Assembly (NCBI GenBank): GCA_017531445.1
Contig: JAFXKZ010000002.1
Location: 879,030-943,029 of the forward strand
Source of the DNA: Kiritimatiellia bacterium
GTDB lineage: Bacteria; Verrucomicrobiota; Kiritimatiellia; RFP12; DVOR01
Length of the DNA: 64,000 nt
Direction of reading: 5' to 3'
The notes beneath the pieces are model-generated. The model worked only from the letters and a program-made list of their open reading frames with translations. It did not search any database and was not told where the DNA came from. Shown here piece by piece: positions 1-64,000 of this stretch. Position numbers and translations under genes: made by a program. The stretch's first letter is position 1, and each line of letters opens with the position of its first letter.

Positions 1-1257
1 TGCAATTGCCCGTGCGGCCGCCGGGCGATCGCGCTGGATTTCCTGCACACTCACCCCCAGCAACCGCGCAGCTTCTCCCGGATGCGGGGTCAAGACCAAA
101 CGCAATGTGGAGCGATCCGGTTCCCACCCCTCCCGCCGCAATTGGGCAAGTGCGCTCAACGCATCGGCATCCACCACCGTCCGGGGAATTGTGGCATCGC
201 TCACAAGCGCACTGAGCACATCCAGTTTAACGGCATCAAAAGCTCCCATCCCGGGGCCGATCAACAGCGCATCGCAATCGGCTGTCACCTCGCTTAATTC
301 CGAAGTCTCCTCGGAAAACACCGCTTCCGGCACCCAATACGCCGCCGCTCCGCGCGAAGCGGAGGGCACATCAAGCGTCACCAATCCGCAACCGGCCCGA
401 TAAGCCGCCAGAGCCGAAAGCACGGGCGCATGAGGATACCGCGCCGACCCGCCAATAACCACCGCATGACCATAACTGCGTTTGTGGGAGTCCAACAACC
501 GTTCAGGGCGCAGATAATTGCGCAGTTCCGGCTCGGCTATCAGTTCAAACGCCTCCGGGGGCAAGCACTCGTGCGCCTCCAGCAAATCCCCGGAAATGCC
601 GATATCCACCACACTCAAATCGCCCAGATAGCCCCGTGCCGACGGTGCGGAAAAACCGATTTTAGGGCGGGAAAATGTAACCGTCGCATCTGCCCGCACC
701 GCCTCTCCGGGAGCATTGCCGTTATCGGCATCCAGTCCGCTGGGCACATCAACCGACAATACCGGGCAATCGGCCGCAGAGCCGTTGATCCAGTGAATCG
801 CCGTTGCCACCGCGCCGGAGGGCACCCCCTTTGCGCCGATTCCCAGAAGCGCATCAATAATCAACGCATGACGCGGCGAAACGGCCACATCCGCCCAGGG
901 ATTATCCTGCCACGCTTCTGCCGAGGGCAAGACCTGCGGAGAGACGCCCGATGCGCACAAATCTTTCCATGCGCGCAGGGCATCGCCTTTCAAACGTGCC
1001 GGCACACACGTCATGCACACACGCACATCAAAACCATCCGATTTCAGGCAACGCGCCGCCACAAAGCCATCGCCGCCATTGTTACCCGGTCCGCACAACA
1101 CCACACACTTGCTGATTCCCGCGCGCGCAGCAATTCGCGCCGCACGGCGCGCCACCGCCGCACCCGCCCGGCACATTGCCGTATACGATGGCAAATTCCG
1201 CTGGGCAAAAGCCATTGCCTCCGCCTCACGAATACCCTTCACCGTGATCCATTTCAT
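1..1257 (-). CDS. nnr: Bifunctional NAD(P)H-hydrate epimerase / ADP-dependent dehydratase (partial, C-terminus off window)
   Basis: This enzyme repairs hydrated NADH and NADPH. The N-terminal YjeF_N domain epimerises the R and S forms, and the C-terminal carbohydrate-kinase-like domain dehydrates the S form. I translated the minus strand from the ATG at 1257. It begins MKWITVKGIREAEAMA, followed by LPSYTAM and the epimerase loop VLCGPGNNGGDG. Further on, VSVDVPSGLDAD closes the first domain, and GHAVVIGGS, LLIGPGMG and LTPHPGEAARLLG mark the dehydratase domain. The frame is still open at base 1, so the end is missing. A GAGGAGG Shine-Dalgarno lies seven bases before the start, and a TATACT -10 box lies further upstream. 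Confidence 0.93.
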   Translation of the reverse strand, partial: MKWITVKGIREAEAMAFAQRNLPSYTAMCRAGAAVARRAARIAARAGISKCVVLCGPGNNGGDGFVAARCLKSDGFDVRVCMTCVPARLKGDALRAWKDLCASGVSPQVLPSAEAWQDNPWADVAVSPRHALIIDALLGIGAKGVPSGAVATAIHWINGSAADCPVLSVDVPSGLDADNGNAPGEAVRADATVTFSRPKIGFSAPSARGYLGDLSVVDIGISGDLLEAHECLPPEAFELIAEPELRNYLRPERLLDSHKRSYGHAVVIGGSARYPHAPVLSALAAYRAGCGLVTLDVPSASRGAAAYWVPEAVFSEETSELSEVTADCDALLIGPGMGAFDAVKLDVLSALVSDATIPRTVVDADALSALAQLRREGWEPDRSTLRLVLTPHPGEAARLLGVSVQEIQRDRPAAARAIA

Positions 1258-1347
1258 CTGAAGCCTCCTCTTTTTGTCCACCAGTATACCATCCTTTTAC
1301 ACGACATACCACTCTTTCCCCCGCACGCTTCCCCCACGCACCGCACT

Positions 1348-1452
1348 TGCTTCGCCCGAAAGGCCCCGGCAACATCGCCCAAGTGCCGCCCCGGTTTCGC
1401 CCATGTTGCCCCTGCAACTTCGCCCATCTTTCGCGGCCGTTTCGCCCACGTT
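1348..1452. repeat. 22/23-bp phased intergenic array A (5 units)
   Basis: Five copies of the TTCGCCCATGTTG-type motif lie between the sirtuin 3' end and the nnr promoter. The CGCCC cores start at 1353, 1376, 1398, 1421 and 1443, so the steps are 23, 22, 23 and 22 bp. The function is unknown; see the findings. Confidence 0.85.
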
Positions 1453-1586
1453 GCGCCACCGCTCCGGCAGGGCCACGCAAGCGGGCGCACGTGCGCCCCT
1501 CTGCTCTACGCAATTACTCCGGCTAAAGATGCACCAAGAAAATCAACTGCGCCCCGCTTTCGGCAGGGCGCAGCGCACAATTGGAA

Positions 1587-1606
1587 AAAAGCATCCGGAT
1601 GCTTTT
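1587..1606 (-). terminator. Intrinsic terminator of the sirtuin gene
   Basis: A perfect 20-bp palindrome (AAAAGCATCCGGATGCTTTT) starts at the stop codon. On the minus strand it is followed by additional T residues. Confidence 0.85.
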
Positions 1607-2373
1607 CAGGGCAGACGCCCTTTAAGCAAATCGCACAATTGCGTAAAGGTGTCGGTAAGATCCTCCAATTTCAAAATAGCCCGACGGTCGAGCGAAGTCG
1701 GCGAATCATTGACAATCACCACACGTGCCCCGCAACGATACGCTTCTTCCGGAAGTGCCGCCGCAGGAAAAACGGTGAGCGAACTGCCGAGCACCAGCAT
1801 CAAATCGGCCTGCTGACAGGCACTCACGGCTGCGCTGAAGGTGGTCTGCGGCAGATTTTCTCCATAAAAGACAATGTCGGGTTTGAAGACGCCTCCGCAG
1901 GGACACATCGGCACTTCCCCGGCATGAACGCGCGGCGCAATCGCCTCATACGTTGCTTCCGCCCCGCAACGTTGACAATGGTGCAGCGAAGGCGAACCGT
2001 GAACTTCAAGCACATTGCGCGAACCTGCCAGCGTGTGCAGACGGTCAATATTCTGCGTGATGACGGCATTCACCAGTCCGGCGCGCTCCAGGCGCGCAAG
2101 GACATTGTGTACAGTGCAGGGTTGAAAGGCCGTCAAATCATAGACAAAATCCCGAGCCCAAGAGTAAAACAGGGAAGGATCGGCATTGAACAACTCAATG
2201 CCGAACAGTTCTTCCACGCGGTAACCATGGAACGTGTCGTTGTAAATCCCGTGCTTTCCCCGGAAATCCCGGATGCCGCTGGCAGTAGACACACCCGCAC
2301 CGGTGAAGACCACCGTATTCGTAGAGGAGAGCAACAAGTCATGAAGTTCGCCGACCAGATTCATCCTATGCAC
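1606..2373 (-). CDS. cobB: Sir2-family NAD-dependent protein deacylase
   Basis: This sirtuin removes acetyl or related acyl groups from protein lysines, consuming NAD+ and releasing nicotinamide and O-acyl-ADP-ribose. At 255 residues it has the usual bacterial length. Visible motifs are the NAD-binding VVFTGAGVSTASGI at 21-34, TQNIDRLH at 107-113, catalytic His125 in EVHGS, and a structural zinc set at C133, C136, C157 and C159. FKPDIVFYGE follows. The N-terminus may begin at Met4 (MNLVGEL). It is monocistronic by appearance, with its own strong terminator. The acyl specificity (acetyl or succinyl) cannot be told from motifs alone. Confidence 0.93.
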   Translation of the reverse strand: MHRMNLVGELHDLLLSSTNTVVFTGAGVSTASGIRDFRGKHGIYNDTFHGYRVEELFGIELFNADPSLFYSWARDFVYDLTAFQPCTVHNVLARLERAGLVNAVITQNIDRLHTLAGSRNVLEVHGSPSLHHCQRCGAEATYEAIAPRVHAGEVPMCPCGGVFKPDIVFYGENLPQTTFSAAVSACQQADLMLVLGSSLTVFPAAALPEEAYRCGARVVIVNDSPTSLDRRAILKLEDLTDTFTQLCDLLKGRLP

Positions 2374-2427
2374 CTTTCTTCCGCTTCGCAGTTCACGTAT
2401 TTATCCCTCACCATGGCGCACGATGTG

Positions 2428-3156
2428 TCACTCCCGCGAAGACGGCTTCCCGCCGCACAGTCCGCCCACCGAATGAAATACGCCCCTCATGCCCGCGTAA
2501 ACTGCCGCATACGCATCACGCGTTGTCGCCGCCACTTGCGCCGTCTGCTGCCGGAGATTCATCTTGGGCGAGGTGGCCGTTACGGCAAGCAACGCGAAAA
2601 AGAGATTGGTCACAAGGATGAACCACCACGAGAAAAACCGCCCGTATTCATGCGTATCCGGTTGGGAAACCGAGAGCAAGGCATCAAATGTAAACAGCAC
2701 ATGAAACGCCGTCAGCACACCGAAAACACCGCTCCACAGCGGAAACGGCAGCACATCCGGCCATAAATATTGCACCAGTCCATACAGCACCACCCCGCAC
2801 AACAGGTAGAACGGCAGACAGTAAGGCGCAAGAGTAATCAGCAGATTGCTTTTCGACAACTGCACAAATCCCCCGGAACGCTGAATGTTGATTTTGTGGA
2901 TTTTGGCGAAACAGAGTAACCCCGCCAGCGCATGGGTCATCTCGTGCGCGAACACATACAGGATGGTAAACGAGCTTCCCCGCCACGTATACAGCGCAGT
3001 CATCAGCAGACACCCGGCGAAAAAGGCGATCCGCGAGGCGGAGAAAAAGGGAGCATCCAGCGTATCGAGCACCAGCGTCCCCAGAAAACAACGCCCCAGC
3101 ACCCAGACAAGGGGCACGCCGAAAATTGCCAGCACCATCAACCCAAAGCGTCGCAT
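2428..3156 (-). CDS. Multi-pass membrane metalloprotease-like protein (M50/site-2-protease type HExxH)
   Basis: This is an integral membrane protein of about 240 residues. An HEMTHA motif (HExxH) lies at the start of one predicted helix (YVFAHEMTHALAGLL), preceded by two helices and followed by three more. The HExxH in a membrane segment suggests a zinc-dependent intramembrane or membrane-bound peptidase, as in family M50. I do not see a clear NxxPxxxxDG second site, so an inactive or divergent member is possible. Three consecutive ATGs lie at the start, and the AAGGA Shine-Dalgarno is best spaced for the third (3156). The C-terminal tail is polar. Confidence 0.6.
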   Translation of the reverse strand: MRRFGLMVLAIFGVPLVWVLGRCFLGTLVLDTLDAPFFSASRIAFFAGCLLMTALYTWRGSSFTILYVFAHEMTHALAGLLCFAKIHKINIQRSGGFVQLSKSNLLITLAPYCLPFYLLCGVVLYGLVQYLWPDVLPFPLWSGVFGVLTAFHVLFTFDALLSVSQPDTHEYGRFFSWWFILVTNLFFALLAVTATSPKMNLRQQTAQVAATTRDAYAAVYAGMRGVFHSVGGLCGGKPSSRE

Positions 3157-3731
3157 CATCATTCCTTTCCCCTCGTGCCGCGCACAATCCTGCGGCAAAC
3201 TCTCCGCCCGCCTTGCAGGCGGCGGCAACGGTTTCCTGCCGCATCTTCAAATGCGAACGGGGGCCTCTTTTTGCCAATCGGCACCGCCTCCTGCAAAGCG
3301 GTTGGGAGGAAGCGGCGGCGGTTCACCGATGCGCCGTTGCCGAGGCCTCCAGCATAAGAAACCCGCGGGCGGGCGGCCTCAAAAAGGGCAACGCACACTT
3401 CGGAGCTACGTTACACAGCAAAGGCAAAAAGGCTCCGGTTGAAACGCTCTGCACAAGTGCCCGTCCTTGCCCATAGCCTTCTGCGATAGCACCACCCGGA
3501 GTCCGCTCCAACAGTCCTCCGGGCGGCGCAGCCTTTCAGCCGTAAACGCAGTTCCACCCGGTCAACACTTCATGCAGTGCACGCACAACGCCGTGCAGAA
3601 AGAACGCAATGTCCCGTGCGTTACCCTTCGGCAACCGCACAGGACAATGAAGCTCTCCGCACCCAACCGCCTGACAAACGTCATCCGCACACGCGCCTCT
3701 GGCGGTCGAAACGCAAGATTCTTTCGCGCAC
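3157..3731. other. 575-bp gap with no convincing gene
   Basis: Short open frames occur on both strands, but none has a start context, a recognisable domain or a family resemblance. I looked for RNase P RNA, SRP RNA and tmRNA signatures on both strands and found none. A stretch on the minus strand (about 3536-3680) reads ...VRLPKGNARDIAFFLHGVV, which could be a gene remnant. GC-rich inverted repeats occur around 3505-3530. Confidence 0.4.
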
Positions 3732-6083
3732 TCACTCCGCCGCAGGTGCCGCATCTGCTCCGGTAAGACGCTCAAACGCTGCGCGCGTCCCCGGCAAACT
3801 CTCTGCCAGAGCTTGCAATTTCTGCATTGCTTCGCGCAGAGCCTTCGACTTCTCAATCGCCCCGCTGCCGAAATACTTATTGATGAATAAGTACGCGCCT
3901 ATTGCCAATTCCGCGCGCTCGGAAGCACGCATACCACGCGCATTCGCATCATCAATGATCGAGAAACGGATCATCTTGAATGCATCACTCTGCTGACCCG
4001 AGACAAACTGTTGCCACGGCATTTGCTTCCCGCCCCGCGTCACCGTGGATTCATCAGCGGCGACAATCCCGAACGATTTGAAGCGTCCGGCCTTAATCAT
4101 TTCCACCCAAGCCGTCTTCAACTGCTGATAGGCCGCAATGCGTTCTGCCACCACTTCCGCCGCCGCTTTCGCCTCGTCACTCTTCAAACGCGCCTGGCGA
4201 TTCTTGAACAAAACCGCCGCAGATTCCGGCATAAACTTATCCAAGTCTCCCGTGATTGCCACCTCAATTGCCGCAACGGAAGCGACCTCTTCCTCAATCT
4301 CCCGCTTCGCTTTTTCCGCCGCTTCACGTGCGCGTTCGGCTTCTTTTGCCACCCGCTCCGCTTCCAATTGACGGGCGACCTCCGCCTCCATTTCCGTGCG
4401 CGCTTTCGCCACAATCCGTTGCCAATTCCGCTCCGTATCGTTGAGCAACTTCACATTTGCCGCAAAAGCCTTCACCTCCGGCAGCGCATCATAGGTCTGA
4501 ACCGCGGCGGAAGCTTCCGCAAGAGCCGCCGAAACATCTTCCCGATTAACGCGCCAATCATCCATCTGTGTGCGCAAACGCTCCGTTGCAGTTACGGCAG
4601 CATCCATCTGCGCAACGCATCCGAACATCTGCTGAAGCGTGGCCAACATAGCGGTGGGTGCCTCCCCTTCCTGTGCCGAAAGCCATCCCGAATGCGCCGG
4701 CAATACGGCACGTTCGGCACGTTTCACCATCCGGTTGAGCATTTCTCCGGCACGTTTCCGGGCTGCAATCTGCTCCGTATAGCGTTGTTCCAACTGCGTT
4801 CCCAACGCCGTCAAAGCCTCCGCTTCCGCTTTCAACCGGAGGGCTTCTGCTGTATTTCCTGCGGCACTTTCCGCCACAACGCCCTGCTGTGTCTGCTGCG
4901 ATTCCGAGGCTGTTGCCGCCTTGATTACCACGCCGATAATCACCCCCAGCACCGCAAGACAGGCCACACCCGCCCCGACTCCGATGCCGATCAGCGCGCC
5001 TTTGCTCAACCCTTTCTTCTTTGTTTCAAACAAAGGTGCGTTGGGATTCTCCACCGGCTTCATCGGTTGCGACGGCTTAATCTGCACGGAGGTGGTGGCA
5101 CTCTTGCTCTTGACGCCCTTCAACATCACGCGCTTTGCGCCGCCTTTCGCCGGAAGTTCTTTCGCAATGTCGGCCAACAACGAATCATAATTGGGATAAC
5201 GGCGTGTCGGCTCTGCCTCCAGCATTCGCATTACGATTTTGGCGATTGCTTCAGGGCAGCCGGGCACAACCTCCGTGAGGGGTCGCGCCGGTCCGAGCAG
5301 GCGCGCCTTCATTACATCTACTGCCGTCTCGCCTTCAAAAGGAGGCACACCGGCGATAGCATGATAGAGCGTCGCACCGAGCGAGTAGATATCTGCGCGC
5401 AAATCGACTTTCTGACGGCGCAGAGTTTCGGGCGCGATGTAGTAAGGTGTGCCCCAGACTTCATTGTTGGCTGCCGCTTTTGCGCCCGCCAATGCGGCGA
5501 TACCAAAGTCGGCAAGTTTCGCTTCTCTCGCCTCGTTGATCAGAATGTTTTCGGGCTTTACATCCCCGTGCACCAACCCATGTTCTGCGGCGGCTTTCAG
5601 CCCCTGCGCAATCTGTTTGCCGATAGAAAGCACGGTAACTGCGTCCACCGGGCCGGACTTCATCATCTTATCCAACGCATCGGGCTGCACCAATTCCATA
5701 ACAAGATAGGGCTGCCCTTCACTTTCACCGAAGGCATATACGCCGACGATGTTGACACTGTTCAATCGTGCCGCGGCCTGGGCTTCGCGCTTAAAACTCT
5801 CGATAAAGGTGGGATCTTCTTCCGCTTTGTCGCGCAGGATCACCTTGACGGCGATCTTACGTTGCAGCCCGGTATCAATTCCCTCATAGACAGCTCCCAT
5901 GCCGCCTGCGCCGATCAAGCGAAGCAGATGATACTGCCCCAGACGCCCGGGTACCATCACCTTTTTATTGCAAACGCTGCAAGTCGTCTCGGCAAGGGGC
6001 TCGCCTCCCGATGGCAAATCCGCTCCACATTCCGGGCATTTGGGTGCCTCTAAAGCCTGGGCTACTATTCCGGTCGCAATCAT
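3732..6083 (-). CDS. Membrane-anchored Ser/Thr protein kinase with N-terminal zinc ribbon
   Basis: This is a Hanks-type (PknB-like) kinase of 783 residues. Residues 16-38 form a CPEC...CSVC zinc ribbon. The kinase domain runs from about 51 to 310: glycine loop GAGGMGAVYEG at 58-68, ATP-binding Lys80, catalytic HGDVKPEN at 172-179, DFG at 192-194 and the activation-loop segment GTPYYIAPE. A basic linker leads to a single transmembrane helix (about 365-390, GIGVGAGVACLAVLGVIIGVVI). A long Ala/Glu-rich coiled-coil domain (about 400-783) follows on the other side of the membrane. The catalytic motif has HGD in place of HRD. The substrate is unknown, and the extracytoplasmic coil is probably a sensor or a scaffold. 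Confidence 0.9.
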   Translation of the reverse strand: MIATGIVAQALEAPKCPECGADLPSGGEPLAETTCSVCNKKVMVPGRLGQYHLLRLIGAGGMGAVYEGIDTGLQRKIAVKVILRDKAEEDPTFIESFKREAQAAARLNSVNIVGVYAFGESEGQPYLVMELVQPDALDKMMKSGPVDAVTVLSIGKQIAQGLKAAAEHGLVHGDVKPENILINEAREAKLADFGIAALAGAKAAANNEVWGTPYYIAPETLRRQKVDLRADIYSLGATLYHAIAGVPPFEGETAVDVMKARLLGPARPLTEVVPGCPEAIAKIVMRMLEAEPTRRYPNYDSLLADIAKELPAKGGAKRVMLKGVKSKSATTSVQIKPSQPMKPVENPNAPLFETKKKGLSKGALIGIGVGAGVACLAVLGVIIGVVIKAATASESQQTQQGVVAESAAGNTAEALRLKAEAEALTALGTQLEQRYTEQIAARKRAGEMLNRMVKRAERAVLPAHSGWLSAQEGEAPTAMLATLQQMFGCVAQMDAAVTATERLRTQMDDWRVNREDVSAALAEASAAVQTYDALPEVKAFAANVKLLNDTERNWQRIVAKARTEMEAEVARQLEAERVAKEAERAREAAEKAKREIEEEVASVAAIEVAITGDLDKFMPESAAVLFKNRQARLKSDEAKAAAEVVAERIAAYQQLKTAWVEMIKAGRFKSFGIVAADESTVTRGGKQMPWQQFVSGQQSDAFKMIRFSIIDDANARGMRASERAELAIGAYLFINKYFGSGAIEKSKALREAMQKLQALAESLPGTRAAFERLTGADAAPAAE

Positions 6084-6096
6084 GGGTCATCCTTAC

Positions 6097-7260
6097 TTAC
6101 GCAAACCGCTCGCGCAACATCTGCACGGCTTGTTCCAAAAGTGATTCATCAATTTCATGGACTTCAGTCTTGTCACCGAGCCCTTGGGGAAGCGTTACGC
6201 ACAGTGCGCCGCCCAAATGTTCACGGAATTGACGCAGCCCTTCCACGACAGCCAAATGACCATCCGTCGCGCGCAACGTCAATTCATCACACCACACCTT
6301 CAGCCCGCAGGCCTGCAACACTGCAATCACACGCGTTGCTTCCGTGTTGGAAACCAGGCCTTTCAAAGCGGCGTAGAGCATATCCAGCGCAATCCCGATG
6401 CCTACAGCCTCCCCGTGCGACAACTGCCAACACGTCAGCGATTCCAGACGATGCGCGCTCCAATGGCCGAAATCGAGCGGACGCGCCGTGCCGAATTCAA
6501 AGGGGTCTCCACCGTAGGCAATGTGCAGTAAGTGCAATTCTGCCGTGCGCTGCACCAATGTTTCCATCGTCTCCAAATCGCGCATCCGCAACGCATCGGC
6601 GTGTTCCTGAATCCATTGCAGAAAGGCCGCATCTTTAATGACGGCCACTTTAACCGCTTCGGCAATGCCATTGCGCCAATCTTTTTCCGAAAGCGTCGTC
6701 AGCAACGTTGTGTCATTGATCACCGCATACGGCGGCGCGAACGTGCCAATAAAGTTCTTTCCGGAGGCATAATCGATGCCATTCTTTACGCCTACGCCCG
6801 CATCTGCTTGCGATAATGTAGTACTGTTGATGCGAATCATGCGGCAACCGCGATGAATTACCGCTGCAGCAAATCCCACAGCATCCTGAACAGCCCCGCC
6901 GCCGATGGCGATAAAGGTGTCTTTACGCCCGAAATGCGTCTGATAGGCGAGCTTGATTAAGCGGTTGGTGAAGGTCTCTTGCTTTTTGGCATATTCCCCA
7001 CCGGGAATACACTCAATCGGTGCGACCAGCTCGATTTCCTCAGCGTGCGCCATCACCCAGTTGGTGATTGCAAGCGGCAACTCCGGCCGGGCCTCTTCCA
7101 ATCCCCGATCCAACACAATCAGCACCCGGTGCGGCTTTACATCCGTCTCATCGCGCAGAATCGCGCGGGCCAACACATCACTTTCCGCAGAAAACACGTC
7201 TCTGCAAAAAATCACCGGATACTGATACGCCACCGTAAGGCGTTGTTCAAACGTTTTCAT
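6097..7260 (-). CDS. Sugar-phosphate cyclase, AroB/EboD-like (3-dehydroquinate synthase family)
   Basis: This is an NAD- and metal-dependent cyclase of 387 residues. The nucleotide loop is AIGGGAVQDAVGFAAAVIHRG. The substrate and metal region has GVGVKNGID where dehydroquinate synthase typically has DSSVGGKTGVN, then KNFIGTF, NGIAEAVKVA and the metal-binding H(x)GHxxxH-like FGHWSAHRLE and SHGEAVGIG. The N-terminus and the altered GVGVK loop resemble the EboD branch more than genuine AroB, so the product may not be dehydroquinate. No other ebo genes are adjacent. I chose the ATG at 7260 because a TTGCAA/TATACT promoter lies directly upstream. The stop is 13 bp from the kinase start, so the two may be cotranscribed. 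Confidence 0.82.
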   Translation of the reverse strand: MKTFEQRLTVAYQYPVIFCRDVFSAESDVLARAILRDETDVKPHRVLIVLDRGLEEARPELPLAITNWVMAHAEEIELVAPIECIPGGEYAKKQETFTNRLIKLAYQTHFGRKDTFIAIGGGAVQDAVGFAAAVIHRGCRMIRINSTTLSQADAGVGVKNGIDYASGKNFIGTFAPPYAVINDTTLLTTLSEKDWRNGIAEAVKVAVIKDAAFLQWIQEHADALRMRDLETMETLVQRTAELHLLHIAYGGDPFEFGTARPLDFGHWSAHRLESLTCWQLSHGEAVGIGIALDMLYAALKGLVSNTEATRVIAVLQACGLKVWCDELTLRATDGHLAVVEGLRQFREHLGGALCVTLPQGLGDKTEVHEIDESLLEQAVQMLRERFA

Positions 7261-7270
7261 TCCACTATAA

Positions 7271-7298
7271 AGTATAACAGAAAAACTGCATCTTGCAA
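7271..7298 (-). promoter_or_regulatory. Promoter of the AroB/EboD-like gene
   Basis: On the minus strand a TTGCAA -35 (7293-7298) is followed after 16 bp by a TATACT -10 (7271-7276). Only 10 nt separate the -10 from the ATG, so the mRNA would be nearly leaderless. Confidence 0.7.
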
Positions 7299-7387
7299 CA
7301 CTTATCACGCCCGGGCACCTCTCCCGGATGCCGCAAGATCCGCTTCCCTCTCAGGCGCACCTTCATTCCTCCCGCCCGCACCCCGTT

Positions 7388-7471
7388 GGGAACATCGCCG
7401 AAGTTGCCGTTGCGTTTCGGCGACTTTGCCCGCCAACTTCGGCGACATTGAACCGCAATTTCGACGATGTT
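7388..7471. repeat. 22-bp phased intergenic array B (4 units)
   Basis: Units centred on CGCCG, CGGCG, CGGCG and CGACG have cores starting at 7396, 7418, 7440 and 7462, exactly 22 bp apart. The array lies in the divergent gap between the cyclase gene and tRNA-Ala. Confidence 0.85.
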
Positions 7472-7482
7472 CAAAAAAACAC

Positions 7483-7511
7483 TTGCGTTCTATTCTGAGA
7501 TGTGCTATCAT
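7483..7511 (+). promoter_or_regulatory. Promoter of tRNA-Ala
   Basis: A TTGCGT -35 (7483-7488), a 17-bp spacer and a TATCAT -10 (7506-7511) preceded by TGC lie 16 bp upstream of the tRNA 5' end. Confidence 0.75.
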
Positions 7512-7527
7512 ATGCACATTCCTTTTC

Positions 7528-7603
7528 GGGGGTATAGCTCAGTTGGTAGAGCGTTTGAATGGCATTCAAAAGGTCAGGGGTTCGACTCCCCTTACCTCCA
7601 CCA
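7528..7603 (+). tRNA. tRNA-Ala (anticodon GGC)
   Basis: The cloverleaf is complete. The acceptor stem GGGGGTA pairs with TACCTCC. The D arm contains AGCTCAGTTGGTAGAGC. The anticodon loop ATGGCAT gives anticodon GGC. The T arm contains GGTTCGACTCC, and CCA is encoded. It reads GCC and GCU alanine codons. Confidence 0.97.
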
Positions 7604-8383
7604 TAAAAAGGAAAACGGCAAAGAGGCGGGCGCAGGCTCGTCTTTTTTTGTTTATAGAGTTTGCAATTTACGGCTTGAGGCGGATGCGGGGGGATCTTAT
7701 CCGGAGTCTGAACAGGGCGGCCGTTTTGGCAGGACCGGACCGCATCCATACCGAAAACAAGGGGGATTGCGCATTGGTACGCCGCTCTCAAGCCGCCATA
7801 CGTGCCGCGCACATTGCCTCTGCCATTGCGTCAAGGAAGCGCACTTCTCCGGCAACACACTGACGGGATTTCCCGGTCGTAAAGCCGAAGTCCCTCCACG
7901 TAACGGTTGATACTCCCCGGCTCTGCGGGCAACGATTGACGTAATGGCAAGCGTAAGGCAGCGATTCAGATTGACAGGAGCGCACCTGCGTCAGGCGGCA
8001 ATAACTATTGTATTGGCAGGTGATTCCGTGGCGGAATGCCTACAGCTTCTCCTGCGTCAGGCGGCAACAACTATTGTATTGGCAGGGGTAAGGCAGACAA
8101 GAAACTGAAAATGCCACGCTTCAAGGGATTGCCCATTCCTGCTCTGCAAAACGCAACGGCACTTCACCCCTCACGGCCACCACTGAAACCTTGGAAGGTT
8201 TTTCCGATGTCAAACCGTTGGAAGCCGATGCGTTTGGGCGCGGCATGATCAAGCATATTGCGCAAAGAAGATCGCCGGATGAGACCGTGGAGCATGGAGC
8301 CGTTCCCAATCCAAGATTGTATTGTCGCCCTGCCTGTTATCGCGAGAAGCGCATCGGCGTTTTCGCGCCCCTGCCGGATGCTT
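7604..8383. other. 780-bp gap without a recognised gene
   Basis: No open frame here has a plausible start site or family resemblance. The segment lies downstream of tRNA-Ala and downstream of the shortened KamA-like gene. It holds a 36-bp direct duplication (separate entry) and may include decayed sequence. Confidence 0.45.
7985..8086. repeat. 36-bp imperfect palindrome duplicated at 66-bp offset
   Basis: Two copies of a 36-bp element (7985-8020 and 8051-8086) differ at one base. Each begins CCTGC and ends GCAGG with an inner CAAT/ATTG inverted pair, so each could fold. A 30-bp unique segment containing TTCCGTGGCGGAA separates them. Confidence 0.8.
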
Positions 8384-9373
8384 TCAAACATCGGTCTTGT
8401 GAAGAGCCTCTGGCAAATCGGCCACCACACGCGGACAGGCCAATCCGCCCAGATGGGTAAGCAGATGCTTCCGGAGATTCTGCGCCGTCTCCACCGATGT
8501 ACGGAAGTGCCCTATTCCCGAAACAGGATCGCAACAGAAAAGATAATACGGCCGCACTCTGCGCCGTTGCAAGCCGGCACAGAGCGCAGTCATCACCTCG
8601 GGGGCATCGTTGATTCCACGCAACAGCACACTTTGATTCGAGACAGGAATACCGTGATTGTTCAAAAGTGCCACCGCTTTTTCCGCATCAGCGGTTAATT
8701 CTTTCGGGTGATTGAACTGTGTCTGCACCCAAACGCGTTCCGAACGCGCCAGGGCTTTTACCAACGTTTCGGTCCAACGCATCGGCAAGACGACCGGCGT
8801 GCGCGTACACAGGCGCACGGCATCCAACTGCGGCAAGGCGGCAAGCGTCTCGACCCAACGGAGAATTTCCGCGTCCGGCAGGAGGAGCGGATCGCCGCCC
8901 GACAGAAGCACTTCCCGTACACCGGGCGTGGATTTGACCACCTCCACCAACGTTTCCAACCTGGCACATCGCGCCGACTCCAGCAAACCTCTGCGCGTAC
9001 AATGCCGGCAATAGGTGGAGCACGTCACATTCATCATGGCAAGCACCCGGTCGGCATACCGCTGTTTGATGCCTTGAGCACGCGCGGCATGCGCCGATTC
9101 TCCGAAGGGATCAGTCGAATAAGTATCGGGGAGCAGCTCTTCTGATGAGGGCATAAACTGCCGCAGAATGGGGTCGTCCGGGCAGGCAAAATCGGCAAGT
9201 GCGGCATAGTAAGGCGTAACGCGCATGGGGAAACTCGCGATATCCGGAACATTCAGATCCGCAGCCGTCAGCGTATGGGCCAGTTGCCATTGCCAATCCT
9301 GCCACACCGTTTTATCGAAACGTTGCGCCAGAATCCCCTTGGCACGATCAGAAAGTTTAAGCGAGCGGCACAC
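8384..9373 (-). CDS. KamA-family radical SAM protein, C-terminally shortened
   Basis: This is related to lysine 2,3-aminomutase and EpmB, which move an amino group using a [4Fe-4S] cluster, SAM and PLP. The cluster motif is C118-STY-C122-RH-C125, followed by TRRGLLES. The SGGDPLLL SAM-contact region and the TQFNHPKE strand are also present. The protein ends at residue 329 shortly after ACPRVVADLP. KamA proteins normally continue with a Gly-rich PGGGGK motif whose lysine binds PLP. That lysine is not visible here or in the other frames downstream. The gene may be truncated or may encode a changed activity. Its start overlaps the end of the NYN gene by 17 bp. Confidence 0.8.
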   Translation of the reverse strand: MCRSLKLSDRAKGILAQRFDKTVWQDWQWQLAHTLTAADLNVPDIASFPMRVTPYYAALADFACPDDPILRQFMPSSEELLPDTYSTDPFGESAHAARAQGIKQRYADRVLAMMNVTCSTYCRHCTRRGLLESARCARLETLVEVVKSTPGVREVLLSGGDPLLLPDAEILRWVETLAALPQLDAVRLCTRTPVVLPMRWTETLVKALARSERVWVQTQFNHPKELTADAEKAVALLNNHGIPVSNQSVLLRGINDAPEVMTALCAGLQRRRVRPYYLFCCDPVSGIGHFRTSVETAQNLRKHLLTHLGGLACPRVVADLPEALHKTDV

Positions 9374-11090
9374 CTAGAAACGCCTCAAAGTCATGGAGTT
9401 TACACACTTGAACACCGCGCTTTCGCGCTTCACCTGCAAAGCCATTGTCATCGGTGACGAGCACCATCGGCATCTCGGTCCGCTCTTTGTAGAAATCAAT
9501 CTGACTGAGAATGTAGCGGTCTGCCCGGTGCTCACCGGTCCCACCAGAGTAATGAACCAGCACATTCTCGCTCTGATTATGCTGCGTCTTTTCCTCGCCG
9601 TCCCATACCAGGTGTACCGCCACACACGGCAGATTGCAGAACATCCTGCGCATCTCTGTCTCCAAACGGTTGCGGGCATCTTCATGCGTTTGCGCACGTC
9701 CTCGCCGTGGTCGATAGCGGCCAATACCGTTGATCATGTTGTGCCCATCCAGGAAAAGCAGGAGTGGAGCCTGCGCCGTCATTGCCGCACTCAAGGCCGG
9801 ATTGCGCCGTTGAATTGCCGCGCCTTCCGTCTCGGGTTCCATCGCGATGTCTTCCGGTTTCAACTCCGGATTCGCCGCAGACAGAAGCGTCATCTTGCGA
9901 TGGAATCGGCTCCGCAACGTCTTCGCCTCTTCCGTTGAAAGCGCACCGATGCGCGCACTCAGGTTCAACCAATCGCGCACTGCGCAGTAATCTTCCTCCG
10001 AGCACGCTTCAATCCGCACGGCCAATTCCTTGGCAACAGCCGAGAACAGTGCTTCTTCCGGTTCAAGCATCCGCCGGCAATGGTCGCGCTGTGCACAAAG
10101 TTCCTTGTGCAGATCTCTCAATTCGGGCAACACCACTTGCGCGGTTGCAAGCGTCTGCTCCACCGCTTGAAGTGCCTGCTCCACCGCCTTCAGTTCGCCC
10201 TCTGCCCGGTGACGTTCTGCGGCAGCCCGGTCGATTTTCCGCTGGGCCTCAAGCAATGCTTCCGCGCGCTCAAGCAGCGGTTTATGCTTCGCCTCTTCCA
10301 AGAGCGCGTCCACCTTGCACATAGGTTTCAACCACCCACGGAAGAGTTCGCACTGACGCAACAACAGTAATTCCTTCACGCGTAAATCGCGTAATTCCTC
10401 CTCACGGCGAAGCGCATACTCCAACTGTTCTACACGTTGTTTGTATGCTGTGATGGCAAAGTCCTTGGTCTCCAAAAGCGTTTTCTGCTCGCGCAGCAAC
10501 TGCACTTTCGCCTCTTCGGCAACGCGATACGTATGCTTCACCTCTTTTTTCAGTGCATCCACTTGCTGCTCGGCCGCCGTCAACGCCTCCCGCAACCGGG
10601 CATTCCCGGCCGGAGAATCCCCCTGCCCGATTGCCCCAATGGGCGAAAAGGCCCTCTCCAACGCCTTTTGTGCCGCCTCGATTTCGGGCAAATCGGCTCC
10701 GGCTTCCTCCATCCACTGCGCCGCCTGCTCGCGAATCGCTTCCCGGGCATCCTGCAACAACGCCAAGAGGAAGCGCGCTTTCCCGAAGAAAACCATGAAC
10801 TTCAAGCGATATTGCTGCACTGCTTCCGGTGCCAACATCGCCAAAAACCGCACTTCCGGCACGTGCGTCCGCAGCAAAATCGCAAGGTCAAGCTCGTAGG
10901 CTTTCAACGTGCTTCCATAGCGATTCAGCAACAGTTTCCGCATGAAAACCGCATTCCCCGGACGCATTCCTCCGGCAATCAGTTTCTTTTTTGCAACGAA
11001 TGCCGCCAATGCTTTTTCCGGAATGCACTCCAAGACCGCTTCAAAGGCGCGGCGCAAATCGAGCATTTCCACTGTCATTTCCTTTGCCAT
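9357..11090 (-). CDS. Large coiled-coil protein with C-terminal NYN (YacP-like) ribonuclease domain
   Basis: This is a cytoplasmic protein of 577 residues. The first 420 or so residues are helical, with long Glu/Ala/Gln-rich coiled coils (about 170-340). The last 150 form a NYN/PIN-type nuclease domain with LLLFLDGHNMI, then HYSGGTGEHRADRYI and LVTDDNGFAGEARKRG, which carry the conserved acidic metal-binding residues. The closest well-known relative of the nuclease part is the YacP/Rae1 family of ribosome-linked endoribonucleases, but the long N-terminal coil is not part of YacP. RNA degradation is inferred. The gene lies directly downstream of the VWA gene and upstream of the KamA-like gene, which suggests cotranscription. 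Confidence 0.82.
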   Translation of the reverse strand: MAKEMTVEMLDLRRAFEAVLECIPEKALAAFVAKKKLIAGGMRPGNAVFMRKLLLNRYGSTLKAYELDLAILLRTHVPEVRFLAMLAPEAVQQYRLKFMVFFGKARFLLALLQDAREAIREQAAQWMEEAGADLPEIEAAQKALERAFSPIGAIGQGDSPAGNARLREALTAAEQQVDALKKEVKHTYRVAEEAKVQLLREQKTLLETKDFAITAYKQRVEQLEYALRREEELRDLRVKELLLLRQCELFRGWLKPMCKVDALLEEAKHKPLLERAEALLEAQRKIDRAAAERHRAEGELKAVEQALQAVEQTLATAQVVLPELRDLHKELCAQRDHCRRMLEPEEALFSAVAKELAVRIEACSEEDYCAVRDWLNLSARIGALSTEEAKTLRSRFHRKMTLLSAANPELKPEDIAMEPETEGAAIQRRNPALSAAMTAQAPLLLFLDGHNMINGIGRYRPRRGRAQTHEDARNRLETEMRRMFCNLPCVAVHLVWDGEEKTQHNQSENVLVHYSGGTGEHRADRYILSQIDFYKERTEMPMVLVTDDNGFAGEARKRGVQVCKLHDFEAFLGVPLA

Positions 11091-11091
11091 C

Positions 11092-12129
11092 TCAAATCGG
11101 TCTCCGCGTCCATAAGGTCAATAATGCCGCAGCCAGAAGACAAGTTCCGCCGCCACCCAGCAGCCATCCGTGCGCATAAGAAGTATACTTTGAATAGATT
11201 TGCCGTTCCACCCGGGTGGTTTCCAACTCCGCCACCTGCTGTAAAAACGCTTCCAACTGCCCGGCATCGCGGACATTTGCGTAGATTGCTCCGGTTGTTT
11301 CCGCGATTTTTTTCAACGTTTCTTCATCCAGTGCCACCTGCATATCGGCCAACACTTCCTGCCCGAACGCGTTGGTTACGCGCACCTTTGCAAGACCGGT
11401 TGAGCCGACCCCGACGGTATAGACGCGCACACCCAACGCTGCCGCCGCCTTTGCCGCTTCAGTTGGCGTCACCGCTCCGGCATTGTTTTCACCATCGGAA
11501 AGCAGAAGAATCACCTTTGTTTTCGGCTCGGCTGCTTTCACACGCATCAAACTTACGGCCAAACCATCGCCGATGGCGGTCAGTAATTCTTCCTGTGTGA
11601 TGGGTCTTCCCCGATCATCCAGATTGCCATGTTCGCCGGGGATTGAAACCCCCTTCAGCGTGTGCAGCAGCGCACGATGGTCGGCCGTCAGCGGCGAACG
11701 CACGCTTGCATATCCGCCGAAGGTCACCAAACCGATCAAATCTCCGGGGCGTTGCGCCACAAAGTCGCGGAACACTTCCTTTACAACATCCAACCGTGTG
11801 CGGTCGTATTTGCCTTCACTCAAGTCCAACCCGCGCATTGAGCCGGAAACATCCACCGCCATCATCACCGCGATTGCATCCGAAGTGCGCACTTCACGGG
11901 CGAGCAGTGCGCGCGGTCCTGCCGCAGCAACAATCAATCCCAGTGCGCCAGCGAGGAACAGCAACGGCAGCACCCGGCAAAGTTTTTGGCGGAAGGAGGG
12001 TTTCAAAACGGTGAAACGGCTCTGTGCCGAAGCAAAGACCACGCCTTTTGTCCGCGCACTGCGCACCACCCGCCAAACGGCTGCACACCACGGTATCAAC
12101 AATAAAAAAGCCCAGGGAAACGCAAACAT
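11092..12129 (-). CDS. BatA-like VWA-domain membrane protein
   Basis: This is an inner-membrane protein of the aerotolerance-type Bat family. Two N-terminal transmembrane helices (MFAFPWAFLLLIPW and LCRVLPLLFLAGALGLIVAAAG) are followed by a von Willebrand A domain. A complete MIDAS is visible as DVSGSM with a downstream Thr and LLLSDGENN. A C-terminal helix (HGWLLGGGGTCLLAAALLTL) ends in basic residues. The start at 12129 fits the family N-terminus; an in-frame ATG at 12180 would add 17 polar residues. Usual partners (MoxR ATPase, DUF58, BatB) are not adjacent. A BatD/DUF4381-like gene sits about 4.7 kb away. Confidence 0.85.
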   Translation of the reverse strand: MFAFPWAFLLLIPWCAAVWRVVRSARTKGVVFASAQSRFTVLKPSFRQKLCRVLPLLFLAGALGLIVAAAGPRALLAREVRTSDAIAVMMAVDVSGSMRGLDLSEGKYDRTRLDVVKEVFRDFVAQRPGDLIGLVTFGGYASVRSPLTADHRALLHTLKGVSIPGEHGNLDDRGRPITQEELLTAIGDGLAVSLMRVKAAEPKTKVILLLSDGENNAGAVTPTEAAKAAAALGVRVYTVGVGSTGLAKVRVTNAFGQEVLADMQVALDEETLKKIAETTGAIYANVRDAGQLEAFLQQVAELETTRVERQIYSKYTSYAHGWLLGGGGTCLLAAALLTLWTRRPI

Positions 12130-12238
12130 AGCTGTCAGTTGAGTGTCGTCTGTAAAATCATCCGGGGAGGTGATCCCCATTGTCCGTCAATACGGGCTCT
12201 GCCCAACGTTCAAATGAACAATGCCCCGCGCGCCGTCG

Positions 12239-13117
12239 CTACCGTGCCGTTGCCAACACCTCTTGCAGACGGTCCCATTCATTGATATACGCCTCGATGA
12301 AGGCGGTTTCGGGTTCTTGCGAAATTCCCATGAGGTAATCACGCAGAAGTTCCTGCTCCTGCTCGTATTCATCGGTGGAAAAGCGTCCGGAGATCCACGC
12401 AAGGCGCAGCCACAAAAGATAGGTGGTGATGGCATCATAGCAGTTGTATTCCACGATTTCACGGTAACGCTCCTGCTGCCACATCTCGAAGACTTCATCC
12501 CCATGTGTGCCGAACTTACCGGGAATGCCGCAAAGCGTCGCGGCTTCATGGAGGCTCACCGCCGCATTGCGTCCGGAAAAACCGCCGGCAATCAATTCCA
12601 TCAAATCCACGGAGGCATCGCCCTCGCGCCCGAAGTAATCCACGCCTTCCCAGGGTTTGGCCGGACGATTCAGAAAGCCTTTCGCCGGAATCCCCAGCGC
12701 AAGGGCGCGTTGTGCCAGAATCCTCAAATCGGAATTGCGCGAATTGAACCCTACCAACTGCGGCTGTTTATTGCCGATGGCCGAAAGGAATCCGCCGACG
12801 ATTTTACGCTCCTCACGCAAAGAAGCGTCCCCGGGCTTGCGCGGCAACCAGGTTAATTCCAACGACACCCGTTCATTTTCCGGGGCTTTGGGGTGGTAAC
12901 GGCGGATCATCATCGCGATGGAGACCACCCGGCTCTGCATCAACCGCACAAAGGGGTGCGGATTCTCCGCTGTCGCCCCATTGGCCTGCCACAAACGTTC
13001 CAACCGCTGTGCTTCGGTGGCATTGACCGCTTCCGGGAAAAGCAACGCTGCCGAAGCAGCATCGGGAATCCATTCACAATCAAATGCGATAACCATCTCC
13101 CCAATTGTGCGAATCAT
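12239..13117 (-). CDS. PolB-like DEDD 3'-5' exonuclease
   Basis: This 292-residue protein resembles the predicted exonucleases related to the proofreading domain of DNA polymerase B. Exo I is VIAFDCEW with the D-x-E pair. The Exo II region is LVGFNSRNSDLRIL, and Exo III is YNCYDAITTYLLWLR with the Y...D pattern. FGTHGDEVFEMW lies between them, as in this family. It probably degrades single-stranded DNA or RNA ends with two metal ions. It overlaps the upstream TPR gene by four bases (ATGA), so the two are translationally coupled. Confidence 0.82.
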   Translation of the reverse strand: MIRTIGEMVIAFDCEWIPDAASAALLFPEAVNATEAQRLERLWQANGATAENPHPFVRLMQSRVVSIAMMIRRYHPKAPENERVSLELTWLPRKPGDASLREERKIVGGFLSAIGNKQPQLVGFNSRNSDLRILAQRALALGIPAKGFLNRPAKPWEGVDYFGREGDASVDLMELIAGGFSGRNAAVSLHEAATLCGIPGKFGTHGDEVFEMWQQERYREIVEYNCYDAITTYLLWLRLAWISGRFSTDEYEQEQELLRDYLMGISQEPETAFIEAYINEWDRLQEVLATAR

Positions 13118-13959
13118 GGCGAAATCTCCTGCAAAAACTGCGTTATTTCGGGCAAATGCGGATAATCCTGCTGAAGCTGCCGGAGGATATGCCGGATTTG
13201 AATCTGCTGTCTCGGCACCAGATCCTCCCAGGCATCACGTGCCGTTTGCAGAAAGAAAGGCACCAGCGTTTCGGGCAGTCCGCCCCCCATCAACCCGACC
13301 AGTGTGCGCAAGGTATCCGGCGCGTGAAAGGCACGGTCATACCAATAGAGTGCGCGAACGTATGGTTCGTTCCAATTCAACCGCCCGCCTGCACGCGCCT
13401 CAAACGCAGAGGCCGCTTCCGGAATCGGCAATTCCGAAAGATGCGCCCGGTAGTAAGCAGCCGCCTCATCGGCCGATCCGGCGATTTTGTCTTCAAAGAA
13501 CCACCCCATCTGCCGCAACAACACCTCCGATTGCGGCGCGGCGCGCAAGCCGCGTTCAAGCAGCGCAATCCCACGTTTGACCCAACGCCACTTTTCGGCG
13601 GCGTCGTGATGAGCGGCACTGATGTTGTAGGCGAGGTTCCAGGCATTATAGGCCCACGTATCGGGCGAAGCGGGGTCGAGCGTCACCAGTAAATCCGTTA
13701 GCGGCACCAATTCTGCATAGCGGTTTTTCCGCTGCAAGTCGGATATCCGCCACCAAAGCACCTCCGAAAGGATTCCACGGCTGCCGCCCAATGCCACCAG
13801 CAGTGTGGAGAGCATCGGCGTATCCGCCCCGACTGTCGGCAGGGCTGCCCGGCGCGTGAAGAGCAGATTGGAAGCAACCAAAGCTCCGGCAAGCACCACA
13901 CCCACCACAAGCGCGGCGGCGTTTTCACGTAAAGGATGCAGCAGGGAGCGCAGCGTCAC
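13114..13959 (-). CDS. Membrane-anchored TPR-like protein
   Basis: One N-terminal transmembrane segment (AAALVVGVVLAGALVASNLLF) anchors a helical domain of about 230 residues. The helical pairs look like tetratricopeptide repeats, for example DTWAYNAWNLAYNISAAHHD and GIALLERGLRAAPQSEVLLRQM. The family is not recognised with certainty. It sits between gph and the exonuclease, 6 bp from the gph stop. A protein-protein scaffold role at the membrane is inferred only from the fold. Confidence 0.6.
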   Translation of the reverse strand: MTLRSLLHPLRENAAALVVGVVLAGALVASNLLFTRRAALPTVGADTPMLSTLLVALGGSRGILSEVLWWRISDLQRKNRYAELVPLTDLLVTLDPASPDTWAYNAWNLAYNISAAHHDAAEKWRWVKRGIALLERGLRAAPQSEVLLRQMGWFFEDKIAGSADEAAAYYRAHLSELPIPEAASAFEARAGGRLNWNEPYVRALYWYDRAFHAPDTLRTLVGLMGGGLPETLVPFFLQTARDAWEDLVPRQQIQIRHILRQLQQDYPHLPEITQFLQEISP

Positions 13960-13965
13960 GGCCTC

Positions 13966-14628
13966 TTACCTCCCGCACACGTCCGGCAATGCGCGCACCC
14001 ACGCGGCAAACTCCCGCAAATCGTTCACCCGCACATCAAAGCGTTCTTCCCGGGGATTGCCGAAGCCATACGCGCAGTGGCAAACGTGCACCCCTGCCCG
14101 ACGCCCGACTTCAAGATCGGTGTAATGATCGCCCACCACCCAGTCCTCCGGGCGCACCGCCACGCCCATGCGTTCGGCAGCAAGGTAGAGCAACCCGGGA
14201 TCGGGCTTGAGCACCGGCACATCGCCGCTGCCTACCGTAACATCGAAATAACGCAAAATGCCGAGTTTTTCAAGGATACGCGGAATCAATGAGGCGGTTT
14301 TATTGGAAGTAACCGCCAAGCGGCAGCCCATTTGTTTCAGCTCCGCCAGTGCTTCCGGCACACCCGGATACATCGTGGTATGCACCACCGGATGGGCGGC
14401 ATAATGGGCGCGATTATTTTCCACCAACGCTTCAATCTGCGCCTTGTGCTCCGGCATCGCACGTAACAGTAACTGCCGGACGCCATTACCCACCATCCCC
14501 GTAATCGCTTCCAGCGGAAGCGGCGGCAAACCGTAATCGGCACGTGTCCGGTTCACGCTGGCAGCGATATCCTTGCGTGAATCAATCAACGTACCATCCA
14601 AATCAAAGAAAACTGTCGGTGCATCCAT
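13966..14628 (-). CDS. gph: HAD-family phosphoglycolate phosphatase-like hydrolase
   Basis: This 220-residue HAD hydrolase probably dephosphorylates 2-phosphoglycolate. Motif I is FFDLDGTLIDS with nucleophile Asp and acid/base Asp. The cap domain follows with GNGVRQLLLRA. Motif II is LAVTSNK, motif III is the Lys in VLKPDPG, and motif IV is VVGDHYTDLEVGRRAG. The start at 14628 places the first HAD motif near the N-terminus as usual. A TATACT -10 lies nine bases upstream, so the transcript may have almost no leader. Related phosphatases such as pyrophosphatase PpaX share these motifs. Confidence 0.87.
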   Translation of the reverse strand: MDAPTVFFDLDGTLIDSRKDIAASVNRTRADYGLPPLPLEAITGMVGNGVRQLLLRAMPEHKAQIEALVENNRAHYAAHPVVHTTMYPGVPEALAELKQMGCRLAVTSNKTASLIPRILEKLGILRYFDVTVGSGDVPVLKPDPGLLYLAAERMGVAVRPEDWVVGDHYTDLEVGRRAGVHVCHCAYGFGNPREERFDVRVNDLREFAAWVRALPDVCGR

Positions 14629-14842
14629 AGTGCTTCCAGTATACCAAATACCACCCGTCTGCGCACGGAAAGGAGCCGTTCCCGGATGGAAGCGTCTGCC
14701 TGAAAAACGCACCACTCCATCCTTTCCCTGTGCCGTGCGGTGCGCCACGTTTCCGGGGATGCCCCGCACAGCGTGAAAGGTGTCCGGGCACCGCAGGGCA
14801 AACGCCGCTGAAAGCGTTTTTCAACACGGGCGGCATTGACCG

Positions 14843-14905
14843 CGGACTTCGCCCATGTTGCCCCCTGAAAGCCGCCCATCTTCGCGCGCACTTTCGGCGA
14901 AGTTC
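14843..14905. repeat. 22/23-bp phased intergenic array C (3 units)
   Basis: Cores CGCCC (14850), CGCCC (14873) and CGGCG (14895) lie at steps of 23 and 22 bp, in the divergent gap between gph and nhaC. A GGGCGG motif about 22 bp before the first core may be a fourth, degenerate unit. Confidence 0.75.
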
Positions 14906-14967
14906 ATTTTCCCCTTTCCCGGAGCCATGACAGACTCCGGGAAAACACGCCCTCACGCGCACCCCAT

Positions 14968-15062
14968 CTGCCGGAAACGTGCGGTTGTTTTTATTCCGGG
15001 TGATGGTTGCACCGAATCTGTGAAACTTCGGAACTGTCGGGAACGTGCGGTTGCTTTTACCC
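14968..15062. repeat. Direct duplication at 66-bp offset upstream of nhaC
   Basis: The segment around 14968-14996 recurs at 15034-15062 with small changes (shared ACGTGCGGTTG). The second copy contains the -35 region of the nhaC promoter. Confidence 0.7.
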
Positions 15063-15079
15063 TGTAAAATTGCTATAGT
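15051..15079 (+). promoter_or_regulatory. Promoter of nhaC
   Basis: TTGCTT (15051-15056), a 17-bp spacer and TATAGT (15074-15079) with an upstream TG extension are visible. The predicted leader is about 60 nt, with a CGGAG Shine-Dalgarno. Confidence 0.78.
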
Positions 15080-15147
15080 AGCCCTTGTGCCGGGGGCTTT
15101 TTTGCAACCGATACGCCCGCGGCCGATGACACCCCACGGAGTTTTGA

Positions 15148-16491
15148 ATGACGACACACGCCGAAACAACGGTCAAAGACAATCCGATTGCATTGATTCC
15201 CTTTTTGGTCTTTCTCCTCTTCTATCTCGGTCTTTCGCTCTGGTCGGGCGATTTCTACAGCGTCCCGATGCCGTTGGCCTTTTTGGTGGCGGGGGCTTCG
15301 GCCTTTCTGCTGAATCGGCCGCGCACAACACTTGCCGAAAAAGTGGAATGCTTTGCCAGAGGAATGGGCGAGAGCAACATCATGGTGATGTGTCTTATCT
15401 TTATCCTTGCAGGAGCCTTTGCCGCCACGGCCAAAGCCGCAGGAGCTGTGGATGCCACGGTGCTCATCTGCCGGCATCTGATTCCGGAACAATTGATTTT
15501 AGGCGGCTTTTTTCTGATTTCCGCACTGATTTCACTGGCTATCGGCACCAGTTGCGGCACGATTGCAGCGGTGCTGCCAATCGCTGTGGGGCTGGTAGAA
15601 CCCATGCAACTTTCCCCGGCTCTGATGGCGGGGGCAGTGATTGGCGGGGCCATGTTCGGCGACAACCTCTCGATGATTTCCGACACCACTATCGCCGCTA
15701 CGCGCACCCAAGGCGTGGCCATGCGCGATAAATTCCTCGTCAATCTGAAAATGGTGCTGCCCGTTGCCCTCATCGCGTTGATGCTCTATACCGTCCTCGG
15801 ACTACGGAGTGCAACGGGCGATACGTGGACAACGCTTCCAACCGTCAGCGGTTGGGAGCTGCTCTTTACCGTGCCCTACCTCCTGATTCTGCTGGGTGCC
15901 ATGTGCGGAATGAATGTCATGCTGCTCCTGTTTTCCGGCACCGTACTCTCAATTGCCGTCGGCTGTCTCAGCGGGAAACTCACCTTTTGGACGGCACTTG
16001 CCTCGGGCGGCAGCGGGATTCAAGCCATGAGCGAAACGCTTATCGTGGCATTGCTTGCCGGAGGACTGCTCCACATGATCCGTCACAATGGCGGGATTGA
16101 CTTCCTGCTTACACACATTGAACGGCGAATCCGCGCGCAATGGCAATGCGAATTTGGCGTGATGTTACTCGTTGGATGCGTCAATCTCTTCACGGCCAAC
16201 AACACCGTAGCCATCGTTGTCAGCGGCCCTATTGCCCGATTGCTCGCCACGCGTTATGCCTGTGATCCACGCAGAATCGCCGGCATTCTGGACACAGCGT
16301 CCTGTGCCGTTCAGGGAATCATCCCCTATGGTGCGCAGCTCCTGATTGCCATCGGCATCCTGAAAAATGCTGGCATCCCTCTGCACGCATTGGAATTGAT
16401 TGGCGCACTCTACTATCCCTTTCTGCTCGGAATCGCCCTTGTCGGGTCAATCAGTCTGCACGGAATGCGCCTGCGTAAGCTCGCCCGCTAA
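15148..16491 (+). CDS. nhaC: Na+/H+ antiporter, NhaC family
   Basis: This is a secondary transporter of 447 residues with about eleven predicted membrane segments, starting with IALIPFLVFLLFYLGLSLW. It exchanges cytoplasmic sodium for protons. Recognisable family segments are SLAIGTSCGTIAAVLPIA and GAVIGGAMFGDNLSMISDTTIAATRTQG, which match the conserved NhaC core. LFTANNTVAIVVSGPIA and GIIPYGAQLLIAIG follow near the end. It is monocistronic, with its own promoter. Cation specificity is inferred from family membership; some members exchange amino or organic acids. Confidence 0.86.
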   Translation: MTTHAETTVKDNPIALIPFLVFLLFYLGLSLWSGDFYSVPMPLAFLVAGASAFLLNRPRTTLAEKVECFARGMGESNIMVMCLIFILAGAFAATAKAAGAVDATVLICRHLIPEQLILGGFFLISALISLAIGTSCGTIAAVLPIAVGLVEPMQLSPALMAGAVIGGAMFGDNLSMISDTTIAATRTQGVAMRDKFLVNLKMVLPVALIALMLYTVLGLRSATGDTWTTLPTVSGWELLFTVPYLLILLGAMCGMNVMLLLFSGTVLSIAVGCLSGKLTFWTALASGGSGIQAMSETLIVALLAGGLLHMIRHNGGIDFLLTHIERRIRAQWQCEFGVMLLVGCVNLFTANNTVAIVVSGPIARLLATRYACDPRRIAGILDTASCAVQGIIPYGAQLLIAIGILKNAGIPLHALELIGALYYPFLLGIALVGSISLHGMRLRKLAR

Positions 16492-16819
16492 CCGCACATC
16501 GGGCGCGCTTTCAGCTGGCGCGCTCGCCGACATTCCCACGCACCGGGGCACCCTTTGGGCAACACCCCTCACCGCCTCCTCCCGCCGCGTGCGCAGCAGA
16601 TGGGCGAAGTGCGCGCAATGATTTTGCGGCATACACCTGATGCCACCCAAGACCTTTGACACAAAATGCCGCAGAAAAACAAAAGACTCCCCGGCGCAAC
16701 CGGGTTTGCCATGTAGCGAAATCGCAGGCGCGTCCGGCGAAGAGAGCGAAAGCCTCCCGGCGCAACTGCACTTGCAAACACGCCAACGGCCATTGAGATA
16801 AGGAAATGAAACGCCCGGC
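16492..16819. other. 328-bp convergent gap
   Basis: No gene is seen between the convergent nhaC and the BatD-like gene. A GCGCGC...GCGCGC inverted pair just after the nhaC stop could act as a bidirectional terminator, though it lacks a T-run. One isolated GATGGGCGAAG motif resembles the 22-bp array units. Confidence 0.5.
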
Positions 16820-17791
16820 TTATCGCCGGACAGAGGAAGCATCTTCCACGCGTGCTTGCCGATGCGCCGCCGCCTGCGCCAAAAGTTGTTGCACCGAACG
16901 CGTAGCCGCTTCCGCCTCCAATGCCGTCACCTGAATGCCGGCAAACTTAATCATGTCCGCCAAAGACAAGAACTCGGCCAGCGCGTCACGTTCCTCCGGA
17001 TGGATGCGCGGATCAGCCTTGAGTTGGGCGAGAAACTCCTGCGATGTTTGACGTGTTGCCCGCAATCCGTAGCCGCGTTCAAAATACCGCCGCACCACAC
17101 CGGTAAGCCCATAATAGAAGCGTTTGAACAGCCCTTGCGCCACCAGGCCCTCGGCAAGCAGTCGTTCCAATTCGAGTTGGGCGCGCACTTCCGGCGATAA
17201 AGTGCGTTCCTGTAGCCTCCGGCGGACGCGCTTGAGCAGCGGCACGATCAACGCAATGAGCACCCCAAGCCCCGCCACCGGCAAGAGCCATGCGCGGAAG
17301 GTCTTCCAACCGGGCGCCACCCATTCCGGCGACAAATCCGCCTCAATCCCTCCCGATGCCGCAGGTAATGGCGGCGGAGCCGGGAAAGACGCCCCCTGCG
17401 TCAGCACCGTACGGATCTGCCCGGAGCGCAGATTCTTAACAGTAAAAACGAATGGCCGCAGGTCCCACGGCCCCGAAGCCTCCGGCGTAAGACGGAAACG
17501 CCAACGCGCACACGCCTTGCCATTGGCAACCACACGCCCGGCGGAAAAATCCTCCACCACGGCGAACCCGCGAAAGCGTTCCTGCAAATTCGGAAGCGAA
17601 ATCTCCTCATCCTCGCGGCCAACGGCTTCCAGCGTCCCGATCAATGGCTCGGTGTGCGAGAGTTGTTTGGCGTCGGAATAAAAGGTCAGTTTCAGCGAGG
17701 CCTCATCCACAAGCGGCAGAGAAATCCCGGCAAAACCGACCGGCATCAGGAAAAAAGAAAGGAGCACAAGCAACAACAATTTGACACGCAT
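16820..17791 (-). CDS. Secreted/membrane protein resembling BatD/DUF4381
   Basis: The protein has 323 residues. It starts with a signal peptide (MRVKLLLLVLLSFFLMPVGFAG), followed by a beta-rich periplasmic domain of about 140 residues. One transmembrane helix (LLPVAGLGVLIALIVPLL) is followed by a basic, helical cytoplasmic domain containing FYYGLTGVVRRYFERGYGLRATRQTSQEFL. That last segment resembles the C-terminal part of DUF4381 proteins encoded next to BatA/BatB in Bat operons. A functional link to the BatA-like protein at 11-12 kb is inferred. An AAAGGA Shine-Dalgarno precedes the ATG. Confidence 0.65.
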   Translation of the reverse strand: MRVKLLLLVLLSFFLMPVGFAGISLPLVDEASLKLTFYSDAKQLSHTEPLIGTLEAVGREDEEISLPNLQERFRGFAVVEDFSAGRVVANGKACARWRFRLTPEASGPWDLRPFVFTVKNLRSGQIRTVLTQGASFPAPPPLPAASGGIEADLSPEWVAPGWKTFRAWLLPVAGLGVLIALIVPLLKRVRRRLQERTLSPEVRAQLELERLLAEGLVAQGLFKRFYYGLTGVVRRYFERGYGLRATRQTSQEFLAQLKADPRIHPEERDALAEFLSLADMIKFAGIQVTALEAEAATRSVQQLLAQAAAHRQARVEDASSVRR

Positions 17792-17923
17792 AACGTTCCT
17801 TTACGCGGAAATCTCACATGAATACGGCGCACCCCAATAGTAAATGTCGCAGAAACCGCGCCTTTGAGACGCCCTCCAAGACGCGCACACTTGCCGATAT
17901 CGGAAATCCGGCACACCTGTCTG

Positions 17924-18121
17924 CACCATCAAATCCATGCTTTTGAATTATCGGCAACGGCTCAACTGTGCAATCGCATGGACACGCGGCACCATCAAAT
18001 CCATGCGTTTAGGCTATCGGCCGGCGGGCGATTGACATCAAAAAATGTCAGAGGGCACAACTGAAATTGTTTCCATTTCCGCTTTGGGTTAGGGTCGTTG
18101 ACACTAAAAGATGTCGGAAAG
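17924..18121. repeat. Degenerate 66-bp tandem units upstream of the BatD-like gene
   Basis: A 31-bp segment at 17924-17954 recurs at 17990-18020 (shared CACCATCAAATCCATG and ATCGG). A TTGACA...TGTC block at 18032 recurs at 18098. Both offsets are exactly 66 bp, consistent with three diverged 66-bp units. The gap from 17792 to 18215 holds no gene. Confidence 0.75.
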
Positions 18122-18215
18122 CAACTTACAATCCCATGGATTCAGCCTGCCAACTCCGCAACGCAGCGCGAATCTCCCGGTCTGCGTCACGTTCAGACAC
18201 TGAAGGAAGAGCGAT

Positions 18216-18779
18216 TCAACTCAGAGCAAGTTTGCGTTTGGTCTTCGCTTCCAACTTCTCCAATTTCGCCTCAATCTTCGACTTATCCGCGACATTGTCG
18301 ATGAACACTCCGCCGTCCAAATGCTCCAATTCATGTTGAACCGCCCGGGCCAAAAGGCCGTAAGCGGTATAGGTGTGCCGCTCGCCATTGATATCGGCAA
18401 AGGTAAAACTCACCTTGTCAGCGCGTGTCACCGGTGCATGAATCGAGGGGAAAGAGAGACACCCCTCCTCATCGGTCTGCTCGCCTTCCCGGACGAGAAT
18501 CTCCGGATTAAACATCACCAGCGGCATCGGAATCGCCGCATTGATCTGGGCATATTCCTCCTTCTCGGCATCCTCAGGCACATCAATCACGCACAGTTTT
18601 TCGCTGCGCCCCACCTGAGGAGCCGCCAACCCCACGCCATTGGCATGGTACATGGTTTCGATCATATCCACCGCCAAATGGCGGAGTTCTTCGGTGATAA
18701 CCTCCACCGGAAAACACGGTTTGCGCAGGACAGGATCGCCCCAATGGCGCATTTGCAATGGTGCAGTATTCTTGGCCAT
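18216..18779 (-). CDS. def: Peptide deformylase
   Basis: This metallo-enzyme removes the formyl group from the initiator methionine of new proteins. All three family motifs are visible in 187 residues: GVGLAAPQVG at 48-57, EGCLSFP with metal ligand C107, and HELEH with H149, E150 and H153. The last motif has Glu where the family usually has Asp (HExDH), a mild variation. A basic, Lys-rich tail ends the protein. It lies 5 bp downstream of serS and is presumably cotranscribed with it. Confidence 0.95.
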   Translation of the reverse strand: MAKNTAPLQMRHWGDPVLRKPCFPVEVITEELRHLAVDMIETMYHANGVGLAAPQVGRSEKLCVIDVPEDAEKEEYAQINAAIPMPLVMFNPEILVREGEQTDEEGCLSFPSIHAPVTRADKVSFTFADINGERHTYTAYGLLARAVQHELEHLDGGVFIDNVADKSKIEAKLEKLEAKTKRKLALS

Positions 18780-18784
18780 AACGG

Positions 18785-20062
18785 TTACTTTACAGGAAGA
18801 AGTCGGTCTGTGCCCATGTACGGACGGATAGCTTCAGGCAACAACACCGAGCCATCCGCCTGCTGACACTGTTCAAGAATCGCAATCATCAGGCGCGGCA
18901 AAGCAACGCCGGATCCATTCAGCGTGTGGACAAACGCGGGCTTACCGTCGGTGCCTCTGAAGCGGATATTGGCGCGACGAGCTTGGAAGCTTTCAAAGTT
19001 TGAGCAGCTGGAAACTTCCAACCACGCCTTTTGTCCGGGTGCCCACAGTTCAATGTCGTAGCATTTGGCGGCAGAGAAGGAGATGTCTCCCGAGCACAAT
19101 TCCAACACACGGAAATTGAGTCCGAGGCCGGTCAGCACGTCTTCGGCATCCTTAACCAGACTTTCCAATTCGTCATACGAGGTGGAGGGCTCGACAAACT
19201 TCACCATCTCCACTTTATCAAACTGGTGGACACGCAAAATACCACGGGTATCTTTACCTGCCGAACCCGCCTCACGCCGGAAGCAGGGCGTGTAGGCAGT
19301 CAGTTTGATTGGCAGCGATGCACCCTCCAGAATCTCATCACGGTAATAATTCGTCACCGGCACTTCTGCGGTAGGAATCAACCAGAAATCGTCCACTTCG
19401 CAGTGGTACATATCTTCCTGCATCTTCGGTAATTGCCCGGTGCCAATCATGGAAGCGGTATTCACCACGAAGGGCGGCAGCATCTCGGTGTAGCCTTGCT
19501 GCCGGGTGTGCAGGTCGAGCATATACTGAATCAACGCCCGCTGCAACTTCGCACCTTGCCCGAGCAGAATCGGAAAACCGGTGCCGGTGAGTTTCACTCC
19601 GCGCGGAAAATCAAAAATCCCGAGCCGTTCTCCGAGCGCGATATGGTCGAGCGGTTCAAAATCAAAGACGCGTTCCTGCCCCACGTGCCGCACATCCCGG
19701 TTGCAAGAACTGTCAGGTCCCGTGGCGATATCCTTGTTGGGCACGTTTGGAATGCGGAGCATTGCAGCGCGGAAAGCTTCTTCCACTTTGCGGATTTCCG
19801 CGTCTTTGGCGGCAATATCATCGCCGAGCAGGCGCATTTCTTCCTTGATTGCCGTGATATCTTCCCCGGCTTTCACGCGGATTCCGATGGATTTTGACAC
19901 ATTATTGCGCGTGGCTTTCAGGGTATCTACCTCTGTTACCAACGTGCGGCGGCGGAGATCGAGTTCCAAAACGGCGTCTACCAACGCCGGATCCATCCAA
20001 CGGCGCTTCAGACCTTCTTTTACTTCCTCTGGGGTTTCGCGTATACGCTTAATATCAAGCAT
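18785..20062 (-). CDS. serS: Seryl-tRNA synthetase
   Basis: This class II aminoacyl-tRNA synthetase has 425 residues, the usual length. The N-terminal 100 residues form the tRNA-binding coiled coil (MLDIKRIRETPEEVKEGLKRR onward). Class II motif 2 is PCFRREAGSAGKDTRGILRVHQFDKVEM. Motif 3 is LNGSGVALPRLMIAILEQCQ. The TAEVPVTN serine-recognition loop precedes motif 2. The ATG at 20062 is preceded by an AAGAGG purine stretch. It forms an operon with def. Confidence 0.97.
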   Translation of the reverse strand: MLDIKRIRETPEEVKEGLKRRWMDPALVDAVLELDLRRRTLVTEVDTLKATRNNVSKSIGIRVKAGEDITAIKEEMRLLGDDIAAKDAEIRKVEEAFRAAMLRIPNVPNKDIATGPDSSCNRDVRHVGQERVFDFEPLDHIALGERLGIFDFPRGVKLTGTGFPILLGQGAKLQRALIQYMLDLHTRQQGYTEMLPPFVVNTASMIGTGQLPKMQEDMYHCEVDDFWLIPTAEVPVTNYYRDEILEGASLPIKLTAYTPCFRREAGSAGKDTRGILRVHQFDKVEMVKFVEPSTSYDELESLVKDAEDVLTGLGLNFRVLELCSGDISFSAAKCYDIELWAPGQKAWLEVSSCSNFESFQARRANIRFRGTDGKPAFVHTLNGSGVALPRLMIAILEQCQQADGSVLLPEAIRPYMGTDRLLPVK

Positions 20063-20168
20063 GGTTGCCTCTTTTCGTTACTCCTTATATTAAAGCACAT
20101 TCCGCCCGACTTGGGGAAGTCCATTACACGTTTTTCACGATTTTAACCGGGGAGAACGGTAAAAAGAA

Positions 20169-20190
20169 ACAGGCCGCAGTTGCGGCCTGT
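20169..20190 (-). terminator. Intrinsic terminator of tig
   Basis: The stem ACAGGCCGCA/TGCGGCCTGT has a 2-nt centre and is followed on the minus strand by TTTCTTTTT. It lies 30 bp after the tig stop codon. Confidence 0.9.
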
Positions 20191-20219
20191 CAATACACTG
20201 AACGTGCTGCGGTGCGTCT

Positions 20220-21500
20220 TTAGAGAACCGCGCATTCTTCGAGCAGCTTTTCGAGCATCACCGAGCAGAGCTCACGATCAAGGAATTCACTCAAGCGGCC
20301 GTTGTTGGAAAGACGGCGGATGAGCTCTTTCTTTGCAAGGTGCGTCGCCTGAGCAAGACGATCGATTGCTTCCTCCACGCGCTCCTGGGAAAGGGTGATT
20401 TCGCGTTCTTTGGCCAGGCGAAGCAGCACATAAGTGCGGCGCAACGTGCGGATGGCGCGGTCTTCAGCCGCCTTGTAGATGTCGGACTTGCGCAGTTCTT
20501 CCGCATCGCCCTTAAACGTTTCAAGCGGCTTGGCCGGATCCATGGAAAGTTCGTCATAGATGCGTTCTTCAACCACACGCTCGGGCAAATCAAAGGAAAC
20601 CGAGTTCTCAATTGCTTCGCAAAGCTCCTTGGTTGCACGCGATTCTTCGCCATACTGCTTGGAACTCTTGATGTTTTTCACCAGATCCGCGCGGAGAGCT
20701 TCCATGTCTTTCACACCGAAACGGGTGAGCATGGCTTCATCTGTCGCGGGTTTCTGCTTGCGCATCGTCTTGATGGTGACGGTGTAATTCACGGTCTTCC
20801 CGGCCAGATCGGTCACGCGGAAATCGTCTGCATAGGTCGCCGTATGCGCCACAGGTTCACCGATTTTCTTACCCAACAGGGCCTTGCTCAACTCGGGAAT
20901 GAACGCATCTTCGCGCAACTGCACCCAGTATTCTTCATCGGCTGCGTAGTGTTTCGCCGTATCCGAGAGGGCCTCTTTATCCAAATCGGAGGTGAAAGAA
21001 ATCGCAATCAAATCATTTTCGGTGGCCACGTCATCTGCTGTGGCTTCTTCAAAGGAGGCCGCCATCTGGCGCAATCCGCCCATGCGCTCTTCGATTTCTT
21101 CGTCCGTCACCTCAAAATTCATCTTCTTGACCTGCCACTTGGCGGTGTCGGGCATCTCAAATTCCGGCACGGTGTCGATGGTTACCACCACCGAAGCACC
21201 CTGTCCTTGCGCAACGTTGAAGTTTTCCACATTCACCAGCGTGGCGATATTCTTCACTTCTTCGTAGGCCTTGTCAATCAATGCGCGGGTGACACGCTGG
21301 TTGATCTCTTCCTGAATACCCTTGGAATACAACTTTTCAACGTGCGACCACGGTGCCTTGCCGGGACGGAAGCCGGGAATCTTGGCCTGTGCGGTGAACG
21401 CGCTGCGGACGCCCTTGATAATGGGGTCAATCTTCTCTGCGCCGGCCTCTACGGTCACCTTCACGCGGCAGGAGGAAATCTTCTGGACCTCTGTCTTCAT
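20220..21500 (-). CDS. tig: Trigger factor
   Basis: This ribosome-associated chaperone with peptidyl-prolyl isomerase activity has about 426 residues. The ribosome-binding N-terminal domain contains IPGFRPGKAPWSHVEKLY (signature GFRxGKxP). The FKBP-like middle domain begins around residue 150 (ENDLIAISFTSDL). A helical C-terminal domain has FDLPERVVEERIYDEL. I chose the ATG at 21500 (MKTEVQK); an in-frame TTG three codons earlier is possible. The PPIase domain sequence is divergent from model proteins. Confidence 0.95.
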   Translation of the reverse strand: MKTEVQKISSCRVKVTVEAGAEKIDPIIKGVRSAFTAQAKIPGFRPGKAPWSHVEKLYSKGIQEEINQRVTRALIDKAYEEVKNIATLVNVENFNVAQGQGASVVVTIDTVPEFEMPDTAKWQVKKMNFEVTDEEIEERMGGLRQMAASFEEATADDVATENDLIAISFTSDLDKEALSDTAKHYAADEEYWVQLREDAFIPELSKALLGKKIGEPVAHTATYADDFRVTDLAGKTVNYTVTIKTMRKQKPATDEAMLTRFGVKDMEALRADLVKNIKSSKQYGEESRATKELCEAIENSVSFDLPERVVEERIYDELSMDPAKPLETFKGDAEELRKSDIYKAAEDRAIRTLRRTYVLLRLAKEREITLSQERVEEAIDRLAQATHLAKKELIRRLSNNGRLSEFLDRELCSVMLEKLLEECAVL

Positions 21501-21775
21501 GTCAATCAAATCCTTTTGCTTCTAATACCTGAAAGTAAATATCCGCGCAAGATACCATATTTTTGCGCAAACCGCAAGAAGCAAATCGCACAACCTCCGC
21601 CCCCGCCCCGGCGGATCCCTGCCCTTTCTTGTCGTTTTTCGTTGCATACTGCGCCCCGGAGTGCGCGCAGTGCAGGGCAAGTGCGCGTGCAAGCCCCCTC
21701 CGCCTTTTGCCGCATTTGCCCGGAAGCGCGAAACGCCTTCCTGCGCAGTGGTTTTTCCCCTCGGCGAAGGCGAAA

Positions 21776-21862
21776 ATCAACATCGCCGATACGGCCCGGC
21801 AATCCCGCCCAAACACGCATCCGGTATCGGCGACGTTGCACCCCCAATCTCGGCGATGTTGA
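21776..21862. repeat. 22/23-bp phased intergenic array D (4 units)
   Basis: Cores CGCCG, CGCCC, CGGCG and CGGCG start at 21784, 21806, 21828 and 21851. The array lies in the divergent gap between tig and the secreted-protein gene. Confidence 0.82.
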
Positions 21863-21990
21863 GAAAGTCTGCAACGCCAGACATTTTGCGTCTTCCTGCG
21901 TGTTTTTTCATTTCTCCGATGCAAACTATGATATACTCCATTGCGTTTCGGGTTTGGTTTGCCCGTGTCTCTCTTTGAAAGGAACTCAAA

Positions 21991-23205
21991 ATGACCTCCA
22001 TTAAACATCTGTTCGCAGCCGCTGGCGTAGCCACGCTCACCGCCTTTACCGCGCTTGCCGCCCCTAATGCCAAATACGTCCCGGCCAATGCCGACATGGT
22101 CTTCACGGTGGATGCACCTGTAGGATACGACCCGGCCGTCGAAAAAGTCTGGATGGACGGTTTGAGCAAACTGGGAATCGATGCCGGCAACACCCAAGCG
22201 CAAATGGCCGCGTTGGAACAGGAAGTCCCCGGGCTGCCCGCGCTGCTTCGCGCCCTTTTCGCTTCCGGAGCCGATTGGAAAACCTGCGAAGTCAAATCGG
22301 CCACCGGCTTCTTTGCGCTCGAAAGTATTGACCCCGAAACCGGAAACTTCGTCTGCACCCTCGGACTCATGGTCGAAAACCCCAAGGCCGATACTGCCGC
22401 AATCAAAGTCGCCTTTGAAAAGATGCTTCTCGCCAATGAAGCCAAGGAAATCACGTTGGCCGCCCGCAACCAATGGACGGAAATCAAGCTCGCTTGCTCC
22501 GCCCCCGAAGGCGTACAAGAGAATCCCTTCAACTTTATCGGCTTCGCACCTGTCCCCAAAGGCTATCTGATGGTTGCCGCCCCCACCTACGAAGCCGCCG
22601 AAGCCCTCCGCGCCGGCACCGCTCCCAAACTCGCCAAAGACAATCCCCTGAAAAAGGCTTTCGCCAAAAATCCCTCCGCGAAAACCAACCAGGGAATTGT
22701 GGCCATCAAAGATCTCTCCGGCTTCATCAATCAGCTCATTCCGGCCAAAGAGTTGGCTGAAGCCAAAGAAAGGCTCCCCCTCCTCTTCAAGCTTCATTCC
22801 ATCCTTTACAGCGTTGTTTCTAACGGACTTGACTACACTGTCTCCGTCACCGTCGACACCGACGCCGAATCCACCGCCACCGAAATCGGTGAAATGTTGA
22901 TGGGCTACAAAGCCATGGCCCGGCAGATGTTCATCCCCATGATGATGCAGACCGACAAGTCCAAATTGGCCGAACTCGTGGGCAACCTCAAGATTCTTCC
23001 CGCCGGGAAAACGTTGAAACTCACCCTTCAAACCTCTGCGAACGAGATCCTTGCTATCCTCGGAGAACTCCAGGCACTTCAGCAACGCACCCAACAGCAA
23101 ACCGCCGATGACGTTGAAATTGAAGGCGTGGATGAGCTCTTCAAAGACGATGAAGAAATGACCCCCGAAGCTGCGGAAAGCATCCTCGATGCGCTCGAAG
23201 ATTGA
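21991..23205 (+). CDS. Secreted protein of unknown family
   Basis: The protein has 404 residues with a clear signal peptide (MTSIKHLFAAAGVATLTAFTALA, cleavage near AAP). The mature part begins YVPANADMVFTVDAP. That resembles surface or periplasmic DUF3352-type proteins, which open with a statement such as 'P.da..vv.v'. It ends in a very acidic tail (DDVEIEGVDELFKDDEEMTPEAAE). No catalytic motif is seen. A TATACT box about 50 bp upstream and a strong terminator downstream frame it as a single transcription unit. Codon use is regular, suggesting good expression. Confidence 0.75.
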   Translation: MTSIKHLFAAAGVATLTAFTALAAPNAKYVPANADMVFTVDAPVGYDPAVEKVWMDGLSKLGIDAGNTQAQMAALEQEVPGLPALLRALFASGADWKTCEVKSATGFFALESIDPETGNFVCTLGLMVENPKADTAAIKVAFEKMLLANEAKEITLAARNQWTEIKLACSAPEGVQENPFNFIGFAPVPKGYLMVAAPTYEAAEALRAGTAPKLAKDNPLKKAFAKNPSAKTNQGIVAIKDLSGFINQLIPAKELAEAKERLPLLFKLHSILYSVVSNGLDYTVSVTVDTDAESTATEIGEMLMGYKAMARQMFIPMMMQTDKSKLAELVGNLKILPAGKTLKLTLQTSANEILAILGELQALQQRTQQQTADDVEIEGVDELFKDDEEMTPEAAESILDALED

Positions 23206-23233
23206 TGCTGTCTCTGGCAAAAGAAACTTTCAC

Positions 23234-23259
23234 GCCCGGCAGTTTCTGCCGGGCTTTTT
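23234..23259 (+). terminator. Intrinsic terminator after the secreted-protein gene
   Basis: Stem GCCCGGCA/TGCCGGGC with loop GTTTC is followed by TTTTTG. Confidence 0.95.
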
Positions 23260-23271
23260 GTTGAGATTTTA

Positions 23272-23280
23272 TGCTAAAAT
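23272..23280 (+). promoter_or_regulatory. Extended -10 promoter of trmB (leaderless)
   Basis: TGCTAAAAT ends seven bases before the trmB ATG and follows directly after the terminator of the previous gene. Transcription should therefore start at or within a base or two of the start codon. Confidence 0.65.
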
Positions 23281-23287
23281 ACGCGGT

Positions 23288-23881
23288 ATGAACGAAATCC
23301 TCCCTCACGTCCTTGAACTCAAAGAAGACGACCGCACCTTTGAACATCCCGCGCTTGCCGCAGGAGGTGCGCCGATTGAGCTCGAAATCGGTTGCGGAAA
23401 CGGACGCTTCATCGCCGCCCGGGCCGCCAAAAATCCCGACCAAACCTACCTCGCCGTTGAACGCATGATGGAGCGGCTCAGGAAGTGTTCCCGCAAGGCA
23501 CAACAGGGCGCATTGCACAATCTTACCTTCGTTCGTGTGGAAGCAGGACGCTTCGTCCGGGAATTGCTTCCCGACCATTGTGTAAAGGCAATGTATCTCT
23601 TTTTCCCCGACCCTTGGCCGAAACGCCGGCATCACAAGAACCGGTTCTTCCAGCGGGAAATGTGCGATACGCTCTGCCGGATCTTCGTCCCCAAGGGGAT
23701 CATGTACATCTCAACCGACCACGAAGACTACTTCAAGGAGATGTACAAATACCTCACAGAAGATCCACGATTCGACGAAATCGCGCCCCTGATTCGCGAA
23801 GAGGATGAGCAAACAGACTTTGAACGGCTCTTCCTTTCCAAGGGCGATCCCATTTACCATTGCGCGTTCCAACTGCGCTGA
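23288..23881 (+). CDS. trmB: tRNA (guanine-N7-)-methyltransferase
   Basis: This enzyme methylates G46 in the variable loop of tRNAs using SAM. In 197 residues the SAM-binding motif LEIGCGNGRFIAARA is followed by YLAVERMMERL. The signature FPDPWPKRRHHKNRFFQ appears as LFFPDPWPKRRHHKNR, and TDHEDYF lies near the end. The start at 23288 gives the family-typical N-terminus, and an extended -10 lies just upstream. The amidohydrolase gene follows after 16 bp. Confidence 0.95.
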   Translation: MNEILPHVLELKEDDRTFEHPALAAGGAPIELEIGCGNGRFIAARAAKNPDQTYLAVERMMERLRKCSRKAQQGALHNLTFVRVEAGRFVRELLPDHCVKAMYLFFPDPWPKRRHHKNRFFQREMCDTLCRIFVPKGIMYISTDHEDYFKEMYKYLTEDPRFDEIAPLIREEDEQTDFERLFLSKGDPIYHCAFQLR

Positions 23882-23897
23882 GCAGGAGGGTTTCTCC

Positions 23898-24719
23898 ATG
23901 CGTATCGACATTCACACCCACACCTTCCCCGCCCACAAAGCACCCGGCGTTATCGCCACGCTTGTGCGCAACGCCGCTGCCCGCTGCCCGGTGACGCCGC
24001 ACGGCAACGGCACCATCGCCGACTTAATCCGACAGGAAGCGGAAGACGGCTTTGACCGCTACGCCATTTGCCCCATTGCAGTCCGCGCCGAACAGTATCA
24101 CTACATGGTGCGGTTCATGACGGCTCTCAGCTCGGGAGCCTGCGGCCCGGAAGCGCGGGAACGTGTGATTCCCTGCGTGTCGCTGCATCCGGATGACACC
24201 GAAGCCGAAGCGCATCTGCGCACACTGATTGGACTGGGAGCGAAGATGGTAAAGCTCCACCCCTACTTTCAGCGGGTCCGTCTTGACCATCGTCGCATGA
24301 TTCGTCTGCTCCGGATTATCACTGATGCCGGGCTGCCCATTCTCTGCCACACGGGCGGCGATATTTCCTATGACAATGAACCCATGGCCTCGCCTTTGCA
24401 GATTCTCAATGCCTATCGCCGCGTACCGGGATTGAAGATGATCTGCGCACACTGTGCCTCCTGGCGTCATCCGGAAGCTGTCAAGTTCCTCTTGGGGCGA
24501 TCCATTTACGTTGATCTTTCCTATCAGAAAAAAGGGGGCACCGAACCGATTATGCGCGCATTTGCCGAACAACACCCTCAAGATTACGTCCTGTTTGGGA
24601 GCGACTGGCCATGGGGTCGCCCGGCGAAACATGCCGCCACCATCGCTTCGTGGGATATCGAAAAACCGCGGCTTGAGGCGATTATGGGCGGCAATGCAAA
24701 ACGCCTCTTAGGGCTTTAA
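23898..24719 (+). CDS. Amidohydrolase-family (TIM-barrel, amidohydrolase_2-like) hydrolase
   Basis: This is a 273-residue metal-dependent hydrolase with no precise substrate assigned. The HxH motif is MRIDIHTHTFP. A KLHP segment (GAKMVKLHPYFQ) supplies a probable metal or lysine ligand. HTGGD and CAHCASWRHPEAV follow, and the catalytic-Asp region is LFGSDWPWG, typical of the amidohydrolase_2 family. A GGAGG Shine-Dalgarno precedes the ATG. It is cotranscribed with trmB by position. Confidence 0.8.
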   Translation: MRIDIHTHTFPAHKAPGVIATLVRNAAARCPVTPHGNGTIADLIRQEAEDGFDRYAICPIAVRAEQYHYMVRFMTALSSGACGPEARERVIPCVSLHPDDTEAEAHLRTLIGLGAKMVKLHPYFQRVRLDHRRMIRLLRIITDAGLPILCHTGGDISYDNEPMASPLQILNAYRRVPGLKMICAHCASWRHPEAVKFLLGRSIYVDLSYQKKGGTEPIMRAFAEQHPQDYVLFGSDWPWGRPAKHAATIASWDIEKPRLEAIMGGNAKRLLGL

Positions 24720-25121
24720 GTCGCGTTTTAACCGATTTTTCTTTTCGCTGTGACCGATGGAGATGCGCATGAGCCAATGCAGCATTTCCCTCCACCTTCC
24801 CCTCCTTGCAAACAATTTCCCGCCGATTGCTCCAGCTTTTGTGTGCGCCAATGCAGCAGTGTGCATCCACGTGTGCGCCTCCCTCCGGCAAGCACTTCCG
24901 TGCTTCGTGCCCCCGCCATATCCGAACGTGCGCCCCATGACACCAAAGCCCATCGCACGATTGATTTCTATGTTTCAAGAGGCTTCCACTCCCTTTTTCA
25001 CGCATATTTTCCTGCTTTTTGACAATATTTAGACTCGGCAAAGTGTATATCGCTTTGTTATAGTAAGCGTATTCCGTACGTAGGCGCGTTGCTTTACGTA
25101 TGCATTACAAGGAGGATGACC
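24720..25121. other. 400-bp gap upstream of the ferredoxin gene
   Basis: No gene is seen. The right part is AT-rich and contains TTGACA near 25019 and a TATAGT -10-like box near 25063, probably the ferredoxin promoter region. A 12-bp GCCAATGCAGCA repeat occurs at 24773 and 24847. Confidence 0.5.
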
Positions 25122-25292
25122 ATGGCTTACAAGATTACTGACAAGTGCGTTGCTTGCGGCACCTGCGCCGGTGAATGCCCCGTTGAGGCAATTTCTGCCG
25201 GAGCTCCGACCTACACCATCGACCCTGCCAAGTGCGTGGGGTGCGGCACCTGCGCTGGTGCTTGCCCGATGGAAGCAATCGTTGAAGAGTAA
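25122..25292 (+). CDS. 2[4Fe-4S] bacterial-type ferredoxin
   Basis: This small electron carrier of 56 residues has two clostridial-type cluster motifs. The first set is C9, C12, C15 and C19, and the second is C38, C41, C44 and C48, both CxxCxxCxxxCP. The two halves are near-repeats. A perfect GGAGG Shine-Dalgarno precedes the ATG, and a strong terminator follows, consistent with high expression. It would serve low-potential redox enzymes such as PFOR, hydrogenase or the NfnAB-like pair; the partner is inferred. Confidence 0.96.
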   Translation: MAYKITDKCVACGTCAGECPVEAISAGAPTYTIDPAKCVGCGTCAGACPMEAIVEE

Positions 25293-25314
25293 GGTTGCAC
25301 ACCAACGTCATGAT

Positions 25315-25353
25315 AACAGCGGTCCGAGTTTCTTCGGGCCGCTGTTCTTTTTT
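25315..25353 (+). terminator. Intrinsic terminator of the ferredoxin gene
   Basis: A 13-bp stem (AACAGCGGTCCGA / TCGGGCCGCTGTT, one G-T wobble) has loop GTTTCT and is followed by CTTTTTT. Confidence 0.93.
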
Positions 25354-25565
25354 ACCCGCAGAGAAGGACGATGCGCCATGCAAACGGCGACCGTTCGCGG
25401 GTTGATTCAAACGTCTTTTCCCCGGCAAACAATTCCGAATACCACCATCGTCTTCCGGTAGAAGGAGTGATACGGAGGTCTTTTTTACCCGCGTAAACGC
25501 CACCTTTCGGCCACGCGCTGAAGGCACTCTGCCCCTCCTTGCGCGCACGCCCACCCGAACGGCAC

Positions 25566-25652
25566 TTGAACATCGCCGAGATTGACGTGAAACTTCGGCG
25601 ATAGTGCAACACAACTTCGGCGAAACTGCCGGGGCAACTTCGCCGAGATTCA
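25566..25652. repeat. 22/23-bp phased intergenic array E (4 units)
   Basis: Cores CGCCG, CGGCG, CGGCG and CGCCG start at 25574, 25596, 25618 and 25641. The array lies in a convergent gap between the ferredoxin gene and nspC, so it cannot simply be a promoter element. Confidence 0.85.
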
Positions 25653-25680
25653 AACGTGTGTCCAATGCAATAAACTGACC

Positions 25681-26847
25681 CTACAGCCGCGACCGGAAAT
25701 CTTCATACCCGAAACGCCGCACCACTTCAAAGGTATCCGGAGCCGTACGCAGGACAAGATCAGGCAAATGAATGCCGTTAAATGTGTTGGTTTTTACCAT
25801 CGTATACAACGCCATGTCCTCAAAATAAATGCGATCGCCCGGTTGCGGCAAACGGTCAAACGAATAATCCCCGAAAACATCCCCGGCCAGACAACTCGGT
25901 CCGGCCAGACGCACCTCCACTGCCTTTTCGCCAGGTTTCCCTGCGCGTAACGCCGCCTTACCGGGCGCAGCCGCTCCGCTCCATGAAGCTTCCATAAAAG
26001 CTCTTGGCGTATAGGGCATCTCAATCACATCCGGTGTGTGACACGCCGCCGAACCATCCAGGATGGCAATCGGTCCGGCATTCTCCACAACATCCAACAC
26101 CGTGCAGACAAAGGTGCCGGCATTCAGCACGTGCGCTTCGCCGGGCTCCAGATAACACGTGATCTGCCGATGGCGCGAACGGAATGCCTGTAGTGTGGCA
26201 ATCAGCAATTCCCGATCGTAGTCATCGCGTGTAATGTGGTGACCGCCGCCGAAGTTGAACCAGCGAAGATGCGGCAATAAATCCCCGAATTTGGCCTCGA
26301 TTGCGGTCAGTGTCCGGGCGAAACAATCGGCATTCTGCTCACACAAATTATGACAGTGCAATCCTGAAATCCCCTCCAGACACTCCCCGGAAAAGGCCTC
26401 CCGGCGAATCCCCAGACGTGAATGCGGCGCACAAGGATCGTATAAAGGCGTCTGCCCCTCGGAGTGCTCGGGATTGATGCGCAGCCCCACCTGCGTGGAC
26501 GTATGCCCGTGCGCGGCGGCAAGTCGCTGCCACTGGCGCAATTGAGCAAAGGAATTCAGCGTGATATGATGCACCCCCAGACGCATCAACGCCACCATAT
26601 CCGCTTCAGAAAAGGCCGCCGCAAAAGCGTGCTGCTCCCCTCCAAACGCTTCCATTCCCAACCGAGCCTCGTGAACACTGCTGGCACACGTGCCGTCAAA
26701 CGAGAGGTAAGGCACCGCCGAAGGCATCGAAAACGCCTTCAATGCCAGCAACATCCGCACACCCGCACGGTCAGCCACTTCGCGCAAAATCGCGGCATTG
26801 CGCCGAAGCGCAAGGGCGTCAATCACAAAAGCCGGCGTCCGTAACAT
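25681..26847 (-). CDS. nspC: Carboxynorspermidine decarboxylase
   Basis: This PLP enzyme of the alanine-racemase-fold decarboxylases makes norspermidine or spermidine from carboxynor(sper)midine. In 388 residues the PLP lysine lies in LLALKAFSMP near the N-terminus. HCHNLCEQ, FNFGGGHHITRDDYD, LEPGEAHV and the active-site GPSCLAGDVFGDY are hallmarks of NspC. The start at 26847 has a GGAGG six bases upstream, while the in-frame ATG at 26853 directly abuts that site. The usual partner Lys1-like carboxynorspermidine dehydrogenase is not next to it. Confidence 0.9.
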   Translation of the reverse strand: MLRTPAFVIDALALRRNAAILREVADRAGVRMLLALKAFSMPSAVPYLSFDGTCASSVHEARLGMEAFGGEQHAFAAAFSEADMVALMRLGVHHITLNSFAQLRQWQRLAAAHGHTSTQVGLRINPEHSEGQTPLYDPCAPHSRLGIRREAFSGECLEGISGLHCHNLCEQNADCFARTLTAIEAKFGDLLPHLRWFNFGGGHHITRDDYDRELLIATLQAFRSRHRQITCYLEPGEAHVLNAGTFVCTVLDVVENAGPIAILDGSAACHTPDVIEMPYTPRAFMEASWSGAAAPGKAALRAGKPGEKAVEVRLAGPSCLAGDVFGDYSFDRLPQPGDRIYFEDMALYTMVKTNTFNGIHLPDLVLRTAPDTFEVVRRFGYEDFRSRL

Positions 26848-26989
26848 CACCATCCTCCCATAAAAACACCTGTGCGAAAACCGCCGCACGATTGCTCAAC
26901 CTCCGCACAAAGAGAACCTCTCCGCCGGCGGTGCCCCGCGCACGGGAAGAGCCTCCATTTCATGTTTTCCCATGCAACTACCAGCGCAC

Positions 26990-27256
26990 TCACGGCCAGA
27001 AAAAACCCAAGAGCCACGTCAACACCAACGCAATCAGCACGTAAGTGTATCTGCGCCATGAACGCCTTATCGAAAAATCTTCAATATCATCGCGCGTCTC
27101 CTGCAAGCCTCCGGCGCGTAAAAAATGAATCAGGGCACCACGCTTGCTCGGCGAAGAAAAGAGCGAAGTTTCTTCAGAAATATCCTGTGTACGGAGGCGG
27201 AAAGCCTCTTGAGACGACTTGCGTAAAATGAATTTCCGCTTGCGGTTTGAAGACAT
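26990..27256 (-). CDS. Small basic protein with C-terminal membrane anchor
   Basis: This is an 88-residue open frame with a Lys/Arg-rich N-terminus (MSSNRKRKFILRKS) and one C-terminal hydrophobic helix (YTYVLIALVLTWLLGFFWP). No family is recognised. It starts 24 bp after the terminator of the LysM lipoprotein gene and has no clear Shine-Dalgarno or promoter, so it may be made by readthrough or may not be a gene. Confidence 0.45.
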   Translation of the reverse strand: MSSNRKRKFILRKSSQEAFRLRTQDISEETSLFSSPSKRGALIHFLRAGGLQETRDDIEDFSIRRSWRRYTYVLIALVLTWLLGFFWP

Positions 27257-27279
27257 TGTGGTCAAAATCCGATGAAAAA

Positions 27280-27304
27280 GCGGACGCCGCTGCTGTGCGT
27301 CCGC
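27280..27304 (-). terminator. Intrinsic terminator of the LysM lipoprotein gene
   Basis: On the minus strand the stem GCGGACGC/GCGTCCGC has a 9-nt loop and is followed by TTTTTC, about 20 bp past the stop codon. Confidence 0.88.
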
Positions 27305-27322
27305 GAAGAAAAACAACCGCAA

Positions 27323-28282
27323 TCAGGGGATTAGAATCGATTCCCCGGCGAGCAAACGACCATTCGGATTGGCCGTCGAACGATTGGCATCACGGATACG
27401 CGGCCACTCGGCAGCGTTGCCATACGCTTCACGTGCAATGGCAGAAAACGTGTCACCCGGACGCACTACATAGCGTTTGCCGCGCGTCGGCGTTGCAGCT
27501 ATCGGCGCTTCATCCGTGGCGTTTTCTGCGATCGCACGGAGTGCCACGTCCTTTTCCGGCACGCCTCCATCCGGTTCTTCCAAAATCTTTCGCGCCTCTT
27601 CACGCGCAGCAGCGACCTGATCAGCCGTATCCGAGAGGTCAGGTTTGGACCGTTCTGCTTCAAGTTCCTTGCGGGCTGCGGCGATTTCCGAAGCGTGTGT
27701 AGCGCGTGTTTCAACTTCAGACGCCTTCAACTTCTCCACCAGACGGGTGAGACGCTTCACTTCTCCCTGCAATTCAACAATTTCGGCATCACGGGAGCCG
27801 ATGGTGGTATTGAGCGAACGGACGGTCTTTTCCAATTCCTTCAACTGGGTTTGCAGTGCATCCCGCTCGGAGGCAATGGCGCGCTGCTCCCGCGCAACAA
27901 TCTCTGTTGCCAATTGATTCGCCAGCAACGTCCGGGCAGAAATCAGGCGGTCTTGCACCATGGTCGCCTTTTCCGATGCCGGCATCAGGTCAAGATAACG
28001 CTGATAGTGATACATCGCTTCCAGGTAGTTCTTGCGGGCATCCTGCGACAAGATCGCCAAACTTAAATGGATATTTGCATCAGAGGGCTCGACAGCAAGG
28101 ATTTGACGGTAGAGGGATTCTGCCGCAGCGGCATCACCTTCAGCTTCAGCCTGACGGGCTTCTGCGAGCAAGGCCGCAACGCGTTCTTTGCGGGCGAGCG
28201 TTTCAGCATCATCCTTACTGCATCCGGCCATTGCCAGCACTACGATGCAACACGCGGTCAATACAATCGGCTTCATCTTCAT
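27323..28282 (-). CDS. LysM-domain lipoprotein with TPR-like and coiled-coil regions
   Basis: This is a predicted cell-envelope lipoprotein of 319 residues. The signal peptide ends in the lipobox LAMAGC. A TPR-like helical segment (about 25-100) is followed by a long coiled coil (about 115-220). A C-terminal LysM domain (RYVVRPGDTFSAIAREAYGN...LLAGESILIP) should bind peptidoglycan. The start at 28282 has GGAGG six bases upstream, and TGCTATACT lies further up. It may link the outer membrane to the cell wall; this role is inferred. Confidence 0.88.
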   Translation of the reverse strand: MKMKPIVLTACCIVVLAMAGCSKDDAETLARKERVAALLAEARQAEAEGDAAAAESLYRQILAVEPSDANIHLSLAILSQDARKNYLEAMYHYQRYLDLMPASEKATMVQDRLISARTLLANQLATEIVAREQRAIASERDALQTQLKELEKTVRSLNTTIGSRDAEIVELQGEVKRLTRLVEKLKASEVETRATHASEIAAARKELEAERSKPDLSDTADQVAAAREEARKILEEPDGGVPEKDVALRAIAENATDEAPIAATPTRGKRYVVRPGDTFSAIAREAYGNAAEWPRIRDANRSTANPNGRLLAGESILIP

Positions 28283-28318
28283 AAACTCCTCCAACTTCTC
28301 TCACAGTATAGCAGAATC

Positions 28319-29503
28319 TCACGCCTTTGCCGACTTTTGTGCGTCCATCCATCCATGGACCTGCTGCAGTGCGCGGGCGATCACTTTGTCCATGTCGTAG
28401 TAGCAGTATTCGCCGAGCCGTCCGCCAATCACCACGTTGGGCAGCGTTGCAGCCAGTGCGCGATACTGTGCGAGCAACGCCGTACTGCTGTCGGCATTGA
28501 CGGGATAGTAGGGCAAATCTCCGGGCTTCCAATCGGCAGGATATTCACGGCAAATGATGGTCTTCTCCGAAGCAAACACCGCCTTGCGTTCGGGATGGAA
28601 GTGCTTGAACTCGTGGATACGTGTATAGGGCGTTTCGGCGTCGGCGTAGTTCATTACCGTTGTGCCCTGCCAATCTGTTACAGGCTTGGTCTCCCATTCA
28701 AACCGCAGTCCCCGCCAGGGCAGTGCGCCATACTTGAAGTCAAACAGCGCATCGATCGGACCACTGTAGAAGACCGGGAGCGTGGCGGGGAAAGCCGCAC
28801 GATGCGCAAGATAATCGGTGTTGTAGCGCACCTGGATGGAGGGGTGATCCAACAGGGCTTCAAAGATGGCGAAATAGCCCTTCAGCGGCACCCCCTGATA
28901 GGTGTCGTTGAAATAATCCGTATTGTAATTGGCGCGCACCGGCAGACGACGGATGATAAAAGCAGGCAGTTCCTTGGGATCGGTATTCCACTGCTTCTGC
29001 GTATAACCCTTAATAAAGGCCTCATAGAGAGGGCGACCAATCAGGGAAATCGCCTGTTCTTCGAGATTTTTTGGCTCTCCTTCCAAACCGGCCTTGCGCA
29101 CTTCTTCGGCGATGAAACCGGGCACTTCTGCCGGCTTCAGATTTTTGCCGTAGAAGGCGTTGATCAACGTCAAGCCCAGCGGCATCGAATAGACCTTACC
29201 TTGATATTCGGTCAACACGCGGTGACGGTAATCGGTGAACGTCGCAAAACGATTGATGTAACGCCAGACGTTTTCATCGGAGGTATGGAAGATATGTGCG
29301 CCGTAGCAATGGCATTCAATTCCGGTGGCCGGGTCAATCGCACTGCGGGCGTTGCCGCCCGGCAGCGAACGCGCTTCGAGAATCAGCACGCGATAGCCGG
29401 CTTCTGCGAGTTCTCTGGCCACAACGCAGCCCCAGAGACCGGCTCCAACCACCAGCACATCATAGGTGGTCGCATCAGGAAGTGATTCGGGTGTCGTCTT
29501 CAT
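28319..29503 (-). CDS. glf: UDP-galactopyranose mutase
   Basis: This flavoenzyme interconverts UDP-galactopyranose and UDP-galactofuranose for surface glycans. In 394 residues the Rossmann motif VLVVGAGLWGCVVARELAEAG is followed by ARSLPGGNARS and HCYGAHIFHTSDENVW. FIKGYTQKQWNTDPKELPAFIIRRLPVR and YSGPIDALFDFKYGALPWRGLRF match the substrate-binding core. A final GRLGEYCYYDMD closes the FAD site. It fits with the flippase, ABC exporter and PglC-like genes elsewhere in the window as evidence of galactofuranose-containing polysaccharide. Confidence 0.96.
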   Translation of the reverse strand: MKTTPESLPDATTYDVLVVGAGLWGCVVARELAEAGYRVLILEARSLPGGNARSAIDPATGIECHCYGAHIFHTSDENVWRYINRFATFTDYRHRVLTEYQGKVYSMPLGLTLINAFYGKNLKPAEVPGFIAEEVRKAGLEGEPKNLEEQAISLIGRPLYEAFIKGYTQKQWNTDPKELPAFIIRRLPVRANYNTDYFNDTYQGVPLKGYFAIFEALLDHPSIQVRYNTDYLAHRAAFPATLPVFYSGPIDALFDFKYGALPWRGLRFEWETKPVTDWQGTTVMNYADAETPYTRIHEFKHFHPERKAVFASEKTIICREYPADWKPGDLPYYPVNADSSTALLAQYRALAATLPNVVIGGRLGEYCYYDMDKVIARALQQVHGWMDAQKSAKA

Positions 29504-29587
29504 CTCATCAACCTTTCTTTACAATCGCATCCGCCCCGTTTCCGCGTGCGGACCGCACCATTTTCCCATCCGCCCGAAGGGCCTCGG

Positions 29588-29672
29588 TGAACATGGGCGG
29601 CATTCCACTTCAACATGGGCGATCTTCCTTTTCAATGTGGGCGATCTTCACGGCGAACATGGGCGATCTTCG
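29588..29672. repeat. 22-bp phased intergenic array F (4 units)
   Basis: Four clear units of the type CAACATGGGCGATCTTC have GGGCG cores starting at 29595, 29617, 29639 and 29661. The step is exactly 22 bp. This is the cleanest array in the window. It lies between glf and the end of lepB. Confidence 0.92.
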
Positions 29673-29786
29673 CTGTGCATATCGCTGGCGGACTCCGGAG
29701 CCTTGCCCGCTCCTCCCGGAAACGCCGCGCGGTAATACACGCCATTCGCCTTTATTCTACCACAATCGCCCCCCGATGCGCACATT

Positions 29787-30902
29787 TTAATGAATCGCCC
29801 CCCAGCGCGGAGAGAGGAATGGCCAATGCACAAAACTGGCCGGCCCCAAAAGATTTTCCGAAGGCACCTTGCCCCAATAGCGGCTGTCCAGACTGTTACC
29901 GGTATTGTCTCCCAATGCCAAATACTCCCCGATGCCGAGCTCAAAACGGTCATACGTCTCGCGATAAGGGCCGCCCGGCAGTGCACGGGCGTAGCCTAAA
30001 TACGCCGGAGCCCCCGGATAGGGCACAACGCGTTCGGCAATATCGGCGAGCCGTTTGGGCTTTGTCGCCGGTTGGTGATTAACCCACAGATACGGAGAAT
30101 CGGCGCGCAGCTCCACCAAGTCGCCCGGTCTTCCGCACAAACGCTTGATATAGTGCTGATTTTCCGGGAGGCCTTTGAGACCGCGTGTGGAAAATACAAT
30201 CGTCTCACCCAGACGGGGATGACGGAAATTCCAGAGCCAACGATTGACGAAAAGGAAGTCTCCGCTCGTCACATACCCACTCCACAGCTTCTGCCCTTTA
30301 CGGACAGGCGTTCCGGGAATCAACGTTTTGGCCAAACGCTGCGCCGCATCATCGGGCAATTCATAAGCCTCCCTGCCATTAACCACCAACTGCACATAGC
30401 CCGGTGTCGGAGCCGGCACAAATCCGGAGACCACGCCCCCGCGCTGCACAATCACTTCTTTCCAGGAGGTGCCCGTGGCACACCACTTCAAAAATTTGAG
30501 CGGTTGGCGATCCCATGCCGTCGGATGCGCCGCCTCAATCGAGTGAATCCCGTAAAGCGTCGGCTGCATTGAGCCGGTGGGAATGCGGAAAGGTTCATAA
30601 AAATATGCCCGGAAGCAAAACGCCACCGCCAGCGCAGAGACCGCGACATCCAGCATCTCCGTCATGAAAGCCCAACGCTTCGGCGGCAATGCAGCCGTAA
30701 GTTCTTCGCGCAACGTGGCAATTACCAACCCCACATCTTCCACTTCTCTGCCATCAATCGTCTGCCGGGCGTCCCTGAAACGTTCATCCAATGCCGAGCA
30801 AACCCCCGCAGGCAGCAAATCCTCATACGATCGGTATTCCTCGCGAAGCTCCCGTAAATGTTTCCGCGCCCGGCGCAAAATCCACCATTCTTTCAACGTC
30901 AT
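29787..30902 (-). CDS. lepB: Signal peptidase I
   Basis: This membrane Ser/Lys protease removes signal peptides. The protein is long for the family, at 371 residues. A charged, helical cytoplasmic N-terminus of about 80 residues precedes the membrane segment (VAVSALAVAFCFRAYFY). Catalytic Ser111 lies in IPTGSMQPTL and catalytic Lys253 in HYIKRLCGRPGD. The C-terminal box E reads LALGDNTGNSLDSRYWG. A roughly 120-residue insertion between the Ser and Lys boxes is typical of large PVC and Bacteroidetes forms. The start overlaps the patatin gene stop by four bases (ATGA). Confidence 0.93.
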   Translation of the reverse strand: MTLKEWWILRRARKHLRELREEYRSYEDLLPAGVCSALDERFRDARQTIDGREVEDVGLVIATLREELTAALPPKRWAFMTEMLDVAVSALAVAFCFRAYFYEPFRIPTGSMQPTLYGIHSIEAAHPTAWDRQPLKFLKWCATGTSWKEVIVQRGGVVSGFVPAPTPGYVQLVVNGREAYELPDDAAQRLAKTLIPGTPVRKGQKLWSGYVTSGDFLFVNRWLWNFRHPRLGETIVFSTRGLKGLPENQHYIKRLCGRPGDLVELRADSPYLWVNHQPATKPKRLADIAERVVPYPGAPAYLGYARALPGGPYRETYDRFELGIGEYLALGDNTGNSLDSRYWGKVPSENLLGPASFVHWPFLSPRWGAIH

Positions 30903-31714
30903 AGCCACTGTTCCAAATCCTTTTCCACTTCCGCTACTGCCCGCTCGCCGGTGGCAATCAGGGCTTTCCCGGCATGAAAATCCAGCGTTTGCAAATGCCC
31001 CGCCGCCGGACGAATCAACACCTCCGGCCGATCCCGCGCCAACAAGTTGCGGCAACTCTCATTCTCAATCATCCGCATCGTCTGCAACAACGTGGCAAAC
31101 AGCGTCGGCATCTGGAGCGTTTCGCCGCCATTGACCGCGCCTTGCTCCGGCGAATGCGTATTGATATCCACCGCCACAACGACCTCGGCACCCAGCTGTC
31201 GCGCCACGTTTACCGGCACAGGTGAGACAAGTCCGCCATCAACCAGCACGGCATTGCCGCGCACTACCGGGTCAAAAATCCCCGGGATTGCAATAGACGC
31301 GCGCACCGCTTGCGCCACGTTGCCTTCGCGCAACACCACTTCCCGTTCGCGGTAGAGGTCGGTCGCTACCGCAGCAAAGGGCACCTTCAATTCCGAAAAC
31401 GTGCGCAATCCCAAAAGATGCGGCTGCACCAGCCAATCCAACACCGGGCGGCCGGAGAGCAGACCATGCTGCGGCAGGTGGACTTCTGTGAAGAATTTCG
31501 CCAGTTTAATGGGCGAAAAGGCGTTGATTTCGCGGTCAAACGTCTCAAACGTGCCGGCGGCGACCATCGCCCCAACCAGTGCACCAATGCTTGTCCCTAC
31601 CACGAGATCCGGCTTGAATCCGCGCTTTTTCAGTGCCCGCACCACGCCGATGTGCGCCCAACCGCGCGCACCGCCACTCCCGAGCACCAGGGCGACTTTG
31701 CGGCCTTTTATCAC
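30899..31714 (-). CDS. Patatin-like phospholipase (RssA-type)
   Basis: This is a serine-aspartate lipid acyl hydrolase of 271 residues. The oxyanion loop is LGSGGARGWAHIG. The nucleophile is Ser42 in VVGTSIGALVG, and the catalytic Asp lies in LVDGGLVSPVPV. These three elements match the short bacterial patatins such as RssA. No signal peptide is present, so it acts in the cytoplasm or at the inner membrane face. It is translationally coupled to its neighbours on both sides (ATGA overlaps with the TPR gene and with lepB). Confidence 0.9.
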   Translation of the reverse strand: MIKGRKVALVLGSGGARGWAHIGVVRALKKRGFKPDLVVGTSIGALVGAMVAAGTFETFDREINAFSPIKLAKFFTEVHLPQHGLLSGRPVLDWLVQPHLLGLRTFSELKVPFAAVATDLYREREVVLREGNVAQAVRASIAIPGIFDPVVRGNAVLVDGGLVSPVPVNVARQLGAEVVVAVDINTHSPEQGAVNGGETLQMPTLFATLLQTMRMIENESCRNLLARDRPEVLIRPAAGHLQTLDFHAGKALIATGERAVAEVEKDLEQWL

Positions 31715-32322
31715 AGAAGCTCCAGTTCTACCACAATCGCTGTTTCACCTGCATCCGCCGGGGCTTTCCCCAGAAAGACGTCGGTTTCCGGCACGTCCAC
31801 AGCCGCGGCCACAAGCGAGGTCAGCAAATCACGACTGGTTAATCGGTCGAGTCGCGAAAAGAAGTGCGAGGAGATGCACACGCGTTTGGTGCGGCCTTTG
31901 TATTCGGAGAGTGCCGCAATTTTGGCGGCGGTAGGGATATTATCCCACGTCACTTCGAGGGTTTTTGACGGCTCTGGTGCAGCAGAGCGATGGCACCCTA
32001 TGAGGAATCCTGCCACCAGTGCCACAGGGATCATACCTGCCAGGAGGGCGCGCCAGGGCAAGCGCACCGGGCGTTTCCCCATAGCTTTCAGGGCATTCCG
32101 GGAAGGCGTGTGCTCGGGATAGAGGGTTTGAATGCTCTGCCACAACCGACGGGCCTCGGCGGTATCGCCTTCTTCCATGCGGATACGCGCCAACAAGTCA
32201 ATCGCCTCCGGAGTTTTGGAGAGCTCGTCATGGGAGAGAATGAGTGCCTCGGCTTCTGCATACTGCCGGGCACGGGCGAGGGTATAAGCGCAGAGCAGCG
32301 CAGTCTTTGCATTACTGGCCAT
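31711..32322 (-). CDS. TPR-like protein with central transmembrane helix
   Basis: This is a 203-residue protein of unknown function. The N-terminal 95 residues have helix pairs with TPR character (ARARQYAEAEALILSHDELSKTPEAIDLLARIRMEEG). A transmembrane segment follows (LLAGMIPVALVAGFLIGC), then a domain of about 85 residues predicted outside the cytoplasm. The start at 32322 overlaps the end of the upstream 111-residue gene by 11 bases and ends in an ATGA overlap with the patatin gene, so the four genes form one operon. Confidence 0.65.
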   Translation of the reverse strand: MASNAKTALLCAYTLARARQYAEAEALILSHDELSKTPEAIDLLARIRMEEGDTAEARRLWQSIQTLYPEHTPSRNALKAMGKRPVRLPWRALLAGMIPVALVAGFLIGCHRSAAPEPSKTLEVTWDNIPTAAKIAALSEYKGRTKRVCISSHFFSRLDRLTSRDLLTSLVAAAVDVPETDVFLGKAPADAGETAIVVELELL

Positions 32323-32647
32323 TGCAGACCTCCTCCTGCGTTTGGGTGGGGAGCACCGGCTGCGGCACAAGCACACCATGACGCATGATGAGCGTTTCAA
32401 TGGTGTGCAATGCGGCCATAGCCTGCTGGTTTTCGCCCTCGCAAAGGGCTTGATAGACCTTTCCCAAAGCTGCACCTGCCGCTTGCCAATCGGCCTTTTC
32501 GGCGGCCACTTGCGCTGCGGTCAATTCATGCCGATGGAGGGTTTCAAATTCCAATTCCGCAAATTGTTTAGAGACCGTCACCAGCGCGGTCGTATCACAG
32601 CCGGAAACAGCGAGTTCCGGGCATAGAGCGAGTTCCTTTTTTGTCAT
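32312..32647 (-). CDS. Small hypothetical protein, first gene of the patatin-lepB operon
   Basis: This is a soluble, acidic, helical protein of 111 residues if translated from 32647 (MTKKELALCPEL). An upstream in-frame ATG at 32671 lies only five bases from a CATAAT -10-like box and would be leaderless. Helices such as AAEKADWQAAGAALGKVYQALCEGENQQAMAALHTIE resemble a TPR pair. No family is recognised. It shares an 11-bp overlap with the next gene. Confidence 0.6.
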   Translation of the reverse strand: MTKKELALCPELAVSGCDTTALVTVSKQFAELEFETLHRHELTAAQVAAEKADWQAAGAALGKVYQALCEGENQQAMAALHTIETLIMRHGVLVPQPVLPTQTQEEVCNGQ

Positions 32648-32707
32648 GAGGGCACTTTCTTTTTCAACCATCTTTTATTATGCCATATCTGCGCACTTCT
32701 GTGGGGA

Positions 32708-33400
32708 TTATTTCAATGGAATCCGCTCAAAAATCCCCCTTGGAAGACAGCGCATCAGCAGGGCGATCCACCGCCATCTGGGCGTAACGTAGAGCACCTC
32801 TCCGCCGCGTTGCAACCCGCGCACGATAACATTTGCGGCCGTCTCCGCCGAGCATCTCCAGAAGCGCGAGGCTTGCCCCATGGCCGTATCCACGAAACCC
32901 GGCAGAAGCGTAACGTAGCGGCAGGCAAAACCTCCATGACGGGCCTTGCGGCGATAACCCTCCATAGCGTTGATCATATACGCCTTGGAGGCCGAATAAC
33001 CGTTGGTATCTTCCAGCCCGCGCACCCCGGCAATGCTCGCGGTTGCCACGAAGCAGCGGCAGGCAGTGAGGGCCCATTGCGCAAACCTCTCAAAGGCGAT
33101 CACATTCACCTCCAGCGCACGTGCCGTCCGGGACGCATCGGGCAAGGCGGTGCGCTCGCCGAAACCGGCATTGTAAATCACCGTATCCACGCCCAACGCC
33201 GCCACCTGCGCCACAGCATCCGGCGCAGTGACATCGAGCGTCAGCGTCTCGCCGCCAAGGGTTTCCAGCAACGCCCTGCGCCGTCCGACCGCCACAACTT
33301 CATACCCTTCTTCGCGCAACCGCACCACGAGCGCACGTCCGATCCCGGAGGTCGCTCCCAGCACCGCTACGCGCCGCATCATTTCCTTTTTCCGCTTCAT
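32708..33400 (-). CDS. Short-chain dehydrogenase/reductase
   Basis: This is an NAD(P)-dependent oxidoreductase of 230 residues. The cofactor motif is VLGATSGIGRALV, followed by NAGFGE, the catalytic Ser region FVATASIAGVRG and the YxxxK pair in GYSASKAYM. The C-terminus carries a hydrophobic patch (RWRWIALLMRCLPRGIFERI), which occurs in membrane-associated SDRs of lipid metabolism. The substrate is unknown. A TGGTAAACT extended -10 lies eight bases before the ATG at 33400, which supports that start and a leaderless transcript. Confidence 0.85.
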   Translation of the reverse strand: MKRKKEMMRRVAVLGATSGIGRALVVRLREEGYEVVAVGRRRALLETLGGETLTLDVTAPDAVAQVAALGVDTVIYNAGFGERTALPDASRTARALEVNVIAFERFAQWALTACRCFVATASIAGVRGLEDTNGYSASKAYMINAMEGYRRKARHGGFACRYVTLLPGFVDTAMGQASRFWRCSAETAANVIVRGLQRGGEVLYVTPRWRWIALLMRCLPRGIFERIPLK

Positions 33401-33459
33401 ACCGCCACAGTTTACCACGCCTTCGCGGACGTTCTCAACCGCCCTTGCTGCGTCCGTTG

Positions 33460-33546
33460 CGCAACATCGCCCAAACCGCCGCGCAACATCGCCGATCTTT
33501 GAGGCCGACATCGCCCATGTTGACAGGCCCACATGGGCGATGTTCA
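33460..33546. repeat. 22/23-bp phased intergenic array G (4 units)
   Basis: Cores CGCCC, CGCCG, CGCCC and GGGCG start at 33468, 33490, 33512 and 33535. The last unit is inverted, which shows that orientation within an array is free. The array lies in the divergent gap between the SDR and the lipoprotein-ribD operon. Confidence 0.88.
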
Positions 33547-33622
33547 AAGCCGCCCCCGGCAGCCCCCACATCAACGTGCCTATTCTTTTCAAGAATAAGT
33601 CCGCAAAAGCGGCGGCGGTTTT

Positions 33623-33631
33623 TGCTATAAT
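33623..33631 (+). promoter_or_regulatory. Extended -10 promoter of the lipoprotein-ribD operon (leaderless)
   Basis: TTGCTATAAT contains TGCTATAAT, with the TATAAT hexamer at 33626-33631. The ATG follows six bases later. No good -35 is seen at 17 bp. Confidence 0.75.
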
Positions 33632-33637
33632 GCGGTT

Positions 33638-33799
33638 ATGAAAAAATTGCTTTTCCTCTTTGGATTTCTGGGACTCCTCACTGCCGGATGCGTGAATCAG
33701 AGCATCGCTGCGCGGCGGAGTGATATCCCGTGGAATGCGCCTTCGCGTACCGATGCGGTGGGTGCGCTCCCTGCGTCGCTGGTAGACCAGTATGAATAA
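33638..33799 (+). CDS. Small lipoprotein (53 aa)
   Basis: This short gene starts MKKLLFLFGFLGLLTAGC, a textbook lipoprotein signal with lipobox LTAGC. It is followed by about 35 mature residues (VNQSIAARRSDIPWNAP...). The stop overlaps the ribD start by eight bases. A TATAAT box sits six bases before the ATG. The mature part has no recognised domain but resembles the short 'NQPADWE' type lipoproteins of PVC genomes in being tiny and Pro/Trp-containing. Confidence 0.85.
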   Translation: MKKLLFLFGFLGLLTAGCVNQSIAARRSDIPWNAPSRTDAVGALPASLVDQYE

Positions 33800-34856
33800 C
33801 GCCTCTGTCGATGAACAGATGCTGCTGAAAGCCTTGGCCTGTGCCGAAGGCTTCGTGGGGCGTACGGCTCCAAATCCGCCGGTAGGCGCGGTATGTGCGC
33901 GGGGCGAAACCCTTTTGGGCGAAGGGGCGCATCAGGGAGCCGGCACACCCCATGCCGAAGTAAATTGTCTGGCGCAGTGTCCGGAGGATCTCTCGGAAGC
34001 CACGCTCTATGTGACGCTTGAGCCCTGCTCCACCACCGGACGTACACCGCCTTGCTGCGAACTGCTCTTGAAACGCCGTCCGCGCCGCGTGGTCATCGGT
34101 TGTCTGGATCCCAATCCCCGTCACGCCGGAAGAGCCATTTCGCTTCTGGAAGCCGCCGGCATCCGGGTGGAAGTGGCCAAAGGCGACATTGCCGAGCGGT
34201 GCAAACGGCTCATTGCCCCCTTCGCCAAAGCCATCACCACAGGTTTACCCTATGTGCGTGTCAAGCTGGCCATGACACTGGATGGGTACATCGCCGACCA
34301 CACCTACCGGTCGCAATGGATTTCAGGTGCGGCTGCGCGTGACTGGGTGCAGCACCTGCGTCTGCGCGCCGATGCCGTAATGGTGGGTGCAGGCACCGTG
34401 CGGCACGACCATCCCTCTCTGCAACCCCACCTTGAAGAGGCCCCCAAAAAGGTGCGCGTGCTCATCGATCGCACCGCACGTATCGCCCCGGAAGACCGCA
34501 CGGCGCACACGTTGGTGGCCACCGAAGACCTCGGTTATGACGGCGAACATTTGGAAACCCCTCTGCGCGCGCTCTGCAAACGCGGCGTCAATGACGTGCT
34601 GTGCGAAGGTGGCGGCAGGTTGGCTGCCGCGCTGCTTGAGCAGCACTTGGTGGATGAACTTCTGCTCGTTTACGCCCCGAAACTGCTTGGGGATGCCGCC
34701 GCCGTGCGCGGATTGCCTGTTGCCCCCCGGCGATTGCCGGAGGCGATAACCTTTATCCCCTTTGAACGGCTCGCCCTCGGCGAAGACACCCTCCTATGTC
34801 TGAAGCCTGCGACTGCCGCCGAAACCCCTTTGGAACAACCACGAGGAACCGAATGA
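33792..34856 (+). CDS. ribD: Riboflavin biosynthesis deaminase/reductase
   Basis: This bifunctional enzyme carries out the second and third steps of riboflavin synthesis: pyrimidine deamination, then NADPH-dependent reduction of the ribosyl group. In 354 residues the deaminase zinc site is H54-A-E56 and C79...C88 (PCSTTGRTPPCC). The reductase domain starts near residue 150 (PYVRVKLAMTLDGYIA) and includes DAVMVGAGTVRHD and the GGGRLAAALL nucleotide loop. It overlaps the lipoprotein gene by eight bases and the surA-like gene by four, so the genes are coupled. Confidence 0.96.
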   Translation: MNNASVDEQMLLKALACAEGFVGRTAPNPPVGAVCARGETLLGEGAHQGAGTPHAEVNCLAQCPEDLSEATLYVTLEPCSTTGRTPPCCELLLKRRPRRVVIGCLDPNPRHAGRAISLLEAAGIRVEVAKGDIAERCKRLIAPFAKAITTGLPYVRVKLAMTLDGYIADHTYRSQWISGAAARDWVQHLRLRADAVMVGAGTVRHDHPSLQPHLEEAPKKVRVLIDRTARIAPEDRTAHTLVATEDLGYDGEHLETPLRALCKRGVNDVLCEGGGRLAAALLEQHLVDELLLVYAPKLLGDAAAVRGLPVAPRRLPEAITFIPFERLALGEDTLLCLKPATAAETPLEQPRGTE

Positions 34857-35797
34857 AAAAGACCCTGATAGCCCTCTCCCTGCTCCTGATGAGCCACGGT
34901 TTTGCCACCCATGCGCAACACTATGACGGCGTTGCTGCCTATGTAGATGACAAAGTAATCACCATCGACACGGTGATGAACGAACTCCGCTCCGGGTTGA
35001 AACTCTGGCAATATCCCGCCCAGGAACAAATGGATCTCACCCGGAAAAACTTTCCCGTTATCCGCGACCTGCTCATTGAACGGATGCTGATTCTCAAGGA
35101 ATACGAGCAGACCGGCGCACAGCTCCCCTCCGAAGCAGTCAATGAACGTGTGCAGGACATCATCGCCGAAAACTACGAGGGCAGCGAGGCAAAATTGCGC
35201 AATGATCTGCTCCGCACCGGTCTTACCTACCCCGAATGGCTCAAGCAGGTGCGCGAAAACATGATTGTGCAAGCCATGCGCCATCTACAGGTAAACAAGA
35301 AAATCCAGGTCTCCCCCAAACGCGTCCGCGACTACTATAACGCCCATCCGGAGCTCTTCACCACCGCCGAAGCAGTCCATGTAAAAGTCATCCTTCTGCC
35401 GCCGGACCATAGCAGAGCCGATGCTGAAGCACTCCTCCGGTCGCTGCAGGAAGGGGCCTCTTTCGCCGAAGCGGCCGCGGCATATTCCATTGGACAAAAT
35501 GCCGAGAACGGAGGCGACCTTGGATTCATCAAGCCCGAAGAAGAATTTACCCCCGCCATCGTTGAAGCCCTTGCAAAGCTGAAAGACGGCGAACTTTCCG
35601 GGCTGATTGAGGTCAATAATTGCCTTGCCATCCTGCAAAAAGTCGCCTCCAAAAACCCGCGCAAAGTCCCACTCAAAGAAGCATGGCGCACCGCTTACGG
35701 CAAGGTAGAGTACGAATTGGGGCTTGAACGCTACAAGGTCTGGATCGAATCGCTGCGCAAACGCGCCCACATCCGCTACGTAGATATTGCCCTCTGA
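34853..35797 (+). CDS. SurA-like periplasmic peptidyl-prolyl isomerase
   Basis: This is a secreted foldase of 314 residues with a signal peptide (MKKTLIALSLLLMSHGFATHAQ). A SurA_N-type helical domain follows (about 25-165), containing VAAYVDDKVITIDTV and LLIERMLILKEYE. One parvulin domain (about 170-270) carries GASFAEAAAAYSIGQNAENGGDLGFI. A C-terminal helix packs back onto the N-domain as in SurA. It probably helps fold outer-membrane proteins. Only one parvulin domain is present, against two in E. coli SurA. Confidence 0.88.
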   Translation: MKKTLIALSLLLMSHGFATHAQHYDGVAAYVDDKVITIDTVMNELRSGLKLWQYPAQEQMDLTRKNFPVIRDLLIERMLILKEYEQTGAQLPSEAVNERVQDIIAENYEGSEAKLRNDLLRTGLTYPEWLKQVRENMIVQAMRHLQVNKKIQVSPKRVRDYYNAHPELFTTAEAVHVKVILLPPDHSRADAEALLRSLQEGASFAEAAAAYSIGQNAENGGDLGFIKPEEEFTPAIVEALAKLKDGELSGLIEVNNCLAILQKVASKNPRKVPLKEAWRTAYGKVEYELGLERYKVWIESLRKRAHIRYVDIAL

Positions 35798-35815
35798 GCC
35801 AGAAAGATCCCCCGG

Positions 35816-36658
35816 ATGAACCGCACCTCCCCCAGTGAAGTCAAAGCCTGGTGTATCGGCAGAGGCTTCCACCCCAACAAAACCCTTGGGCAGAACTTCC
35901 TGATTGACCGCAACATTCTCACCTCCCTTGTCGATACCATTGGTGCACAAGCAGGTGAACACGTGCTGGAAGTCGGCCCCGGATTGGGGGTAATGACTGA
36001 AGCACTCCTTGAGCGCGGCATCCGCGTTACCGCCATTGAAAAAGACCCCGCATTGGCTGCATGGCTCAGAGACTCCCTTCTCAAGGAATATCCGGAGACC
36101 TTTACCCTTATCGAGGCAGATGCACTGGAAACCGATTGGGCTACGCTCCTTAAGCAGGACTTCAAAGCGTTCGCCTCCAATCTCCCTTACTCGGTGGGAA
36201 CGCGCATCCTTATGGATTTAATCTGCCAGCCCCGCGCCCCGGAACGCCTGGTTACGCTTGTGCAATTGGAGGTTGCCGAACGCTTCGCCGCGCCGCCTTC
36301 CACACCCGAACGCGGCACCGCCGCTATCTGGATTCAGGCAGATTACGATGTCACCCTCGTGCGCAACGTCAAGCCGGGTTGCTTCTGGCCGCCGCCGGAA
36401 GTCACCAGTGCTGTTGTTGCCATGCAGCGGCATACACGCTCAACATTGACTGAACCCGGGAAACAACTGCTCCGTGCGCTCTCCAAACAACTCTTCACCC
36501 AGCGGCGCAAACAGCTCGGTACCGTCTTGAAAAAAGCACCGCCCCCCTTCAATACCGCCCGCCCGTCAGAAGCGGGAATTGACCCACAACGCCGCGCAGA
36601 GACGCTGACACTGGCAGAATGGGAAGCCCTTGTAGCCACGTTGCAACCGGGGAATTGA
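35816..36658 (+). CDS. rsmA: 16S rRNA (adenine1518-N6/adenine1519-N6)-dimethyltransferase
   Basis: This enzyme dimethylates two adjacent adenines near the 3' end of 16S rRNA with SAM. In 280 residues it shows NKTLGQNFLIDRN at the N-terminus, SAM motif I VLEVGPGLGVMTEALLERG, the acidic loop IEKDPAL, and the catalytic NLPYSVGT. The region PPPEVTSAVVAM with QRRKQLGTVLK completes the family signature. It lies 18 bp after the surA-like gene and ends the operon. Confidence 0.96.
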   Translation: MNRTSPSEVKAWCIGRGFHPNKTLGQNFLIDRNILTSLVDTIGAQAGEHVLEVGPGLGVMTEALLERGIRVTAIEKDPALAAWLRDSLLKEYPETFTLIEADALETDWATLLKQDFKAFASNLPYSVGTRILMDLICQPRAPERLVTLVQLEVAERFAAPPSTPERGTAAIWIQADYDVTLVRNVKPGCFWPPPEVTSAVVAMQRHTRSTLTEPGKQLLRALSKQLFTQRRKQLGTVLKKAPPPFNTARPSEAGIDPQRRAETLTLAEWEALVATLQPGN

Positions 36659-36787
36659 CGTTCCCCATGCGCTCTTTCCTCACCTATTCCCATCCCAAGT
36701 GCCCGTGAACATCCCTTAAACGTCCCCTGCCAATGCACGGCTTTTCGCCCTTTGAGTGCCGTTTCCGCCACTGAAAATGGAGGCTTC

Positions 36788-37558
36788 ATGATTCAAGATA
36801 TCCCCTCTTCGCTGACGTGTTTCCCGGAAGCGTCCCCTGCAAAAGGCGATTACGTCTTTCAGAGCAAGGGCGACAACATTGCACTTACCCCATGGAGCCG
36901 CGCGGCAAAAGTGACGCAACCGCTCGTGAAAGTCGGCGAAACAACGCTCTTTCTCGGTGCAGCCCCCGACCCCATCTGGAGCGACACGCAGTATCTGCGC
37001 CGCCTGCCCTCCGCCGATTTACGCTTCGCAGGCTTTTGCGCCAACCACCTGTCGCGCTGGCTGCTCAATCACCGTTGGTGCGGCAAATGCGGAGCTTTGC
37101 TCACCTTCAAAGGAGCCTCGTTGCATTGCACAGCCTGTAATCACGAGATTTTTCCGGTGATTTCGCCGGCGGTCATCGTGGGCATTCTCCATCAAGGCCG
37201 ACTGCTGATTACGCGTTATGCCGACCGTCCTTATCGGGGACCTGCGCTGGTGGCGGGTTATTGCGAGGTGGGAGAGAGTGCCGAAGCTACCTGCATCCGG
37301 GAGGCGTTTGAGGAGACAGGGCTGCATCTTACGCGCCTTCGTTATTTCGCCTCCCAACCGTGGGGGCTGAGCGGATCGCTGCTGCTCGGTTATTTTGCCG
37401 AGTGCACCGATGCAGAGGTGCGGCTGAATGACGGCGAACTTTCGGAGGCGTTGTGGTTGGCTCCCGACGAGGTGCCCCCGCCACCGGACCCATGTGGCGC
37501 GCTGTCTTTGACGGCAACGATGATTCAAGCCTTCGCACGGGGGGAGACACTTCTGTGA
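36788..37558 (+). CDS. nudC: NADH pyrophosphatase / NAD-cap hydrolase
   Basis: This is a Nudix hydrolase that splits NADH and removes NAD caps from RNA. The start at 36788 has GGAGG five bases upstream. In 256 residues a zinc ribbon (CGKC ... CTAC, about 97-118) precedes the Nudix box, read as GYCEVGESAEATCIREAFEETGL. The NudC specificity motif SQPW follows (ASQPWGLSGSLLLGYFAEC). The family usually continues SQPWPFPxS, so the tail of the motif is changed here. Confidence 0.93.
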   Translation: MIQDIPSSLTCFPEASPAKGDYVFQSKGDNIALTPWSRAAKVTQPLVKVGETTLFLGAAPDPIWSDTQYLRRLPSADLRFAGFCANHLSRWLLNHRWCGKCGALLTFKGASLHCTACNHEIFPVISPAVIVGILHQGRLLITRYADRPYRGPALVAGYCEVGESAEATCIREAFEETGLHLTRLRYFASQPWGLSGSLLLGYFAECTDAEVRLNDGELSEALWLAPDEVPPPPDPCGALSLTATMIQAFARGETLL

Positions 37559-37644
37559 AATGTGCGCCGGCTGCGATGCGTTGAACTGTCCCAAAGCGTC
37601 GAACAACAGTTTCTTTTTCCATGATTTTTCCGAAAGGAGTCCTT

Positions 37645-39006
37645 ATGAATGTGCGCAACTTTGAAGCATGGACCGGCGGCACGTGGACGTTGCCGCCGAC
37701 GTTTCCCATCACGAAAGTAACGCAAGACAGCCGTCAGGTATCTCTCGGTGCGCTCTATGTCGCGCTGAAAGGCGAGCACCACGACGGGCATGATTTCGTC
37801 TCTGCCGCGTTCCGTTCCGGGGCAACTGCCGCGGTGGTGCGGCGCGGTTGGCAGCCGCCTGCCGATGTTGCCGGTCTGCCCTTACTCTGTGTGGAGGATC
37901 CGGCTCAGGCGTTACAGGCGTTAGCCAAGGGCTATCGCGCCACGCTGAAAGGGCGCGTGCTGGGAATCACCGGGAGCGCAGGAAAAACCACCCTCAAGGA
38001 GCTGACGGCGGCGATGTGCTCAGGGGCAGGACAAACGGCGGCGACACCGGGGAATTACAACAATGAAGTGGGGCTGCCACTATCGCTGCTCTCCGTCCCG
38101 GAAGCGGCGGCCTTTGCGGTCATTGAAGCCGGCATCAGCCACCCGGGCGACATGGATCCGCTGGCCGATGCAATGCGTCCGGATGCAGCAGCTGTGGCGT
38201 GTATCGGCCCGGCCCACATTGAATATTTCGGTTCAGAACAGGCGATTGCCGCAGAAAAGGCGAAGCTCTTGGCGACCGTTCCGCCGGAAGGGTATGCAGT
38301 ATTACCGCTGGAGTGTGCGGAATATACCACGCTCGCAGCGGCGTGTGCCTGCCGGATTGTCACGTGTTCGCTGAAGGATGAGCGGGCGGATTGGTATGGC
38401 GAACCGCTTGCCAAGGGCGTGATTCGCGTGCGCCATGCAGAGGAACCTGCGGTGTTGCTTGAAACGGGTTTGGCGGGTGAGCACAACGCTTCCAACGCGC
38501 TTGTTGCCTACGCTTTGGCACGGGAATCGGGCATTTCCGCCGCCGAGGCACTCGCAGGTCTGAAGCGGTTCAAACCTCCGGCAATGCGCTGGGAGACGGT
38601 GCGCGCGGGCTATCTCACCGCCATCAACGACGCCTACAATGCCAATCCGCTCTCGATGCGGGCGGCTTTGGAAACCTTTGCCGGGACGGAAGTGCCGGGC
38701 GAAAAGGTGGTGTGCGTAGGCGATATGCTTGAGCTTGGCGATGCGGCTGATGCGCGTCATCGTGCTGTGGGAGAGGCTTCCGGGAACGGACCCTGGCGAT
38801 TGCTGGCGGCTGTGGGCCCTGCCTCACGCGCACTTCTTGAGGGGGCCATCCGGGCAGGCTACCCGGCTTCACAAACCGTCTGGTTCGCCACGACAGCCGA
38901 AGCCGCCGAAGCATTGCCGCTGTTGTTGCAGCCCGGCGACACTCTTTTGCTGAAAGCCTCCCGCGGGATGCGCCTGGAACAAATTCTTGATGCACTGCGC
39001 GTCTGA
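37645..39006 (+). CDS. murF: UDP-N-acetylmuramoyl-tripeptide--D-alanyl-D-alanine ligase
   Basis: This Mur ligase adds D-Ala-D-Ala to the peptidoglycan precursor in the cytoplasm. Its 453 residues show the N-terminal substrate domain (ITKVTQDSRQVSLGALYVALKGEHHDGHDFV), ATP loop GITGSAGKTTLKELTA, NYNNEVGLPLSLL, IEAGISHPGDM and the C-terminal INDAYNANPLSMRAALETF. An AAAGGAG Shine-Dalgarno is spaced five bases from the ATG at 37645, which decides between two in-frame starts. No other mur genes adjoin. Confidence 0.96.
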   Translation: MNVRNFEAWTGGTWTLPPTFPITKVTQDSRQVSLGALYVALKGEHHDGHDFVSAAFRSGATAAVVRRGWQPPADVAGLPLLCVEDPAQALQALAKGYRATLKGRVLGITGSAGKTTLKELTAAMCSGAGQTAATPGNYNNEVGLPLSLLSVPEAAAFAVIEAGISHPGDMDPLADAMRPDAAAVACIGPAHIEYFGSEQAIAAEKAKLLATVPPEGYAVLPLECAEYTTLAAACACRIVTCSLKDERADWYGEPLAKGVIRVRHAEEPAVLLETGLAGEHNASNALVAYALARESGISAAEALAGLKRFKPPAMRWETVRAGYLTAINDAYNANPLSMRAALETFAGTEVPGEKVVCVGDMLELGDAADARHRAVGEASGNGPWRLLAAVGPASRALLEGAIRAGYPASQTVWFATTAEAAEALPLLLQPGDTLLLKASRGMRLEQILDALRV

Positions 39007-39020
39007 TTTTCCGCTTTGCA

Positions 39021-40436
39021 ATGGCTGACGCATCTCCTCCGGAACACACCCCTCTTTCGCCGCAAACGATGCGCGTTTACGGTGCGGGCAAACGGTTTCT
39101 CCGTCAATTTTTCGGGTTATCCCCGGCGGAGACTGCGCAGCGTTCGCTCGTGATTGCCTTTTGGAGGAGTGCGATCGGGCTCTTCATTGCGTTGCGTTTG
39201 GCAGATGGTATCAACGCGATTACGGGTTTGTGGGTGATTCCTTCACAACTGCCTTCCGGGCAATTGGGCGCGGTGTTGCCGCTGCTTCAAATCGGAGCGG
39301 TGCTCGCAATTCCGGTGAGTATTTTCGCGATGGTCTTTACGCGTCATCTCTGTGCGTATGCAGTTTCGGGCGACAGCGAGCGGACGCGCGGACTTTTGCG
39401 CGATGCACTTGTTGCGGTCTTGCTGACGCTCCTGATAGCACTTCTCCTGGCCGCGGTCCTGATGCCATGGGTGTGCCGACTGCTTCGGATCGCCCCCTCG
39501 GCGGCAGGCTATCTTACGGTGGGCTATGGTCTTCTGGCAGCCTTTGCGCCAATGGCATGGGCGGCGTTGCAGGCGTTGCGGCGGTTCGGCGCACTCTCCA
39601 CCGGGGCATTGCTCGCCGCGCCGTTGCGGCTGGCGGCGATGGTGCTGTTATTGCCGGGGCTTGGGCTTTCGGGTTACTTCATCGCGCAGAGTCTTCCATC
39701 GGCAGTTATGATAGCAATCGCGCTTCTAGTGCTGCGCCCGCTGCTCAAACAAAGCCGTCAAACGCCGTGGATGGCGTGGCGTAACGACCTGAAAGCGATG
39801 CTGCATTACGCTGCTTTTATCGCGCTTGGAGCGGTGGCGGCGGCCATTCAGGGGATGGTCATCACCGTTGTCATCCGCCATCGCCTTTCAGATGAGCTTT
39901 CCGGCGCGTACTATCTCCTCTCGCGTTTTGCCGAGATTGCCACCTACAGCGGCACCACACTGGCGACAGTGCTTTTCCCTTTTGCCCTTGAAGCACGCTT
40001 GAAAGGGCTCTCTTCCGGGGCGTTCCGCGCCGGGGTGATGAGCTTTATCCTGCTGCTTGGCGGAGGGCTTGCTGCGCTGTTTTACTGGTTGTTGCCGTGG
40101 TTTTTCACGCTTGTGCCGGGCTTTTCGGACTATATTGGCTATGCTGCGCCGGCAGCGTATCTTACACTCACCACCACGTTGAACGCCGCTTCCACACTCT
40201 ATTTCACCCACGCAGCGGCAGAAGATTGCTTCACTTACCTGCGCTTTTCACTTCCATGCGCACTGCTCTCCTCGCTATTGCTCTGGGCGTTGGGGTGCGA
40301 CACCTTGATGAGCATCCTGCATCTGCTGTTCATCACCGCCGCCCTGCAATTCGCCGGTTGCCTGATTGATGCGGCACTTGCGGCGCGGCGCAAACGCAAT
40401 CCCGCCCATCCTGCCGGGCAAGATCGCCCACTTTAA
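39021..40436 (+). CDS. MOP-superfamily flippase-like membrane protein
   Basis: This is an integral membrane protein of 471 residues with about twelve predicted helices. The helix layout and RLADGINAITGLWVIPSQLPSGQLGAVLPLLQIGAVLAIPVS suggest the oligosaccharide-flippase/MurJ-like branch of the MOP superfamily. It would move lipid-linked sugars across the inner membrane; the substrate is unknown. It directly follows murF (14 bp). Its last dozen codons (NPAHPAGQDRPL) are made of the first two units of repeat array H, so the repeat has invaded or created the C-terminus. Confidence 0.7.
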   Translation: MADASPPEHTPLSPQTMRVYGAGKRFLRQFFGLSPAETAQRSLVIAFWRSAIGLFIALRLADGINAITGLWVIPSQLPSGQLGAVLPLLQIGAVLAIPVSIFAMVFTRHLCAYAVSGDSERTRGLLRDALVAVLLTLLIALLLAAVLMPWVCRLLRIAPSAAGYLTVGYGLLAAFAPMAWAALQALRRFGALSTGALLAAPLRLAAMVLLLPGLGLSGYFIAQSLPSAVMIAIALLVLRPLLKQSRQTPWMAWRNDLKAMLHYAAFIALGAVAAAIQGMVITVVIRHRLSDELSGAYYLLSRFAEIATYSGTTLATVLFPFALEARLKGLSSGAFRAGVMSFILLLGGGLAALFYWLLPWFFTLVPGFSDYIGYAAPAAYLTLTTTLNAASTLYFTHAAAEDCFTYLRFSLPCALLSSLLLWALGCDTLMSILHLLFITAALQFAGCLIDAALAARRKRNPAHPAGQDRPL

Positions 40437-40502
40437 GCGGCAACTTCGCCCACGTTCAAACGACACTTCGCCCACGTTGACACCGCAAGATGGGCGAAGT
40501 TG
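40397..40502. repeat. 22/23-bp phased array H (5 units), starting inside the flippase gene
   Basis: Cores start at 40403, 40425, 40447 and 40469 (CGCCC) and 40492 (GGGCG, inverted), at steps of 22, 22, 22 and 23 bp. The first two lie in coding sequence and the rest in the convergent gap. Confidence 0.88.
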
Positions 40503-40601
40503 AAATACACCCCTGCGATACTCTTCCGGAAAGGGCGTCAGCAACAACTGAAAGCATGCGCAGAATCACGAAGATACCCCGCCAACAGTCCCCCGCAAAG
40601 G

Positions 40602-40702
40602 GGACTGCAACAGACCGCGACAAAGGGAAATCACTCCAACCGTTTTCGCGGAGAGAGAAAGCGGCGTAGGACTGCAACAGACCGCAACAAGAGGAATTAT
40701 TT
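40602..40702. repeat. Direct duplication at 67-bp offset
   Basis: GGACTGCAACAGACCGC at 40602 recurs at 40669, followed by similar purine-rich sequence. The second copy runs up to and into the stop codon of the ABC ATPase gene. A CAGTCCCC/GGGGACTG hairpin precedes the first copy. Confidence 0.75.
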
Positions 40703-41419
40703 CAGCACTTCTGCCGTGGGGCCATCGGCAATAATCTTGCCATGGTCAATGCGAATCACGCGATTACAGTATTTGCGGATGTCGGCCATGCTGTGCGAAA
40801 CAAGGATGAGCGTGGTGCCTTCGGCGAGCAATCCTTTAATGCGTTGCTCGCATTTCCCGGCGAAATTTGCATCGCCCACCGCCATCACTTCATCTACAAG
40901 CAAAATCTCCGGGCGGATAGCTGTCGCCACGCCGAAGCCCAATCGCGCTTTCATTCCGGAGGAGTATTGATACATCGGCGCATCGATAAAGTCACCAATG
41001 TCGGCAAAGGCAATGATATCCTCCATCAATGCTTCCATTTCCTTGCAGGTTTTGCCCTGAAGGACGCCGTTGAGCATGATATTTTCACGTCCGGAAAGTT
41101 CGTGACTGAACCCGGCACCAAGGGCCAGCATCATGGCAATGCGTCCGCGGACGCTCAGCTCGCCGTCAAAACGGCGGTACACGCCGCCAATGACCGAAAG
41201 CAGCGTAGTCTTCCCGCATCCATTGTGCCCCACAAGGCCGATGCGTTCACCGCGCCGGATGGCAAGATTCACGTTGTCCAGCGCAGTAAACCACTTGCGG
41301 TTAGCCCGGTCTTTGATATATTGCGCCAGATGCAGGACGATATTCTTAAAACCGTAGTGGCGCCGCTCCATAGCGAAACGCATGGTAAGATTGCGCAATT
41401 CAATAATCGGTTCTTCCAT
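40697..41419 (-). CDS. ABC transporter ATP-binding protein, polysaccharide/O-antigen export type (Wzt-like)
   Basis: This is the nucleotide-binding subunit of a polysaccharide exporter, with 240 residues and no C-terminal carbohydrate-binding domain. Walker A is VGHNGCGKTTLL, the signature motif is YSSGMKARLGFGVA (SGM variant typical of Wzt/KpsT/TagH), Walker B is ILLVDEVMAVGD, and the switch His lies in LVSHSMADI. The N-terminal stretch FKNIVLHLAQYIKDRANRKWF is also typical of O-antigen exporters. It lies 10 bp downstream of its permease gene. Confidence 0.9.
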   Translation of the reverse strand: MEEPIIELRNLTMRFAMERRHYGFKNIVLHLAQYIKDRANRKWFTALDNVNLAIRRGERIGLVGHNGCGKTTLLSVIGGVYRRFDGELSVRGRIAMMLALGAGFSHELSGRENIMLNGVLQGKTCKEMEALMEDIIAFADIGDFIDAPMYQYSSGMKARLGFGVATAIRPEILLVDEVMAVGDANFAGKCEQRIKGLLAEGTTLILVSHSMADIRKYCNRVIRIDHGKIIADGPTAEVLK

Positions 41420-41429
41420 GATCCGCCCC

Positions 41430-42203
41430 TTACATCATTTCCGCAAAGCGCGGTTCCAGCTTCCTGAAAAGCCAACGCCCCAGGCAAAAGACCACCGTAC
41501 TGACCACCGCCATATAGAGAAAACGCTCCGGATGAAAGCCGGGAGTGTAGAAAATGTCGCGCCACGTACACAAAATTGCAGCCATCGGATTCAATTCATA
41601 CGCCCACATCACCTGCTCCGGAACACGCGAAATCGGAATGAACACCGGCGAGAGAAAGAGCCACATCATCATCACAATACTGATGATGCGATCGAGGTCA
41701 CGGAAATAAAGATTCGTCGCCGCATACGCATACCCCAGCCCCACAGAAAGCATCGTAAGGGAGTAGAAAATAATCAGAAGATTGGGAAGAATCGTGCTCC
41801 ATTGCGGCGAAACGTCATAGCAAATCATGATGCCGATTAAAACGGGAATCGTCAGCAAAAAGTGCATACTCTCCGTAAAAAAGGTGCCCCAAATGAGCAA
41901 TCGGCGGTCAAACGACGTCTTTTTCAGCAATACCGCATTGCTGCGGAGTGTGCGGCCATTCATCAGGATCACATTGGAAAAGAATTGCCACATGAAGTTA
42001 CCCGAGACCAAATACAACAGATAATTCGGCACGTTCCAGCGGATAATCATTCCAAACACAAGATAATAAATGAGACTTGTGAAGATCGGAACAATCAAAG
42101 ACCAAGCGAAACCAAGGGCGGTAGAATTATACTTCAGCTTGAAATCCTTGGCGATCAACACCAGAATCTGGTCACGTTTCAGAATAAAAGCACGTGTCAA
42201 CAT
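41430..42203 (-). CDS. ABC-2 type polysaccharide export permease (Wzm-like)
   Basis: This is the membrane subunit of the same exporter, 257 residues with six predicted helices. YNSTALGFAWSLIVPIFTSLIYYLVFG matches the LGxxWxxxxP entry motif of Wzm/KpsM permeases, and ELNPMAAILCTWRDIFY matches the NPM...R region. The start at 42203 has an AAAGG Shine-Dalgarno six bases upstream. With the ATPase it probably moves a lipid-linked glycan, consistent with glf elsewhere in the window. Confidence 0.9.
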   Translation of the reverse strand: MLTRAFILKRDQILVLIAKDFKLKYNSTALGFAWSLIVPIFTSLIYYLVFGMIIRWNVPNYLLYLVSGNFMWQFFSNVILMNGRTLRSNAVLLKKTSFDRRLLIWGTFFTESMHFLLTIPVLIGIMICYDVSPQWSTILPNLLIIFYSLTMLSVGLGYAYAATNLYFRDLDRIISIVMMMWLFLSPVFIPISRVPEQVMWAYELNPMAAILCTWRDIFYTPGFHPERFLYMAVVSTVVFCLGRWLFRKLEPRFAEMM

Positions 42204-42282
42204 CCGCATCCTTTCATGGGCGACCGGCCGCACCGCTGTGCAAAAACCGGGCACTTCCCGGTCCAACCACGTCTACACGTAT

Positions 42283-42313
42283 ACTTTACACTATCTGGCA
42301 TCAAATGTAAAGT
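42283..42313. promoter_or_regulatory. Inverted repeat ACTTTACA-N15-TGTAAAGT upstream of the exporter genes
   Basis: A perfect 8-bp dyad lies about 80-110 bp before the permease start. On the minus strand it overlaps TTTACA and TAAAGT boxes spaced 17 bp, so it may be both promoter and operator. Confidence 0.55.
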
Positions 42314-42455
42314 TTACGCTTTGCAACCTTTTTACCGCCCTGTCCTGCCGACGATTTCTGCGTCTTTACCCATACCAAACGGCCTTTTTACAAGCAGCTT
42401 ACGCCATGCTCCGCCTGCCACTTCCACGCTTCGGGCACCGGGAAAGCACCGTCAA

Positions 42456-43757
42456 TCACTCGGCTTTCGCCAGTTTTTCCGCAACTGTTTTCGCGGTAAT
42501 CCGCAGCGTCTTCACCGATTCGCGCTTTTGTGACGGCAGTTCATACATGAAATCTTCCATCACCTGCTCCATGATGGCGCGCAGTCCCCGCGCACCGGTT
42601 TGGCGTTTAATCGCTTCAGCTGCGATGGCTTTGAGCGCGGCTTTCTCGAAAGTCAGCTTCACCCCTTCCATGGAAAGCAACTTCTGATACTGCCGGACGA
42701 TGGCATTCTTCGGTTCTTCCAAAATCCGCACAAGCTCAGCTTCGGTGAGTGCCTCCATCTTTGTCAGCACGGGAATACGCCCGACAAACTCTGGAATCAG
42801 ACCGAAACTGACCAGGTCTTCCGGTTGAACTTTAGAGAGCAACCGCTCGCTTTCAGAACGGGCCTTCCCTTCGGCATCGACAAAGCCGATCGCCTTTGTG
42901 CCCAGACGACGTTTGATTTTATCATCCAGACCTACGAACGCTCCCCCGCAAATGAAGAGGATATTGGCAGTGTTCAACCGGATGTATTCTGCCTGCGGAT
43001 GCTTACGGCCTCCCTTTTCGGGCACGTGGGCAATGGTGCCTTCAATAATCTTCAGCAGAGCCTGCTGCACCCCTTCTCCGCTGACATCACGCGTGATGGA
43101 GGTGTTCTCTGTCTTGCGGGCAATCTTATCAATTTCGTCGATATAGATGATGCCGCGCTCGGCCTGACGGACATCCATCCCGCAGTTTTGCAAAAGGTAG
43201 AGCAGAATGTTTTCAACGTCTTCACCCACGTATCCGGCCTCGGTAATCGTGGTGGCATCGGCAATTGCAAAGGGAACATTGAGCAGCTTTGCCAGCGTTT
43301 TGGCGAAAAGGGTCTTGCCGCATCCGGTCGGCCCAATCAGCAACACATTACTCTTTTCAATCTCAACATCGGCAAAGGCGTCTTCTTGAACGGACCCTTG
43401 CTCCAATCGTTTGTAGTGATTGTGCACGGCCACAGAAAGAGCCTTTTTCACGCGCTCCTGACCGATGATATACTGATCGAGAAAGGCTTTTATCTCCGCG
43501 GGCACCGGAACATTCAGCTTGGGCAGCGGTTCATTCTTCTTCGCTTCATCTTCCAATCCCGCCCCATGCATTTCCGCCAGAAGGTGCATCATCTGATGAT
43601 ATTCCGGGAGTTCCTGCATCACACTGTGCGCCAACGATTCCGCGCAACGGTCGCAAATCACCGCCTCTTCTTTTACCCCGCGCACGCAACGCTGCGGATC
43701 GGCCTTGCCCCCACAGAAGAGACACGTCAATTTCTCATCATGGTTGTGGCGTCCCAT
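42456..43757 (-). CDS. clpX: ATP-dependent Clp protease ATP-binding subunit ClpX
   Basis: This AAA+ unfoldase feeds substrates to ClpP. In 433 residues the zinc-binding domain shows C12-LF-C15 and C35-DR-C38. Walker A is GPTGCGKT at 142-149, the pore loop is GYVG at 175-178 and Walker B is [10 protein letters not shown] around 202-211. Sensor and arginine-finger regions follow ([37 protein letters not shown]). clpP is not adjacent. A same-strand tRNA cluster lies upstream and could share transcription. Confidence 0.97.
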
Positions 43758-43819
43758 AAGCCCTCCCCTTTAGACTAAAAACGCCACCCTTCAAAAGGAT
43801 GGCAGACCGTAAACAAAAG

Positions 43820-43909
43820 TGGCGGAGAGGGAGGGATTCGAACCCCCGGTACCTTGCGGCACGCATGATTTCGAGTCATGTGCATTCAACCAGGCTCTGC
43901 CACCTCTCC
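43820..43909 (-). tRNA. tRNA-Ser (anticodon CGA)
   Basis: This is a class II tRNA of 90 nt with a long variable arm and encoded CCA. Stem CATGA/TCATG encloses loop CTCGAAA, giving CGA, which reads UCG. Confidence 0.95.
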
Positions 43910-43912
43910 TGA

Positions 43913-43987
43913 TGGCACCCCCAAGCGGAGTCGGACCGCTCTTCCAAGGATGAGAACCTTGTGTCCTAACCGATAGACGATGGGGGC
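43913..43987 (-). tRNA. tRNA-Glu (anticodon CTC), copy 1
   Basis: Stem CAAGG/CCTTG encloses loop TTCTCAT, giving CTC. CCA is encoded. It is nearly identical to the next gene (one base differs in the D-arm region). Confidence 0.95.
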
Positions 43988-44006
43988 AATGGCTTTTCCT
44001 TACAGG

Positions 44007-44081
44007 TGGCACCCCCAAGCGGAGTCGGACCGCTCTTCCAAGGATGAGAACCTTGTGTCCTAGCCGATAGACGATGGGGGC
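44007..44081 (-). tRNA. tRNA-Glu (anticodon CTC), copy 2
   Basis: This is a tandem duplicate of the preceding tRNA-Glu, starting 94 bp from it, with the same anticodon loop TTCTCAT and encoded CCA. Confidence 0.95.
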
Positions 44082-44099
44082 ACAGGAAAAGTTTGCTTG

Positions 44100-44184
44100 T
44101 GGTGCACCCGGTGGGACTCGAACCCACACGCCTCTCAGCATAAGAACCTGAATCTTACGTGTCTGCCAATTCCACCACGGGTGC
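44100..44184 (-). tRNA. tRNA-Leu (anticodon CAG)
   Basis: This is a class II tRNA with stem TAAGA/TCTTA and loop TTCAGGT, giving CAG, which reads CUG. It has a long variable arm and encoded CCA. Confidence 0.95.
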
Positions 44185-44196
44185 AACTGCTCTAAA

Positions 44197-44273
44197 TGGT
44201 CGGAGCGAAGGGATTTGAACCCTTGACCTTTTGGTCCCGAACCAAACGCGCTACCAGACTGCGCTACGCTCCG
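44197..44273 (-). tRNA. tRNA-Pro (anticodon CGG)
   Basis: Stem TTTGG/CCAAA encloses loop TTCGGGA, giving CGG, which reads CCG. CCA is encoded. It is the first gene of the five-tRNA cluster. Confidence 0.95.
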
Positions 44274-44291
44274 TTCACATAAAGTGCGCAT

Positions 44292-44320
44292 AAGATACCA
44301 AACCCGGACGACAAACGCAA
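44292..44320 (-). promoter_or_regulatory. Promoter of the five-tRNA cluster
   Basis: On the minus strand TTGCGT (44315-44320), a 17-bp spacer and TATCTT (44292-44297) lie about 18 bp before tRNA-Pro. Confidence 0.75.
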
Positions 44321-44353
44321 GCCCTATTTTCAAAAAACCGCCCCACACAAAAA

Positions 44354-44459
44354 GATAACCGCCGTATCGGCGGCGGAACATGGGCGAAACCGACGTGCAA
44401 TCCCGCCCATGTTGCGATTCAATATCGGCGGAATTGACGCGCAACATCGCCCATGTTGC
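44354..44459. repeat. 22-bp phased intergenic array I (5 units)
   Basis: Cores start at 44360, 44382, 44404, 44426 and 44448 (CGCCG, GGGCG, CGCCC, CGGCG, CGCCC), all exactly 22 bp apart. They lie between the tRNA cluster and the rubrerythrin gene. Confidence 0.9.
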
Positions 44460-44654
44460 CGCCCTGCCCCGCGGGAACGCATTTTCCATCTGTGCGCAGG
44501 GCAGAATCAAGCGCGCCGCTTTTCCCCTTGCTTTCCCTTGAACCGGCTGGGAAAGTTTCACGCGAAACGGCCGCTTTCCGCCCCGGAAAAACACCTGACA
44601 TCAAAATAATTTATTTATAAAAACATTGATTTTTCAATACAACTTGGAAATAAA

Positions 44655-44669
44655 TTAGAATAATTACAA
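44655..44669 (+). promoter_or_regulatory. PerR/Fur-type operator candidate upstream of rubrerythrin
   Basis: TTAGAATAATTACAA matches the PerR box TTATAATnATTATAA at 12 of 14 defined positions and sits just upstream of the -35. The surrounding region (about 44600-44700) is unusually AT-rich and could also act as an UP element. Confidence 0.5.
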
Positions 44670-44676
44670 AAAATAC

Positions 44677-44706
44677 TTGCATTTCCTTCCCATGATTATG
44701 TATAGT
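44677..44706 (+). promoter_or_regulatory. Promoter of the rubrerythrin gene
   Basis: TTGCAT (44677-44682), an 18-bp spacer and TATAGT (44701-44706) are visible. The leader is about 55 nt, with an AAGGAGAGAG Shine-Dalgarno. Confidence 0.75.
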
Positions 44707-44768
44707 AATGGCGTTAAAGGGAAAACATCCCTGCACAAAACTTAAAATCATTCAACAAGGAGAGAGTT

Positions 44769-45302
44769 ATGGAACTCAAAGGCAGCAAGACCGAAAAGAA
44801 CCTCTGGGATGCTTTCGCAGGCGAATCCCAGGCACGCAACAAGTACACCTACTTCGCCTCCGTGGCCAAGAAGGAAGGGTATGTGCAAATCGCCAAGATC
44901 TTTGAAGAAACCGCCAACAACGAAAAAGAACACGCCAAGCTCTGGTTCAAGCACCTCGAAGGAATCGGCTCGACGGTTGACAACCTCAAAGCCGCAGCGG
45001 CAGGTGAAAACTATGAATGGACGGATATGTACAAGCGCATGGCCGATGAAGCCGAAGAAGAAGGCTTTACGGAAATCGCCCGTCAGATGCGCGCTGTTGC
45101 AGAGGTGGAAGCCCGCCATGAAGCACGCTACAACGCTTTGGCAAAGAATGTCGAAACCGGAGAAGTCTTCGTGCGCAGCGGCAAGAACCGTTGGGAATGC
45201 CTGAACTGCGGTGCTGTAGTCATCAGCGAAAAGGCTCCGGAGCTCTGCCCGGTGTGCAAGCACCCCCGCGCTTACTTCGCCATTGAAGCGCAGAACTACT
45301 AA
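44769..45302 (+). CDS. rbr: Rubrerythrin
   Basis: This peroxidase of anaerobes reduces hydrogen peroxide at a diiron site with electrons from its own rubredoxin-like centre. In 177 residues the four-helix domain carries [13 protein letters not shown] (Glu19), [10 protein letters not shown] (EKxH) and [10 protein letters not shown] (ExxH). The C-terminal rubredoxin domain has C144-LN-C147 and C160-PV-C163. The AT-rich promoter, PerR-like box and good Shine-Dalgarno suggest strong, oxidant-controlled expression. Confidence 0.97.
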
Positions 45303-45338
45303 GCAGCGTCCCGCGGAAGCGGAAAACTTGTTTCACCG

Positions 45339-45368
45339 GACGGCACGGGCTCAAACGCTCGTGCCGTC
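45339..45368 (+). terminator. Hairpin after rubrerythrin
   Basis: A 12-bp stem GACGGCACGGGC/GCTCGTGCCGTC has loop TCAAAC. No long T-run follows, so it may be a weak terminator or a 3' stabiliser. Confidence 0.6.
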
Positions 45369-45489
45369 TGCTGTTATCCGCCGCTTCGCGCGCGTACGCG
45401 CACACACTTATTGGATGAAGGCGCAGAAAAGTCACAACAACCGGAGCGTTTCCCGGCACGGAAAAAGGTTAAAAACTTCACCTCTTGCG

Positions 45490-45517
45490 TTGCAAAAAAG
45501 CAGAAATATGCTATTAT
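45490..45517 (+). promoter_or_regulatory. Promoter of the thioredoxin-like gene (leaderless)
   Basis: TTGCAA (45490-45495), a 16-bp spacer and TGC-TATTAT (45512-45517) end seven bases before the ATG. Confidence 0.7.
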
Positions 45518-45524
45518 TCTTAAC

Positions 45525-46070
45525 ATGAAGACGTTAGCACTTGCAATCTTGTTCGCACTCACCCTTCCGCTGATGGCGGCGGTCGGCGATACCGTTCCCA
45601 AAGAAATTCTCCCCCAAGTCTGGGTTCGTGGCACCCCGCCGCAGACGTGGCCGACTGATGAACTCTGGCTCATTGAATGCTGGGCCACTTGGTGCGGACC
45701 CTGCATTGCCTCAATTCCACACCTGGAAGAGCTTTGGAAGCAGGTGCAACCTCATAAGATCCGGATTGTCGGGCTCAACGTTGGCGATCGGAAAACGCCC
45801 GAAGAATTGAAACAATTCCTTGCAAAGCAGCGCATTCCGCCCACCTATCCCATTGCCATTGACACGTGTGACCGTTTTGCAGCAGCACTGAAACTGCGCA
45901 GCATTCCCACGGCCTACGCCGTGAAGAACGGCAAAGTCCTTTGGCAAGGCAACCCGCGTGCGCTCACTGCCGAGAAGTTGTTGCAATTGAACAAAGGTGA
46001 AACTGCACCTGTCCACACCGCACCGAAGGCGACTCAATGTTGCCCCTCCGGGCGGCATCCGCGCCGCTGA
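45525..46070 (+). CDS. TlpA-like periplasmic thiol-disulfide protein
   Basis: This is a secreted thioredoxin-fold protein of 181 residues. A signal peptide (MKTLALAILFALTLPLMAA) is followed by ELWLIECWATWCGPCIASIPHLEEL with redox motif WCGPC. The cis-proline lies in LRSIPTAYAV. No membrane anchor is seen after the signal, so the protein should be periplasmic. It probably reduces or transfers disulfides to envelope proteins; the partner is unknown. The start is fixed by the signal peptide and by the -10 box seven bases upstream. Confidence 0.88.
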   Translation: MKTLALAILFALTLPLMAAVGDTVPKEILPQVWVRGTPPQTWPTDELWLIECWATWCGPCIASIPHLEELWKQVQPHKIRIVGLNVGDRKTPEELKQFLAKQRIPPTYPIAIDTCDRFAAALKLRSIPTAYAVKNGKVLWQGNPRALTAEKLLQLNKGETAPVHTAPKATQCCPSGRHPRR

Positions 46071-46120
46071 CCAAACCCGCTCTGCGACGAAACATCCACC
46101 GGATATCGCCCTTTCATTGC

Positions 46121-46151
46121 TGTCGGCATCGCGCTTTCCGCGGTGCCGATA
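46121..46151 (+). terminator. Intrinsic terminator after the thioredoxin-like gene
   Basis: A 13-bp stem (TGTCGGCATCGCG / CGCGGTGCCGATA, G-T wobbles) with loop CTTTC is followed by GCCGTTTATTTT. Confidence 0.75.
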
Positions 46152-46816
46152 GCCGTTTATTTTCCCTCTCATTCCCGGAAAAAGAAAAGTGTCCACCAGC
46201 GTAGTGAGCGACGAACCACGCGTCCCTTCCCCACCCTCTGCCCCAAAAAGTGTCCGCAAAGAGGGCGGTTTTGAGCAAAAAATCCCCCGGCTTCCGCTTA
46301 ACCCAATCCCTACAAATAAAAGCGCAGCGCCGGATTTGAATAGACAATTGCCACCAAACTCCCTAAGCGTGATTGCCGCGAAGCGAGCACAGCTCGCCGA
46401 TCTTGCTTATCCCTCCCCCAAAAGAATGCTCTCTCTTTGCCCGACACTTCCTTTTCTCTCCGCGCAATCCGTCATCTGCTCCGGCATAGAACGTCTGCAC
46501 CTGCCAGCGTTGCCATCCACGCAGGGAACTGGAACAATCCGTCATCTACTCCGGCATAGACAGTCTGCACCCCTGCAAACCCCTTTTTCACTTCCGACAG
46601 GACGCATCTCTTCTGCGCTGCGCTATTGCTCATCGCTTCATAAGAATTGCAAGTGAAACCCCTCTAGCACGTCATCCTTTCACGACACAAACGTTCACGT
46701 CTCCGCGCGAACCTTCTTTTGCGTATCTGCCCGTTTCAGTTTTTTTCACGTCCTAACACCTTTACCCTCCGCCCGGGCTTCCTCTGCCGATACGCCCCGC
46801 ACAATCCGAAAACACA
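46152..46816. other. 665-bp convergent gap with a 70-bp-offset duplication
   Basis: No gene is recognised. A segment beginning CAATCCGTCATCT at 46465 recurs at 46535 with the shared tail CTCCGGCATAGA and GTCTGCACC. The repeated part is about 37 bp and the unique part about 33 bp. Base composition is mixed, and no RNA signature was identified. Confidence 0.55.
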
Positions 46817-46841
46817 ACCGCGCCCTCAAAGAGGACGCGGT
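46817..46841 (-). terminator. Intrinsic terminator of purM
   Basis: On the minus strand the stem ACCGCGTCCTC/GAGGGCGCGGT (one G-T wobble) has a TTT loop and is followed by TTGTGTTTTC. Confidence 0.8.
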
Positions 46842-46915
46842 CGGAATACCCTCTGAAACGAGCGCGGACGCGTTGCGATTTCCGCCCTTACGCCCCCTTT
46901 CAGCGGATGGTTTTT

Positions 46916-47968
46916 TCAGATTACGTGCACCGTCTTGTGACCGGGATTCACACCACCGATGATGACCGGTTGCTCGCCGGCTTCTTCCAGAGCCTTGAGT
47001 GTTGCCCCGGCCTCTGCAGAAGAAACGATCAGGATAAAGCCGATACCCATATTGAAGACGCGATACATCTCCTCCTTGGCCACGTTGCCCTTCTCACCGA
47101 TAAACTTGAACACCTGCGGCACTTCCCATGCGGCAGAATCAATCGTGACATCGACATTCTTCGGCAGCACGCGCGGAATATTGTCATAGAAACCGCCTCC
47201 GGTGATGTGCGCCATTCCATGAATCTCCACGCCGGCATCCATCACCTTGAGGACGGGCTTCAGGAAGCTCTTATGCACAGCCAGCAGCGCATCGGCGCAC
47301 GTTGTATCGGTACCGGGAAGCAAATCTTCCGGCTTCAGCCCCTCTTGCTCGAAGACAACTTTGCGCGCTAAAGAGAACCCATTGGTCTGCAATCCGCCGG
47401 ACGGCAACCCGATCAGCACGTCACCGACTGCGATCTTTTCACCAGTGATGACTTTATCTTTCTTGACCTGTCCAACGATTGTGCCCACGAGATCATATTC
47501 ACCCACGGGGTAAAGACCGGGCATTTCCGCCGTTTCACCGCCGAGCAATGCACAATTGTTTTCGGCACAAGCGATGCAAAGCCCCTTGACGACATCGTTG
47601 AAAATCGCGGCATCAAAGACCGATGCGCCGATGTAATCCAGGAAGAAAAGCGGCGTAGCACCCTGCACAAGGATATCGTTCACGCAGTGATTGACAATGT
47701 CTTGCCCCACGGTATCATGGCGGCCAGCCATCGCAGCAACTTTCAACTTTGTACCAACGCCATCAGCGGAAGCGACGAGAATCGTGTCTGCTCCTGGGCT
47801 TTGGAAGAGTCCGCCAAAGCTGCCAATACCGCCAATCACGCCCGGGGTCACGGTCTTTTTCACCATCTGTTTGATGGTTTCGATACCACTCATTTTCTTA
47901 TCGATGTCCACGCCTGCGGCGGCGTATGCGCTGTTTTTGTTTTCCATCATCTGGGAATGTTCTTTCAT
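46916..47968 (-). CDS. purM: Phosphoribosylformylglycinamidine cyclo-ligase
   Basis: This enzyme makes aminoimidazole ribotide, the fifth step of purine synthesis, with ATP. In 350 residues the visible family segments are YAAAGVDIDKK at the N-terminus, LVASADGVGTKLKVA, VNDILVQGATPLFFLDYI, GGETAEMPGLY and HITGGGFYDNIPRVLP. NMGIGFILIV lies near the end. The true start may be Met8 (MENKNSAY) or the ATG at 47968. The secreted-protein gene ends 13 bp upstream, suggesting cotranscription. Confidence 0.96.
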   Translation of the reverse strand: MKEHSQMMENKNSAYAAAGVDIDKKMSGIETIKQMVKKTVTPGVIGGIGSFGGLFQSPGADTILVASADGVGTKLKVAAMAGRHDTVGQDIVNHCVNDILVQGATPLFFLDYIGASVFDAAIFNDVVKGLCIACAENNCALLGGETAEMPGLYPVGEYDLVGTIVGQVKKDKVITGEKIAVGDVLIGLPSGGLQTNGFSLARKVVFEQEGLKPEDLLPGTDTTCADALLAVHKSFLKPVLKVMDAGVEIHGMAHITGGGFYDNIPRVLPKNVDVTIDSAAWEVPQVFKFIGEKGNVAKEEMYRVFNMGIGFILIVSSAEAGATLKALEEAGEQPVIIGGVNPGHKTVHVI

Positions 47969-47981
47969 TTTGGGTTAAAGG

Positions 47982-48947
47982 TTAGAGTGTCTCTGCCTCA
48001 GGCTGCCTCAGGCCGACTGCGGCTTTGAAAAACGTTGCTTCGATTTCCGGGAGGAGGATGGTCAGGGTGTCGCCATCGCTGTTCTGCACACTTGCGCTAC
48101 CGTCTTGCAGAGAGATTTCCGTGACGGTGGGCTCGGCGGTGAGGTCCGTTGCGCAAAGCAAATAGAGTTTACCGTTGATTTGCGTGAGCAACACCGTCTC
48201 GGCAGAGCCGTCATCAGCGGCGGCAGTGGCGCGCAACGTGAGCGTTTTATTGACGATATCAAGTGCGGTTATTTCCACCGACGTCGCGCTGCCGGCATTC
48301 ATGGCAAAGGCGTCGGCGATTTCTTCGGAAGTGGCATCTTCCGGCATCTTTCCGCCCTTTCCGGCATCATTGACCCACGTGACATACTTATTGACCAACG
48401 CAGCATCCTGCGGAGCTTCCGCCGACCCGGGGATAATTGCGGTGTCCACGAGTGCCAACGTCAGCCCCTCTTCCACCACGCCTTCCCCGGCAAGCTCAAT
48501 CGCATTCAGTTTGGCTCCGGAAGCAGGTGCCCTTACCGTAATGGGGGCCGTATCCTCAAGGGTAACGGCAAAGACAAGCACGCCCGCCTGCAATTTCCCC
48601 TCGGCATACACCGAAACCGGGGTGTCCGCCTGGGCCACAACGGAGCTTTTTACCCAACTTTGCGTCGCCCCATCGGCAATCAACACGGTGCCATCGGTAT
48701 CAACAGCAAGGGCGAGTTTTTCGCCGATCACGTCCGCATAGTCCGGCGATTCATCGGGCAATGTAAAGGCAACTTCGGCCTTTAATACGAGCACGGCCCC
48801 CTCGCCCACTTGCGGCGTGGACTGAATGGAAAGGGTCTGCGCGTCGGTAAGCGACTGCTCCAACGGTTGATTGACCGTCAGCGTCGCGGCGGATAAACCA
48901 AGGGGAAAGGCCAAACAAAGTGCGCAAAGAGTGAGGGGCGTTTTCAT
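47982..48947 (-). CDS. Secreted protein of unknown family
   Basis: The protein has 321 residues with a signal peptide (MKTPLTLCALCLAFPLGLSA). The mature part is low in aromatic residues and rich in Ala, Thr, Val and Asp, with predicted beta strands such as TLTVNQPLEQSLTDAQTLSIQS. It resembles surface-exposed beta-rich proteins, but no domain is recognised. The start at 48947 overlaps the stop of the upstream phosphatase-superfamily gene by four bases. Confidence 0.7.
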   Translation of the reverse strand: MKTPLTLCALCLAFPLGLSAATLTVNQPLEQSLTDAQTLSIQSTPQVGEGAVLVLKAEVAFTLPDESPDYADVIGEKLALAVDTDGTVLIADGATQSWVKSSVVAQADTPVSVYAEGKLQAGVLVFAVTLEDTAPITVRAPASGAKLNAIELAGEGVVEEGLTLALVDTAIIPGSAEAPQDAALVNKYVTWVNDAGKGGKMPEDATSEEIADAFAMNAGSATSVEITALDIVNKTLTLRATAAADDGSAETVLLTQINGKLYLLCATDLTAEPTVTEISLQDGSASVQNSDGDTLTILLPEIEATFFKAAVGLRQPEAETL

Positions 48948-49810
48948 CGGGTGTTGTCTCCTTGTGGGCAAAGAATCCGCAAGAGGTGCGGCATCACATC
49001 CATCAGCGAGGTGGCACCTGCGAGGATTTGCCCCGCAAGCGGTCCACGTGCCACGAGGGGCACCTGATTGAACGTATGACCGCGCGTACCGAGATCTTCG
49101 ATATTACCGTGATCGGAAGTCAAAATAAACAGTGTATCGCCATCCAGCCCGTTCAGCAGACCCGCCAGGCACGTATCGAGCGAGCGCAACACCTCTTCGG
49201 CGCGTTCGCGATTTTGAGAGTGACCGGCGATATCCGTCAAAAAGTACTCAAACAGCGTGAAATCATGCTCGGCGGCAATGGCAAGAATCTGGTCGGCGGC
49301 AATGGAAGGCGTAATTAAAGGACCGGTGTACCCTTTGGGAATGATTGCTTCACGCGTCAAATCATGCAGCACTGCACGACCGGCAAGCATATCTTTCTGA
49401 TAGCGAATCACCCCCGGCGTGGTCAACGCCATAATCGTGGTCACACTCTTGAAGCGGCGCGCAGCAAGTTCATCTGCCGTATCGGCAAAATAGGCATCGG
49501 CAAAGCAGACGCTCAAGCCCCGGCGGTGCAACTCCATAAACAGATTATTTTCCTGAAGCAACTTGCAGAGCGTAGGCCCGGGAAACCCTTCCTTGTGCCG
49601 CCCCATTACCTGCGCGGCATTCACCCCCGTATAGAGCGTGGCCTGCCCCGTGGCCGACTGCGGAAGCCCGGGCACCTCCAAACGCGTATCCAAGTGAACG
49701 GCGTCTTGCATCAGCGCGCAGAGCGTGGGGCATACTTCCGGACAGACGGGGTTTTTCTCCCCGGCTTCTCCATAGCCTACGCCATCAATAAAGACATACA
49801 GCACGCGCAT
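48944..49810 (-). CDS. Alkaline-phosphatase-superfamily metalloenzyme
   Basis: This 288-residue protein has the metalloenzyme fold shared by phosphopentomutase, phosphoglycerate mutase iPGM and alkaline phosphatase. The first metal motif is LYVFIDGVGYGEAG, and the nucleophile region is GLPQSATGQATLYTGVNAAQ. The second metal set is LFEYFLTDIAGHSQNRE and LTSDHGNIEDLGTRGHTFNQVPLV. The exact reaction is not clear; it is shorter than PGM and lacks the usual insert domain. A TATGAT box lies nine bases before the ATG, so the transcript is probably near-leaderless. Confidence 0.85.
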   Translation of the reverse strand: MRVLYVFIDGVGYGEAGEKNPVCPEVCPTLCALMQDAVHLDTRLEVPGLPQSATGQATLYTGVNAAQVMGRHKEGFPGPTLCKLLQENNLFMELHRRGLSVCFADAYFADTADELAARRFKSVTTIMALTTPGVIRYQKDMLAGRAVLHDLTREAIIPKGYTGPLITPSIAADQILAIAAEHDFTLFEYFLTDIAGHSQNRERAEEVLRSLDTCLAGLLNGLDGDTLFILTSDHGNIEDLGTRGHTFNQVPLVARGPLAGQILAGATSLMDVMPHLLRILCPQGDNTR

Positions 49811-50038
49811 TGTGCTGTTATCATATCATATTGCGCGCCCACGCGTGAAGTCTGTTTTACCTTTTTTCACTGCGGGCAAACGAAATCTTTACCGCCCGGA
49901 GCCTTGCCCGAAAGGCGGAGGCTCCCTTGCAAACCTTCCCGAAAAGCCACCATCCCCACGCTGAAAAAGCGCGCGGAAGCATCAGTTTTTTCAGAAGGTC
50001 CCATACGCCGCCCAGCCGCCCTGCTCCATCTGCTCCGG

Positions 50039-50124
50039 GAAAGCCGCCCATGTTCCCGCACTCACTTCGCCCATGTTCTGCCGCAATCCGGGCGACTTCG
50101 TGCTGCAACTTCGCCCATGTTCAA
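50039..50124. repeat. 22/23-bp phased intergenic array J (4 units)
   Basis: Cores start at 50045 and 50068 (CGCCC), 50090 (GGGCG) and 50112 (CGCCC). The array lies in the divergent gap before nadE and is the last one before the CRISPR region. Confidence 0.85.
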
Positions 50125-50233
50125 ACGGCTCTTTGCGCCGCACACACGCGCAAGGTGATACACGTTGCTTCCCACCTCCTGCAATGACGCGAAACCTCCG
50201 CTTCCCAACCCTGTCTGAACGCTCTAAAAATGT

Positions 50234-50241
50234 GCTATACT
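50234..50241 (+). promoter_or_regulatory. Extended -10 of nadE
   Basis: TGTGCTATACT with hexamer TATACT (50236-50241) lies about 55 bp before the ATG. No convincing -35 is visible. Confidence 0.6.
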
Positions 50242-50296
50242 GTGCAGTAATACGCTTTTGAAACGCGGCTCCACCCGGATTATGGAGGTGATACGT

Positions 50297-52126
50297 ATGA
50301 CTGGATTTATTCGCGTAGCGGCACTTACACCAAACCTGCAGCTGGCCCATCCGCAAGCCAATGCGCAAGCTCTCCTATCGCTTGCCTGTGCCGCGCATGC
50401 GCAAGGCGCGTCTGTAGCCGTCGCGCCGGAACTTTCACTCACCGGGGCGACCTGTGGCGACCTCTTCCTCTCCCAAGCCCTGCTGCAACACGCCCAAAAC
50501 GCGCTCACCACCCTCTGCAATGCGTTGCCGGAAAATCTCCTTTTCATTTGCGGACTTCCCCTTTCCGTAGACGATCGGCTCTACGATTGCGCCGTGGTGC
50601 TCACGCGCAACCGGATTTTGGGTTACGTGCCGCGCGCCCGTCTCCCCAGGGCAGAGACACGGCTGCGCACATTCGCGCCCGCCCACACCCTCACCCGCCA
50701 AACACTCCCCGACGGCACCCCCATCGGCACCGACCTGGTCTTTGAACTCGACTCCCTGCGCGTGGCCGTCACCTTTGACACCGCAACGCCGCCGGCGGCT
50801 TCCGCCCAGCTCTTGCTCTGCCTTGCCGCCGCACCGGAAGGCGTTGGGCAGGCTTCCCTGCGCCGCAATGCCCTTGAACAACTCTCCCGCGCCACCGCGA
50901 GTGCCTGTGTCTATGCTGCCGCCGGTGAAGGCGAATCCTCGACCGATGGCATCTACAGCGGTCATCGGATGCTCGTTTCTGAAGGCAAACTCCGTGCAGA
51001 AGCGCGTTGGAACTCCGGCATTTCCTGCATGGATTTCGCGCCCGAATGGGTCACTGCCCGCCGGTTGCGCACCGGTTGCGCGCACAAAGACGCCGCCGCC
51101 ACACGCACGATTCCCGTTACGCTCGCCCTCCGGGAGAGCGATGCTTCGCTGGCAGGCCTGCGCAAAAATCCTTTTATTCCTGAAGACATCGGGGAGCGCA
51201 AGACGCGCTGCGCCGAAATCCTCCATCTGCAAGTCCGTGCGCTCCACCGCCGCATGACCCATGTCCACGCCAAACGGTTGGTGCTCGGACTCTCCGGGGG
51301 CTTGGATTCCACGCTCGCGCTGGTGGTCTGCGCCGCCCTCTGCCGTCAGGCACACCTTCCGGCAACCACCGTGCTCGCCGTGACGATGCCCGGCTTCGGC
51401 ACCTCCTCGCGCACCTATCGCAACGCCGTAACCCTCGCCAACGTGCTCGGTGTGGAATTGCGCGAAATCTCAATCGTCCCCACCGTCACACAGCACTTCA
51501 ACGATATCGGGCAAGACCCGGCGGTGCAGGATGTGACCTATGAAAATGCACAGGCGCGCGCCCGCACCTACCTGTTGATGGATCTGGCCAATAAAGAGCA
51601 GGGATTGCTTGTCGGCACGGGCGACCTCTCCGAAATTGCGCTGGGATGGAGCACCTACAATGGCGACCACATGAGTATGTATTCGGTCAATTGCGGCGTG
51701 CCTAAAACCCTGATTCCCCACTGCCTTGAAGCCGCTATCGACCTTCTCTCCGCGGAAGCGGACACAGCGGCACACGCGCTTTCGACCGTCTTGAAAGATA
51801 TCTGCGATACGCCGGTTTCTCCGGAATTGGTGCCGGGCGTGCAGCATACCGAAACCATCGTCGGCCGTTACGAACTGCACGACTGTTTTCTCTGGTATTT
51901 CATGCGCTACGGATGCGACCGCGCCCGGCTTGCGGAATTGGCGGCACTGCTGCACGGTGCGCTCCCGGAAGACGAACGCACCCGGACGCTTGACATCTTC
52001 TGCCGACGCGTCATCGCGCAGCAATTCAAGCGTTCCTGCAGTCCGGACGGCCCGGCCATCGGCGGCATCTCGCTTTCGCCGCGCGGCGGATGGATGTTGC
52101 CTTCCGATGCCACGCTCACCCTTTGA
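50297..52126 (+). CDS. nadE: NAD+ synthetase with degenerate N-terminal glutaminase domain
   Basis: This enzyme makes NAD from deamido-NAD with ATP. The two-domain layout is that of glutamine-dependent NadE, 609 residues from a GGAGG-preceded ATG. The nitrilase-like N-domain keeps the Glu (VAPELSLTG). The catalytic-Lys region reads VPRARLP, where Lys is expected, and the catalytic-Cys region reads VAVTFDTATPP where CEDxW is expected. Both residues therefore seem lost. The synthetase domain is intact, with LGLSGGLDSTLALV, GTGDLSEIALGWSTYNGDHMSMY and the final FKRSCSPDGPAIGGISLSPRGGW. It may use free ammonia. Confidence 0.93.
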   Translation: MTGFIRVAALTPNLQLAHPQANAQALLSLACAAHAQGASVAVAPELSLTGATCGDLFLSQALLQHAQNALTTLCNALPENLLFICGLPLSVDDRLYDCAVVLTRNRILGYVPRARLPRAETRLRTFAPAHTLTRQTLPDGTPIGTDLVFELDSLRVAVTFDTATPPAASAQLLLCLAAAPEGVGQASLRRNALEQLSRATASACVYAAAGEGESSTDGIYSGHRMLVSEGKLRAEARWNSGISCMDFAPEWVTARRLRTGCAHKDAAATRTIPVTLALRESDASLAGLRKNPFIPEDIGERKTRCAEILHLQVRALHRRMTHVHAKRLVLGLSGGLDSTLALVVCAALCRQAHLPATTVLAVTMPGFGTSSRTYRNAVTLANVLGVELREISIVPTVTQHFNDIGQDPAVQDVTYENAQARARTYLLMDLANKEQGLLVGTGDLSEIALGWSTYNGDHMSMYSVNCGVPKTLIPHCLEAAIDLLSAEADTAAHALSTVLKDICDTPVSPELVPGVQHTETIVGRYELHDCFLWYFMRYGCDRARLAELAALLHGALPEDERTRTLDIFCRRVIAQQFKRSCSPDGPAIGGISLSPRGGWMLPSDATLTL

Positions 52127-52142
52127 AAACCGCCCAAAGACG

Positions 52143-52661
52143 ATGCCACGTTTCCTTGAAGTTTTGCTTGTGGTGCTGACCGCACCGATATGGGTAAGCC
52201 TCTTTCTGCTCGTAGCGGGGCTCATCCGTTGCATTGACGGGGCTCCGGTCTTCTTTCGTCAAGTGCGTCCCGGATGGCAGGCGCGCCCCTTTACGCTCGT
52301 CAAATTCCGCACCATGCGCCCCGGCACGGAAAGCGACGCCCTGCGCACGACCCGATTGGGGGCACTGCTCCGCGCCACCTCGCTGGACGAACTTCCCGAA
52401 TTGATCCACGTGCTCACCGGTGAAATGGCACTTGTCGGTCCGCGTCCGCTCCTGATGGAATACCTGAATGAATACACCCCCGAAGAGATGCACCGCCACG
52501 ATGTGCGCCCCGGCATCACCGGATGGGCGCAAGTCCACGGGCGCAATGCCATCCTGCGCGCAGAGAAGGTGAAATATGATTTGGAATATGTGGCACAACG
52601 CTCCTTCCTCATGGATTGCCGCATCCTGCTGATGACGCTTTTCCATCTCAAAGGCAATTAA
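52143..52661 (+). CDS. Phosphosugar transferase, PglC/WcaJ C-domain family
   Basis: This is a small (172-residue) monotopic membrane enzyme that transfers a phosphosugar from a UDP-sugar to undecaprenyl phosphate, starting a glycan. A re-entrant N-terminal helix (FLEVLLVVLTAPIWVSLFLLVAGLI) is followed by FFRQVRPGWQARPFTLVKFRTM. Catalytic SLDELPELIHVLTGEMALVGPRPLL and RPGITGWAQVHGRN match the family. It starts 17 bp after nadE. It fits with glf and the ABC exporter in a surface-polysaccharide pathway. Confidence 0.92.
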   Translation: MPRFLEVLLVVLTAPIWVSLFLLVAGLIRCIDGAPVFFRQVRPGWQARPFTLVKFRTMRPGTESDALRTTRLGALLRATSLDELPELIHVLTGEMALVGPRPLLMEYLNEYTPEEMHRHDVRPGITGWAQVHGRNAILRAEKVKYDLEYVAQRSFLMDCRILLMTLFHLKGN

Positions 52662-52665
52662 CCGG

Positions 52666-53397
52666 ATGTTTCGCATGACGTTCCCCCCTGCCGCTCCTGC
52701 CTCCCTCAATCAAGCCGCTTGCACACGCGCCCTTACATGGCCGTTCTTCCTGTGGATTGCAGGGTTGGTGCTTCTCTTTTTTCCGCATTCTTTCGACTTT
52801 CCGGCCTATGTCTACGCCGTAAAAACGCTCCTTTGCGCAGGTCTGCTTTCCGTGCTCAAGCCCTGGCGTTTTGCCCCTTGCCACTCCGTTAAAGGAGCCG
52901 CTCCGCTCGGACTTCTGATGGGGCTGGCGGTCTATCTGCTCTGGGCCCTCCCCGAAAGCAGCCCATGGCCGGGCGTAACTGCGTGGTACCAACGCTGGCT
53001 CATCATGATGCCCGGCACACTTCCGGACTACAGTGCCTCATGGTGCTACGCCTATTCCCACCATCCCGTGCTCGCGCTTCTGAAACTCTTCGGCTCGGCC
53101 TTCATTATTGCTCCGATTGAAGAATTCTTCTTTCGCGGTTTTCTGATGCGTTGGCTCACCCAGAAACAATGGCACACACTCCCCTTTGCCGGCGTTTCGC
53201 GTTATGCTTTTTGGGTGACTGTCGCCGTCTTCGCCTTTGAGCACGACCGCTATCTGGGCGGTGCCCTCGCCGGTATGGTCTACGGTGCGCTCGCCTGCGG
53301 CACCGGCAGTCTGCGCGCCCCCATCATCGCCCATGTCACCACCAATCTGCTCCTGGGGCTGCACGTACTTCTTTTCAACGCCTATGGGTTTTGGTAA
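52666..53397 (+). CDS. CPBP (CAAX-protease/bacteriocin-processing type) membrane protease-like protein
   Basis: This integral membrane protein of 243 residues has about seven helices. The family motifs are IIAPIEEFFFRGFLMRWL (EExxxR), FAFEHDRYLGGALAGMVYG (FxxxH region) and PIIAHVTTNLLLG (HxxxN). These residues form the intramembrane glutamic-type protease site. A related subfamily is found with exosortase/PEP-CTERM systems, but no exosortase is seen here. It lies 5 bp after the phosphosugar transferase. Confidence 0.85.
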   Translation: MFRMTFPPAAPASLNQAACTRALTWPFFLWIAGLVLLFFPHSFDFPAYVYAVKTLLCAGLLSVLKPWRFAPCHSVKGAAPLGLLMGLAVYLLWALPESSPWPGVTAWYQRWLIMMPGTLPDYSASWCYAYSHHPVLALLKLFGSAFIIAPIEEFFFRGFLMRWLTQKQWHTLPFAGVSRYAFWVTVAVFAFEHDRYLGGALAGMVYGALACGTGSLRAPIIAHVTTNLLLGLHVLLFNAYGFW

Positions 53398-53404
53398 AAA
53401 TCTG

Positions 53405-53413
53405 TGCTATACT
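53405..53413 (+). promoter_or_regulatory. Extended -10 of the NfnAB-like operon
   Basis: TGCTATACT lies eight bases after the CPBP stop codon and 36 bp before the first start codon. Confidence 0.65.
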
Positions 53414-53449
53414 CTGCGATGAGCCAACCGTTTTTCGATGGAGAAAATC

Positions 53450-54304
53450 ATGTTTCCGATACTTCAGAAAGACCAATTATCCGCCGACGTCTATTCCATG
53501 TGGATTCACGCACCGCTGATTGCCCAGGAACGGCAAGCCGGGCAATTCATCATCCTTCAGGTCGATGAACAGTTCGGCGAACGCATTCCGCTGACCATTG
53601 CCGATGCCGACCCGGTCAAAGGCGCGGTGCGCATTATCTTCCAAGCGGTGGGAGCCTCTACTAAACGGTTGGCACAGTTGCATCCCGGCGACAGCCTCCC
53701 CGTCTTTCTCGGTCCGCTCGGAAAACCTACCCATATCGAGCAAAAAGGCACCGTCGTCTGCGTTGGCGGCGGCATCGGCGTTGCGCCCCTGCACCCCATC
53801 GCACAAGCGATGAAACGCGCCGGCAACAAGGTGATTGTCATCATGGGTGCCCGCACTAAAGACCTCCTGATTCTTGAGAAAGAGATGGCCGCCATCGCCG
53901 ATGAGCTCATCCTCTGCACCGATGACGGCTCCTACGGACGCAAAGCCCTCGTAACCGAACCGCTCAAGGAAGTCTGCGAACGCGAACCTGTGGCAGAATG
54001 TGTCACCATCGGTCCGCCCATCATGATGAAGTTCTGCGCCCTCACCACCAAGCCTTACAACGTTCCCACCACCGCTTCGCTCAACTCCATCATGATCGAC
54101 GGCACCGGAATGTGCGGCGGTTGCCGCGTCCTCGTGGGCGGGCAAATCAAATTCGTCTGCGTGGACGGACCGGAATTTGATGCACATCAAGTCGATTTCG
54201 ACAACCTGATGAAACGGAATCGCGCCTTTGCCAAACGTGAACGCGAAGATGATTGCAACCTCTTCAAAATGGCTGCGGCCAAAACTGCCGAAGACAACCG
54301 CTGA
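53450..54304 (+). CDS. NfnA/SudB-like FAD/NAD-binding and [2Fe-2S] oxidoreductase subunit
   Basis: This 284-residue protein belongs to the ferredoxin-NADP reductase/PyrK family. The FAD-binding part includes GQFIILQVDEQFGERIPLTIAD. The NAD(P) loop is VCVGGGIGVAPLHPIAQAMK. The C-terminal iron-sulfur cysteines lie in DGTGMCGGCRVLVGGQIKFVCVDGPEFD. With the next gene it forms an NfnAB/SudAB-type complex, which in known cases couples NADH, NADPH and ferredoxin by electron bifurcation. The start at 53450 has GGAG six bases upstream. Confidence 0.88.
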   Translation: MFPILQKDQLSADVYSMWIHAPLIAQERQAGQFIILQVDEQFGERIPLTIADADPVKGAVRIIFQAVGASTKRLAQLHPGDSLPVFLGPLGKPTHIEQKGTVVCVGGGIGVAPLHPIAQAMKRAGNKVIVIMGARTKDLLILEKEMAAIADELILCTDDGSYGRKALVTEPLKEVCEREPVAECVTIGPPIMMKFCALTTKPYNVPTTASLNSIMIDGTGMCGGCRVLVGGQIKFVCVDGPEFDAHQVDFDNLMKRNRAFAKREREDDCNLFKMAAAKTAEDNR

Positions 54305-54321
54305 ACAAAGGGATGTGCCCC

Positions 54322-55815
54322 ATGTCTTTTATCGCCAAAGAAACCCTTGAAGCCGAAGCCTGCGCCCTTTGGGCAACCCTCAAAGAGAAACCCCTCACCC
54401 CCAAAGAGCGCAACGCGCTCGCTCAGCAGCCCATGCCGGTGCAGCCCCCCGAAGAGCGCAAACACAATATGCAGGAAGTCGCCATCGGCTACAGCGAAGC
54501 ACAAGCCCGCATTGAGGCCAACCGCTGTTTGCAATGCAAGAACGCCCCCTGCATGAAAGGGTGCCCCGTCGCGATCAACATCCCCGGATTCATCCGCGAA
54601 ATCGCACAGGGGCACTATGCCGAAGCCCTCGGCATCATCCGCCGGAACAGCATCCTTCCGGCCATCTGCGGGCGCGTGTGTCCACAAGAAAATCAATGTC
54701 AGAAAAATTGCACCGTCGGGCTGATTCATAAAGACGTCAATCAAAGTGTCGCCATCGGCCGCTTGGAACGCTTTGTTGCCGACTGGCAACGCGCTCACGA
54801 AGCCGAAGCACCCATTGACAACACCGTGGCCCCTGCCACCGGTAAAAAGGTCGCCGTCGTCGGCTCCGGACCCTCCGGCATCACCGTTGCCGCCGACGTC
54901 CGCCGTGCGGGGCATGAAGTCACGCTCTTTGAAGCCTTTCAGAAGCCCGGCGGGGTGCTTGTCTACGGCATCCCCGAATTCCGCCTGCCCAAAGCCATCG
55001 TTGACCAAGAGGTTGAGGGGCTCAAACAGATGGGCGTTCACATCGAGCCCAACTTTGTTGTCGGCCGCACCCGTAAACTGCGCGACCTCATGGAGAAAGA
55101 CGGCTTTGACGCCGTCTACGTCGGGTCCGGCGCAGGATTACCACGCTTCATGGGTATCCCCGGCGAAGAACTCGTTGGCGTCTTCTCCGCCAATGAGTAT
55201 CTCACCCGCGCCAATCTCATGAAGGCCTACGACCGCGCCGCAGCCGCCACCCCCTATTACCCGGCCAAGCGCGTTGCCGTCCTCGGCGGAGGGAACGTTG
55301 CCATGGATGCTGCGCGTATGGCGTTCCGTCTCGGCGCGGAAGAGGTTTACCTCATTTACCGCCGTAGCCGCGCAGAAATGCCGGCCCGCGCAGAAGAAGT
55401 GGAACACGCCGAAGAAGAAGGGGTCAACTTCCAATTTCTCTGCAATATCGAGCGCATCCTCGGTGACGAGAACGGCATTGTAAATGCCATTGAATGCCTT
55501 CGCTACGAACTCGGCGAACCCGATGCCTCCGGCCGCCGCAGTCCCGTCCCCGTAAAGGGCAGCGAATTCACCCTCCCCATCGATGCGGTCATCATTGCGA
55601 TCGGCAACGCTTCCAATCCCCTGATTCCGCAGACCACACCCGGTCTTGAAATCAACCGGCGCGGCAACATCATCGTTGACGACACGCAAGCGACCAGCAT
55701 TCCCGGTGTCTTCGCCGGCGGCGATATCGTTCTCGGTGCCGCCACCGTCATCCTCGCCATGGGCGAAGGCCGCCGCGCCGCCCAAGCCATCAACGATTAC
55801 CTCGCCAAAGAATAA
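54322..55815 (+). CDS. NfnB/GltD-like NADPH oxidoreductase subunit
   Basis: This flavoprotein of 497 residues is the larger partner of the preceding gene. The N-terminal iron-sulfur region is CLQCKNAPCMKGCPV and CGRVCPQENQCQKNC. The FAD loop is VAVVGSGPSGITVAADVRRAGHEVTLFEA, followed by GGVLVYGIPEFRLPK. The NADPH loop is VAVLGGGNVAMDAARMAFRLGAEEVYLIYRRSRAEMPA. The end has GVFAGGDIVLGAATVILAMGEGR. It may be annotated as glutamate synthase small chain or SudA, but no large glutamate synthase subunit is present. The CRISPR array begins one base after its stop codon. Confidence 0.93.
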   Translation: MSFIAKETLEAEACALWATLKEKPLTPKERNALAQQPMPVQPPEERKHNMQEVAIGYSEAQARIEANRCLQCKNAPCMKGCPVAINIPGFIREIAQGHYAEALGIIRRNSILPAICGRVCPQENQCQKNCTVGLIHKDVNQSVAIGRLERFVADWQRAHEAEAPIDNTVAPATGKKVAVVGSGPSGITVAADVRRAGHEVTLFEAFQKPGGVLVYGIPEFRLPKAIVDQEVEGLKQMGVHIEPNFVVGRTRKLRDLMEKDGFDAVYVGSGAGLPRFMGIPGEELVGVFSANEYLTRANLMKAYDRAAAATPYYPAKRVAVLGGGNVAMDAARMAFRLGAEEVYLIYRRSRAEMPARAEEVEHAEEEGVNFQFLCNIERILGDENGIVNAIECLRYELGEPDASGRRSPVPVKGSEFTLPIDAVIIAIGNASNPLIPQTTPGLEINRRGNIIVDDTQATSIPGVFAGGDIVLGAATVILAMGEGRRAAQAINDYLAKE

Positions 55816-55816
55816 T

Positions 55817-57078
55817 CTTTCAACGCTTCGTTCTTTGATATGATTACTGCAACTCTTTCCAAATTGCGCAACTTGTGAAGGGGTCGCGGTTTCAGTAGTT
55901 TGTTCTTTGATATGATTACTGCAACATATAGTATTTACAGGGTTTTGGGCGGTGACGCACTGTTTCAGTAGTTTGTTCTTTGATATGATTACTGCAACGA
56001 GCAAGAGAGCGAAACAATCCGTGAAGATGCACTAAGTTTCAGTAGTTTGTTCTTTGATATGATTACTGCAACCGCAGCAGCAGCGCAACAATGCTCGTCA
56101 GATTAAGAGTTTCAGTAGTTTGTTCTTTGATATGATTACTGCAACGCAATCCCGGGCGCGACTACACCGCGCAGCTAGCGTTTCAGTAGTTTGTTCTTTG
56201 ATATGATTACTGCAACTCGTCAGTCGTTGAGGTTTCGCCGTCAGGGGAAGGTTTCAGTAGTTTGTTCTTTGATATGATTACTGCAACAGTAACTTCAGTC
56301 GTTGCAGAAGTCTGCGAAATGTTTCAGTAGTTTGTTCTTTGATATGATTACTGCAACAGATTTTACCGCTAGGTGCAGATGCTAGTGCTAGGTTTCACTA
56401 GTTTGTTCTTTGATATGATTACTGCAACCCTTTTGGGCTGTGTTCTTAATCTCGCCGAAGTTGGTTTCAGTAGTTTGTTCTTTGATATGATTACTGCAAC
56501 GTGACGAAGTTTGCCGAAGTGCCATCCTACAAGGTTTCAGTAGTTTGTTCTTTGATATGATTACTGCAACTTATCCTTTTCGGGCGTGAAGTGTTCGCAG
56601 GGCTTTTCGTTTCAGTAGTTTGTTCTTTGATATGATTACTGCAACAACAATGATAAGCCTTTGATTTTTCAAACTAAAAAAGTTTCAGTAGTTTGTTCTT
56701 TGATATGATTACTGCAACGTATTGTTTGAGGCGTGTAGATGGCAACGATAATGAGGTTTCAGTAGTTTGTTCTTTGATATGATTACTGCAACCTCTGAGG
56801 TCTGCGCGGAAGTGCTTGTTGATACGTTTCAGTAGTTTGTTCTTTGATATGATTACTGCAACTTACAAGTTCGCAAAGAGCAAAGGCTTACTGGAGGTTT
56901 CAGTAGTTTGTTCTTTGATATGATTACTGCAACTTTCTTTTCGGCGGCCACCTCTGGCCCCATCGTCTGTTTCAGTAGTTTGTTCTTTGATATGATTACT
57001 GCAACACTTGTGCAGAAGTCCGCAACCAAAGCGGATATAGAGTTTCAGTAGTTTGTTCTTTGATATGATTACTGCAAC
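55817..57078 (+). CRISPR. Type II-B CRISPR array, 18 repeats and 17 spacers
   Basis: The repeat is 37 bp, beginning GTTTCAGTAGTTTGTTC and ending GATATGATTACTGCAAC. Spacers are 33-38 bp. Repeat starts are 55817, 55889, 55962, 56036, 56109, 56180, 56251, 56321, 56392, 56464, 56534, 56609, 56682, 56756, 56826, 56897, 56969 and 57042. The first repeat is degenerate in its left half (six changes), and the ninth has one change (GTTTCAC). The plus orientation is shown by the tracrRNA anti-repeat and by a terminator at the right end. Each repeat carries TGATATGAT, an extended -10 nine bases before the spacer. Confidence 0.98.
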
Positions 57079-57135
57079 AGCTCTTCAAAATCTTAGAAAA
57101 TCAAGGTTTTGAGGGGCTGTTGCAGTTTATTTTTT
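57071..57135 (+). terminator. Array terminator built from the last repeat
   Basis: A 24-bp stem (three G-U wobbles) pairs 57071-57094 with 57103-57126 around loop AGAAAATC and is followed by TTTATTTTTT. Its first eight bases, ACTGCAAC, are the end of the last repeat. Confidence 0.9.
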
Positions 57136-57163
57136 CTCACATTGCTCTTTTGCATTCTTTGGA

Positions 57164-57192
57164 TTGCTTTTTGCGAAAAAAAGTTATATAAT
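57164..57192 (+). promoter_or_regulatory. tracrRNA promoter
   Basis: TTGCTT (57164-57169), a 17-bp spacer and a perfect TATAAT (57187-57192) place the start at about 57199. Confidence 0.85.
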
Positions 57193-57198
57193 CTAGTC

Positions 57199-57274
57199 AT
57201 CAAAGAACACAACACTGAAATCATCTAAAATCAATCTTGGACCGCCCTCCGCTCAGCGTGGCGGTTTTATTTTT
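57199..57274 (+). ncRNA. tracrRNA of the type II-B system
   Basis: This RNA of about 76 nt pairs with the crRNA repeat and binds Cas9. The anti-repeat ATCAAAGAACACAACACTGAAAT (57199-57221) is complementary to the first 23 bases of the repeat at 19 positions plus one wobble. It forms an 11-bp lower stem, an internal bulge and an upper stem. The middle part, with ATCATCTAAAAT, resembles the known Francisella tracrRNA (AATCATTTAAAAG) as I recall it. A terminal hairpin ACCGCC...GGCGGT (57241-57265) and TTTTATTTTT end it. It converges on the cas4 stop codon. Confidence 0.9.
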
Positions 57275-57854
57275 AGAAGCGATCATTGCAATATTTCAGA
57301 AATTCACATTGTCCACATTGTGTATAACTTGCGCTCGAATCAGGAAAGACACCTTGATTCAATACTTTTCGTAAGTGATGAAGTATTACATTTGTTTGTC
57401 GATCAAGTGCTTCCGTTCGGGTAATCGTATGTATTTTCCTACTCAATCCAACGATGACAAGTGCAGTCTTAAATGTTTTTTTGAATTGTTCCTCCGCCAA
57501 CAATCCATAACACATTAGCTGAAACATGGTCGCCTTGGTGAGTTTGGGCATTTTATTTTTAAACTCAATGGGAACGATTTGCTGCTCGTCCTCTAATAAT
57601 GCATCAGGAATTCCGTGGATGTTTAATTGCAGGGACTTCAGTTTTGGAGAATAGTGAATTGTCGGATTATTCAGGCCAAATTTTTGTAATGACCGCCGTT
57701 TCATCAGTTCTGCCATCTTCAAATGATAATCAATGCCTTGTTTTACCCAAAGTTGGATGGGTTGTTGTATGCCAGCCACTTCCAAAAAGAAAGGGATCCG
57801 TGGACAAAACATGAACTGCCGGATTAAGCTAACGGGGATGCTATAAGGTCCCAT
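57273..57854 (-). CDS. cas4: CRISPR-associated exonuclease Cas4
   Basis: Cas4 is a RecB-family nuclease with an iron-sulfur cluster that trims prespacers and selects PAM orientation. It distinguishes subtype II-B from II-A and II-C. In 193 residues the four cluster cysteines are C17, C180, C183 and C189. The nuclease residues are H44, D84 (HGIPDALL), E97-x-K99 (PIEFK) and Q112-xxx-Y116. The start at 57854 (MGPYSIPVSLIRQFMFC) overlaps the cas2 end by 14 bases. The open frame extends further upstream, but that part reads through cas2. Confidence 0.93.
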   Translation of the reverse strand: MGPYSIPVSLIRQFMFCPRIPFFLEVAGIQQPIQLWVKQGIDYHLKMAELMKRRSLQKFGLNNPTIHYSPKLKSLQLNIHGIPDALLEDEQQIVPIEFKNKMPKLTKATMFQLMCYGLLAEEQFKKTFKTALVIVGLSRKIHTITRTEALDRQTNVILHHLRKVLNQGVFPDSSASYTQCGQCEFLKYCNDRF

Positions 57855-58149
57855 AGTCACTGTACTCCGGAAGAAGTTCTTTCGTATAGCCAAATCCATT
57901 TTCAGACAGAATACATGCACGTGCTTTCCCCGGTAAGAGAAAAGCCTTGTCTGTCGCAGCATCAAGGAGTGTTTTAAAGAGATTGATAATCGATTTTCTA
58001 TTTGCAAGTGTCGTATATCCCCAAAAAACGGAATGTTGAATGTGTATTAATCCAATATCTTTCAGTGCTTCTGCCATTTTCTTACGCTTTTTATCTGACT
58101 GTATGTCATAGCAAACCAGTACTTCTGTATAAATCGGAGGAAGTTTCAT
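57841..58149 (-). CDS. cas2: CRISPR-associated protein Cas2
   Basis: Cas2 forms the central dimer of the Cas1-Cas2 integrase. Its 102 residues show the ferredoxin-like fold start VLVCYDIQSDKKRKKMAEAL with conserved Asp15, then GLIHIQHSVFWGYTT. It lies three bases after the cas1 stop and overlaps cas4, so cas1, cas2 and cas4 are translationally coupled. An ACAATGAAAC start context without a strong Shine-Dalgarno fits coupling. Confidence 0.93.
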   Translation of the reverse strand: MKLPPIYTEVLVCYDIQSDKKRKKMAEALKDIGLIHIQHSVFWGYTTLANRKSIINLFKTLLDAATDKAFLLPGKARACILSENGFGYTKELLPEYSDYGTL

Positions 58150-58152
58150 TGT

Positions 58153-59148
58153 TCACCACTTAAAAAGATAAGGTTTATAGTTCTTTTTACCTGCAAAATG
58201 ACCTGAAAGTTTATATATCTGTCGTTGTAATATACTCTCCAACGACAGTCGTTTCCCATGATAGAGATGTTCGGCAGTAAACGTTTCTAGAACATCGGAG
58301 ACAATCTTACGTTTCACCGTATCACTGAGTGAAGCCTCTTTCAAAAAGCAATGTCGATTTTTGAACACAACTCTATCTACACACCATGCGCGGTACTCTT
58401 CCATCAAATCTAGAACCAGCGATGGCTTACCGGGACGCTCTACATGATAAAATCCAAGATAGGGCTCAAGCCCTGCCACTAAAAGCGCATTCCAAACTCG
58501 TGTCATTAAAATACTATACCCATAGTTCAAAGCGGCATTAATGGGATCAAGCGCACCTCTACCAATACGATTTCTGAACGTTTCTGGAAAAACTTTTAGT
58601 TCCACCCAAGTATTCCAATAGCGATTCGCGGCCGCGCCTTCAAGGCCCAACAATTGTGACCGGCAATCTTTCTTCAATGGCAAAAAGTCTTTTATCCTTT
58701 CCCCCATTAGTTTGAGATGTTCTACTGTCTCAAGTAATACTGTTCGCTTCTCCTCTTTGAACGTTGCATTTTTTCCAATGTAACACAAAACAGCTCTTTG
58801 ATTTCGGATCTTACCATAGGTGGTGCGAAGTGCTATCTCTGCGGCATCAAGTGAACGCTCTAAAAAGAGAACTTGATTTCGTCTTGTTAATCCTACTCCG
58901 TGACTACGGATACCAGACAATGCCGCGATGCATTCACCCAGTGAATTTAGGAAGAATAGCCGAATCCCATAAAGAGAACATGCTTGAATGAGATTACTTG
59001 ATACAGAAACACCTTGTTTCGCAATCGTAATTGAATGAAGTTGCGCAAGAGGATATTCCGCAAGAAGTTCTCCATGTTGCTTCACGACAACGCGCTCGCC
59101 GGTTGTCCCAAGCGAGGAACCATACTCACAGAGCACCAGATGCTTCAT
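58153..59148 (-). CDS. cas1: CRISPR-associated integrase Cas1
   Basis: Cas1 inserts new spacers into the array. In 331 residues the metal ligands are E170 (LLGLEGAAANRYW), H235 (FYHVERPGKPSLVLDLMEEYR) and the acidic pair D247/E250 or E251 in the same segment. The N-terminal beta domain starts MKHLVLCEYGSSLGTTGERVVVK. I chose the ATG at 59148 because it gives this standard start. It overlaps the end of cas9 by 23 bases. Confidence 0.96.
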   Translation of the reverse strand: MKHLVLCEYGSSLGTTGERVVVKQHGELLAEYPLAQLHSITIAKQGVSVSSNLIQACSLYGIRLFFLNSLGECIAALSGIRSHGVGLTRRNQVLFLERSLDAAEIALRTTYGKIRNQRAVLCYIGKNATFKEEKRTVLLETVEHLKLMGERIKDFLPLKKDCRSQLLGLEGAAANRYWNTWVELKVFPETFRNRIGRGALDPINAALNYGYSILMTRVWNALLVAGLEPYLGFYHVERPGKPSLVLDLMEEYRAWCVDRVVFKNRHCFLKEASLSDTVKRKIVSDVLETFTAEHLYHGKRLSLESILQRQIYKLSGHFAGKKNYKPYLFKW

Positions 59149-62100
59149 TTTCTTGTTTATTATAAAGTTCCCGCGCCAGCTTGGCCGATTCAATCGCACC
59201 ATGCAAGATGGTAAACTGTGCACCACTGGCAAGAATGCTACATTTTCCATCTCTAAACTTAAAATGGCGAAGCGCAGCATCGTTCTTCCAAGCAACTAAA
59301 AGACTTTCATTCAGTTTAATAGAACGGAAGATTTGCGCATGGAGGGGCACATTCGCCTGTGTAGCAAGTGAAGACAAAAAGTTTGTCTTAATCTTTAACC
59401 ATACTTTAGGGCGACCTTTAGACCCCGGTGAAAGTTGCGCTTCGAGAAGGGCAGAATCTATTAACATCTCTTCAGGAATAGGAAGTGTCAAACGCTTGTC
59501 CATCCGTGTGTATGATTGATGCGTTTTATATCTTCCTTTCACCCCATGTATATTCCGAGTGAGCAATTCGGGTCGTTCAACTTCTTGCTCAAAGTTGGTC
59601 ATCCCATTTATCACTTCAAAGCCTACAGTACTTGGAGATTTTGGAGTATTACATTCTAAAACTTGCCAAACAGGTGTTTCTTTCCCGCCGCGACGAATAC
59701 GGAAAGCCCCTGATGATGGCGGCTTCAAAATAGGTAAAGAGAAACCGGTTCGAGCATGTGTATGTCTACCAACACTCCTAGGGCGAGGCGCATATTTTTG
59801 GGCGATTCGTCTACAGAAATCACGCTCATTCACCTCGTTATCAATTTGTCCATCTAAGAGAATTTCACGCCACAAGGCATATGCAGGATGGCGCAACGTT
59901 TGTGTATGAAATAAACTCCTCCCTAATTTAAGAATTAATTTGTCACTTTTAATAAACGTATCAATACATGCTCGAATGTCTTCTCTTTTTTGAGCGATGT
60001 TTTCTTCCTCTGATAACTCACGGCCTTCTTTTTTTGCAGACTCTTTTCGCTTCTTTTCTTTTGAATCAACATCTCGTTTAAGTGCTTCTACCTGCTTAAA
60101 TACGGACTCCTTCAGAGTATAGTAGTGCAAGTTATCGAGTAGATCTGCTTGCAATATTTCTTCAGATGTTGCTTTATTCTTAGCTACGTGATGCAGAAAT
60201 TCTCTCGCATGATTGGCATGAATAGGATAAAGGCGACAGGTCATGGAGCCATCTTTAAGGTGCGCTATCCATTCTTCCAGTGTCGCAGGAGCACGTTCTG
60301 CTTTTTGTTGAAGGAATGGATGTAAGAGACGATAAATTTCATCTGCGGTCAACTTCTTTTGTGGTGAAATTTCACAATAAGCCTTTTCGTGCAAAGAGAA
60401 CCCAATGGCAAGTTTACCGGATTTTGGAAGTATCAAAGAGAGAAATTTGTCACCATAAATGGAATCCTTAAAGAGTTTCATTGTCGCGGGATGCTTATCA
60501 AATGGAGAAACTCTAGACTGCTTACGAATCTCAAATGCCGTCGGTAAATAGGATTGAATTAACGCATCACGATCTTCTTCCGTTATAACCTCTCCTTGAT
60601 TTAATCGCCAAGCATAGTTCCACATGCTAAATGCGAGTGTAGCATCCACAATATGACTAAAGGACGGTTGCTCATCTGGCTTCTTAAAAACAGGATACTT
60701 CTCCGCAAGATGACTCCTCAATTGACTTATTTCATCTGCATTCAAACGAAAAGCAATCACAGAAACATCTAACGGAACATTATCAGCCTTCAATTTTTTA
60801 CGAAGATAAGCTGAAAAATACTTCACAAGCCATCGCTGTGTCCCATTCACTTTTGTTTTATTCAACTGCTGGAGCTCTGCCAGAAGTGACTTTTTAACGT
60901 TTGATCCATCATTTAAGAAAAGAGCATGGCGAATGATTTGACGATCTTCTCTTTCCATTTCTGCAAACGCAGTCGCATAGTGCTTATTCCTCAATTGAAT
61001 CTGAGTAAATACAGTTTCAATTCTTGAACTGATCGTACGTACATTTGACGTTCCAAAGACAACGTTCAAATAATCCGACGACAGGTGTTCTAAAGTATAT
61101 TCGTTATTTGATTTTTTAGCATTACAACCTGCACAAGCATAAATTAGATTCGGCTCGGAATTAAAAATGGTGCCATGCGACTTTAATGAATTCGCACGCG
61201 GAATAATATGATCTATTTGACCATGTGACTCGATGCGTTTTCCACAATAAGGGCAAATACCACTTCCATCATTCTTAATGCGTGTATCTTTATCTTCCCA
61301 CTCTTTTTTGAAACGCTCCGCGTGGAGCTTCGCATTTCTTTTAATTTCATCTTTATCTTTACTTTTGTAATCATCTTTTTTCTTAATGTCTGACACATCC
61401 ATCGAAAATTCAAATGCATTTTCCTCTACTGCGAATGGGACTATCACCTGAGTTCGCGCCATGGAATATGCTTCAAAATGAGCCTGATACCAAGCCGTCA
61501 ATTCTTTAGCCTTAATATGTGCAAGGTCAATCGCGATGCGCTTAATTAATTTTGCAATCATTCCGTCAAAAGGTTCATTTGAATTCGCAGTTAAACGCTT
61601 CGCGTGCGCAATAGGTTCACCCTTTTGATCTATTTTAAATAAAGAACTTCTGAAATGATTATCATTTGTACAGTGGCGACAGGTATGGCTAAACCCATGG
61701 ATATCCCCCTCAAGAAGATCATATATTTGAGACCAAATAAATGGATTATTGTATCGATGCACAAGTGTTGAATGCTTATCCTCCTCAGGCTTTGCAAAGA
61801 AATCTGCAAGGACTTCAGCAGCTAATGGAATCTTACGGCGAAGTGCGTAGACCTCTTTACTCACGGTTTTATCTTCCAGAGGTGTCTCATAAACCTCTTT
61901 AAATGCCTGACCAAACCTCTTCTTCTCTTTCGTGGCATCCGCCCCAACAATCAAAGGGGTAAAACGACACATCCCAGCCTTTTTCTTTCCCAAGTCCTGC
62001 GGTAACGGTTTTTCATGTCGGGTAGAAAGATATACCTTAAGTTGAGACAATCCTTCTTCTGTTATCTCTTGCCCCAATAATAAACTCAATTGTTTGTGTG

Positions 62101-63538
62101 CTATCTTGTTTTTGTGAGGCGGGTTTTGATTACACAGTTTGAGGAGACGATTTGGAATTTCAGGATACCACTCACCCTTTTCTGCAGCATTACATTCCTT
62201 GAAATAACGTTTGACGCATACCAAAAAATTATCCGTATACTGACCCAAGCGCGCACGTAACGTTGCGATATCGTTTTCAATCGCTTTTTCATCTTTTTCA
62301 AAAACAATCTTACGCAAACTGATACAATCCGACCTCGAACTCCGATCAAAGAGGATTTGCAGTTTTCTTAACGCAATTTCCATTTCGTTTTGCGACTGAT
62401 TAACCACATAGGGCGCATTATCCAAAAACGACTGTGTATTCATCGCCTCAACCCAAAGGGGCCAATCGGGATAATCACGTGTTAAGACCTCTCCATCAAG
62501 GAGCAAGGCTGAACATTTTGGAGGATGGCGATTATTTTGATCCTCATATGGAGGAATTGAGTGCTTAGGATCTTTTTCCAACCAACATGCCAGAATTTTA
62601 CCTTCATTACTAGCGCACCAGTCCTTTAAATTCCTGTGATTTAAACGTTCTTCCGAAGAAATAGGATGCCATCCTAAAAGATAACGTTTAAACACTAACG
62701 CCATGCGGGACTCATCCCACTTATCGCCGATTTTCCATTCTGGCACATTGAAATATTTCCGCAAACATTTTAATTGAAGATTACTAATGTGCCCCACCAA
62801 ATTGGCGAAGCTTTCTGAAGTTAAATTCGTCTGTTGCAATGGCGAAAAAGTGCTCTCCCAAAACAAGTTAATATCCGCACGAATATCGTTTAAATATTCT
62901 ATACGAGACTTATGACCGGTTACCCCTTTTTGTAACGTAACCAACACGTCTTTGAGTTTTTTACGAATCTCTTGAAATGCTTTCCCTTTTTTCTTGTCAT
63001 TCTCACCTTCAAAATATGTTAACCTTTTCTTGTATTCATCCGAATCCTCATCCCACTTGAATACTTCCGCATTAAGACATTCATCAATCCTTAAAGCCAG
63101 ATCTCCCAATTGAGAATCAAGCGTTTTATCCTTATCCAAAAAAGTAAACCCATAATTATATAATTCTAATATACTCGGCAAACCATCTGTGTCAATCTCC
63201 TCTGTATAATAAGAAAAACCTCTGCGATTAAGTAATCCATTAACCCCATCTTCAAATCTCATTCTCTTTGTAATATCAAGCAATTCTAATCTAACACCAT
63301 AATGCGACTTCAAAATCACCCACAATAACCGTTTTGCAAGTTTCCGTCGTTTATACCCGCGAACCTGATGCCGCTTTTGAGTTCGTTTTTTCTGCCCCAA
63401 CGTGAGGTCGCCTGGATCAACAACAATCAAAGAAGCATTCAAAGAAGTCACCGCAGAACTCGCCTCTTGAAGCGATACGACACCCGTATGAACCGCACCA
63501 AGATCTACCGCAATGGGAGAAACAACATTTGTAACCAT
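59126..63538 (-). CDS. cas9: Cas9 endonuclease, type II-B
   Basis: This RNA-guided DNA nuclease has 1470 residues, in the large size class of II-B Cas9 (Francisella Cas9 has about 1630). RuvC-I is SPIAVDLGAVHTGVVSL with Asp12. An Arg-rich bridge helix follows (KKRTQKRHQVRGYKRRKLAKRLL). RuvC-II is PFAVEENAFEF around residue 705. The HNH domain has ICPYCGKRIESHGQIDHIIPR with H777, and a second zinc pair CAGC. RuvC-III is SHIVDATLAF with H962 and D965. The last 200 or so residues should read the PAM. Codon use and composition are much AT-richer than in the neighbouring genes. Confidence 0.97.
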   Translation of the reverse strand: MVTNVVSPIAVDLGAVHTGVVSLQEASSAVTSLNASLIVVDPGDLTLGQKKRTQKRHQVRGYKRRKLAKRLLWVILKSHYGVRLELLDITKRMRFEDGVNGLLNRRGFSYYTEEIDTDGLPSILELYNYGFTFLDKDKTLDSQLGDLALRIDECLNAEVFKWDEDSDEYKKRLTYFEGENDKKKGKAFQEIRKKLKDVLVTLQKGVTGHKSRIEYLNDIRADINLFWESTFSPLQQTNLTSESFANLVGHISNLQLKCLRKYFNVPEWKIGDKWDESRMALVFKRYLLGWHPISSEERLNHRNLKDWCASNEGKILACWLEKDPKHSIPPYEDQNNRHPPKCSALLLDGEVLTRDYPDWPLWVEAMNTQSFLDNAPYVVNQSQNEMEIALRKLQILFDRSSRSDCISLRKIVFEKDEKAIENDIATLRARLGQYTDNFLVCVKRYFKECNAAEKGEWYPEIPNRLLKLCNQNPPHKNKIAHKQLSLLLGQEITEEGLSQLKVYLSTRHEKPLPQDLGKKKAGMCRFTPLIVGADATKEKKRFGQAFKEVYETPLEDKTVSKEVYALRRKIPLAAEVLADFFAKPEEDKHSTLVHRYNNPFIWSQIYDLLEGDIHGFSHTCRHCTNDNHFRSSLFKIDQKGEPIAHAKRLTANSNEPFDGMIAKLIKRIAIDLAHIKAKELTAWYQAHFEAYSMARTQVIVPFAVEENAFEFSMDVSDIKKKDDYKSKDKDEIKRNAKLHAERFKKEWEDKDTRIKNDGSGICPYCGKRIESHGQIDHIIPRANSLKSHGTIFNSEPNLIYACAGCNAKKSNNEYTLEHLSSDYLNVVFGTSNVRTISSRIETVFTQIQLRNKHYATAFAEMEREDRQIIRHALFLNDGSNVKKSLLAELQQLNKTKVNGTQRWLVKYFSAYLRKKLKADNVPLDVSVIAFRLNADEISQLRSHLAEKYPVFKKPDEQPSFSHIVDATLAFSMWNYAWRLNQGEVITEEDRDALIQSYLPTAFEIRKQSRVSPFDKHPATMKLFKDSIYGDKFLSLILPKSGKLAIGFSLHEKAYCEISPQKKLTADEIYRLLHPFLQQKAERAPATLEEWIAHLKDGSMTCRLYPIHANHAREFLHHVAKNKATSEEILQADLLDNLHYYTLKESVFKQVEALKRDVDSKEKKRKESAKKEGRELSEEENIAQKREDIRACIDTFIKSDKLILKLGRSLFHTQTLRHPAYALWREILLDGQIDNEVNERDFCRRIAQKYAPRPRSVGRHTHARTGFSLPILKPPSSGAFRIRRGGKETPVWQVLECNTPKSPSTVGFEVINGMTNFEQEVERPELLTRNIHGVKGRYKTHQSYTRMDKRLTLPIPEEMLIDSALLEAQLSPGSKGRPKVWLKIKTNFLSSLATQANVPLHAQIFRSIKLNESLLVAWKNDAALRHFKFRDGKCSILASGAQFTILHGAIESAKLARELYNKQENEASGAL

Positions 63539-63572
63539 AAAACCCTCATGAAGTTAAGAAAGCATACGCGTA

Positions 63573-63601
63573 ATTATAAATAAAACAACGATCAAAGTCT
63601 A
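63573..63601 (-). promoter_or_regulatory. Promoter of the cas operon
   Basis: On the minus strand TAGACT (63596-63601), a 17-bp spacer and a perfect TATAAT (63573-63578) give a leader of about 28 nt with a GAGGG Shine-Dalgarno. Confidence 0.75.
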
Positions 63602-63865
63602 CCCCAATAGCCACCCTTTCAGAAGATAACTATAGCGCATTTTATTCTATGACAAACTTTCTATGCCCATAGGACAAAGCATTTTCATCTTCGTCTGTTT
63701 CGTTATTTTTATTTCCATTTCCACCACTGAACAAAATACTTGCTGGGAACACTTACCATTGACTGATTTCCTGAGCTCGTACCGAAGCAATCGTAAATTT
63801 ACTCTTGCCGTATTCTTTTCCCGCACCTCTCTCCTTCACGCCTTTATTTTGGCGGGAGCTTCTTA
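63602..63865. other. Gap between the cas promoter and the rRNA operon terminator
   Basis: No gene is supported. A 67-codon plus-strand frame (63663-63866) has a hydrophobic stretch but no Shine-Dalgarno or promoter, so I left it out. Confidence 0.5.
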
Positions 63866-63905
63866 AGACAAAAAAAGAGCTTGACTCCTTTCGGAATCAA
63901 GCTCT
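63866..63905 (-). terminator. rRNA operon terminator
   Basis: A 13-bp stem (63876-63888 with 63893-63905, loop GAAA on the minus strand) is followed by a run of seven T residues on the minus strand, directly after the 5S rRNA. Confidence 0.93.
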
Positions 63906-63911
63906 GTAAAA

Positions 63912-64000
63912 ACCCGGCAGCGTGCTACTCTCCCACCAGCGAACCTGGCAGTACCCTCGCCGATGAGGCTCTTCACTTCCGTGTTCGGAATGGGAACGGG
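63912..64000 (-). rRNA. rrf: 5S ribosomal RNA, 3' part (5' end off window)
   Basis: Read on the minus strand, the sequence has CCGTTCCCATTCCGAACACGGAAG, then GGTACTGCC and GGGAGAGTAGCACGCTGCCGGGT, the conserved 3' portion of 5S rRNA. The gene continues past base 64000, so an rRNA operon enters from the right. Confidence 0.95.

What the first reader, a model, noticed from the sequence alone, without database searches (positions are those of the whole stretch)
57273..63538. Complete type II-B CRISPR-Cas9 locus in a probable PVC-group chromosome
cas9, cas1, cas2 and cas4 are tightly packed with overlaps, beside an array and a tracrRNA. Cas4 with a ~1500-residue Cas9 defines subtype II-B, the rarest of the classic type II subtypes and mostly known from Proteobacteria such as Francisella, Legionella and Wolinella. 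All RuvC and HNH catalytic residues are visible, so this Cas9 should be active. The host genes do not look proteobacterial.
Basis: partly seen in the sequence, partly recalled or inferred. Interest (0 to 1): 0.85.

Follow-up and report, generated by a model that had tools for sequence, protein, structure and literature searches.

The report
Backward-growing CRISPR-Cas9 array in Kiritimatiellota
A bacterium of the phylum Kiritimatiellota carries a complete type II-B CRISPR-Cas9 immune locus whose guide array is predicted to be read toward the cas genes and likely grows at that same end, so that each guide RNA would be made from a small predicted promoter inside its own repeat, a possible answer to how this rare subtype reads out its memory.

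Summary
Confirmed: cas9-cas1-cas2-cas4 (window 63538-57273, minus strand), an 18-repeat array (55817-57078) and a plus-strand tracrRNA gene (about 57199-57275) form a complete type II-B locus. Cas9 and Cas1 fall in the II-B clade; the nearest named relative is a goat-rumen Kiritimatiellae MAG. The window's genome is in the same order, so the PVC guess holds. The system is sporadic (2 of 345 genomes of the class), has 40% GC against 57% before it, and shares the genome with a II-C-like Cas9 system.

The new part is array logic. A 2026 paper says where II-B arrays are transcribed and acquire spacers is undetermined. In 31 distinct II-B arrays, two leader boxes sit about 56 and 93 nt from the cas-proximal repeat (25 of 31 each; mirrored trailer side 0 and 1 of 23). 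Extra degenerate repeats were found only at the far end. So acquisition is predicted at the 3' end of the crRNA-sense array, as in II-C. A -10-like TANNNT starts at repeat positions 22-27 in 22 of 31 (shuffled 5.7), suggesting a promoter in each repeat. The two nearest relatives with arrays lack it, and no transcript data exist.

The parts
54253..55815 (+). glutamate-synthase-small-subunit-like host gene (name from sequence, no family search run); its stop codon lies 1 nt from the array's oldest repeat, leaving no intergenic leader on that side
   Evidence: 80-91% identical in 15 of 16 congeners
55817..55853 (+). oldest, degenerate repeat: 6 mismatches, all in positions 1-13 (tracrRNA-pairing half); positions 14-37 with the -10-like TATGAT intact
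   Evidence: predicted duplex with tracrRNA -14.2 against -23.3 kcal/mol for the intact repeat
55817..57078 (+). CRISPR array, 18 repeats of 37 nt, 17 spacers of 33-38 nt; crRNA sense on the plus strand, opposite to the cas operon
56146..56179 (+). spacer 5, resembles (28 of 34 nt) a phage-type exonuclease gene in a prophage-like region of a congener
57064..57069 (+). -10-like TATGAT (extended TGATATGAT) at repeat positions 23-28, shown for the newest repeat; the same in all 18 repeats
57071..57126 (+). 24-pair leader-repeat hairpin (-36.4 kcal/mol, z -10.7) built on the last 8 nt of the newest repeat, followed by TTATTTTTTC; predicted array terminator
57164..57192 (+). predicted tracrRNA promoter TTGCTT-17-TATAAT (not reported by the scan, whose -35 rule it misses)
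   Evidence: read
57170..57177 (+). leader box 2 (TTTGCGAA), inside the tracrRNA promoter spacer; box 1 has no match to the pattern in this locus
57199..57275 (+). predicted tracrRNA: antirepeat 57199-57220, tail, terminator 57249-57275
57273..57854 (-). cas4 (193 aa)
   Evidence: TIGR00372 86.6 bits; PADLOC Cas4_II 4e-61
57841..58149 (-). cas2 (102 aa)
   Evidence: TIGR01573 37.4 bits; PADLOC Cas2_II 2e-24
58153..59148 (-). cas1 (331 aa)
   Evidence: TIGR00287 219.6 bits; PADLOC Cas1_II 2e-111; tree
59126..63538 (-). cas9, type II-B (1470 aa), catalytic residues present, HNH with four cysteines (C762, C765, C802, C805)
63912..64000 (-). 5S rRNA, cut by the contig end
   Evidence: RF00001

Best explanation
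This is a complete type II-B CRISPR-Cas9 locus in a Kiritimatiellota genome, likely acquired horizontally, whose array is predicted to be transcribed toward the cas genes from a -10 element inside each repeat while new spacers likely enter at that same cas-proximal end. Shown: gene content, clade membership, rarity and low GC, tracrRNA pairing at the sequence level, the fixed leader boxes, and the decay pattern of trailer repeats. Inferred: Cas1-Cas2-Cas4 insert each new spacer beside the leader between the array and cas4; RNA polymerase starts near each repeat/spacer boundary and makes a short spacer-repeat RNA; a hairpin built on the newest repeat would stop transcripts before the tracrRNA gene. 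The short RNA would pair with the tracrRNA through the repeat's 5' half, be trimmed by RNase III, and guide Cas9 to phage DNA. The oldest repeat has lost much of its tracrRNA pairing but kept its -10, as expected if it serves only as the promoter for spacer 1.
For: II-B membership. Host and rarity; GC 40.4% for the cas genes against 56.8% for window 1-55700. Polarity: leader boxes at 52-60 and 88-97 nt on the cas-proximal side in 25 of 31 distinct arrays each, 28 with at least one, 22 with both; mirrored trailer distances 0 and 1 of 23; shuffled leaders gave 0.6 of 27 per box; 3 of 4 arrays analysed after the pattern was fixed have both boxes. The tracrRNA tail CTG[AT]AATC is on the crRNA strand of the leader flank in 27 of 35 arrays, on the other strand or the trailer side in none. 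Repeat -10: TANNNT starting at 22-27 in 19 of 27 (null 4.7, 0 of 20,000 shuffles), 22 of 31 pooled (null 5.7, maximum 17). A trailer-side sigma-70 promoter is not general: 2 of 21 beat shuffles at p under 0.05. Terminal repeat decay: in 8 of 24 arrays examined a terminal copy keeps the 3' half (16-18 of 18), with 45 mismatches in positions 1-18 and 2 beyond.
Against: No transcript or acquisition data were seen for any of these loci. The two nearest relatives with arrays, L006 (Kiritimatiellae) and L007 (Rifleibacteriota), have no TANNNT at 22-30, nor do L019, L024 and L106. L006 and L027 have good sigma-70 promoters outside the trailer end, so some arrays may be read from outside. Of the 4 arrays analysed after the test was fixed, only 2 met the -10 prediction. 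The position window was chosen after seeing the first repeats, and another class (TG...C, 18 of 27) is nearly as enriched near the repeat end. The sigma-70 scan found 2 promoter-like sites in 55700-57400 against 2.9 expected by shuffling: the repeat has no good -35. L009 and L046 show the opposite decay pattern, and truncation without selection could explain part of it. L020's array is inverted; it was re-oriented after seeing its leader boxes. The repeats are related, so shuffles overstate significance.
Confidence: 0.6

Rival explanations
1. The array is transcribed as one long pre-crRNA entering from the trailer side, by read-through of the co-directional gltD-like gene or an external promoter, and processed by tracrRNA and RNase III; the -10-like box is incidental.
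For: The gltD-like gene is co-directional and ends 1 nt before the array; L006 and L027 have strong trailer-side promoters (p 0.027 and 0.010) and no TANNNT at 22-27.
Against: Only 2 of 21 trailer flanks beat shuffles, near chance; the repeat box is enriched far above shuffles; the oldest repeat keeps its -10 half although a read-through model gives it no task.
Confidence: 0.25
2. TANNNT in the repeat is a constraint of spacer integration or of crRNA-tracrRNA pairing, not a promoter; polarity is as stated but the source of transcription is something else.
For: The repeat's 3' half pairs with the antirepeat in some loci (e.g. L012, L016); other position classes are enriched too (TG...C, 18 of 27).
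Against: The box start shifts between positions 23 and 27 while repeat length stays 36-37, as promoters tolerate; T, A and T are the three most conserved positions of a bacterial -10 (recalled, established knowledge).
Confidence: 0.2
3. The array is oriented the usual way: a leader promoter drives transcription away from the leader, i.e. in the same direction as the cas genes (the 'Cas Orientation' expected for II-B by PMC6737040).
For: PMC6737040 (passages read) reports that CRISPRDirection calls, available for about 30% of II-B loci, agree with cas direction; it has no II-B locus in its experimental set.
Against: In the window the tracrRNA promoter, antirepeat and terminator are on the opposite strand, and the tail is on that strand in 27 of 35 arrays and on the other in none; PMC3936727 (passages) also gives II-B arrays as opposite to the cas operon.
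Confidence: 0.05
4. A dead, decaying locus in transit.
For: Sporadic presence; the oldest repeat is degenerate.
Against: The four ORFs are open, catalytic residues present, 16 of 18 repeats identical to the consensus and 17 spacers, one resembling a prophage gene of the genus.
Confidence: 0.04

Closest known systems
Type II-B CRISPR-Cas (Francisella novicida type; PsCas9 of Parasutterella)
   Same: Gene set and order cas9-cas1-cas2-cas4 (35 of 47 named loci match all four), large Cas9 with the Csx12 helical lobe, 37-nt repeats, tracrRNA between array and cas4, array opposite to the cas operon
   Different: Kiritimatiellota host; Cas9 25-39% identical to 27 of the 28 others in A1; under NCBI's naming cut-off; HNH with four zinc-type Cys/His, seen in the window's clade and two Campylobacterota loci but not in the 23 other aligned II-B Cas9s
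Type II-C arrays with a promoter in each repeat (Neisseria, Campylobacter; described in PMC13187072, passages seen)
   Same: Acquisition end at the 3' end of the array, -10-like element in the 3' part of the repeat, mutated first repeat; the window genome's own II-C-like array ends its repeat in TGATACAAT
   Different: In II-B the box ends 5-10 nt before the repeat end (9 in the window; start would fall near the spacer boundary), whereas in the own II-C-like repeat it is at the very end; repeats 37 and spacers about 35 nt instead of 36 and 30; not shown by transcript mapping
II-B loci of Spirochaetota, Rifleibacteriota, Chlorobiota and others in public genomes
   Same: Same operon; leader boxes and tracrRNA tail in most
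   Different: Separate, more distant Cas9 lineages; Rifleibacteriota is the nearest named outside group

Membership tests
Type II-B CRISPR-Cas | Cas9 of the Cas9b/Csx12 family | tested here: met
   PADLOC Cas9b 1e-114, Pfam PF21069 336 bits; inside the 46-row II-B clade, 100%. Against: 368 bits to TIGR03031, under its naming cut-off of 399.4; this is a naming threshold, not a defining trait
Type II-B CRISPR-Cas | cas4 in a cas9-cas1-cas2-cas4 operon | tested here: met
   35 of 47 named II-B loci match all four genes, 12 do not, mostly because the sequence held is short or cut
Type II-B CRISPR-Cas | Cas1 of the II-B lineage | tested here: met
   34 II-B Cas1s against 15 II-C-like Cas1s, split at 100%; window with L006 at 100%, with L007 at 97%
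Type II-B CRISPR-Cas | tracrRNA with antirepeat and terminator | tested here: met
   antirepeat 57199-57220, duplex -23.3 kcal/mol against mean -13.5 (sd 3.0, minimum -25.2) for 300 shuffled tracrRNAs; terminator. Expression not testable
Type II-B CRISPR-Cas | RNA-guided double-strand cleavage by Cas9 | not testable with these tools
   Catalytic residues D12, E705, H777, H962, D965 present
II-C style promoter-per-repeat arrays | -10 element in the repeat | tested here: inconclusive
   TATGAT in all 18 window repeats; TANNNT at 22-27 in 22 of 31 distinct II-B repeats, but absent in the nearest relatives
II-C style promoter-per-repeat arrays | Acquisition at the 3' end of the transcript | tested here: inconclusive
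   Met by comparison only: fixed leader boxes on the cas side, extra degenerate copies only on the far side (6 of 32). No acquisition was observed
II-C style promoter-per-repeat arrays | Transcription starts mapped at each repeat | not testable with these tools
   No transcript data held
Kiritimatiellota (PVC group) host | Placement by whole-genome taxonomy | tested here: met
   Same order as G042; G042's Cas9 region L003 lies inside L006 of record JAFTCL010000032.1, Kiritimatiellae bacterium RGIG3692. No marker-gene tree of my own was built

The most novel reading that the evidence does not exclude
Type II-B as a whole runs its immune memory backwards: new spacers enter at the 3' end of the crRNA-sense array beside a leader marked by two boxes about 37 bp apart, and the repeats carry their own promoters, so each spacer is transcribed on its own and survives any later acquisition. 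II-B and II-C would then share one array logic, with II-A the odd one out.
Probability: 0.55. Interest if true: 0.72.

Novelty: new member of a known kind. Interest (0 to 1): 0.6.

Why it matters
[quoted passage not shown] The comparison here gives a specific, testable answer (acquisition end, leader boxes, predicted start sites) from loci in several phyla, and names cultured carriers. It also brings a Kiritimatiellota Cas9 clade that scores under the standard naming cut-off, and a genome with two different Cas9 systems. II-B Cas9s are of interest as high-fidelity editors (PMC12231574, passages), so correct crRNA ends matter for using new ones.

Tried and rejected
Spacer targets: the whole array against phages gave one match at E 5, against plasmids none; the 3' 22-23 nt of 6 of 17 spacers had no exact match in IMG/VR (the other 11 were not scanned). 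Only spacer 5 gave a usable match, so no PAM is claimed; its one protospacer-like site has GGGG on the 3' side but three mismatches right beside it. The other 8 loci kept (L096-L103) had 9-14 mismatches and were dismissed, 93 of 95 genomes had some match at E up to 10.

The four-cysteine HNH looked at first unique to the window's clade, but two Campylobacterota loci have it as well (3 of 41 locus Cas9s matched by the pattern have CPYC: L006, L029, L033), so it is noted and not used as a hallmark.

Leader hairpins are not general: 14 of 32 leaders have z under -2 in the first 60 nt, but so have 14 of 32 in the next 60 nt. Only the window's own hairpin is claimed.

A larger out-of-sample set was sought in five groups of genomes (5 of 67, 2 of 274, 3 of 56, 7 of 48 and 1 of 39 matched, most apparently loci already held) and in viral contigs, plasmids and phages (1, 0 and 0 hits). 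Four arrays were added (L008, L037, L105, L106); L008 and L037 had been held earlier but failed the three-copy rule. L017, L018, L031, L107 and L108 showed no array.

Rows dropped: L050 (simple tandem repeat) before one search's results, L025 (partial 26-nt repeat) before the repeat statistics; 31 arrays were reduced to 27 distinct at more than 4 mismatches. The decay count includes L029, whose flank reads N.
Full report
What is there. The window's last 8 kb hold four overlapping or abutting cas genes on the minus strand, cas9 (59126-63538), cas1 (58153-59148), cas2 (57841-58149) and cas4 (57273-57854), then a plus-strand tracrRNA gene and an 18-repeat array (55817-57078) whose crRNA sense is the plus strand. 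The array's far end lies 1 nt from the stop codon of a glutamate-synthase-small-subunit-like gene, and the contig ends in a 5S rRNA gene just past cas9.

Subtype. Cas9 matches PADLOC Cas9b (1e-114), Pfam Csx12 (336 bits) and, in the PDB, 8umf/9ko9 (328 bits) ahead of 5b2o and its kin (205-208 bits); that the last are Francisella Cas9 and 8umf is PsCas9 is recalled. NCBI's II-B equivalog gives 368 bits, under its cut-off of 399.4. Trees of Cas1 (49 rows) and Cas9 (67 rows) split II-B from II-C-like proteins of the same phylum at 100%; no named II-A reference was in them (the Cas9 tree is FastTree and has long branches). The window's Cas9 sits with P0002, P0003, P0005, P0006 and the goat-rumen Kiritimatiellae protein of L006 (100%); Rifleibacteriota is near it (91% on Cas9, 97% on Cas1).

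Host and history. The window's genome (G000, 1.40 Mb in 2 contigs, estimated 50% complete) is in the same order as G042, whose Cas9 locus L003 is contained in the named record of Kiritimatiellae bacterium RGIG3692. Among 345 genomes of the class only these two have the family; none of 16 congeners (66-95% complete) does. In 14 congeners whose contig continues past the gltD-like gene, the first 276-400 nt hold no such repeat (read by eye; a 15th had no downstream sequence, the 16th no orthologue). The cas genes have 40.4% GC, the window before the array 56.8%, which suggests recent transfer. The genome also carries a second type II system on contig C1: Cas9 of 1250 aa, Cas1, Cas2 and 43 repeats of 36 nt with 30-nt spacers, of II-C layout: the array follows cas2 and no cas4 was found; csn2 was not searched and no subtype model was run.

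Beyond Proteobacteria. Of 47 II-B loci in named genomes, 12 bear titles outside Proteobacteria in the old wide sense: Kiritimatiellae, Rifleibacterium, five Leptospira-group, Spirochaetota, Brevinematales, Lachnospiraceae, Chlorobiota and Nitrospira; most are MAGs and some labels may be wrong.

Array polarity. PMC13187072 (passages) calls the location of II-B transcription and acquisition undetermined; PMC6737040 (passages) expects II-B arrays to follow cas direction but has no II-B locus in its experimental set; PMC3936727 (passages) gives them as opposite. Searches of the held library that showed me no later answer; in the 12 of 19 passages of the Legionella paper PMC5071653 that I saw, laboratory acquisition is shown for type I-C. 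I compared 35 arrays (31 distinct). The tracrRNA tail CTG[AT]AATC is on the strand opposite to cas9 in the leader flank of 27 of 35, on the other strand or in the trailer flank of none (strand relative to cas9 holds for all but the inverted L020, which has no tail match). In the leader, counted from the last repeat, a TT(n)CG(n)A box lies at 52-60 nt in 25 of 31 and at 88-97 nt in 25 of 31, most often 37 bp apart (14 of 23 pairs); three have neither (L006, L023, L105). The trailer side has 0 and 1 of 23 at mirrored distances, and no trailer column passes 0.6 bits against 9 leader columns. The pattern was written after seeing the first leaders; of four arrays analysed afterwards three have both boxes. 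L020 is inverted as a unit with its leader. In the window, box 2 lies between the -35 and -10 of the predicted tracrRNA promoter, and box 1 is not matched.

Degenerate repeats. The first scan found an extra degenerate copy one unit outside the array in 6 of 32 arrays, each time on the cas-distal side. In a second scan of 24 arrays with a long enough trailer flank (one reads N), 8 have a terminal copy that keeps the 3' half and differs in the 5' half; L009 and L046 show the reverse. In the window the oldest repeat keeps positions 14-37 and loses about 9 kcal/mol of tracrRNA pairing. If transcription runs from old to new, that repeat would otherwise give a useless guide, and the only part worth keeping is a promoter.

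The -10 box. TANNNT starts at positions 22-27 in 19 of 27 distinct repeats (shuffles 4.7, sd 1.9), and the peak beats the best of any window in 5000 shuffles. Pooled with the corrected L020 and four later arrays it is 22 of 31, or 26 of 31 at 22-30; of the four later ones 2 meet the 22-27 rule. Exceptions include the two nearest relatives of the window. The class TG...C near the repeat end is almost as enriched (18 of 27). Repeats are related to one another, so shuffles overstate significance. The general sigma-70 scan gave no excess in the array (2 found, 2.9 expected) and did not report the tracrRNA promoter either.

Working model. Shown: sequence features above. Inferred: transcription starts near each spacer boundary; the short RNA pairs with the tracrRNA and loads Cas9; Cas1-Cas2-Cas4 insert at the leader side; the 24-pair hairpin on the newest repeat ends array transcripts before the tracrRNA gene. 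Because each insertion copies the repeat, both the promoter and this hairpin's repeat arm would be renewed each time.

Target. Spacer 5 resembles (28 of 34) a gene of G003, a congener, that matches a phage exonuclease family, beside RecT-like, replication-initiation, RusA and terminase small subunit genes (6 of 12 distinct proteins scanned matched PHROGs). This suggests phages of the genus as targets; it is one imperfect match.

Verdict. The locus is a new, divergent member of II-B; its main value is that it led to a testable account of II-B array polarity.

Noticed in passing
L093:7210-15122 (G000:C1:about 83,200-91,100): A second, II-C-like Cas9 system with 43 repeats in the same genome; its repeat ends in TGATACAAT and its oldest repeat differs at positions 1, 2 and 5 only.
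   Followed up: partly
leaders of 28 of 31 distinct II-B arrays, e.g. L007, L012, L039, L044: Two TT(n)CG(n)A boxes (at least one in 28) at fixed distances from the array, conserved across phyla; box 2 overlaps the predicted tracrRNA promoter in the window. A system-encoded factor (adaptation complex or Cas9) may bind them; unexplained.
   Followed up: partly
window cas9 HNH, residues 762-805; also L006, L029, L033: Four zinc-type Cys/His residues (CPYC...[CH]xxC) in the Kiritimatiellota clade and in Sulfurimonas/Sulfurospirillum II-B Cas9, replaced in the other aligned II-B Cas9s.
   Followed up: partly
L020:16298-19575: Turicimonas muris II-B array is inverted as a unit with its leader relative to the cas operon.
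   Followed up: partly
L044:14341-15024: Thalassolituus II-B locus: one 228-aa ORF matches both Cas1 (1e-10) and Cas4 (1e-21), no cas2 was found, and 4 of 18 repeats have a mutation, as if an internal deletion had ended acquisition.
   Followed up: no
L105 (IMG/VR contig 3300030028_000001): A II-B Cas9 with an array (4 repeats found) on a contig classed as viral; perhaps a misfiled bacterial contig.
   Followed up: no
window 43820-44273: Cluster of five tRNA genes (Pro, Leu, Glu, Glu, Ser); the two adjacent tRNA-Glu genes share the anticodon CTC.
   Followed up: no
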